Positions 1 through 30,341 of a DNA stretch of 30,341 nucleotides are shown here, piece by piece. Position 1 is the stretch's first letter; each line of letters starts with the position of its first letter. The translations under genes were made by a program, and so were the position numbers. The notes beneath the pieces are model-generated. The model saw only the letters and a list, made by a program, of their open reading frames with translations, made no database searches and had not been told where the DNA came from. The stretch is from a virus: IMG/VR virus record IMGVR_UViG_3300018081_000011, positions 1 to 30,341 of that record, one strand, 5' to 3'.

Positions 1-1
1 C

Positions 2-421
2 GGCGGCGGCGGAGAGGTTGCGGGATCGGTATCGATCGGCGACGCGTCGGTCATCGAGGGCAACAACGGGACCAGGGTCGAGGTCTTCACGGTCACCCGG
101 TCGGACGGAACGCTGGCGTTCGACGTGCATTACGCCACCTCCAATGGAAGTGCCACTGTAGGCAACAAGGACTATTTTGCCGCCTCTGGAACGCTGCATT
201 TTGCGGCCGGCGACAATGTCGAGACAATCTCGGTCACGATCAGGGGCGACACCAAGGTCGAGCCGAACGAGACCTTCAACGTTGTTCTGTCCAATCCGAC
301 CAGCGGCGCCACCATCGCGGACGGCCAGGGCATCGGGACCATCGTCAACGATGACGGGCGCCATGCCCACGCAATCGCGCACATCGAGCACATCTTTGCG
401 GCGCATCACGAGATCGCCTAA
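2..421 (+). CDS. Calx-beta domain protein, C-terminal fragment (probably host)
   Basis: The reading frame is open from base 2 and ends in TAA at 419-421, so only the last ~139 residues are visible. They form one Calx-beta repeat: VIEGNNG near the start, YATSNGSATVGNKDY in the middle (YATxxGSAxxGxDY pattern), VEPNETFNVVLSNPTSGATI, and the closing GTIVNDD signature. Calx-beta repeats bind calcium and are common in large secreted adhesins and RTX-like proteins. The tail after the repeat is His/Ala-rich (HAHAIAHIEHIF). The start lies upstream of the window. It is likely a chromosomal gene next to the integration site; a phage surface protein is a less likely alternative. Confidence 0.8.
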   Translation, partial: GGGGEVAGSVSIGDASVIEGNNGTRVEVFTVTRSDGTLAFDVHYATSNGSATVGNKDYFAASGTLHFAAGDNVETISVTIRGDTKVEPNETFNVVLSNPTSGATIADGQGIGTIVNDDGRHAHAIAHIEHIFAAHHEIA

Positions 422-629
422 TCGCGCCAGGACCTGCCGATTTGTGTTGCTCCTACCGGCCCCTAGGGCCCTGCTTTGGCCGAAGCCTTTAGTTATACTA
501 GGGGTATTCATGTAGGCCATTGTGGGGCCCGGCTCATTTTTAGCTGTCAACATCTTTTGCCGCACATTGCTTTTATTGGTGGTGGGTGTATGTATTTGCC
601 GGTCATTTGTTGTTTTTACGGAGGGTTTG
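422..629. other. Junction region between host gene and prophage genes
   Basis: These 208 bases hold no convincing gene. The right half (about 535-620) is visibly richer in T than its surroundings. There is a short inverted repeat at 495-507 (ATAC-TAGGG-GTAT) and interrupted GGCCC/GGGCC arms around 456-474 and 524-532. The left attachment site and the promoter for the first prophage genes would be expected here, but neither can be fixed from this sequence alone. Confidence 0.45.
495..507. promoter_or_regulatory. Short inverted repeat, possible operator or -10 region
   Basis: ATAC and GTAT arms flank a G-rich centre (TAGGG). The left arm overlaps TATACT (494-499), a fair -10 match, but no good -35 is placed upstream. 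A G-tract between A/T-rich arms also recalls CsoR/RcnR-family operators, although no such regulator is seen nearby. This is only a candidate site. Confidence 0.2.
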
Positions 630-833
630 ATGGGTATTCGCGGTTCGCGGAAGGACAAGTTTTATAGTTTTAGGGTTGAGACCGATCTTGCGGAGCGGGT
701 AGCGCGCGCCGCGGAGGCCGAGCACCGGAGTCCGGCGAACTACATCCGGCATGTTCTGATGGAGCACCTGACGAGTTCCGAGGAGCGCTATAATCCCTCA
801 CCGATGGTCCGGTGCCTACTCCCGAAGGAATGA
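630..833 (+). CDS. Small ribbon-helix-helix-like protein
   Basis: This 67-residue basic protein opens MGIRGSRKDKFYSFRVETDL and continues AERVARAAEAEHRSPANYIRHVL. A short beta-like segment (FYSFRVE) followed by two helices, the second starting SPANYIR, is the layout of Arc/MetJ-type ribbon-helix-helix DNA-binding proteins. The open frame extends upstream, but ATG at 630 is preferred because a good ribosome site (ACGGAGGG, 618-625) precedes it. It is the first gene of a run of closely packed small genes leading to the nuclease and terminase. A role as transcription regulator or DNA-binding packaging accessory is inferred from the fold pattern only. The family call is tentative. Confidence 0.6.
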   Translation: MGIRGSRKDKFYSFRVETDLAERVARAAEAEHRSPANYIRHVLMEHLTSSEERYNPSPMVRCLLPKE

Positions 834-836
834 CCG

Positions 837-1040
837 ATGCTAGTGGGATCGTTACAGGTGGCCAACGGTCGGCTTTCAGTGTCGTCTCACCTGAGCGGCG
901 GTGTTTGTGTCGGCCTACTTGGGGCGAGCTTTGTGCTGTCGCCGCATGATGCGGTCGCCTTTGCCGAGGCTTTGCTGAAAGCCGCGGGTGTCGAGGTTTC
1001 GTTCGAGACGGGGTTTGGTCCGCTCCGGACGGATTTGTGA
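837..1040 (+). CDS. Small protein of unknown function
   Basis: A 67-residue protein not recognised from sequence. It starts with ATG at 837, three bases after the previous stop, and its own stop overlaps the next ATG (TGATG). The first half is glycine- and serine-rich with alternating hydrophobics (beta-like). It is followed by a helix-like stretch SPHDAVAFAEALLKAAG. There is no signal peptide, membrane helix or cysteine pair. The tight spacing argues that it is translated together with its neighbours. Function unknown. Confidence 0.55.
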   Translation: MLVGSLQVANGRLSVSSHLSGGVCVGLLGASFVLSPHDAVAFAEALLKAAGVEVSFETGFGPLRTDL

Positions 1041-1135
1041 TGTACCGCGGCATCTGTGGTGTGACGATGGCCGCTGGGGCGATGGCGGTCTTTATAATGG
1101 CTCTCGCCATACTGGCGATCTGGCAGGCACTCTGA
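1040..1135 (+). CDS. 31-residue single-helix membrane peptide
   Basis: This small open frame encodes MYRGICGVTMAAG followed by a hydrophobic run (AVFIMALAILAIW) and ends QAL. It begins on the stop of the upstream gene and its TGA overlaps the next ATG, so it fits exactly into a chain of overlapping start and stop codons. That perfect fit is the main reason to believe it is real. One membrane helix from about residue 10 to 29 is predicted by eye. The role is unknown; a holin-like or regulatory membrane peptide is possible but not shown. Confidence 0.5.
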   Translation: MYRGICGVTMAAGAMAVFIMALAILAIWQAL

Positions 1136-1380
1136 TGATCGATGACGAACGGCATCAGGCGGAGCGGATAGCGAACGCTTGGCTCGATTTCCAGATGAAC
1201 CCGTTGACGCAGATGGTTCCAGGCGATCCCGACTGCGATGCCTGCGTGCTGGCTCGCCAATACCTGCGCGCCTTGGATCGATTCAGGGCAGCGGTGCTGG
1301 CGATCCGACCGGCCGAGGAGGTCGACACCATGGGATGGACGACGAGTGGGCGCGGTGGCGGGCGGGTCGGGCCTCGATGA
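1135..1380 (+). CDS. Small protein of unknown function (81 aa)
   Basis: The ATG at 1135 overlaps the previous TGA and the stop at 1378-1380 overlaps the next ATG. The N-terminal two thirds look helical and soluble: MIDDERHQAERIANAWLDF, then a DPDCDACVLARQYLRALDRF segment with a C-x-x-C pair. The C-terminus is a Gly/Arg-rich tail (TSGRGGGRVGPR). The lone CxxC is not enough to claim a metal site. It sits two genes upstream of the HNH nuclease. No family recognised. A small terminase subunit would be expected nearby, but this protein has no visible helix-turn-helix. Confidence 0.55.
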   Translation: MIDDERHQAERIANAWLDFQMNPLTQMVPGDPDCDACVLARQYLRALDRFRAAVLAIRPAEEVDTMGWTTSGRGGGRVGPR

Positions 1381-1577
1381 ACGATCTAGAGATGTTTAAG
1401 GAAAATCTCGAACGCTACAACATTCCGTATCAGATCGTGCGGATGGGCAATTACGTGGAAATCCACATTCCGGATTACGAAACAACGGGTTTCTACTTTT
1501 ACAGTCTGCTGTGCTTCGATGGTGGGTCGTTGGTAAAAACCGGGCGCTGTGGTTCCAAAAAACAGGAGGTCGACTGA
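1377..1577 (+). CDS. Small protein of unknown function (66 aa)
   Basis: The start ATG at 1377 overlaps the upstream stop (ATGA), and its TGA at 1575-1577 overlaps the start of the nuclease gene. The sequence MNDLEMFKENLERYNIPYQI then VEIHIPDYETTGFYFYSLLCF suggests a short helix followed by beta strands. The end is basic (KTGRCGSKKQEVD). The open frame continues upstream, but the overlapping ATG is the natural start. Not recognised; the context suggests a phage accessory gene co-translated with the nuclease. Confidence 0.55.
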   Translation: MNDLEMFKENLERYNIPYQIVRMGNYVEIHIPDYETTGFYFYSLLCFDGGSLVKTGRCGSKKQEVD

Positions 1578-2179
1578 TGGTTGGTTCCGACCATGATCTG
1601 GACGAGGAGTGGTCGTCCTGGCGGCGCGAGTTCTACGAGTACAGCGAGGATCGCGAACGGCGGGAACGGCGGGAACAGCGGCGCTTGTGGCGGGTCGCCA
1701 TTCTTCTGGGGATGGGCTTCTACCTTCTCCTGATGGTGGCCGCGGCCTGGTCGGCCGATCTATCGGTCCCCGACCCGACGATTACGCCGGGCGTGGTGGC
1801 TTGCACGTCCAAGGAGGCCGTTTGTAATACTAAATGGGGCAAAGACAAAAGGCATGTAACCGCAGGTATGAAACGCGAGGTCTTCGCTCTCTACGGACTG
1901 AGCGGCAACGACGACAAATCATGCAGGCTTGACCGCCACGGGCGCCGCTTTGAGATCGATCACGCGGTCAGCCGGGAACTTTGCGGTGCGGATGCGGTCA
2001 AGAACCTGTGGCCGCAATGTTACAGCGGAAAGTGGAATGCGGTGATGAAAGACCGGCTGGAGAACCGGCTGCATCGCGAGGTATGTCGCGGAGCGATATC
2101 GCTCGAGGCGGCGCAGCGCGAGATATCTTTGGAGGACTGGCGGGTCGCGTACCGCAAGTATTTTGGAGAACAGCGATGA
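1577..2179 (+). CDS. Membrane-anchored HNH endonuclease
   Basis: A 200-residue protein with a charged N-terminal stretch (DRERRERREQRR, residues 26-37), one membrane helix at about 39-57, and a C-terminal nuclease domain. The core is FEIDHAVSREL (D128, H129), KNLWPQCYSGKWN (N143) and KDRLENRLH (K158, D159, N163, H166). This matches a bacterial and phage HNH family with the pattern IDHLxPLELGG...NLWPQ...KDRLEN. A ribosome site (ACAGGAGG, 1562-1569) precedes ATG 1577. HNH proteins next to terminase genes often help cut DNA during packaging. Here the membrane helix would place the domain at, or beyond, the inner membrane, and relatives of this family are often exported. Whether it serves packaging or acts in the periplasm is open. 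Confidence 0.8.
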   Translation: MVGSDHDLDEEWSSWRREFYEYSEDRERRERREQRRLWRVAILLGMGFYLLLMVAAAWSADLSVPDPTITPGVVACTSKEAVCNTKWGKDKRHVTAGMKREVFALYGLSGNDDKSCRLDRHGRRFEIDHAVSRELCGADAVKNLWPQCYSGKWNAVMKDRLENRLHREVCRGAISLEAAQREISLEDWRVAYRKYFGEQR

Positions 2180-3759
2180 CGCCCCGCCCCGCCATTGACC
2201 TCCGCGACGTTGCGCCGCCCACGGACCAGGTCGCTCAGAAGTACGACGAGCACGGCCGCCCGATCTACACGTTCGACTACCCGCAGCTTGTACGGTTCAT
2301 GCGCTCGACGGCGCCGGTGCAGGTCATCCAGGGGCCGGTCGGGTCGGGCAAGTCGAAGGCCTGCAACCTCAAGGCTTGGATGATTGCCGCGTCTCAGCGG
2401 CCCGGAGCCGATGGGATGCGCCATACCCGTGGCGCCGTAATTCGTAACACCTACGGCGAATTGATCAGCACCACCATGAGGACGTGGCGCGACACGTTCC
2501 CGGAGCACTTGTATGGGAATATCGTCATGTCCAAGCCGGCGCGGCAGATCATGCGGCCGCGCGGCACCGACGTTGACTGCGAGGTCGATTTCATCGCGAT
2601 GGACAAGGAGGACGATGTCAAGAAGCTGATGTCGAGCGAATACACCTGGGTCTACATCAACGAATTGCAGTTCATCCCGAAAAGCATCTTCGATGAGGTG
2701 CAGAGCCGAGTGGAGATGGGTCGCTATCCGGCGATGAAGGACGGGGGCCCGACCTGGCACGGCCTCTGGTGTGACATGAACGCGCCGTCCGACGACCATT
2801 TCATCGCAGTGATGACGGGGCAGACCGAGTTTCCGGAAGGCATGTCGGAGTACGACCGGCTCGCGATGACGTGGCCGGCGGAATGGGACTTCATCATGCA
2901 GCCGCCGGGGCTGCTCGACATCATGGGGCCGGACGGGAAGCCCACGGGTCAGTACCGGATGAACCCGGCCGCGGAGAACATCAAGTATCTCGCCAAAGAT
3001 GCGTACTTGAAGATGATCCGCGGGAAGCTGCTTCCATTTATCAAGACGCGGGTGCTGAACCAGATCGCGCTCGTGATCGACGGCGATCCGGTATGGCCGT
3101 GGTTCAAGCGCGAGACATACGTTGCCGGCAAGGCGATCGAGCCCGTCAAAGGGCACGATATCTGGGTCGCGGCCGACTTCGGGCGCAAACCGGCGGCCCT
3201 GTTCGGGCAGTTCATCAACAACCGCGTCATCATCATCGATGAAATGCAGCAGTTCAACATGGGCGCCGTGACGTTCGCGCCGATGGTGAAAGCGAAGCTT
3301 TCCCAGAAGTACCCAAGCTTCAATTTCCGCGTCTGCGGCGATCCCAAGGGCGCCGACAGGACACAGAACGACGACCGCTCGGCCTATGACGTTTGGGCCT
3401 CGATCGGGATGAAAGTGACGCCCGCGCCGATCAAGCAGAACCTCCTTCAGCCGCGCATCGAGGCGGTCGAGCACCTCGGCGCCTCGATGTACGACGGCAA
3501 GCCGCGGCTCATGATCAGCCCGACGTGCCGGACCCTGATCGTCGGCATGGAAGGCCGCTACTGCTACGAGAAGAGGGCCAATTCCGAGGGGACCCGTACC
3601 GAGCCGAAGGACAACAACTACACCCATCTGTGCGACTGCCTGCAATACCTCGTCTTGACCATGGGCGAGGGCCGCCGGATGATCGGGTTGACGCCAACCG
3701 GCGATTTGCGCCCGGCGCGGGTGTGGCGACCGAAGACGATGCGTAGGAACGTTGGATGA
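2176..3759 (+). CDS. terL: Terminase large subunit
   Basis: A 527-residue packaging motor. The Walker A loop GPVGSGKS is at residues 53-60. A Walker B-like strand with acidic end, YTWVYINEL, is at 156-164 (E163 probably catalytic). The C-terminal RNase H-like nuclease shows WVAADFGRKPAAL (D334) and VIIIDEMQQF (D355), with the late acidic motif THLCDCLQYL (D487). ATG 2176 overlaps the nuclease-gene stop (ATGA); the open frame upstream is just the overlapping gene. It pumps DNA into the procapsid through the portal encoded downstream and cuts concatemers. The length fits podovirus terminases. No small subunit is recognised next to it. Confidence 0.93.
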   Translation: MTPRPAIDLRDVAPPTDQVAQKYDEHGRPIYTFDYPQLVRFMRSTAPVQVIQGPVGSGKSKACNLKAWMIAASQRPGADGMRHTRGAVIRNTYGELISTTMRTWRDTFPEHLYGNIVMSKPARQIMRPRGTDVDCEVDFIAMDKEDDVKKLMSSEYTWVYINELQFIPKSIFDEVQSRVEMGRYPAMKDGGPTWHGLWCDMNAPSDDHFIAVMTGQTEFPEGMSEYDRLAMTWPAEWDFIMQPPGLLDIMGPDGKPTGQYRMNPAAENIKYLAKDAYLKMIRGKLLPFIKTRVLNQIALVIDGDPVWPWFKRETYVAGKAIEPVKGHDIWVAADFGRKPAALFGQFINNRVIIIDEMQQFNMGAVTFAPMVKAKLSQKYPSFNFRVCGDPKGADRTQNDDRSAYDVWASIGMKVTPAPIKQNLLQPRIEAVEHLGASMYDGKPRLMISPTCRTLIVGMEGRYCYEKRANSEGTRTEPKDNNYTHLCDCLQYLVLTMGEGRRMIGLTPTGDLRPARVWRPKTMRRNVG

Positions 3760-3869
3760 CGTGGATCGCCCCCCCGATGAAGGCAAGTTACGACAACACC
3801 TATGTCGCCGAATTCTCCGATCTCCCGGAAATAAGATTTCGCGAGCCAGCCGTTCAGGAGGAATGTGGG

Positions 3870-4082
3870 ATGACAGTGACCCAGCTCAAAACCGTCAACG
3901 AGGACGTAGTGCTCAGACTTGAACAAGCCATTGAGCGCGCCAGGGCCGGTAAAACCGTTGGGGTTGCGATTGCGGAGGTTCTTAACGACGGAGGTATCAC
4001 CAGGTCGTGGTCGTGGTGCGACCCGGTTGGCCCGTTGATAGGCGCGGTCGCGCTTCTACAGCACGACTTGACCTCGGATTGA
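3870..4082 (+). CDS. Small phage protein of unknown function (70 aa)
   Basis: The frame is open from ATG 3756, which overlaps the terminase stop. ATG 3870 is preferred because it follows a strong ribosome site (CAGGAGGA, 3855-3862). If 3756 is used the protein has 108 residues. The core MTVTQLKTVNEDVVLRLEQA is followed by IERARAGKTVGVAIAEVLND. A helix ending in ARAGKTVGVAIAEV is a recurrent pattern in short proteins of temperate proteobacterial phages, whose role is not known. No membrane helix, cysteine pair or catalytic motif is visible. Confidence 0.55.
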   Translation: MTVTQLKTVNEDVVLRLEQAIERARAGKTVGVAIAEVLNDGGITRSWSWCDPVGPLIGAVALLQHDLTSD

Positions 4083-4083
4083 G

Positions 4084-4099
4084 ATGATCACCGCCATCA
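4084..4099 (+). repeat. 16-bp direct repeat, copy 1
   Basis: ATGATCACCGCCATCA occurs here and again at 4253-4268. This copy opens a short frame that stops after ten codons (MITAIRRTMG). The second copy begins a 162-codon gene with the same first five residues. The two copies bracket the small membrane-protein gene at 4113-4256. Confidence 0.8.
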
Positions 4100-4112
4100 G
4101 GAGGACCATGGG

Positions 4113-4256
4113 ATGAGAGATACACAGCGACCGTGGCCATGGGAGATACCGCTTCGGTTTTGGTTCACCGGGCGTGCTCTGCCATACGCCATCATCAATC
4201 TTTCTTTGTGGTTCGCCATTCTGGCAGGCGGGATGATGCTATTTCTCCTGCCATGA
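4113..4256 (+). CDS. 47-residue membrane protein
   Basis: ATG 4113 follows the ribosome site CAGGAGGA (4098-4105). The product starts MRDTQRPWPWEIPLRFWFTG, a Trp/Arg-rich region likely to lie at the membrane surface. One hydrophobic helix follows (IINLSLWFAILAGGMMLFLL). Its TGA (4254-4256) overlaps the ATG of the next gene. Size and layout would suit a small holin-like or accessory membrane peptide, but it is far from the lysis genes, so function remains unknown. It lies between two copies of a 16-bp repeat, which suggests it was added by a local duplication or insertion. Confidence 0.6.
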   Translation: MRDTQRPWPWEIPLRFWFTGRALPYAIINLSLWFAILAGGMMLFLLP

Positions 4257-4268
4257 TCACCGCCATCA
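4253..4268 (+). repeat. 16-bp direct repeat, copy 2
   Basis: Same 16 bases as 4084-4099. In this copy the ATG is the start codon of the 162-residue protein and overlaps the upstream TGA. Confidence 0.8.
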
Positions 4269-4741
4269 CCGGCCCGTTGATCGTGCAGCCGGAATGCTGG
4301 CAGGTCGTCTTTTCACGTGAAACGACGAATCCGTGGATTCGGCGGTTCGTCCCCGGCGAGTTCAAGCACGTCTCGGCCTATGCCTACGTGCCATTTCTGC
4401 ACGTATGGGCGTTCTTCGATCCACATATTGCCGGGACCGACATCATCCTGGCCGCCGAAGGTGATCCGGCCTTGGCGATGATCTCCTCACGCATAAAGAA
4501 TGCCGCGGTTGTTAGTGTTAGGCGTCACTCGCATAAAGTGGGTAAACTAGATTCCTCTGAACGCCGTTCCAGGTCAATTGGTTTGCCTCTCCTCGGGTAT
4601 TGCGTCCCGTCCGTCCGCCGGCTCGTCGGGGTTTCCGGCGGTGCGTTTACTCCGTCAGGTTTTTTCAAAGAATGCGTGGCCTATGGCGGCATCCCGCTCG
4701 CCGAGGCCATCGATGGGCGCGCCGGAATACAGTCAGCCTAG
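4253..4741 (+). CDS. Conserved-looking phage protein between terminase and portal
   Basis: A 162-residue protein starting MITAITGPLIVQPECWQVVF. The middle is rich in aromatic residues (SAYAYVPFLHVWAFFDPH), followed by basic residues (VVSVRRHSHKVGKL). The end has a CVPSVRRLVGV segment and TPSGFFKECVAYGG. C-x-x-V-[KR]-R-L-x-G followed by TPxxLFxxL recalls short proteins found next to terminase and portal genes in alphaproteobacterial phages, but I cannot name a family or activity. The start is set by the ATG overlapping the preceding stop. The 3' end overlaps the next gene by 29 bases. Confidence 0.6.
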   Translation: MITAITGPLIVQPECWQVVFSRETTNPWIRRFVPGEFKHVSAYAYVPFLHVWAFFDPHIAGTDIILAAEGDPALAMISSRIKNAAVVSVRRHSHKVGKLDSSERRSRSIGLPLLGYCVPSVRRLVGVSGGAFTPSGFFKECVAYGGIPLAEAIDGRAGIQSA

Positions 4742-4940
4742 TATCGACCCGATGCTGTCGCCGCTGATGGCGCAAGGTCAGCAGCAGGACATCGCGGCAA
4801 TGCAGGAGAACCTGCGCGGGGACACCGCCTCGCTGCTCGCGCGCTACGGCGCGCAGCTCGTCTCGGCGCAAAACCCGGTTCCGCTCGCCGCCGGGCCCCT
4901 CGGCAAGAAGACCGCCACCTATGGCGAGAAGGTCGCGTAG
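4713..4940 (+). CDS. Small protein before portal (75 aa)
   Basis: The sequence MGAPEYSQPSIDPMLSPLMA, then QQQDIAAMQENLRGDTASLLARYGAQLV, gives a disordered start and one long helix. The C-terminus is basic (GKKTATYGEKVA). The ATG at 4713 is chosen because sequence upstream in this frame is Ser/Arg-rich and overlaps the previous gene. ATG 4683 is an alternative that adds ten residues. The stop abuts the portal ATG. A head-completion or portal-associated role is possible from position only. Confidence 0.55.
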   Translation: MGAPEYSQPSIDPMLSPLMAQGQQQDIAAMQENLRGDTASLLARYGAQLVSAQNPVPLAAGPLGKKTATYGEKVA

Positions 4941-6545
4941 ATGGCGGAGAGCAATCTCGAAGAAGAAGCCTGCAACCGCCTCAAGGCGGCGAAACGGCAG
5001 AAGAACTATCGGATCAAGGAATATCGAGAGTGCTATTTCCTGGCCGCCCCTAGTCGGGACCGGACATTGACCTCTGGCGCCCCGCCCGCGCGCGGTCCCG
5101 AACTCGATTACTCCGAATGTTATACCGATCTCGCCACGATCGCGGTAGACGATTTTGTTACAGAGTTGTTCAACACGTTCATGCCGCCGGAACAAAAGTG
5201 GTGCGAACGTGGCCCCGGCATCGGAATTCCCGACGAAGTCTTCAATTCCGTCAAGGATCAGGTCGCCCGCGAAGACGATCTGATCTTCAAGGCGATGAAG
5301 GCATCGAATCTCTATGCCGTCATCCCGATGATGGCGACACCCGACCTCGCAATAGCCGGCTGCGGCCTCTGGATCGACCAATCGCGCGCCTACGAGCCGA
5401 TCAAGGCCATGGCCGTCCCGATGCGGGAGATCGAAGTCAATCTCGGGCCAGATGGCGAGGTCGATGACAAGTTCATCGTCCGCTATGTGCGCAATTGCCA
5501 CGTCCGCAGCGTGCTCGGCAAGGAGCTATCCGGAAGGATTCCGTCCGATGTAGCTGTAGCCATCGACGGCAAGGACAAGGGCGACAAGTCCACCGAAGTG
5601 ACCTGGGGCTACTGGCGCCTGTGGGAGCGCGAGGATGGTGTCGTCTACCGATACGTCGTGCTGGTAGGCGACAAACTCATTCACCAGGAGGAATTGGTCG
5701 GCGAGGGCGCCTGCCCGTTCATCTTCATGCGCTTCAAGGCCACCGCCGATTGGCCGTGGGCGGTCGGGCCACTGATGCAGGGTTTGCCGACGTTGCGCCA
5801 GATTGACGAATGGGAGAGGGTAATTCCGGAAGCGATCGAGCGGTATGTTGCCAGTCCGCTCACATTCCCAGACGACAGCTTCGCCAACATTCCTGAAGAT
5901 GGTTTCGAGCCCAATGGGGCATACGCGATCCGGACAGGGTCGGAGAATGCCGTCAAGCGCATCTATGACCAACCGCCGCCCGATCCCGCGCTCGGGGACC
6001 TCGACCGCAAGGAACATCGGCTAAGAAAAATCTTCTACATCGACCACCCGGAGCAGAGCGGCGACACGCCGCCGACGCTCGGCCAATGGCTTGATGAACT
6101 GGCCCGCGCCCAACGCCGAATCGGGACGCCGGGTCAGCCGTTCTGGCGTGAGGGGCCGCGCGCCATTTTCCTCAGATTCAAATACCTGCTTGCGAAGTCC
6201 GGGTCGGTCAACCAACTCGAAGACAAGGAAGGGCGGGCGATCGCTACGCTGCCGTACAACCCCGCACAGCGGGCGGCCGAGCAGCAGGAGATCGCGACCG
6301 CGTTCCAATGCGCCCAGGCGCTGGCGCAGATGTTCCCGGAGGAATGGCGCGTCTGGATCGACGGCAAAGGCACGATGGAAGCTATCATCGAAAAGATGCG
6401 CACCGCCGGATTGCTCAAGATGCGATCCGAGCAGGATGTCAAGGCCGCGCTCGGCCAGATAACGCAATTGCTCGGCCAGGGGGGCCTTCGGCAACAGGCC
6501 GGCGCCCCCGTTCCCGAAGGCGCTGGAGCACCGGCCGCGGCATGA
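4941..6545 (+). CDS. Portal (head-to-tail connector), T7 gp8-like
   Basis: A 534-residue protein matching the podovirus head-tail connecting family (T7 gp8 type). It starts with a helical region NLEEEACNRLKAAKRQKNYR, then AVDDFVTELFNTFMPPEQKW (the xxLTPPxxxWF-like signature), a domain with ATPDLAIAGCGLWIDQ, and YGAxx-like strands GAYAIRTGSENAVKRIY in the clip/stem region. The C-terminus is Gln/Gly/Ala/Pro-rich. Twelve copies would form the ring at the capsid vertex through which terminase pumps DNA and onto which the gp11-like protein docks. ATG 4941 directly follows the previous TAG. Length agrees with the family (about 500-560). Confidence 0.9.
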   Translation: MAESNLEEEACNRLKAAKRQKNYRIKEYRECYFLAAPSRDRTLTSGAPPARGPELDYSECYTDLATIAVDDFVTELFNTFMPPEQKWCERGPGIGIPDEVFNSVKDQVAREDDLIFKAMKASNLYAVIPMMATPDLAIAGCGLWIDQSRAYEPIKAMAVPMREIEVNLGPDGEVDDKFIVRYVRNCHVRSVLGKELSGRIPSDVAVAIDGKDKGDKSTEVTWGYWRLWEREDGVVYRYVVLVGDKLIHQEELVGEGACPFIFMRFKATADWPWAVGPLMQGLPTLRQIDEWERVIPEAIERYVASPLTFPDDSFANIPEDGFEPNGAYAIRTGSENAVKRIYDQPPPDPALGDLDRKEHRLRKIFYIDHPEQSGDTPPTLGQWLDELARAQRRIGTPGQPFWREGPRAIFLRFKYLLAKSGSVNQLEDKEGRAIATLPYNPAQRAAEQQEIATAFQCAQALAQMFPEEWRVWIDGKGTMEAIIEKMRTAGLLKMRSEQDVKAALGQITQLLGQGGLRQQAGAPVPEGAGAPAAA

Positions 6546-6907
6546 TGGCGGACCTCTCGATCTCCGACGACGATGTCGTGAAGTCCTTGGACGCAATCGC
6601 GCGAACGCCCGCGGGATATGCCTTTTATTGCGGATTGCACAAGACCGCACTGACGTTGCCCGAAGGCAACGATCCAACGGAGAGTGCGTTGAGAGTTAAT
6701 TTTGCGCGGCGCAAGCTCGCGCTCGAATTGATGAGCAAGATGGCTAAAGGAATTGACGAAAGTCATGGCCGAAACGATCCCGACGACAAGTTCAGTGCCC
6801 GCCCCGTCGTCTTCCGCCCCCGCGAGCCCGTCGCCGTCTCCAAGCCCGCCAGTACAGCCGAGCGCGCCAACTTCGGATTCCACGACGACACAGGCAGCAC
6901 CGGCTAG
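6542..6907 (+). CDS. Small post-portal protein, possibly Bbp19-like
   Basis: A 121-residue protein starting MMADLSISDDDVVKSLDAIA. The central region RTPAGYAFYCGLHKTALTLP followed by ALRVNFARRKLALELMSKM resembles the short Bbp19-like family that usually sits between portal and scaffold/capsid genes: a TPAGRxxLxxLL helix, a variable turn, then an xFxEGRRxLGLxLL helix. The second half is Pro/Ser-rich and overlaps the next gene by 143 bases in another frame. The ATG overlaps the portal stop. The family call is tentative. Confidence 0.6.
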   Translation: MMADLSISDDDVVKSLDAIARTPAGYAFYCGLHKTALTLPEGNDPTESALRVNFARRKLALELMSKMAKGIDESHGRNDPDDKFSARPVVFRPREPVAVSKPASTAERANFGFHDDTGSTG

Positions 6908-7544
6908 CGCGACCGAATGGAAGCGGCCGGCGTACTTCCCGGAAACGGTCAAGAGCGATGCCGACGCCGAGACGTTTGTCCGGGACCACGTCGCATTCCG
7001 GGCGGCCGAGGAGTCGCGCAAGCTCACGCTACCGCAGAAGCCGGAAGACTATCCGTTCAAGCTGCCGGATGACTTCACGCTGCCGCAAGGCGTCGAGTTC
7101 GTCCTGGACGACAAGGACGCGCGCATCCCGATGCTGCGCGAGCTGGCGCTCAAGGAAGGCATCTCCGCGGACGGCTTCCGGAAAATCCTCGGCATCTATG
7201 CATCCGGCCAGGTCGGCGACAAGCAGACGATCGACGCCGCGCATGCCGCCGAAGTCCAGAAGCTCGGCGTGAACGGAACGGCCCGCAAGACCGCCGTCGA
7301 TACCTTTGTCAAGGCATTCGACCCCGAGAACGGCGCCGAGGTCACGAAGTTCATGATGTCCGCAGGCCAGGTGAAGTTCATGGAGAAGATCATGAGCGCG
7401 CTCCGCGGCTCCGCGGGCGGCTTCACGCACGCCAACCGCGAGGCGCCGGCCAACGCCGGTACCATCCCAGGCTACTCAACCATGTCTTTCGAGCAGAGGC
7501 GCGCGGCGCAGGTCGCTCTGAACCGAAGCCCCAACGCTCGCTGA
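6765..7544 (+). CDS. Scaffold (capsid assembly) protein
   Basis: A 259-residue protein directly before the major capsid gene, the usual place of the podovirus scaffold. Residues 5-45 are almost only Pro/Ser/Thr/Ala, a disordered start. The rest is acidic and helical with KLPDDFTLPQGVEFVLDDKD and LRELALKEGISADGFRKILG. LPxxFTLPxGxxFxxDE followed by a helical 'lAhexGlsqe.f..ll..y' is a common pattern in such scaffolds. The first 143 bases overlap the previous gene. ATG 6765 is preferred over TTG 6753, which has no spaced ribosome site. It would fill procapsids and leave before DNA entry. Confidence 0.75.
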   Translation: MAETIPTTSSVPAPSSSAPASPSPSPSPPVQPSAPTSDSTTTQAAPASATEWKRPAYFPETVKSDADAETFVRDHVAFRAAEESRKLTLPQKPEDYPFKLPDDFTLPQGVEFVLDDKDARIPMLRELALKEGISADGFRKILGIYASGQVGDKQTIDAAHAAEVQKLGVNGTARKTAVDTFVKAFDPENGAEVTKFMMSAGQVKFMEKIMSALRGSAGGFTHANREAPANAGTIPGYSTMSFEQRRAAQVALNRSPNAR

Positions 7545-7556
7545 AGGAGGCCATAG

Positions 7557-8522
7557 ATGGTCGCGCTCTCAACAACGATTTCTACCCCGATCTCCTTCCT
7601 CGAGTACTCAAAGGGCCTGATCGAACAGGACCCGACGCGCGCATTCGTCGAGAACATGGTTGAAGAATCTGATGTCCTGCGCGCGATGCCGGTTCTTCCT
7701 GCGCAATTCGGTAGGCGCGCGTTCATGGATTTCGGATCGCTCCCCGCGGTCGGCTTCCGTGGACTCAACGAGGCCGGCGGACAAGCCGCGGGTTCGTTCA
7801 ATTTGCGTGAAGAGGACACTTTCTTCATCGACGAGTACGTCTTTGTCGATCGCGCGATCAAAGACCGTCTTGGCGACGATCACAGGTTCCGCCAGGAGAA
7901 GGCAAAGACGGTCGCGCTCGCGCAATACTTCTCGCAGAACGTCATCAAGGGCGACAACTCGTCGAACCCTCGCACACCGAACGGCCTTCAGGTCCGGTGC
8001 AATACGGTCGGCATCAATCTGGTCGTCAACAACGCCGGTGCCGGCGGCGGCGCGCTCTCGCTGGGAAATCTGGATCAGCTCTATTGGCTGGTGAACAAGC
8101 CGACACACTGGATTTTCCCGCGTACACTCATGCCGTTCGTCGATATCGCCTCGCGCTCGAATGCCCTGACAAACCAGACGTTCAGCGCCGAAACCGACAA
8201 CATGGGCCGGAACATCAGGAAGTACAAGAATCTGCCAATCCTGTTCGGCTACGAACCGGACGACAGCCCCGACCTCCTGCCCTTTACCGAGGTCGGCGCG
8301 GGCGGCGGCGGCGCGGTCACGTCGTCCATCTACTGCGTCTCGTTCCGGGACGGCGGTGTCTATGTCATCGAACAGACCCCGCTCGCCGTCGTTGCCGAGG
8401 GGCCTATCCCGGGCACGCCGCAGGATAGCACCCACATCAAGTGGGACTGGGGCATCGCGAAGGAGCACCCGCGCGCCTGCGCCCGCCTGAGTTCGCTCAC
8501 GGCTGCAACCATCATCGCGTAA
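7557..8522 (+). CDS. Major capsid protein
   Basis: A 321-residue protein with a very strong ribosome site (GAAGGAGG, 7542-7549), as expected for the most abundant virion protein. It contains helix ESDVLRAMPVLPAQFGRRAF, a long loop and strand LREEDTFFIDEYVFVDRAI (E-loop and spine-helix region of a HK97-like fold), and NPRTPNGLQVRC. P-domain segments follow (NLDQLYWLVNKPTHWIFPRT and QDSTHIKWDWGIA). The 'TPNGLQ' and 'IKWDWG' elements are typical of podovirus capsid proteins with this gene order. Its neighbours are the scaffold upstream and the probable cement protein downstream. No protease gene is seen, so maturation is probably without cleavage. Confidence 0.87.
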   Translation: MVALSTTISTPISFLEYSKGLIEQDPTRAFVENMVEESDVLRAMPVLPAQFGRRAFMDFGSLPAVGFRGLNEAGGQAAGSFNLREEDTFFIDEYVFVDRAIKDRLGDDHRFRQEKAKTVALAQYFSQNVIKGDNSSNPRTPNGLQVRCNTVGINLVVNNAGAGGGALSLGNLDQLYWLVNKPTHWIFPRTLMPFVDIASRSNALTNQTFSAETDNMGRNIRKYKNLPILFGYEPDDSPDLLPFTEVGAGGGGAVTSSIYCVSFRDGGVYVIEQTPLAVVAEGPIPGTPQDSTHIKWDWGIAKEHPRACARLSSLTAATIIA

Positions 8523-8560
8523 TTCGGCGGGATGCGACGCATCGCGAATAGGAGATACCA

Positions 8561-9088
8561 ATGGCTCTGACCGTCAACCTGATCCCGTCGCAGGTCCCGT
8601 TCTATGCGACTCCGTTCGACGCGCAGACCGCGTTCACAGCGGCGCAGACGCTCGCGGCGACTGGGTACTTGAACAACCTGAACTCCGGACAGGTTGACCT
8701 CGGTGGCGCCAACCCGTCGTCAGGCGCCGGCCGCACCAGCGGGATGTGGGTGCTCGACATCACGGCAATCGACTTCGCGTCCGTGGACGAGACCTATCGG
8801 TTTTCATTGTTCGGCTCGAACGACGTGGCGTTCGGCAACGGCAACGTGGAAATCCTGCAAACTCAGGATTTCGCCGCCGTCACTGCCGGCCGACTTGTGC
8901 CGACCATCGGCGGCGCCTCGCTGGCCATGCCGCCGGTCGGCGCCGCGGGCACCATATGCCAGTTCCCGTTCACCAACTTGCGCGCTCGCATCGTCTACCG
9001 CTACCTGCGCTGCTACGTCACCATCGGCGGAACCAGCCCATCCGTCACCGTAACGTCCTGGCTCTCGTTCGGCGGGACCGACTTCTAA
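8561..9088 (+). CDS. Probable capsid cement/decoration protein (Bbp16-like)
   Basis: A 175-residue, Gly/Thr/Ser-rich protein with beta-strand character. It has VDLGGANPSSGAGRTSGMWV, then LDITAIDFASVDETYRFSLF with GSNDVAFGNGNVEIL, and a C-terminal AGTICQFPFTNLRARIVYRYLR leading to a final strand pair. The order DLG..., a ligand-free jelly-roll and a YRYLRxYVTxGG end resemble the Bbp16 cement protein of Bordetella phage BPP-1, which follows its capsid gene in the same way. It would trim the capsid surface. The ribosome site AATAGGAGAT (8547-8556) supports ATG 8561. The family call rests on pattern and position. Confidence 0.65.
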   Translation: MALTVNLIPSQVPFYATPFDAQTAFTAAQTLAATGYLNNLNSGQVDLGGANPSSGAGRTSGMWVLDITAIDFASVDETYRFSLFGSNDVAFGNGNVEILQTQDFAAVTAGRLVPTIGGASLAMPPVGAAGTICQFPFTNLRARIVYRYLRCYVTIGGTSPSVTVTSWLSFGGTDF

Positions 9089-9103
9089 TCAGGAGGCTAG
9101 ACC

Positions 9104-9667
9104 ATGGCCGAACCCGTTTCCATGATGAAGCGCGCCTATCACATCGATCGCGGCGCCACAGACAACATGTACGCGGTCGATGCCGAAGCGGCTGTCGCAA
9201 ACCATCCAGATGAATGGGCATGGGTGCCGTTCTCAACCTCCGCCCGCGACAATTATCGTTCCAAGGTGCAGGCCGACCACAAGAAGGCGGTCGAAGAAGC
9301 GAATGCCGCCGGGCTACCGCCCCCGCCGCCGCCGGCCATACAGCCGGATTTTACTCCGACCCAGGCAGAGACGCGGGCGATGGACGACGACGCAAGAGCG
9401 CGGGAGCGGGCCGCGGAAATCATTCGCGCGGCCGAGGAAAAAGAGCGCAAGCAGCGCGAGGAAGACGAGAAGGTCGCCGCCGCCAGGGCGTTGCTCAAGA
9501 CTCCGCCGCCGCAGCCCGATCCGGAGGCGCGCCGGCCCGGTCGCCCCAGCAATGCAGAGCTGGCCGCGCGCGCCGCACAAGAGAAGGCCGCCGACGACAA
9601 GAAGTCCGCAGAAGAGAGGGCCGCCCTCCAGAAGTCCGCCGCCGATAAGGCCGCCGCCAAGAAGTAA
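9104..9667 (+). CDS. Ala/Lys/Glu-rich coiled-coil virion-region protein
   Basis: A 187-residue protein with a short folded start: MKRAYHIDRGATDNMYAVDA and EWAWVPFSTSARDNYRSKV. A Pro-run follows (PPPPPPA, about residues 71-77). After this comes a long, highly charged coil (ARERAAEIIRAAEEKERKQ, later AEERAALQKSAADKAAAKK) interrupted by RRPGRPSNAEL, an AT-hook-like GRP element. AGGAGG at 9091-9096 sets ATG 9104. It lies between cement and fibre genes, so a head-fibre base or internal protein is possible, but no family is recognised. Confidence 0.6.
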   Translation: MAEPVSMMKRAYHIDRGATDNMYAVDAEAAVANHPDEWAWVPFSTSARDNYRSKVQADHKKAVEEANAAGLPPPPPPAIQPDFTPTQAETRAMDDDARARERAAEIIRAAEEKERKQREEDEKVAAARALLKTPPPQPDPEARRPGRPSNAELAARAAQEKAADDKKSAEERAALQKSAADKAAAKK

Positions 9668-9681
9668 AGGTCCATGTTTCG

Positions 9682-10047
9682 ATGCAGGGACGCCTCGCTG
9701 GATTAGCGCTACTCGCGGCCATTGCTTGGGCCGCTCCTTCTTTTGCGCAGACAGCGGCGGTAACCACGAATAGCTCTGCCGTCATTGCTGCCGGGAACAC
9801 GTTCCAGACAATTCTGGCCGCGGTCCCGGCTCTCCCGGTAACGCGGCGCTCGCTGACGATCCAGAACAACAACACCACGACTGATAATTGCTGGATTTTC
9901 GTCGGCGCTGGCGGCGCGAGCAAGGGAACGTCCATCCTATTGCCGCCGGCATGGTCATATTCTCGCTATTTCCCCTATGTTCCCGCCGATGCAATCCAAG
10001 CAACGTGCGCAACCACGGGGAATACGCTTTATGTGGAATCTCAATAA
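9682..10047 (+). CDS. Exported beta protein, rhizobial-prophage cassette
   Basis: A 121-residue protein with a clear Sec signal peptide: basic N-terminus, hydrophobic core, and PSFA-Q cleavage after residue 22. The mature part is Asn/Thr-rich with SLTIQNNNTTTDNCWIFVGA, then GTSILLPPAWSYSRYFPYVP and DAIQATCATTGNTLYVES. A domain with 'LTIQNNN..CWIF.G.......SI.L..G.SY.RY.PYVPSDAIQATC..TG.TLYV' is familiar from virion regions of rhizobial prophages. It may be a small spike or fibre-tip domain. Two cysteines could form a disulfide after export. It overlaps the next gene by 17 bases. Confidence 0.65.
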   Translation: MQGRLAGLALLAAIAWAAPSFAQTAAVTTNSSAVIAAGNTFQTILAAVPALPVTRRSLTIQNNNTTTDNCWIFVGAGGASKGTSILLPPAWSYSRYFPYVPADAIQATCATTGNTLYVESQ

Positions 10048-10270
10048 ACTGGCGCTCATAGCCTTGCTCCTGATGCTATCTGCCGCCGCCCGCGGGGATG
10101 GCATCTCTGGCAGTGGTGGCCGCGGGCCTGCGGGGGATGGCATCGGTGGCGGAGTAGGAGCCGCCATCAGCAATAGCGGTGGGTTTACCGGGTCCGCGCC
10201 GGTCACGTGCGGGACTGGCGTTATCGATCTCTCGACTGGATGCACGCAGCCTATGTTCGGAGGGCTCTGA
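10031..10270 (+). CDS. Small exported Gly-rich protein
   Basis: A 79-residue protein starting MWNLNKLALIALLLMLSAAA, a signal-peptide-like start with likely cleavage near residue 20. A Gly/Ser-rich flexible segment follows, and the end is TCGTGVIDLSTGCTQPMFGGL with two cysteines. ATG 10031 is preferred over the upstream in-frame ATGs because it gives a clean signal peptide. Its stop overlaps the next ATG (TGATG). Short Gly-rich exported proteins with CGTGVIDLSTGC ends occur alongside fibre cassettes in rhizobial prophages; the function is unknown. Confidence 0.55.
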   Translation: MWNLNKLALIALLLMLSAAARGDGISGSGGRGPAGDGIGGGVGAAISNSGGFTGSAPVTCGTGVIDLSTGCTQPMFGGL

Positions 10271-11586
10271 TGAGACGGTTTCTTCTCGCTTTCACCGCGC
10301 TTGTCGGTATTGGCGTTGCAGCCGCCGTCGCCGACTACACCGCGACACAGGGCGCCGGAACTAACTTTGGCTCGGCCGTCCAGGCCACTGTTCATTATGC
10401 CAAGTTGGTGCTGTGCGACTTGACCGCGCCCGCGACGCAGTGCGCGACGGTCAGCGCGGCCGGCGCGGTCAAGGTCGATGGGTCGGCGGTCACGCAACCG
10501 GTCTCTGGAACGGTCGCCGTTACCGGAACCGTAACGGCCAATGCGGGGACCAACCTCAATACGTCAGCACTAGCCTTAGACGCCACGTTGACGACCACGA
10601 ACACCGATCTCGGACCTCCCGGAGCCACCGCCTGCGCAACCGATACTGGCTCATGTAGTTTGAATGCTCTGGCACAGCGGCAAGCTCAGCGGTTGACTAC
10701 AATCAACACGACGCTCGGCACGCCATTCCAGGCGGGCGGATCGATCGGGAACACGTCGTTTGGGGCAACTCAATCTGGGACCTGGACGGTCCAGCCGGGG
10801 AATACGCCAAACTCGACCGCGTGGCTGGTTACAGGAAGCGGCGGAACGTTCCCTGTTACCGCAACGAACCTCTCGACGAACATAAATCAGGTCAATGGCG
10901 TCACTCCCCTGATGGACAACGGCTTCGCGGGGGCGGGCGCGCAGCGAGTCGTCATCGCTTCCGACAATACCCCATTCTCCGTCAATGCGACTCTCTCGGC
11001 CGAGACAACCAAGGTCATCGGCACGGTCAACCAAGGGACCTCGCCCTGGGTCGGCAACGTGTCGCAAATCAACGGTGTCGCTCCGTTGATGGACAACGGC
11101 GCATCCGGCACCGGTGCACAGCGGGTATCGATCTCGAACAACAACAACGCCATTCCAGGCTGGGGTCATGTGGCGACGGGTGCCGCCCCTCCCACGGGAT
11201 CAAGTTACATTGGAGCCAACACCTCTGGCGCCACCGGCGGCCTGGTACAAGGACTGATCCAGTGCGATAGCACCGCTATTTATGACGCTTCGACCAACGG
11301 CTCAACGGAGCTGGTCGCACTCACGGCTGGCCGCACGATCTATGTATGCGGCTTCACCATCATGGCGGCCGGCACTGTGAACGCAAAGCTGATCTACGGC
11401 ACGGGCACCGCATGCGCTACTGGCGCAACCAATATGACCCCGGCCTGGCAGTTGACGACGCAAGTCGGCCTGGTGGACGGCTCTCCGTTCTCGCGCGGCC
11501 TCAAGACCGCATCGGCGAACGCCCTCTGCATCAACACATCGGCCGGCATCGCTACGCAGGCGATCGTGTACTACGCCAAGCTATAA
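10270..11586 (+). CDS. Exported repeat-containing fibre-like protein
   Basis: A 438-residue protein with an N-terminal signal peptide (MRRFLLAFTALVGIGVAAAVA, cleavage near residue 21). The rest is Thr/Ser/Gly/Asn-rich and beta-like, as in trimeric phage fibres and spikes. One unit is present twice: INQVNGVTPLMDNGFAGAGA-QRV and ISQ-type QINGVAPLMDNGASGTGA-QRV, about 60 residues apart. VSGTVAVTGTVTANAG and the QSGTWTVQPG segments are further short beta repeats. The C-terminal domain holds four cysteines (LIQCDSTAIYDAS, TIYVCGFTI, GTACATGA, NALCINTS). The N- and C-termini share the phrase YAKL. A role in surface binding is inferred. Confidence 0.65.
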   Translation: MRRFLLAFTALVGIGVAAAVADYTATQGAGTNFGSAVQATVHYAKLVLCDLTAPATQCATVSAAGAVKVDGSAVTQPVSGTVAVTGTVTANAGTNLNTSALALDATLTTTNTDLGPPGATACATDTGSCSLNALAQRQAQRLTTINTTLGTPFQAGGSIGNTSFGATQSGTWTVQPGNTPNSTAWLVTGSGGTFPVTATNLSTNINQVNGVTPLMDNGFAGAGAQRVVIASDNTPFSVNATLSAETTKVIGTVNQGTSPWVGNVSQINGVAPLMDNGASGTGAQRVSISNNNNAIPGWGHVATGAAPPTGSSYIGANTSGATGGLVQGLIQCDSTAIYDASTNGSTELVALTAGRTIYVCGFTIMAAGTVNAKLIYGTGTACATGATNMTPAWQLTTQVGLVDGSPFSRGLKTASANALCINTSAGIATQAIVYYAKL

Positions 11587-11599
11587 GGAGGATGGCACC

Positions 11600-11893
11600 A
11601 TGAAGAGATTGTTTCTTGCCGCGGCATTCCTCGCGCTGCTGCTGTCACCAGCGTCCGCCCAGAATATCGGAGATGTCGTCTTTCTTAAGTCTGGCGGCCC
11701 CCCGATGACAGTTACGGAAATACTTCCTGGCGGCGGTGTCGGCTTGCACTGGTTTTCTGGGGCACTCATGATGGCGGGGACGTTTCCGGCCATCTCTTTG
11801 GTCGTTACCGACCCATCGCCCGTACTTACAAAAGCACAGGCGGATGAAAGGTGCCGAATCTTCCCGCCGAAAGAAATCGGGGGGGCTTGCTAA
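11600..11893 (+). CDS. Exported DUF2158 (YodC-like) protein
   Basis: A 97-residue protein. Residues 1-20 are a textbook signal peptide ending SPASA-Q. Residues 22-70 match the DUF2158/YodC pattern: GDVVFLKSGGPPMTV, then VGLHWFSGALMMAGTFPAISL (KSGGPxMTV and a W-F motif). Usual family members are about 60-90 residues and cytoplasmic, so export is unusual. A strong ribosome site AAGGAGG (11586-11592) precedes ATG 11600. It sits within the fibre gene cluster. The function of DUF2158 is not established; a small beta-barrel binding module is the likely fold. The C-terminus has two cysteines (RCRIFPP, GGAC). Confidence 0.72.
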   Translation: MKRLFLAAAFLALLLSPASAQNIGDVVFLKSGGPPMTVTEILPGGGVGLHWFSGALMMAGTFPAISLVVTDPSPVLTKAQADERCRIFPPKEIGGAC

Positions 11894-11896
11894 GCA

Positions 11897-12748
11897 ATGA
11901 ACAAAATCGGCAAAGGGTTTTCATTAGCCTTTGCAGTCCTGCTTGCGGGCCTGATGTGCCTCGCGCAGGCGCAGGTTATGACTACCGGCGCGGGGGTGAA
12001 TAAGGCTGCTTGGACGCCCGCATCGCTCGGCGCCGGCCTTGTCGCCTGGTATGACGCCACGTCCGGCGTTTATGTCGATGCCGGGGTGACGCTGGCAACC
12101 AACGGCCAGACGGCCCGGCAATGGAACGACAGGAGCGGGCACGGATACAACCTTTTACAGGCCACCGCCGGGAATAGGCCGACATATCAAACTGGCGGGT
12201 TCAATTCGAGGCAGACTGTATTATTTGCAACTGCCACCTCCAAGTTCATGCTTACTGCTGCCAACACCGTTGCAATGGGCACCGGGAATGTCGGTTCTGC
12301 TTTTGGCGTAGGCAGAGCAGCCGGTGGCGGTGGCAACAATGGGCGGATCGTCAGTTATTACGCCAATGCTCAAACCAATGACACGACAAACTCTCAATCT
12401 GCCGCGTGGATAATGGTCACGCAGTCGTCTGGAGCGATGTCGTCCTACAGGGCGGGGTTCTTCGCAAACGACGCCGCCTTTTTCTCGAATACAACCGATT
12501 ACAGGTTTGGAAATGTATACGACAACACGAATAACACCAATTACCTAAACAACTCGGCCGGGACCCCCGTCGCTGCGGTCGGGGTTGCCTGGAATACTCC
12601 GGGAACCCTAGCGCTCAGCACAGACAACACAGGCGGTGGGTCATTTTGGGACGGGCCGATCTCGGAGATCATCGTCACCAACACGGCCCTGGACGCATTC
12701 CAGCGGTCGTTTCTGGACAGCTACTTCAGAACGAAATGGGGCTTGTGA
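11897..12748 (+). CDS. Exported LamG/concanavalin-like protein
   Basis: A 283-residue protein with a signal peptide (hydrophobic core then CLAQA-Q, cleavage near residue 25; no proper lipobox). The mature part begins with LGAGLVAWYDATSGVYVDAG, then RQWNDRSGHGYNLLQATAGN-RPTY and ends ALDAFQRSFLDSYFRTKWGL. W-x-D-x-S-G-x-G-x-x-LxQ-x-x-x-x-RP is the opening of LamG/concanavalin-like jelly-roll lectin domains in phage fibres. The FQRSFLDSYFRTKWG helix is the usual end. It likely binds a surface sugar. The coding region has runs of lower GC (about 12330-12560), unlike the head genes. The start has only a weak ribosome site. Confidence 0.7.
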   Translation: MNKIGKGFSLAFAVLLAGLMCLAQAQVMTTGAGVNKAAWTPASLGAGLVAWYDATSGVYVDAGVTLATNGQTARQWNDRSGHGYNLLQATAGNRPTYQTGGFNSRQTVLFATATSKFMLTAANTVAMGTGNVGSAFGVGRAAGGGGNNGRIVSYYANAQTNDTTNSQSAAWIMVTQSSGAMSSYRAGFFANDAAFFSNTTDYRFGNVYDNTNNTNYLNNSAGTPVAAVGVAWNTPGTLALSTDNTGGGSFWDGPISEIIVTNTALDAFQRSFLDSYFRTKWGL

Positions 12749-12759
12749 TCTCTCGCGTA

Positions 12760-12771
12760 GTGCGTTGCCCG
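12760..12771 (+). promoter_or_regulatory. 12-bp element 40 bases before tail-tube gene, copy 1
   Basis: GTGCGTTGCCCG starts exactly 40 bases before the ATG at 12800. The same 12 bases occur at 21893-21904, also exactly 40 bases before an ATG (tail fibre). Neither gene has a clear ribosome site. A shared regulatory element is possible. Confidence 0.3.
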
Positions 12772-12799
12772 ATATTCTGGCGGCGAGCAACGTCACGCC

Positions 12800-13438
12800 A
12801 TGCCCATTCAATGGCCAGTTTCCAAGCTTGACATAATCAATTCGGCGCTCGCCGCGACCAGGAATTTTCAGGTCGCCGTGGCAGATGATGGCTCCGCGGA
12901 ATGGACCGCATGCTCGCCGGCCTACGAACGGGCCCTGGCCGTCATGCTCGAGGAGTACAGATGGGGGTTTGGCACAAAAGTATCCGTTTTGATCCCATCG
13001 CCGACCGCGCCGGCCGATGTCAGTTGGGACACGGCATACCCGCTGCCGCAGGATTGCCTGCATGTGGTTTGGGTGAAGCAGGGGAACAACTCGCAATTCT
13101 CGCAATTCCTTACCGTATGGGACATCCAGATCGTCGATAATGTTCCAATGCTGTTGTTGAGCCTGCGGGGCGCGGCGGATGTCTGCACCGTCAGGTACGC
13201 CTCTTTTGACGGCGCCGCGAGCGACGCGCAGAGCGCCTCGCCAATGTTCGTTGAAGCGCTCTACGAGTTTGTATTATCGGGAGTCTATCGCTGGCAGAAC
13301 GACAAGGACGAGGCCGACAGAATATGGTTGCAGGCAAAGAGGAGCGCCCAAGAAGCCAGGACGCGCTACGCTCAACAGAAGCCGACGCGGCCACTGTTCA
13401 AGTCTCGCATCAGCGCTTCTCGCAGCGATAGCCGGTGA
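12800..13438 (+). CDS. Tail tubular protein A (T7 gp11-like adaptor)
   Basis: A 212-residue protein with the gp11/gp4 adaptor layout. It starts with a helix LDIINSALAATRNFQVAVAD, then SPAYERALAVMLEEYRWGFG (the 'ac...yp.ar..lL....W.fA' pattern), AYPLPQDCLHVVWV (YxLPxDCLRVxxV) and a C-terminal helical pair EALYEFVLSGVYRWQNDKDE with a basic, disordered tail. It docks under the portal and receives the tail nozzle. It stands directly before the nozzle gene, as in T7-like phages. No strong ribosome site is visible. The start is fixed by the conserved 'P..kldIiNsALa' opening. Confidence 0.83.
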   Translation: MPIQWPVSKLDIINSALAATRNFQVAVADDGSAEWTACSPAYERALAVMLEEYRWGFGTKVSVLIPSPTAPADVSWDTAYPLPQDCLHVVWVKQGNNSQFSQFLTVWDIQIVDNVPMLLLSLRGAADVCTVRYASFDGAASDAQSASPMFVEALYEFVLSGVYRWQNDKDEADRIWLQAKRSAQEARTRYAQQKPTRPLFKSRISASRSDSR

Positions 13439-13444
13439 TGCGCC

Positions 13445-15754
13445 ATGGCGGCTCTCAGCGCCACCACCTCGCAGCGCGATTTCTCCGCTGGCGAGGTTGA
13501 TGTCGAAGTCAAGCGCGACGACACCAACCCTCTGATGCGGGCCGGGGCTCGCCAGATGAGCAACTGGCGCATCCTCAACACCAGGGGCCTGGCCAACCGC
13601 CCAGGCCGCCGCGCAATCTTCCCGGAGACCGGGCGAGTCGAGCGAGTGACGATGAAGCCAGGGAGCACGTTCTTCCTGGCGTTCGGCCCAGCGACTCTGC
13701 GGGTCTATGACGAAAACGGCGCCATGGTCTTTGGCGTCGGGGGCAGGTCGTGGAGCAATTCGAGTATCAGGTTCATCCGATGGGCCGTAATCGGCCTGTC
13801 GATCTACATCGCGTTTGAAGGCGCCCAACCGAGCGTTCTGACCTGGGATGGCGTGGCAACGTGGAGCGAGGCGACATTTGCCGAGACGGTTACGCTGGGC
13901 AATCAGAAGCGGACATTCTTCTACCGAATTTCTCCGCTCGGCATCACCATGAAGCCGTCCACACGCTCGGTCGGGGCCGGGGCTACGCTTACGTTCAGTG
14001 CGGGCATGAATTTGACGGCGGCGCACGTCGGAACTCGCATGCGATTCGTCGGGCGGCAAGTGCTGATCACGGCCGTCGCCAGCGCCGTCAGTGCGACGGC
14101 TACCATCGAAGAGACACTGCCGGCTTCTCAGGTTTTGGCATTTACCCCTGATCCGATCGACACATTCTCGATCGGGGATGTTGTGCAAGGGACTGTCACG
14201 AATTCCAAAGGGATTGTAACGCAGATCAATTCCGGCGCGAAGCAGATCACGGTCCAGCTTCTAACCGTGCCCACCACTCCGACGCAGGTACGCGGTAACG
14301 TTCTCAGCGTCTTTGCGTTCGTGACACCGGAAGTGGTAGTGGGTCCTGGTGGTTCTCTTCCGCTCGTTGGCGTTACACCGGTTGGCAACCCGGAGGCGGT
14401 GACAATTTGGGACGACGAGGTCATGAATGCTCTTCGGGGATGGCCCGCGTCGGTGTTCTCCGATCAGAACCGCCTCGGCTTTTGCAATTTTCCGAGCGTC
14501 CCGCGCTCCATCGGCTGGTCCGCGATTGGTTTGCCGACCGATCTCTATCCCGATGCGCAGACCGGCAACGCTATATTCGAACTGGCTCCGGAGCAATGTC
14601 AGGTCTTTGATGTCGTGCCAGGGGCGGAATCGTCCGAGTTCGTGTTCACCGACAAAGGTATCTGGTACATCGCAATCTCGGCGACCAACCCCTTGAGACC
14701 TGGATCGGTGGGATTCCAGCGCGTATCGAGCGATGTTTGCGCCAATGTGCAGCCGCGCATCGTTCAAGACCTCATTCTCTATCTCACTACCGGCCTCATT
14801 CAGTTGATGGCGGTCATTCCCGTGGGTGCGACCAATCGGCCCTATACAACAAAAGACTTGACCGAGCAGCGAACGCATCTGTTCGAGGACCCGATCGCCA
14901 TTGCGGTACCCAACTCGGCCGGACTGGGCTTTGCGGAACGCTACATCTACGTGCTCAATGCCAGCGGCGACCACGTCGTCGTAGGCAGGCTACAGACCGT
15001 AGACGGTCAGATCAGCGCCCAGAGCACGGTCGGGTGGGTTCCGTGGAAGCCAGGCGGCTCTGGTAACATCCTCTGGATTTCGTCATTGGGGGAAAGCGTC
15101 GTTTTCGTGACTCAATACTTTCCGGACGGCGTTACTCCGGTTCAGATTGTCGAGGGTCTTGACAACGCGATTTATCTCGACGCCGGAATGCTCGTGAATG
15201 CCGCCCCGCCCGCGCTCACTCCGCCAGTAGGCAAGGGACCTTTATGGTGGGTTGGAGCAGGATCGGTAGACCTGATGGATCAGGTCACGCGCATGATGGG
15301 AACGTACCAGGTCGATGCCGATGGGTTCATCATCCCGCAGAACAACGGCGGCGAGGATTTGACGGCGGCGTCCTTGATCGCTGGCTTCGCGTGGGACGCA
15401 GTGCTGGAGCCGTTCATTCCGCCAGTCCAGGCGGGGCAGGACATATCGCAGCGGATGGAACCGCGATTGATCGAGCAGGCGCAGGTTTATGTGATGAACT
15501 CGACCGGGTTTGCGATGACAACGTTGTACAGCGGGCAATCGGGACCGGCGCTTCCGGCATTGGGGGCGGCAATGGCTACCCGTCGAATCCCGACATGGAA
15601 CCAGGGCGAGGATGCAACCTTGCCGCCGCCGCTGCGCGAGCAAAGCTATCTCGACAGGCCGCTCGGGCGCTCGCACGACCCGCGCTGGGCCGTGGTCAAG
15701 GAGACGCCGGGGCCGATCACGGTGCTGGAAATCGCAACCAGGGTCACGGTGTGA
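13445..15754 (+). CDS. Tail tubular protein B (T7 gp12-like nozzle)
   Basis: A 769-residue beta-rich protein. The opening is diagnostic: TSQRDFSAGEVDVEVKRDD, then NWRILNTRGLANRPGRRAIF (the 'N...lp.GgltrRPGtrf' element of nozzle proteins). The body alternates strands typical of a propeller-like platform (FIRWAVIGLSIYIAFEGAQ, FVFTDKGIWYIAI, ERYIYVLNASGDHVVVGRL). The product would form a hexameric nozzle below the gp11-like ring, closing the tail tube and carrying fibres. Its stop overlaps the next ATG. The length fits the family (about 700-900). Confidence 0.82.
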   Translation: MAALSATTSQRDFSAGEVDVEVKRDDTNPLMRAGARQMSNWRILNTRGLANRPGRRAIFPETGRVERVTMKPGSTFFLAFGPATLRVYDENGAMVFGVGGRSWSNSSIRFIRWAVIGLSIYIAFEGAQPSVLTWDGVATWSEATFAETVTLGNQKRTFFYRISPLGITMKPSTRSVGAGATLTFSAGMNLTAAHVGTRMRFVGRQVLITAVASAVSATATIEETLPASQVLAFTPDPIDTFSIGDVVQGTVTNSKGIVTQINSGAKQITVQLLTVPTTPTQVRGNVLSVFAFVTPEVVVGPGGSLPLVGVTPVGNPEAVTIWDDEVMNALRGWPASVFSDQNRLGFCNFPSVPRSIGWSAIGLPTDLYPDAQTGNAIFELAPEQCQVFDVVPGAESSEFVFTDKGIWYIAISATNPLRPGSVGFQRVSSDVCANVQPRIVQDLILYLTTGLIQLMAVIPVGATNRPYTTKDLTEQRTHLFEDPIAIAVPNSAGLGFAERYIYVLNASGDHVVVGRLQTVDGQISAQSTVGWVPWKPGGSGNILWISSLGESVVFVTQYFPDGVTPVQIVEGLDNAIYLDAGMLVNAAPPALTPPVGKGPLWWVGAGSVDLMDQVTRMMGTYQVDADGFIIPQNNGGEDLTAASLIAGFAWDAVLEPFIPPVQAGQDISQRMEPRLIEQAQVYVMNSTGFAMTTLYSGQSGPALPALGAAMATRRIPTWNQGEDATLPPPLREQSYLDRPLGRSHDPRWAVVKETPGPITVLEIATRVTV

Positions 15755-16263
15755 TGGGAACAGCAGCAGGCGGCGCATCCGGGGCATCGATCGCGGGGCT
15801 GGGCTTTGCGGCGGCGTCTTCGATCGCCAAAGGCTTCGGCACCCAGGCCGCCGATGAGTTTCAAGCGGACCGTGCAACGCGCGCCGCCGAACTCGGACGG
15901 ACGCAGGCTGCGCTGACTGACGTGACCTACCGCGAGAATCTCGACACGACGCTCGGCAACATCGACGCGATCCGGGCCGCCGCGCATATCGACCCAACGT
16001 CGCCGACGACCGCCGCGCTGCGCGACTACAACACGAGGCTATCGGATCGGCAACGCATGGCCGCGGTGGGTTCGCTCCGCCAACAGGCGTCCGAGGACGA
16101 GGCCGGCGCGACCTATCTGCGCAAGGCCGGCGACTTCGCCTTGAAGATGGGCTTCCTTGACGCGGCGGCGAAGGTCGCAGGCGGGATCGGGTTGGGCCTC
16201 AGTAGTTCAAGTGGATTGTCGAGCAGTTCCGGGAATCCACTTAAGCTGGGGGCGCTCTACTGA
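15754..16263 (+). CDS. Internal virion protein (gp14-position)
   Basis: A 169-residue protein starting on the nozzle-gene stop. The first 30 residues are Gly/Ala/Ser-rich and hydrophobic (ASIAGLGFAAASSIAKGFG). Then come long charged helices (EFQADRATRAAELGRTQAAL and SDRQRMAAVGSLRQQASEDE). A small Ala-rich N-terminal membrane-like segment followed by a coiled coil is the usual make-up of T7 gp14-type ejection proteins. ATG 15754 overlaps the upstream TGA and its TGA overlaps the next ATG, which shows coupling within the ejection module. Assignment is by position and composition. Confidence 0.65.
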   Translation: MGTAAGGASGASIAGLGFAAASSIAKGFGTQAADEFQADRATRAAELGRTQAALTDVTYRENLDTTLGNIDAIRAAAHIDPTSPTTAALRDYNTRLSDRQRMAAVGSLRQQASEDEAGATYLRKAGDFALKMGFLDAAAKVAGGIGLGLSSSSGLSSSSGNPLKLGALY

Positions 16264-17924
16264 TGGTTGATCTCCCGCAGGTCAGGAACGATGTGCCGCA
16301 GGTCCGACCGCCGAACTCCCCGGTGAGTCCAGGGCAGATTGCGCAACCCTATGCGCAGGTTTCATCGCTACTCGAAAGCGCCAGCAAAGAGGCCGAGGCG
16401 GTCGCCAAGCCGCTCGCGCGCGAAGCCGGTATCCAGGCCGTCACGCGCGATGCCGATGGCAACATGCAAGTCGAGAGGCTTCCGATCGTCGGGCCTGCGG
16501 CGAAAGACTTTAGCGATGCGGTAAAGTGGTCGGCGTTTGCGCAAAGCGCAGGCGAGGCGAGGCGTGCAGACCTTGTGCTCGCGAGGAAGTACCAGTATGA
16601 CCCGGATGGTTATCTGCGGGCCGCCGATGCGTTTCGGAAGGATTACGTTCAAAAGATAACGAAGGTTGCTGGTCCCGAAGTCGGCGTCGAACTCAGCCGC
16701 GCGATCGATGGCATCACCACACAGCAATTCAACAGCATCCTGGCACAACAGCAGGCGAAGATACGGCGCGACTTCGACCACGACACCGCGGCAATGATCA
16801 CGAACGATACGGTTGATCTTCAAAACCTCATCAAGACCGGCGGCCTGGATACCCCGGCGGGTAAGCAGGAGTTCGTTCGGCTCACCAATCGTATCGCCAA
16901 CACGTACCATCAGCGCTCGGCCAATCCGATCCTCGGTGCCCCCCCTGGAGAAACCGCACTCAAGCTCAAGCAATTCGATCAGCAGGTCGGTGCCTCGCTG
17001 TTCGCATCAGGCATCAGGAAAATCTTGAACGATCCCGATGGCGGCATTGAGAAAGCGCAGGCCGCAATCGACGCCAACTTTGATGACCAATCCGTCCCGG
17101 CAACCCAGCGCGTCGAGAACCGGGCTGTTGCGCTGGATACAATCAAGGAGATCACGCAGGATCGCGTTCGTTCTGCAAACATGGCGGTCCAGCAGCAAAA
17201 GCAGTACGACGAAGCTTTTGAGCAAAGGGTTATCGGCTCAACGACCCTCGGTGCAGAGCGGATGACGTTGGACCAAATCAAGAAAGACCCATACGCCTCG
17301 GCGGCGGCAAAGATGAAGATGGAGAACTATGTCAAGCGCGAGGGGATGCCGGAACCGTTAGCGCGCACTTCAAACGAAAGGGCCATAGGCCTCATCCGTC
17401 AAATCCGCTCCGGAGAGATGGGAACCAACGGCAAAATCTATGACGCCTATGATGCGGGCGAACTCAACAAAGCCGACTTCAACTTCGTCAATGGCGAATT
17501 CGAGAAACTGCGTGGGCCAGGCGGCGAGAAACTTGGCCAAGCCAAGAAATCGTTTTTCGATGCAGTCAAGACATCGATTACAAAATCCAACCCCCTGCTG
17601 GGTACACTAGATAAAAGCGGGGACCTTCAGCTCTATCGCTTCGAGCAGGACGTGGCTGCGAAGATGGACGAGTATCGCAATACTACTGGCAAAGACCCCT
17701 ACGACTTGCTCAATCCAAACAAGCCAGATTTCATGGGAACTTCAGCGGCATTGCAGCAATACCAGGTGCCGATCGAGCAATCGATGCGGAACATCGCCAA
17801 CCAGTTCCGACGACCGCCCCCGCCACCCGCGGTTGCGCTACCGCCGTCAACCCAGCCAGCGGGGGCGGTCCCACCCAAGGCCAGGGAGACGCCTGATCAA
17901 GTTCTAAAGCGCTTGGGTCTGTAG
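16263..17924 (+). CDS. Internal virion protein (gp15-position)
   Basis: A 553-residue, mostly helical, soluble protein in the gp15 slot. Features include VSSLLESASKEAEAVAKPLA near the start, repeated Gln-rich helices (NSILAQQQAKIRRDFDHDTA) and QRVENRAVALDTIKEITQDR. The C-terminal part is Pro-rich (RRPPPPPAVALPP) and ends in a short helix ETPDQVLKRLGL. Such proteins line the ejected channel that carries DNA across the cell envelope. There are no catalytic motifs and no signal peptide. It begins in the stop of the previous gene and ends two bases before the 1319-residue gene. Confidence 0.65.
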   Translation: MVDLPQVRNDVPQVRPPNSPVSPGQIAQPYAQVSSLLESASKEAEAVAKPLAREAGIQAVTRDADGNMQVERLPIVGPAAKDFSDAVKWSAFAQSAGEARRADLVLARKYQYDPDGYLRAADAFRKDYVQKITKVAGPEVGVELSRAIDGITTQQFNSILAQQQAKIRRDFDHDTAAMITNDTVDLQNLIKTGGLDTPAGKQEFVRLTNRIANTYHQRSANPILGAPPGETALKLKQFDQQVGASLFASGIRKILNDPDGGIEKAQAAIDANFDDQSVPATQRVENRAVALDTIKEITQDRVRSANMAVQQQKQYDEAFEQRVIGSTTLGAERMTLDQIKKDPYASAAAKMKMENYVKREGMPEPLARTSNERAIGLIRQIRSGEMGTNGKIYDAYDAGELNKADFNFVNGEFEKLRGPGGEKLGQAKKSFFDAVKTSITKSNPLLGTLDKSGDLQLYRFEQDVAAKMDEYRNTTGKDPYDLLNPNKPDFMGTSAALQQYQVPIEQSMRNIANQFRRPPPPPAVALPPSTQPAGAVPPKARETPDQVLKRLGL

Positions 17925-17926
17925 TT

Positions 17927-20900
17927 ATGGCCGGCCGCATCGAGACGCTTCAGGCGAGTGGGTTCAGCGAGGATGAAATCTCTGCCTGGGCAGCTCCACG
18001 GCGCAAGGCGCTTCAGGACGCCGGCTTTCCCGACAACGAGATTGACGCCTACTTCACTGGCGGCGTCGTAGCGCCAGCCACAATCCCGCAAGCGTTCCAC
18101 GATCGCATCGCCGCTGGCGAGGAAGCGGGGAAGCGCGAGGGCGGTTTGATACAGACCGTCCCGCAGTTTGCCAACATGATCATGACGCCGGAAGGTCGCG
18201 GCAGGCTATGGGAGGCCGTGAAGCAATATCCATCCGAGTTTATCAAAGGGACGATTGAGACCCTTAAAGTCCCTGGGAAGGTTGCGAGCGGAGAACTCGA
18301 CCTCAACACCGAGGAAGGCATGGATCAGGCGCTCGGTCTTGGCATGCTGATCGGACTCGGGCGCTTCAGCAAGATAAATAAGACCGGCAAGACATCCGGC
18401 TTGGCCGTCGCCAACGGCGAGCCCATTGCGCGGGTAGAGAAGTCGCCGACCGGTGAGGTGTTCGATCAGGTTATCGGAGGGCTGCCGGAGTCGCAGCATT
18501 TCGTGGACGCGGCGAGGGTTATTGCTCCGGAGCAAGCCCCGCCATCCACGCGGCTCGCGCCTATGGCAGCAAGAGGGGAGCAGGTTTCTATTGATCTTCC
18601 TCCTCCATCTCCACCGAGGTATGTGCAGGATAAGCTACTGAAGCTCTACGAAGAATTCGGCCGGCTTCCCGCCGAAGTGGCGCACGACGCACAGACCGAT
18701 CCCGTCATCCTACAAAGGCTGTTATCGAAGGACCCGCGTGATATTCCTTATATCGAGGCGGCAAGCCCACAAAGTATAGGTGCCAAGTTTGAGCAGGATA
18801 TGTGGCACATACCGCTAATGTCCTCCGGGAAGGAGGCCGGTCGGCTTGAGTTCATCCTCGGCGATATGTATGGCAACAATGCCGACAAAGTCGCAACAAT
18901 CAGAGGCATCTATTTGACGGAAGAGAGCAGGGGACAAGGATTGGCGACGAGCGCCTACGAGAAGTTAGCGCGTTGGGCAATCGATTCAGGACGTATTCTC
19001 AAAAGCTCCGCGGCGGGAGATTTGAAGCCTACAAGTGAAATGATTTATGACAGACTATCGGATCGTGGTTTTGATGTTCGCAAGACGACCAACGAATTTG
19101 GTCGATCCAGTTACGAAGTTGTAGCCGCGCCCCCCAAGTCCGATATGGGCGGGGCCGGGGGTGGTCAGCCGCCACAAGGACCGGCCGCCGCGACTGTCGC
19201 ATCCCAGCCCCAATTGCCAGGCGGCGCCGGCACTCCGCCGCCCGCAGCCGGAACTCCCGCACTCCCTGCGGCCCCGCCCGGTGGGGTTCCCCCAACGCCT
19301 CCTCCTGCTGCTGCACCGCCAGCCGCTCCACCGCCCCCCGGCGCCCCCATGACACTGGCGGGAGCGCAGCAGGCCATCCACAGCAAGATCAACATCGGGG
19401 GCCGCGGCCAAGGCTACACGCTGAGCCAGTCCTACCGGGATTTTGTTGACGATCTGTACCCGCTGAAGGGATACAGCGAGGATGCCTATCAGGCCGCGCG
19501 CCGCACGAGAGGCGATGTCGGCCGAGCGAATTACTTTCTTGAGCAGAGCACGACCGACTTCAACACCTACCGAAACAATGGCCCATCGCTGCGAGAAGTT
19601 CTTGAGCCCGTGCGTGACGATCTTGACGGCTTGCGCGATTACCTGGCCGCGAAGCGCGCGATGGAATTGGAAGGCCGCGGCATCAACTCGGGCTTCGATC
19701 CTGCCGCGGCGCAGATGGTAGTCACCGCGGGCCAGCGTCAATATGGTCGGGTCGGGCAGCAGCTTGTCGATTACCAGAACCGCGTGCTCGCCTACTTGCG
19801 TGATGCTGGCGTTATCACGGATCACCAGTACCGCGCCATAACTGACGCGAACAAGTCTTACATCCCATTCAACCGGGCGATCCAGCCCGACGACATCATG
19901 GGACATCGCCAAGGCGGTGGCCTAGGTGCGGGCGACCCGATCAAGCGGCTGGTTGGCTCGGATCGCGATATTGTCGATCCGCTCGAAAGCATCATCAAGA
20001 ACACGTACATTTACGTGGCGGTCGCCGAGCGCAATGCCGCCGGGCTAACGCTGATCGACGAACTTCAGAGACAGGGATACCGAGCGACCAACCCGGCGCC
20101 CGATGCGCGCGACAAGATCGGCGCTTACCGCAATGGCCAACGCGTCGAAATGGCGGTCGATGATCCGGAACTCGTGACGGCATTCAAAGCGCTAGACCGG
20201 GACACCGTTGGCATAATCGCAAAAATCCTGTCTTACCCGGCAAGCTGGCTGCGCGCGGGCGCGATCCTCACGCCGGAATTTATGACGCGCAACCCAATGC
20301 GCGACCTGCTGTCTGCCTTTGTCTTTTCCGCGCGGGGGATTTTCTCTCCAATCGATACCGCCAAGGGATTAGTTGGCGTGCTGCGGCGGGACGCGGATTG
20401 GCAGAACTGGATCAAGTCTGGGGGGGCTAATTCAACCCTAGTAGGGCTCGATCGGCAATATCTACAGGAGAGCCTAGCGAAGCTCAATGCCGGCACCGGC
20501 CTCATGAACCGGTCATGGAACGTCATCAAGAGCCCGATCGAAGGCTTGCGTATGATCTCGGAACTGACCGAGAACGCGACCCGCCTTGGCGAGTTCAAGA
20601 AGGTGATGCAGGGACAGGTCGGAAAGGACGTGATGGAAGAGGCCGCCTTTTCATCCCGCGAAGTGACACTGGACTTCGCCCGCATGGGCGCCAAGATGCG
20701 CTCGTGGAACGCAATCAGCGCGTTTGCAAACGCTCATATTCAAGGTCCCGACCGTCTCGCCCGCGCCTTCCTTGATCGGCCAATCAATACCTCGGCCAAG
20801 GTGCTTGCCGGTATTACCGCCCCTTCCGCCCTTCTGTGGTGGGCCAACCACGACGACGAGCGCTACAAGGAACTACCGGCCTGGCAGAAAGACCTGTTCT

Positions 20901-21886
20901 GGATCATCCCGACCGACCAATGGGAACCCATTTCCGCGGCCGATGCAGCCGGCAAGCCAGCGCACCTTCTGCGGCAGCGCGGCGACCAATGGGAGTTCAA
21001 CAACGGCAACATCTGGCGTATTCCAAAGCCGTTTGAAATCGGGGTCATTTTCGGCTCCGGGGTCGAACGGGCGCTCGATTATATGTACGGCAACAACCCG
21101 GAAGCATTCGACGGCTTCGCCAAGTCGGTTATGAATACGCTTATCCCGAACGTCATCCCGACCATCGCTGTGCCTCTTTACGAACAATGGGCCAATCGCT
21201 CGACCTTCACCGACCGGACGCTGATCCCCGCCTATGTCGAGAAACAGCTGCCAGAGTACCAATACACGCCCTACACGACCGAGCTAAGCAAGAAACTCGG
21301 GCAGACGATCAGCGCCTTCCCAGGTATGCGGACGGCGGCCATAGAGCCGGGCAATGTGGCGGGTCCGATGGCGAGGGGACTTACCACGCCTATCCTCATC
21401 GAGAACTACGTTCGGGCATGGAGCGGCGGCCTCGGCATGTACGTCGTGCAGGGCACGGATGCGCTGATGCGCAAGGCCGGCGTCCTTCCCGATCCCATCA
21501 AGCCGACCGACACGCTGGCCGACGTTCCATTCGTCAAGGCGTTTGTCGTTCGCTACCCTTCGGCCTCAACGGAATCCATTCAGCGATTCCACGACGACTA
21601 CCAGGAGAACAAGCGCTATTTCGATACTTGGACGGCCAAGGCAAAAGAGGGCGACGTAGAGGCAATGGCGCGTATCCAGGCGGCCGGCGGCGACACGATG
21701 TTCGTCCAACTCGACAAGATCAATGAGACCATATCCGAGCACTCCAAACTGGTCCGCGATATCTACAAATACCCAATGCCTGCCGAGGAGAAACGCCAGT
21801 TGATTGACCAACTCTACTATTCCATGATTGAAATTGCGAAGACGGGACGGGAAGTCGCCCGTCAGGCGAAGCAGACATTGCAATAA
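17927..21886 (+). CDS. Giant polyvalent ejection protein with GNAT-like domain
   Basis: A 1319-residue protein in the gp16 position. Residues 1-46 hold two short repeats (LQASGFSEDEISAW and LQDAGFPDNEIDAYF) seen at the start of large phage internal proteins. About 285-390 is a GNAT acetyltransferase-like domain: LEFILGDMYGNNADKVATIR, then LTEESRGQGLATSAYEKLAR with the acetyl-CoA loop RGQGLA at 335-340. About 405-475 is a Pro/Ala/Gly linker. After this comes a large helical region with LRAGAILTPEFMTRNPMRDL (about 775-793), matching the large polyvalent protein-associated LPD38 domain. The rest is helical to the end. No lytic transglycosylase motif was seen. It is probably packaged and injected, delivering the acetyltransferase early in infection. 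Confidence 0.75.
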   Translation: MAGRIETLQASGFSEDEISAWAAPRRKALQDAGFPDNEIDAYFTGGVVAPATIPQAFHDRIAAGEEAGKREGGLIQTVPQFANMIMTPEGRGRLWEAVKQYPSEFIKGTIETLKVPGKVASGELDLNTEEGMDQALGLGMLIGLGRFSKINKTGKTSGLAVANGEPIARVEKSPTGEVFDQVIGGLPESQHFVDAARVIAPEQAPPSTRLAPMAARGEQVSIDLPPPSPPRYVQDKLLKLYEEFGRLPAEVAHDAQTDPVILQRLLSKDPRDIPYIEAASPQSIGAKFEQDMWHIPLMSSGKEAGRLEFILGDMYGNNADKVATIRGIYLTEESRGQGLATSAYEKLARWAIDSGRILKSSAAGDLKPTSEMIYDRLSDRGFDVRKTTNEFGRSSYEVVAAPPKSDMGGAGGGQPPQGPAAATVASQPQLPGGAGTPPPAAGTPALPAAPPGGVPPTPPPAAAPPAAPPPPGAPMTLAGAQQAIHSKINIGGRGQGYTLSQSYRDFVDDLYPLKGYSEDAYQAARRTRGDVGRANYFLEQSTTDFNTYRNNGPSLREVLEPVRDDLDGLRDYLAAKRAMELEGRGINSGFDPAAAQMVVTAGQRQYGRVGQQLVDYQNRVLAYLRDAGVITDHQYRAITDANKSYIPFNRAIQPDDIMGHRQGGGLGAGDPIKRLVGSDRDIVDPLESIIKNTYIYVAVAERNAAGLTLIDELQRQGYRATNPAPDARDKIGAYRNGQRVEMAVDDPELVTAFKALDRDTVGIIAKILSYPASWLRAGAILTPEFMTRNPMRDLLSAFVFSARGIFSPIDTAKGLVGVLRRDADWQNWIKSGGANSTLVGLDRQYLQESLAKLNAGTGLMNRSWNVIKSPIEGLRMISELTENATRLGEFKKVMQGQVGKDVMEEAAFSSREVTLDFARMGAKMRSWNAISAFANAHIQGPDRLARAFLDRPINTSAKVLAGITAPSALLWWANHDDERYKELPAWQKDLFWIIPTDQWEPISAADAAGKPAHLLRQRGDQWEFNNGNIWRIPKPFEIGVIFGSGVERALDYMYGNNPEAFDGFAKSVMNTLIPNVIPTIAVPLYEQWANRSTFTDRTLIPAYVEKQLPEYQYTPYTTELSKKLGQTISAFPGMRTAAIEPGNVAGPMARGLTTPILIENYVRAWSGGLGMYVVQGTDALMRKAGVLPDPIKPTDTLADVPFVKAFVVRYPSASTESIQRFHDDYQENKRYFDTWTAKAKEGDVEAMARIQAAGGDTMFVQLDKINETISEHSKLVRDIYKYPMPAEEKRQLIDQLYYSMIEIAKTGREVARQAKQTLQ

Positions 21887-21892
21887 GCCACG

Positions 21893-21904
21893 GTGCGTTG
21901 CCCG
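21893..21904 (+). promoter_or_regulatory. 12-bp element 40 bases before tail fibre, copy 2
   Basis: GTGCGTTGCCCG, identical to 12760-12771 and with the same 28-base gap to the following ATG. It lies in the 46-base gap after the giant ejection protein gene. Confidence 0.3.
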
Positions 21905-21932
21905 TTTTTGCCGTCCCGGTATTCGGTACGGC

Positions 21933-24296
21933 ATGCGCACAATCCTCGCCGTCTTGCTGTCGCTCCTCGGCTCACTGATCGCACCGGCATGTGCCCAGGC
22001 GCCTCCAGCGATACCGGCCTTGCCGGATACCGAGCGGCGGACGGCCTACGCCATCACCAATCAGACCGGCCCCTTCAACGTCAATTTCCAGATTTACGGC
22101 GACGGCACGGATTATGGCGCGTGGATCGAGGTGTGGCTCGATGGCGTAATGCTGGCGCCAGGTTCGCAATGGACGCTCAGCCTTGCAACCGGCACGCTGG
22201 CGACCGCTGCGCGGCCATTGCAGAACGCGCGGGTCACGCTCACCACGGCCAGCACGGGCACTTTGCAGATCGTTGGTGCGCGCCGGCCGCGTCGCACATC
22301 GCAGTTCATCGAGAACCAGGGAGTCAGCGCGCGCAGTCTCAATCAGGCGTTGACCGATGTCGTCGCGCAGAACCGCGAGACGTGGGACAAGATCAACGAT
22401 GTGAGTGGCCGCACGCTCCTCGCGCCACCCGGCGAGACCATGCGCGTTCTGCCACCGGCGCTTAGTCGCGTTGGCCACCTGCTGGGCTTCGACACCGGCG
22501 GCCAGCCGGTTATGACAGACGGTACCTTCGTCATCACCCCGATCGGCACCGGAATGACCGCATACCCGACCAGGGCGGCGGCACAAGCGGCGACGATCGC
22601 GACCGCGATTGCGGTGCTACAGATCAACGGGTATTCGACGGTCGGCGATGCACCGCCGGCAAACTACATCCGCATCCCATGCGCTGCCACGGTAGCTTGG
22701 GGGTTCCAATCCGCCGACAAGATCGACAGCACCGGCGCGACCTGCACGGGGACCAACATCAACTGGCGTTTGAATGTTGACGAGCTGGACGTTCGCCACG
22801 TCGGCGTCGTATGCAACGCCTCCGGGACAGTCAACAACACGACCACTTTGAAAGCCGTTGCTGGTTATATCCTCGCTACCAACGCGCGAGTTGTCAACTT
22901 TCCCCCTGGACCCGTTAATTGTGGCATCTGGCCGTCCGGGACCGCGGTTCCGACGGAAAACCTGTTTGACCTCCAAAGCGCCACCATTACCGGACTTACC
23001 GTTAATTACAACGGGGCTTGCATCTCCACCTCGTCTGTCGATGCCGATTGGGGCGGCACAACCATTTCTTATCTGTGGCGCTTTGCAGATGCCAGCAGGA
23101 TCACGTTCAACAATCCTTGCTACCTTCAGGCTGGGACTACAAATCCGACTTCCTTATATGGTGGAGTGCAAATTCAGAACACCGGGCAGGGCGACGGCTT
23201 TACTATCAACAACGGGAAGCAGATAGGTGGTTATTCTGGCTATATCGTAAGCCGCAACGCTGGAACGATCGACAACTTCAATAATGTGAAAGTAAACGGC
23301 TTTGAGTCCAATGGCACATACTATCCGATAGTACTTCAGAAGAACGGGAACAACGCCCACATCGTCAATATCTATTCCGAAAATCACGGTCGATTCTTTT
23401 TTGCGCAAAACGTCAAGAATGTTTTCTTCCGTGGCAGGATGAAAGTATCGGGACACGTCGGCCCGGAAGGCGCTCTGCTGAAGGTTTACTGCGATAACGC
23501 CGACTCCATCAATGTCAACACTTTGGAGGCAATCGACTACGGGTTGGAAATCGTTGACTCCGCAGCGGTGCTCCCCGACAGTTATGTTCTTGTCGAGATG
23601 TCGTACCAGCAGGTCGCTGGTGATAACTGCAATAATAAGGGAGTAATGCGAAATATCAAAATCAACCTGACAGGGCGGCTTCCGCCGACGACAAACCTTT
23701 CCGTTGGCGTTACCAACAGCAGAATTCTGGCGAATGGCAACTTCGACACCACCGTGAGGGGGTATGTTTGGGACAACATAGAAATCGGAGGCTCGCTATA
23801 TAATACTCACCCTACGCCGCTGGGCCTTGTGCTTATCAATCTTTTCCAGACGCCAAAGGGGACTTTCACGGGAGACGCTATCGGCAACATTACTATAGAC
23901 AAACTGTTGCTGCGCACGGCGGCTGGCACCCCAGGGGCCAACAATATTCAAATCGACGGAGCGGTCATCAGCGGCCTTCGGTTGGACTCCGTCATAGTGC
24001 CGAACAACATCGCTCTGACAAATATTGCTTTGGCAAGCTTTACATCCAGGCTTGTGACTTCCGCCGCCTTCACCGTCAATGGGCTGGCCTACACTTCCGG
24101 GTTTGGGTCTGGATCGACATCTAGTATATCCACCACTGTCGCTGGCCTCCCTACTTGTAATGTTTCTGGCATGCGGTCATTCGTAACAGACAGTAACGCC
24201 GCGAGTTACACCGCTGGGATTGGGGCCATCGTTGCCGCTGGCGGCGCGACCAAGGTGCCGGTTGTTTGCGATGGAACCAATTGGAGGATTGGTTAA
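21933..24296 (+). CDS. Tail fibre with T7 gp17-like N-terminus and signal peptide
   Basis: A 787-residue protein. Residues 1-21 are a strong signal peptide (MRTILAVLLSLLGSLIAPACA). About 38-165 is the podovirus fibre attachment domain: AYAITNQTGPFNVNFQIYGD, YGAWIEVWLDGVMLAPGSQW, LQIVGARRPRRTSQFIENQG and LNQALTDVVAQNRETWDK. Residues about 225-700 have a right-handed beta-helix (pectate-lyase-like) character with many Asn/Thr/Gly turns. The C-terminal GLPTCNVSGMRSFVTDSNAA to PVVCDGTNWRIG is a common fibre end domain. Relatives start directly at the YxITN segment, so the signal peptide is an addition. GC content falls visibly after about 23000, which suggests exchange of the receptor-binding part. 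Confidence 0.83.
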   Translation: MRTILAVLLSLLGSLIAPACAQAPPAIPALPDTERRTAYAITNQTGPFNVNFQIYGDGTDYGAWIEVWLDGVMLAPGSQWTLSLATGTLATAARPLQNARVTLTTASTGTLQIVGARRPRRTSQFIENQGVSARSLNQALTDVVAQNRETWDKINDVSGRTLLAPPGETMRVLPPALSRVGHLLGFDTGGQPVMTDGTFVITPIGTGMTAYPTRAAAQAATIATAIAVLQINGYSTVGDAPPANYIRIPCAATVAWGFQSADKIDSTGATCTGTNINWRLNVDELDVRHVGVVCNASGTVNNTTTLKAVAGYILATNARVVNFPPGPVNCGIWPSGTAVPTENLFDLQSATITGLTVNYNGACISTSSVDADWGGTTISYLWRFADASRITFNNPCYLQAGTTNPTSLYGGVQIQNTGQGDGFTINNGKQIGGYSGYIVSRNAGTIDNFNNVKVNGFESNGTYYPIVLQKNGNNAHIVNIYSENHGRFFFAQNVKNVFFRGRMKVSGHVGPEGALLKVYCDNADSINVNTLEAIDYGLEIVDSAAVLPDSYVLVEMSYQQVAGDNCNNKGVMRNIKINLTGRLPPTTNLSVGVTNSRILANGNFDTTVRGYVWDNIEIGGSLYNTHPTPLGLVLINLFQTPKGTFTGDAIGNITIDKLLLRTAAGTPGANNIQIDGAVISGLRLDSVIVPNNIALTNIALASFTSRLVTSAAFTVNGLAYTSGFGSGSTSSISTTVAGLPTCNVSGMRSFVTDSNAASYTAGIGAIVAAGGATKVPVVCDGTNWRIG

Positions 24297-24308
24297 GGTG
24301 AAACGTAG

Positions 24309-25205
24309 ATGACATCATGGCGCGTAGCGAAGTCTCTCGACGTAATGCTGCGCCAGGTCAACGAGCGTTGGCCGGTCCGTGACAAGTCTAGCGACGGGAC
24401 CATAGGCGATGCGGCCCATGCAGCCCGCGAGTCGGATCACAACCCAAATTCAGATGGCGTGGTTTGCGCTCGGGATATCACGCACGATCCTGCGCACGGT
24501 TTCGACAGCTATGCTTTTGCCGACATGCTTTTGCTCAACAAGGACGAGAGGATCAAGTACGTCATAAGCAATCGGCGCATCTCGTCCGGTACAGGTCAGT
24601 CCAATGCAGCGTGGGTCTGGCGTCGTTATAGTGGAGCGAACGCGCACGACCATCACGTCCACATTTCTGTAAAGGGCGATGCGGCCCACTACGACAACAC
24701 GGCGCCATGGGCTGGCATCGGCTTGCCGGCGCCGACCGGGCCCGCGCCCTCGCCGCAGCCCGCGCTGCCAGCGATGCCCGAATTGCAGCTCGGTAGCCGC
24801 GGCGATGATGTCCGGAAGCTGCAAGAGCTACTGTTCGTCGATGGCGTCTTTGGCCCGGTGACGGCGAAGGCCGTCAAGGTTTTCCAGTGGGATGAGGGCC
24901 TGGACGCCGATGGAATTGTAGGTCCAGAGACGTGGCAGAAACTCCTGCATGGCAAGCCTGTTGCGCCAAAGCTCGATGAGAGCAGTAGCCTTCCTGTTCA
25001 GTGTGGCGAAGCTAATAACGCGCCGCCGTCGCCCCGCGATCCCGTTAGTCCGCATTTCCAGTGGGACCGGGGCGGTAAACGCCTAGACAAGGTGCTACCG
25101 GAACCCAAGATATCGGAGACCAGTGTCGAAACCCCGAAAGATTGGAAAGACTTCGACATCTGGGGCTGGCTGGTTGGTCTATTCAACAAATGGAGGCTGA
25201 AATGA
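24309..25205 (+). CDS. Endolysin: M15-like peptidase plus peptidoglycan-binding domain
   Basis: A 298-residue protein. The N-terminal domain has ARESDHNPNSDGVVCARDIT (SDHN at 42-45, D56) and NAHDHHVHISVK (H113, H115, H116, H118). This fits zinc D,D-carboxypeptidase/endopeptidase-type (M15-like) phage lysins with an SxHN...D...HxHHxH arrangement. A Pro/Ala linker (about 138-156) leads to a peptidoglycan-binding repeat at 158-214: LGSRGDDVRKLQELLFVDGV, FGPVTAKAVKVFQ and GIVGPETWQKLL. The C-terminal 80 residues are of unknown role, ending in an amphipathic W-rich helix (DIWGWLVGLFNKW). There is no signal peptide, so release needs a holin. The stop overlaps the next ATG. Confidence 0.82.
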   Translation: MTSWRVAKSLDVMLRQVNERWPVRDKSSDGTIGDAAHAARESDHNPNSDGVVCARDITHDPAHGFDSYAFADMLLLNKDERIKYVISNRRISSGTGQSNAAWVWRRYSGANAHDHHVHISVKGDAAHYDNTAPWAGIGLPAPTGPAPSPQPALPAMPELQLGSRGDDVRKLQELLFVDGVFGPVTAKAVKVFQWDEGLDADGIVGPETWQKLLHGKPVAPKLDESSSLPVQCGEANNAPPSPRDPVSPHFQWDRGGKRLDKVLPEPKISETSVETPKDWKDFDIWGWLVGLFNKWRLK

Positions 25206-25684
25206 ATTTGACGCTGGTACTTGGGTTGATTCCGACAGTCCTGCGGGTGGCGGACTTCATGAAGAGGGCCTTCACTCAGGGGCTTTCGATCAATACGCTT
25301 GATTCGTTGTTTGAGAACAAGGATGTAAAGGCGCTCTTCGCTGCGGTCGGTGAGTACCTTTTCCCGAAAGTAAAGCCAGAATTTCAAGCAGCGGCCGCCG
25401 CTGCTGCGTCGTATGCGCCCGACTATGTGATGAAGGTGCAGAATGCCGCCAACGTCCTGCTAAAGCTTGTGCCGCCTTTGGAAGTCGATGGTCACTATGG
25501 GCCGCTGACGCAGGCTGCGGTTGAGAAGCTGCAAAAGAAGCTGGGCCTCGAAGTCGTTGACGGCTGGGTTGGCGACAAGTCGATGGCAGCGATCCAGGCC
25601 GCGCTCTTGAAACAAACGGACGAGGCCAAGGCGAATATCCCCATCCCGGAAATTCCCAAGCCGCAGCCTGTAGCTCCGGTGTGA
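25202..25684 (+). CDS. Second peptidoglycan-binding protein
   Basis: A 160-residue protein translated from an ATG inside the endolysin stop. The start MNLTLVLGLIPTVLRVADFM is amphipathic or hydrophobic and could touch the membrane. Residues about 78-135 form a peptidoglycan-binding repeat: LEVDGHYGPLTQAAVEKLQK and VDGWVGDKSMAAIQAAL (two DG-x-x-G/D elements). The C-terminus is Pro/Lys-rich. No catalytic motif is visible. It may anchor the lysin or act as a wall-binding partner in lysis. Tight coupling to the endolysin gene supports a joint role. Confidence 0.68.
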   Translation: MNLTLVLGLIPTVLRVADFMKRAFTQGLSINTLDSLFENKDVKALFAAVGEYLFPKVKPEFQAAAAAAASYAPDYVMKVQNAANVLLKLVPPLEVDGHYGPLTQAAVEKLQKKLGLEVVDGWVGDKSMAAIQAALLKQTDEAKANIPIPEIPKPQPVAPV

Positions 25685-25687
25685 CTC

Positions 25688-26008
25688 ATGTTGATCTCTT
25701 CACTCACCGCTCGCAGAATGATGAGGTTGCTGCGGGACGTGAACTACAAGCAGGACCTCATCATCAACAAGCAGGAGACGATCATGACTAAACAAGCAGA
25801 AGCGGCGGCGGCAATGGATGCGCTTGAGGCCACAATGCAGGAACAAAACGCCGGTATCCTGAAAGAGATCGAGCAGTTGAAGGCGGCCGGCAGTGGCGGA
25901 AGCGGCGATGGAATGTCAGTGGAAGAAGTTGACGCAATGATCGCTCGCCTCAGCACCCTCAAAGGGGTGGCCCAGGCCGGCGTCGATGCTCTGAAGGGCG
26001 ACGACTAA
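25688..26008 (+). CDS. Small coiled-coil protein (106 aa)
   Basis: The sequence starts MLISSLTARRMMRLLRDVNY and is nearly all helix, with KQAEAAAAMDALEATMQEQN, a GSGGSGDG linker and EEVDAMIARLSTLKGVAQAG. The longer ATG (25688) is preferred because third codon positions are strongly G/C from there on. ATG 25784, with a good ribosome site (GCAGGAG, about 25770-25776), is a credible alternative giving 74 residues. It lies inside the lysis region. Short coiled-coil proteins here often accompany holins; no function is shown. Confidence 0.55.
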   Translation: MLISSLTARRMMRLLRDVNYKQDLIINKQETIMTKQAEAAAAMDALEATMQEQNAGILKEIEQLKAAGSGGSGDGMSVEEVDAMIARLSTLKGVAQAGVDALKGDD

Positions 26009-26022
26009 CAGAGGAGGCTACA

Positions 26023-26130
26023 ATGGCAGAAGACAAACCACAGCGGCCGGATGTTCCTACCAAACCCGAGCCGGTGCCGAGCCCGACACCGACCCCGACC
26101 CCGACCCCGACGACGCCGCCGGAGGGCTAA
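26023..26130 (+). CDS. 35-residue Pro/Thr-repeat peptide
   Basis: A short frame with strong AGAGGAGG site (26010-26017) and ATG 26023. It encodes MAEDKPQRPDVPTKPEPVPS followed by a PTPTPTPTPTTPPEG run. The repeats at DNA level are six-base units, so length changes would keep the frame. A hairpin terminator follows at once. The good ribosome site and in-operon position suggest that it is translated. Function unknown. Confidence 0.5.
   Translation: MAEDKPQRPDVPTKPEPVPSPTPTPTPTPTTPPEG
26082..26112 (+). repeat. Six-base tandem repeat (CCCGAC type)
   Basis: About five units of CCCGAC, the second being ACCGAC, inside the 35-codon gene; they encode the Pro-Thr run. Copy number could vary by slippage without changing frame. 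Confidence 0.8.
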
Positions 26131-26134
26131 CCTC

Positions 26135-26173
26135 ATGCCGAGCCGCAACCAATGCCGCGGCTCGGCATCCTTT
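26135..26173 (+). terminator. Strong hairpin, likely terminator
   Basis: Perfect 12-base stem: ATGCCGAGCCGC (26135-26146) pairs with GCGGCTCGGCAT (26157-26168), with a ten-base loop, followed by CCTTTC. The T-tract is short, so termination may be incomplete. It separates the virion/lysis operon from the exported-protein gene at 26245. Confidence 0.65.
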
Positions 26174-26244
26174 CATCTGATCAACCCATGAGGGGCGCAT
26201 AGGCAACCCATGAGGCCGAGCGCGCCAGCAGAGGAGGAACTGAC

Positions 26245-26655
26245 ATGATGCGCCTTTCAATCGTCCTCCTCTGCCTTGTGTGCACTGCCAATAGCGCGCG
26301 CGCAGGCGACCCTAGGTGGGAGCAGATGCCCCAGGAGGTCAGGGCGTGGTTCGCCCGCCAGAAGCAGCCGGACAATCGAATGGTGGGCTGTTGTGGTCTT
26401 GCGGACGCGTACTATGCGGACGAGTTTGTGGTCAAGGATGGCAGGTTCTACGCCATCATAACCGATGATCGAGAAGACTCTTTGCTCGGTCGCCCGCACA
26501 GGCCCAGCGGAACCCAGGTCGAGGTGCCCCCGCACAAGTTCAACGACCCGTCCCCGCAAGGAACCAAGGACCCCGTTCCGGTCCCCCACGGGATTGTCTT
26601 CATAAACGTCGATAACAACGCAATCTGCTACTTCAACCCACCAAACGATGGTTGA
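26245..26655 (+). CDS. Secreted protein, possible moron (rhizobial family)
   Basis: A 136-residue protein with signal peptide (MMRLSIVLLCLVCTANSARA, cleavage near residue 20). The mature part has VRAWFARQKQPDNRMVGCCG, LADAYYADEFVVKDGRFYAI and TDDREDSLLGRPHRPSGTQV, then a V-P-P-H-K and VPHGIVFINVDNNAICYFNPP end. 'WF....P....CCG.ADAYYAD..ITDDR....GRP..P.GT.V.VP' describes a secreted family common in Bradyrhizobium and relatives, of unknown function. AGGAGGA (26231-26237) sets the start. It stands alone after a terminator and could be expressed in the lysogen. The paired cysteines suggest a disulfide or metal site. Confidence 0.7.
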   Translation: MMRLSIVLLCLVCTANSARAGDPRWEQMPQEVRAWFARQKQPDNRMVGCCGLADAYYADEFVVKDGRFYAIITDDREDSLLGRPHRPSGTQVEVPPHKFNDPSPQGTKDPVPVPHGIVFINVDNNAICYFNPPNDG

Positions 26656-26667
26656 AGGTGTTGGGAG

Positions 26668-27426
26668 ATGGCCAATAAACCACTAGGGGACCCGGACAAT
26701 GGGGGTCTTCGACTTGATACGGGCCCGGCTACACAGTTAGGCCAGACTCCTCCTGGCTATCAACAAATCATCCGAGAGAATTTCTGGCTTCGGGAGGTTA
26801 TTGAAGCCCGCCTGACTGCGCAGGATACGGCTCTCAAATTGCTTCAAGCTTTTGCAGATCGGTCTCCGACGACGAACGATGTACAGCACGAGGTCGCAAG
26901 GCTTCGTGAGGTCGCGATGCAGAAGTTTGACGGTATCAAGACCCAGTTTTCTGAGCGCGACACGCAGTTGGATAAAGCTTCTCAGAACCTTGATGCTCAA
27001 ACCAGGGATGCCTTTGCTGCTGCGAAAGAAGCGGTCGGAGAGCAGAACAAAGCCAATGCTATGGCTATCGCCAAGAGCGAGGCCGCGTTCACGAAGCAGA
27101 TTGACTTGCTGACGGACACGATCAAAGCTCTTGCGAAGCAGATAGAAGACAAATCAGACGCCAATTCGAAAGCAATGGACGGTAAGCTTGCAGACATCAA
27201 GGAACGCATCACCATCATCGAAAGCAAGACAAGCGTTTCAGACCCATCTACGGCGATCACTCTCGCGAAGCTGGATGCGACTGTGGCGAGGCTTACATCA
27301 ACGACCGACTTCGGCACCGGGAAATCCGCAGGGCAGCTTGCTCTGTGGGCGTTGATCGCGGGCATGATAGGCTTGTTATTGGGGGCTGGCTCGCTTGTCG
27401 GGCTCTTTGTCAAGGCAACTCACTGA
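26668..27426 (+). CDS. Coiled-coil protein with C-terminal membrane helix
   Basis: A 252-residue protein. The first 30 residues are Gly/Pro-rich. From about 32 to 205 it is one long coiled coil (LREVIEARLTAQDTALKLLQ, FDGIKTQFSERDTQLDKASQ, AKSEAAFTKQIDLLTDTIKA). Residues about 224-247 form a membrane helix (LALWALIAGMIGLLLGAGSL). This architecture, often next to holins, is known from many temperate phages. A holin, pinholin-regulator or spanin-like scaffold role is possible. Its stop overlaps the next ATG, which begins a 51-residue membrane peptide, so the pair may work together in lysis. Confidence 0.62.
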   Translation: MANKPLGDPDNGGLRLDTGPATQLGQTPPGYQQIIRENFWLREVIEARLTAQDTALKLLQAFADRSPTTNDVQHEVARLREVAMQKFDGIKTQFSERDTQLDKASQNLDAQTRDAFAAAKEAVGEQNKANAMAIAKSEAAFTKQIDLLTDTIKALAKQIEDKSDANSKAMDGKLADIKERITIIESKTSVSDPSTAITLAKLDATVARLTSTTDFGTGKSAGQLALWALIAGMIGLLLGAGSLVGLFVKATH

Positions 27427-27581
27427 TGACGCCGGAGCAGGAAAGAGAGATTTCAAACCTCTTAGAGAAACTTGAGGGGAAATCGGAAGTGGATTGCAGC
27501 CCAGGTCTGATGGTTTTGTTGATCGCCATCGTAGCATTGGCTGGCGGCCTAATCGGGCTTCTTATTCGTCTTATCGGCTGA
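27426..27581 (+). CDS. 51-residue membrane peptide, holin candidate
   Basis: The ATG overlaps the upstream stop. The first 24 residues are charged (MTPEQEREISNLLEKLEGKS), followed by one long membrane helix at 28-50 (LMVLLIAIVALAGGLIGLLI) and a basic end (RLIG). A soluble N-terminus with a single C-terminal helix fits class III-like small holins, but many other phage membrane peptides look the same. Confidence 0.5.
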   Translation: MTPEQEREISNLLEKLEGKSEVDCSPGLMVLLIAIVALAGGLIGLLIRLIG

Positions 27582-27597
27582 AACAAAGGAGGATAAA

Positions 27598-28125
27598 ATG
27601 GTATTGCCTAAGGGGGTTGTAGTTTTGGCACTTGGCGCCGTTGGCCTTGTTGCTTTCTATTATACATACAAATTCAGCGACCGAGCGAAGCCTTACGATC
27701 GCATCTTTGGACTGGTCACTCCGGAAAGCCCGTCCGAATGCGGCCTACCTCCCGGCCCAACTCCTGCTGTGGTCATGGTGGGTGGCTGTAACAGACAGGA
27801 ATGGACCGTAGACCGGCACAAAGTCTGTAACGTGACCAGGAATGATCCGGTCGTGAGAAGGTGGCTTGTGGATGAGAATGGTCGTGTTGTAAAACTTCCG
27901 GTTATTCCGAGTGAGCAAGTGGGCGGCCAGGTCCCTCGAATGAGCAAGATGTTCGTTCAGCCACGGGTCTCTCCGGGGTGGGTATCGTATAGGGCTCGCG
28001 TATGCCTTGAATGCCCAACCGACGCCTTCCTAATGAGGGGGATGGTCAATCCTATCCACCTGATCTACCCGATTTGCATCGATGAGCTATCGACAGAGTA
28101 CCGTGTTGAGGCGGAGGTCAAGTGA
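27598..28125 (+). CDS. Membrane-anchored protein of unknown function (175 aa)
   Basis: A good ribosome site (AAAGGAGG, 27585-27592) precedes ATG 27598. Residues 4-22 are a membrane helix (PKGVVVLALGAVGLVAFYY). The rest is a periplasm-type beta domain with five cysteines outside the helix (SECGLPPGP, GGCNRQEW, KVCNVTRN, RVCLECPT, YPICIDEL). The anchored, Cys-rich domain would be outside the inner membrane. It could be a spanin-like or superinfection-exclusion factor; neither is supported by a specific motif. Not recognised. Confidence 0.55.
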   Translation: MVLPKGVVVLALGAVGLVAFYYTYKFSDRAKPYDRIFGLVTPESPSECGLPPGPTPAVVMVGGCNRQEWTVDRHKVCNVTRNDPVVRRWLVDENGRVVKLPVIPSEQVGGQVPRMSKMFVQPRVSPGWVSYRARVCLECPTDAFLMRGMVNPIHLIYPICIDELSTEYRVEAEVK

Positions 28126-28159
28126 GCCACACCACCCGATAGATTAAAAGGAGCCAGTC

Positions 28160-28324
28160 ATGTCACTGGGAATGATCCTGCTCATCGTCCTAATCATCGC
28201 CCTGCTCGGAGGCTTCAGCGGATGGGGCGGCGGGCCCTTCTACGGAACCGGCTACTACGGTGGCGGCGGGCTCGGGCTTGTGCTCATCATCGTGCTTGTA
28301 TTGGTCTTGCTTGGACGGTTTTGA
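28160..28324 (+). CDS. DUF3309 small membrane protein
   Basis: A 54-residue protein: MSLGMILLIVLIIALLGGFS, a Gly/Tyr/Trp loop (GWGGGPFYGTGYYGGGG) and LGLVLIIVLVLVLLGRF. This is the complete DUF3309 pattern: MSLGxILLIVLxxLLLG, aromatic Gly loop, then GLGLxLxIVLxLLLLGR. AAAAGGAG (28146-28153) sets the start. Two membrane helices in a hairpin are expected. DUF3309 proteins are common in Hyphomicrobiales chromosomes; the function is not known. Here it is the last rightward gene and overlaps a leftward frame. Confidence 0.78.
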   Translation: MSLGMILLIVLIIALLGGFSGWGGGPFYGTGYYGGGGLGLVLIIVLVLVLLGRF

Positions 28325-28387
28325 CCCGTAGCGCGCATTCAGCTCCTTGGCGTAGGCCCCGTCGAAGTCCGGCTCAAGCCTTCCCAT
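28190..28387 (-). CDS. Small leftward gene antisense to DUF3309
   Basis: ATG at 28387 (leftward) follows a near-perfect ribosome site (AGGAGGAG at about 28395-28402 on this strand). The product, 65 residues, starts MGRLEPDFDGAYAKELNARY, then KPSKQDQYKHDDEHKPEPAA and an acidic Ala-rich end. Only the first 21 codons lie outside the DUF3309 gene; the rest is its antisense. G/C use at third positions is high, but antisense of a GC-rich gene can give this. It may be a real overlapping gene, or a gene that was truncated and runs into DUF3309 by chance. Confidence 0.42.
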   Translation of the reverse strand: MGRLEPDFDGAYAKELNARYGSKPSKQDQYKHDDEHKPEPAATVVAGSVEGPAAPSAEASEQGDD

Positions 28388-28406
28388 ACCCGTTCTCCTC
28401 CTGTTC

Positions 28407-28421
28407 ATGATCCTGTATCAT
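28407..28421. promoter_or_regulatory. Inverted repeat with -10-like box before leftward gene
   Basis: ATGAT and ATCAT arms flank CCTGT. On the leftward strand the arm overlaps TATGAT, a good -10 match, 20-35 bases before the ATG at 28387. No convincing -35 is seen. Candidate operator/promoter. Confidence 0.25.
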
Positions 28422-28483
28422 ATTGAACTTGCTATCTTTCCCCATTCTGGGTGAGTATCCGGGATTCCAACGTCATCAATTAC

Positions 28484-29407
28484 TTACGCCTTGGATTTCC
28501 AAGGGTCAAACTGGACGACTGTTCCCTCGATGTTCTTCTCGGCATGGTGGAGCGCCGCGAGGGCGTTCTGCTGCTGCTCCGAGAACCTGGTGTAGCGCTT
28601 TACCATCGGCTCGCTCATGCCGATCCGGTCGCTGATCTGCCGAGTGTTGTTGCCGGATCGCAGGAGCCGCACGCATGCGGTTCCACGCAGGCCGTGGATC
28701 ACGAGTTCGGCTAGCTCGGGATGCCGTTGCCGCTCGACCCACCAGGCCCACGTCAGAGCGCTGCGGGTAGCCCATGGACCCCCAGATGGGCGATCGAGGA
28801 TGAAGCCGGGACGACGCTCCCATGTGCTGATCTCGTCGCGTAGCTCGCGCGTGAACGGCACCCACACCCGCTGCTTGGTTTTCTGCTGGATCACGTTGAC
28901 GCCGGGATGGCCCTCGAACGTCTCGATGTCCGACCATCTCATCCGGACGAGATCGGAGCCGCGCTGGCCGGTATTGGCAGCGAGCGTGATGACGCGGGCG
29001 ATCGCTGGTGGTGTCTGCTGCTGGCCGAGGAGCACTTGTGCATCGGTCCAGGGGAGATGCCCACCATCCGATCCTTCAGTCTCGCATCCTGTGGTGATGG
29101 CGCGCGGGAGTAGGTCGCGCACTATCGCCCATCGTTCGAGTTGTTTGAGCGCGGAATAGGCCGCTTCCTGCTTGGCTGGTCGATCGGCCATCCCATCTAG
29201 GAAGGCTTGCACGAGGGCCGGCCGAATTTCTTTTATGGGCACGCCACCGAGCCGATCGGGATGCTCGGCAAACCGAAGTTCTGCTCCCCATAACTTCTGA
29301 GTTGATGGTGCATAGCCAGCAAATTTGGGACTTAATACATACGCTCGAATAACCGCTGCGAAGCTGCCGGGCGATATCTTTTCGATGGAGGGGCGCTCAA
29401 TGGTCAT
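28484..29407 (-). CDS. int: Tyrosine integrase
   Basis: A 307-residue site-specific recombinase. The N-terminal arm and core-binding helices (FAAVIRAYVLSPKFAGYAPS) are followed by the catalytic domain: TGQRGSDLVRMRWSDI (R149), QQKTKQRVWVPF (K176), VIHGLRGTACVRLLRSG (H238, R241) and MSEPMVKRYTRFSEQ (Y272, nucleophile). The usual second His/Trp in the LGH/GHS element is Met here (IGMSEP, M264). ATG 29407 is preferred; an upstream in-frame start at 29473 would run through the direct repeats. It integrates and excises the prophage at att sites. It is transcribed opposite to the virion genes. Confidence 0.88.
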   Translation of the reverse strand: MTIERPSIEKISPGSFAAVIRAYVLSPKFAGYAPSTQKLWGAELRFAEHPDRLGGVPIKEIRPALVQAFLDGMADRPAKQEAAYSALKQLERWAIVRDLLPRAITTGCETEGSDGGHLPWTDAQVLLGQQQTPPAIARVITLAANTGQRGSDLVRMRWSDIETFEGHPGVNVIQQKTKQRVWVPFTRELRDEISTWERRPGFILDRPSGGPWATRSALTWAWWVERQRHPELAELVIHGLRGTACVRLLRSGNNTRQISDRIGMSEPMVKRYTRFSEQQQNALAALHHAEKNIEGTVVQFDPWKSKA

Positions 29408-29411
29408 GGTA

Positions 29412-29506
29412 CTCTCTTTGTCTGTGGCTCGCTCCCCACCCTTTGGTGCTCTCGCGCACGTTGGCTCGCTCAATGGCTTTGGTGCTCTCGCCTCGGTTGG
29501 CTCTAC
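29412..29506. repeat. Direct repeats upstream of integrase, possible arm sites
   Basis: CTTTGGTGCTCTCGC at 29441-29455 is repeated at 29477-29491 (36-base period). The following 15 bases are also similar (GTTGGCTC), so 23 of 30 bases agree. A weaker third partial copy ending GGCTCGCT lies at 29426-29433. The repeats fill the gap between integrase and the next leftward gene, where integrase or excisionase binding sites would be expected. Confidence 0.55.
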
Positions 29507-29727
29507 TTCAATCCGATTTTGGTTGCATTTTTAATCTTCTCGACCAGTTGCCCCTGGGTCAAGGATGACATCTCAACGGAGCGCGATGCAATGGCCTGGC
29601 GGACGATGTGCAGGACTTGCCCATTCACCGATCTGCACTCCGCGCCGGCCCATGCCTTGAGCGCGCGATGGTCGCTCTCGCTCAGGTAGATGTGCATTTC
29701 TTTGTTGAGAATGTCGGTTCTAGTCAT
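29503..29727 (-). CDS. Ribbon-helix-helix-like regulator, excisionase candidate
   Basis: A 74-residue protein: MTRTDILNKEMHIYLSESDH, then RALKAWAGAECRSVNGQVLH and IVRQAIASRSVEMSSLTQGQ. A short strand (MHIYLSESDHRAL) plus two helices with RSVNGQVLHIVRQ gives the Arc-like ribbon-helix-helix pattern. ATG 29727 is preceded by GAGGGA with proper spacing; an upstream ATG (29745) adds six residues. It lies directly upstream of the integrase gene, which suits a recombination directionality factor or a repressor of integrase. The role is inferred from position. Confidence 0.6.
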   Translation of the reverse strand: MTRTDILNKEMHIYLSESDHRALKAWAGAECRSVNGQVLHIVRQAIASRSVEMSSLTQGQLVEKIKNATKIGLK

Positions 29728-29769
29728 CGGCGTCCCTCGGGTCATTCGCCTTGAGCCATACGGGCGCGG

Positions 29770-29994
29770 TTAAACATGCTTGAGGTCGCCCCGCATGAAT
29801 GCGGCTTCCAATTTTTGCAGCCGTTCGATCTCAGCCAGCGCTTCGGCGAGCTGTCTACGCGCCGCTTGTAATTCCTCCTCAAGACGATCGGAACGGGCCG
29901 CCCAGACCGCTTGCGATTGCGCATTCACTTCTGAGCAACTTCGCGCCTCGGCGAGTTGGCGTTCGAGGGTGGCAACTGAGGCTTCTGCCGTCAT
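29770..29994 (-). CDS. Small coiled-coil protein (74 aa)
   Basis: MTAEASVATLERQLAEARSC is followed by a continuous heptad pattern: WAARSDRLEEELQAARRQLA, then EALAEIERLQKLEAAFMRG. ATG 29994 overlaps the stop of the upstream partial gene (ATGA on this strand), which supports this start over upstream frames. It is a probable dimeric coiled coil of unknown role in the early leftward operon. Confidence 0.58.
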   Translation of the reverse strand: MTAEASVATLERQLAEARSCSEVNAQSQAVWAARSDRLEEELQAARRQLAEALAEIERLQKLEAAFMRGDLKHV

Positions 29995-30341
29995 ACACGG
30001 CGCCTCTCGGCATCGACTGCGATCGCGCGCAGCTTGTGGCGGCGGTCCAGTGCGGCTTTGAGTGTGGGCTTTAGACCTGCCGGGACTTCCTTCCACGAAG
30101 CCGAGAGCATCTCCAGGCCACGGTCGGCCGCTCTGCTCAGTTCGCTATCCCAATGCTCAATCATCGCGGACTCGTCGGTGGCCGCCTCGCCCTCGGTGGC
30201 TGGGTTGCGGGGCGAGGCGGCCGGCCCCGCCGTGGGGGACTCGGGGGACTTCGGCGGGGAGCTTTCGCCACGCGCCCATTGTGCAAGCGCGCGGCCGGTA
30301 TCGATCGTGATGCGCTCGCCATCGCGGATCACCTCGGCGAG
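29991..30341 (-). CDS. Partial gene of unknown function, running off the window
   Basis: The frame is open to the window edge, so the start is probably outside; 116 residues are visible. Visible features are LAEVIRDGERITIDTGRALAQ, a disordered Pro/Ser/Ala region (ESSPPKSPESPTAGPAASP) and a helical end (LSRAADRGLEMLSASWKEVP, then KAALDRRHKLRAIAVDAERR). A GTG at 30332 could be an internal start. The stop overlaps the coiled-coil gene start. It looks like the tail of an early-region protein with a flexible linker, but no family is recognised. Confidence 0.5.
   Translation of the reverse strand, partial: LAEVIRDGERITIDTGRALAQWARGESSPPKSPESPTAGPAASPRNPATEGEAATDESAMIEHWDSELSRAADRGLEMLSASWKEVPAGLKPTLKAALDRRHKLRAIAVDAERRRV

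Follow-up and report, generated by a model that had tools for sequence, protein, structure and literature searches.

Tail fibres of phage T7 (gp17) and its podovirus kin combine a conserved N-terminal attachment domain with a variable distal part, and are encoded in loci with gp11/gp12-type nozzle genes. In T7 gp17 no signal peptide precedes the attachment domain, with which the protein begins, and synthesis is cytoplasmic; the cytoplasm is also where, to our knowledge, tailed phages are assumed to assemble their virions. Virion proteins with Sec signal peptides are known from filamentous phages, in which coat proteins such as pIII form their disulfides in the periplasm. Export signals are also found on other phage-encoded proteins (lambda Lom, spanins, the T4 antiholin RI and signal-peptide endolysins), whose site of action is the host envelope and which do not form part of the virion. 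Missing signal peptides have been taken as a sign of the phage origin of a protein (PMC6199706). Searches of the open-access literature turned up no tailed phage whose fibre is secreted.

The whole stretch of DNA considered here, the window, is a viral contig of 30,341 bases with podovirus gene order. It may encode a gp17-type fibre whose life history is secretory, in a short-tailed virus of soil bacteria. The genes run from terminase, portal-type connector and capsid through a cluster at 9682-12748 to the nozzle genes, encoding a tail tubular A (gp11)-like protein (12800..13438, plus strand; PHROG 394, E 1e-18) and a tail tubular B (gp12)-like protein, the presumed docking partner of the fibre (13445..15754, plus strand; PHROG 376, E 7e-23), both without a signal peptide. 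Genes for large internal proteins extend to 21886 and are followed by the fibre gene (21933-24296); 3' of it lies a gene whose product has a peptidoglycan-binding domain and matches PHROGs of the endolysin type. The fibre gene thus sits within a tail module with gp11/gp12-type nozzle genes, family F2, that of the gp12-like protein, being found in 18 fibre loci and family F5 in 10. Unlike T7 gp17, the window fibre has a secretory leader and paired distal cysteines. Filamentous phages are extruded through and assembled at the membrane, whereas the window has the capsid and the lysis module of a tailed phage. Like Lom, spanins, RI and the signal-peptide endolysins, the fibre is phage-encoded and carries an export signal, but a fibre with an attachment domain belongs to another class. 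The reading preferred here, with a probability of about 0.6, is that Sec exports the fibre, which after cleavage acquires disulfides in the periplasm and at lysis docks on particles built in the cytoplasm. Export and oxidation are the strongly supported steps of this reading; docking after export is the presumed one.

The fibre gene was verified as an open frame with an ATG at 21933. Signal peptides were called with a simple home-made test of the n-, h- and c-regions (cut-off 5), used in place of SignalP. The window fibre scored 6.2. Its putative Sec signal peptide (residues 1-21; 21933..21995, plus strand) is MRTILAVLLSLLGSLIAPACA, followed after the cut by QAPPAIPALPDTERRTAYAITNQTGPF (over a longer stretch, QAPPAIPALPDTERR), and is called on this test and on conservation. 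It has the positive n-region, the hydrophobic core of 8-13 residues and the small residues at -3 and -1 that characterize substrates of Sec and signal peptidase I. The predicted mature N-terminus and linker, QAPPAIPAL (21996..22022, plus strand), stand where relatives lacking a signal peptide begin (MTVPTLPD, MTAIPALPD, MPSPVAVPALPD). The false calls numbered 2 for internal segments (n = 1260) and 17 for shuffled N-termini (n = 980), rates by which a random hydrophobic N-terminus was rejected, and the test fired on none of the core structural families of related loci. Frame and score together uphold the proposal, made in an earlier sequence-only reading, that a 21-residue signal sequence ending ACA-Q precedes the fibre domain.

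That reading had also held that no alternative ATG with a ribosome site precedes the conserved domain. This proved correct, since there is no in-frame ATG between 21933 and the domain, and the TTG codons at 21954 and 22020 likewise lack a ribosome site. The start codon is marked from the other side by a GTGCGTTGC element (21893..21901, plus strand), its GCGTTGC lying 38 nt upstream of the fibre ATG, which recurs in related fibre loci. GCGTTGC was found at -37 to -41 (mostly -38) of the fibre ATG in 32 of 52 loci, with (SP+) and without (SP-) a signal peptide alike, against an expected chance frequency of 0.035 per 150 bases. A second copy (12760..12768, plus strand) places GCGTTGC 38 nt upstream of the nozzle-gene ATG at 12800; counting this and other genes, the element stands before a total of 51 ATGs, of which 90% have C at -1. 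The fixed distance of -38 confirms the fibre start codon, tag or no tag, and because it is the same in SP+ and SP- fibres the leader lies between start codon and mature domain. TTG 22020 was rejected as the true start on the same ground, the element keeping its spacing to the signal-peptide ATG in SP+ fibres and to the mature-position ATG in SP- fibres. Starts preceded by the element have no ribosome site in the window, and Rfam gave no family match over the -38 region of the fibre. As there is no ribosome site in the window and the spacing is fixed, GTGCGTTGC is probably a promoter-like element of this phage group, giving leaderless or near-leaderless mRNA. Such transcripts are an established feature of Bradyrhizobium japonicum, where 192 start sites coincide exactly with a start codon (PMC4842269).

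These codons bear on a reading with two pools of fibre, in which most of the protein is exported and a cytoplasmic fraction, arising by slow targeting or from an internal GTG or TTG near PALPD, joins the virion in the ordinary way. Many relatives do have a GTG or TTG at the VPALPD segment, as the window has TTG 22020, but in the window such codons are without a ribosome site and some relatives have none. Cytoplasmic fibres would moreover be without the paired disulfides that selection evidently keeps, and we consider two pools distinctly improbable.

The sequence-only reading had described the N-terminal domain as T7 gp17-like. An AlphaFold2 model of this domain (about residues 31-158; 22023..22406, plus strand; alignments A2 and A4) was built from 28 relatives, with a mean pLDDT of 76, and compared with the PDB using Foldseek. 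Podovirus fibre N-termini came out on top, with E-values of 2e-5 to 1e-3; the best fold matches were 9efk (E 2.3e-5) and, for the T7 tail, 7ey9 (E 8.5e-4). A VIA-align comparison with 7ey9 gave Z 9.1, with 108 residues aligned at 4.6 A. By this model the fibre has the same attachment-domain fold and order as T7 gp17 and its podovirus kin (7ey9, 7boz, 9efk, 8i4m). The likeness stands in the predicted fold and fails at the level of the family profile: the HMM of PF03906, the family type named in that reading, did not match the window domain even at E<=10, nor any member of alignment A1 at E<=1. The domain is accordingly not filed as a PF03906 member, and the predicted fold is all that it has in common with gp17. 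Pfam and PHROGs searches of the N-terminal domain gave nothing useful, an hhalign profile comparison with T7 gp17 alone was insignificant, and a PDB sequence search returned chance matches only; the question was settled by the fold search. The domain does not lie at the very N-terminus of the protein; the 21-residue signal peptide and the linker come first. Because the fold alignments start at model residues 29-35, opposite T7 gp17 residues 2-5, the signal peptide is N-terminal to everything homologous to gp17, and the leader is extra.

Relatives of the fibre were collected by three scans of viral contigs and one of genomes, to which 392 genomes from a single bacterial family were added, giving 55 fibres, one outgroup among them; among 50,697 phage records, tblastn gave no match to the fibre. 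Several hosts of the related loci are Bradyrhizobium. The homologues do not all start at the YxITN segment, the outcome named beforehand as telling against a leader: 49 of the 55, Bradyrhizobium prophages included, have a signal peptide immediately ahead of a common PPxVPALPD segment. The leader diverges in sequence, and its end is nearly always A-x-A, then Q and PPxVPALPD after the cut. Its pN/pS between relatives is about 0.5, and its amino acids are therefore under constraint. The six fibres without a leader are five close relatives and a distant one. The close ones begin at or near the predicted mature N-terminus of the SP+ fibres, L004, L010, L023 and L027 with MPSPVAVPALPDTERR, MTVPTLPDSERR, MTAIPTLPDTERR and MTAIPALPDSERR, respectively, and L070 with MTVPALPD; the distant one, from a Microcystis phage, begins at its own attachment domain. 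In the fibre tree the leader is absent in two separate places besides the distant outgroup.

An exported fibre might no longer be part of the virion and have its task in the medium or on the host envelope instead. It could, for instance, degrade exopolysaccharide as a free depolymerase or block superinfection by masking receptors, its attachment domain being left over from a former place on the virion. Export and oxidation would fit an envelope protein directly, with no need of late docking, and phage-encoded envelope proteins that are exported have a precedent in lambda Lom (PMC12309495). However, the attachment domain is about 50-70% identical among SP+ phages while the distal part varies, as would be expected if the fibre still docked on a conserved partner, and the loci of SP+ and of SP- fibres have their tail genes in common. 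In the window this is the one gp17-type fibre identified, yet in three related loci (L003, L006 and L025) further SP+ fibre-like proteins adjoin the fibre. Since attachment domain and gene neighbourhood are conserved, a role confined to the envelope or medium, the main rival to the preferred reading, is considered rather unlikely.

The additional large SP+ proteins of these three loci (L003 8406, L006 12382 and L025 11404) have 8, 10 and 14 cysteines; two show weak beta-helix or pectate-lyase-like matches and one is glycine-rich. It is possible that they are second exported fibres or spikes.

All 10 mature cysteines of the window fibre (residues 250, 271, 294, 330, 363, 396, 520, 566, 742 and 779) lie in the variable distal part (22407..24296, plus strand). 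The cysteine count was even in 40 of 43 complete mature SP+ fibres, most of which have 6 to 20; the odd counts are those of L036 (possibly degenerate), L051 and L067. Despite shared ancestry the counts differ from fibre to fibre and yet stay even. The SP-less fibres counted, five in number, have 9, 2, 2, 1 and 3 cysteines, an even number in two of five. Among the complete, non-redundant cysteine-bearing genes of the first 29 loci, counts were even in 40 of 42 SP+ genes versus 81 of 203 SP- genes (Fisher 4e-12), the two odd SP+ genes being host-like in appearance. The cysteines of SP+ proteins lie in neighbouring pairs, with median gaps of 15 inside successive pairs versus 84 between pairs (p 4e-48), as against 28 versus 23 (p 0.87), hence no pairing, in the SP- controls; these p-values overstate the effect because related sequences are not independent. 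In the attachment domain a CxC pair is gained or lost as one unit (alignment A4). The SP+ fibres thus carry, by sequence, the even and paired cysteines, absent from cytoplasmic relatives, of a disulfide-bonded periplasmic protein, and we infer that such pairs are the mark expected of disulfides formed in the periplasm. The even-count rule has an exception in the lysis-region protein at 26245-26655, whose signal peptide is borderline and which has 3 cysteines when mature.

Core virion proteins, the nozzle included, have no signal peptide; 51 of 93 lack cysteine, and of the remainder 28 have odd and 14 even counts. As odd counts prevail among the cysteine-bearing ones, virion exposure by itself is not the source of the pairs, and environmental oxidation of any exposed virion protein was considered unlikely, gp12-type nozzle proteins being mostly odd-count. 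The same observations bear on the view that the leader is unused, the hydrophobic N-terminus being incidental and the fibre remaining cytoplasmic until its disulfides form on release into air. Virions do meet oxygen after lysis. Paired cysteines are nevertheless absent from SP-less fibres and from other exposed virion proteins (gp12-type nozzle), and a leader with a net-positive start, an uncharged core and an A-x-A end is kept in 49 of 55 fibres although its sequence diverges; an unused leader is given next to no credence.

The large internal proteins adjoining the fibre (16263-17924, 553 aa; 17927-21886, 1319 aa) have no cysteine at all, and families F1, F3 and F4, their relatives in related loci, have almost none. 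In the 1319-aa protein there is a large polyvalent protein domain, LPD38, together with a segment that weakly resembles GNAT acetyltransferases.

The fibre is not alone in carrying a leader. As the sequence-only reading had it, the cluster at 9682-12748 shares the trait, the ATGs at 9682, 10031, 10270, 11600 and 11897 all starting signal peptides, whereas capsid, portal, nozzle and ejection proteins never have one. The first gene (9682..10047, plus strand) encodes a small exported jelly-roll protein, a probable virion surface protein, with 2 mature cysteines. In its family, sampled in 25 distinct loci, the leader is nearly always present and the two cysteines are invariant. The jelly roll is that of a model whose structural matches are weak (E about 1e-3 to 1e-2 in Foldseek, Z 8-9), and no decisive structural relative was found in the fold search. 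The predicted fold is similar to those of PM2 spike P1, the KHP40 cement protein, turret proteins and Bacillus Ena pili, without sequence relation to any of them, and the virion role is putative. The Ena pilins are disulfide-linked; the 9682 family has its two invariant cysteines. The cluster continues, on the plus strand, with a small protein with 2 cysteines (10031..10270), a 438-aa protein with 8 mature cysteines whose C-terminal part resembles phage 'glycoprotein repeat' proteins (10270..11586), a 97-aa DUF2158 protein with 2 mature cysteines (11600..11893), and a 283-aa protein with no mature cysteine and a PHROG 'virion structural protein' match (11897..12748). In another virion-type family, SP+ members in L024 and L035 have a leader and two cysteines, while the member in L004, whose fibre is also SP-less, begins at the mature position without leader or cysteine pair; about 50 distant SP-less relatives of this family have 0-3 cysteines, with no parity.

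Because the leader is conserved and the cysteines are paired in leader-bearing families, it is well supported that the fibre is marked for export and that one mechanism is common to it and the 9682-12748 cluster. Both points had been anticipated; the unusual assembly route proposed with them would be their most economical consequence. Leader, leader conservation, start codon and paired cysteines are supported by the sequences and the attachment-domain fold by the model, and from these we infer Sec export, cleavage after ACA, Dsb oxidation, periplasmic storage, docking after export and timing by lysis. In the proposed route, translation would begin at 21933 and the signal peptide would send the fibre chain through Sec. 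Signal peptidase would cut after ACA, leaving a mature fibre, QAPPAIPALPD, that begins at the same place as the SP-less relatives. This fibre would fold in the periplasm, its cysteines (10 here) pairing into mostly local disulfides, while head, nozzle and ejection proteins would stay in the cytoplasm as a fibreless particle. Once holin and spanins had opened the membranes, fibres and other exported surface proteins could meet the particles, and the gp17-type domain of the released fibre would dock on the nozzle. Docking after lysis would face dilution, a point against this explanation. Other phages are known to add fibres or spikes late, when the particle is already finished, as with the long tail fibres of T4 and the tailspike of P22.

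Since the fibre and several surface proteins look built for an oxidising space, completion of the virion outside the cytoplasm may occur. A wider proposal, to which we give even odds, is that short-tailed phages of the Bradyrhizobium type split virion building across the inner membrane and join the halves only at lysis, the leader and paired cysteines being gained together and the fibre switching between a cytoplasmic and an exported state. Head, nozzle and ejection proteins would be made on the cytoplasmic side, and disulfide-bonded fibres, the small jelly-roll protein and other decoration proteins on the periplasmic side. If fibres are indeed exported and oxidised before assembly, phage assembly would have a second compartment and a last step coupled to lysis, and infection would depend on host Sec and Dsb as factors. 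Among the proteins called 'secreted' in rhizobial genomes and viromes, some would then belong to virions. The export reading also suggests how disulfides could stabilise receptor-binding proteins.

Two further observations were made. In genome G036, a DUF3311 membrane protein (L042, 1348-1845) has a fibre-attachment-type domain inserted between two transmembrane segments; in the related genome G074 the DUF3311 protein is uninterrupted. In the window, positions 465-531 gave an Rfam match to DUF3800-VIII RNA (57 bits, E 2e-8).
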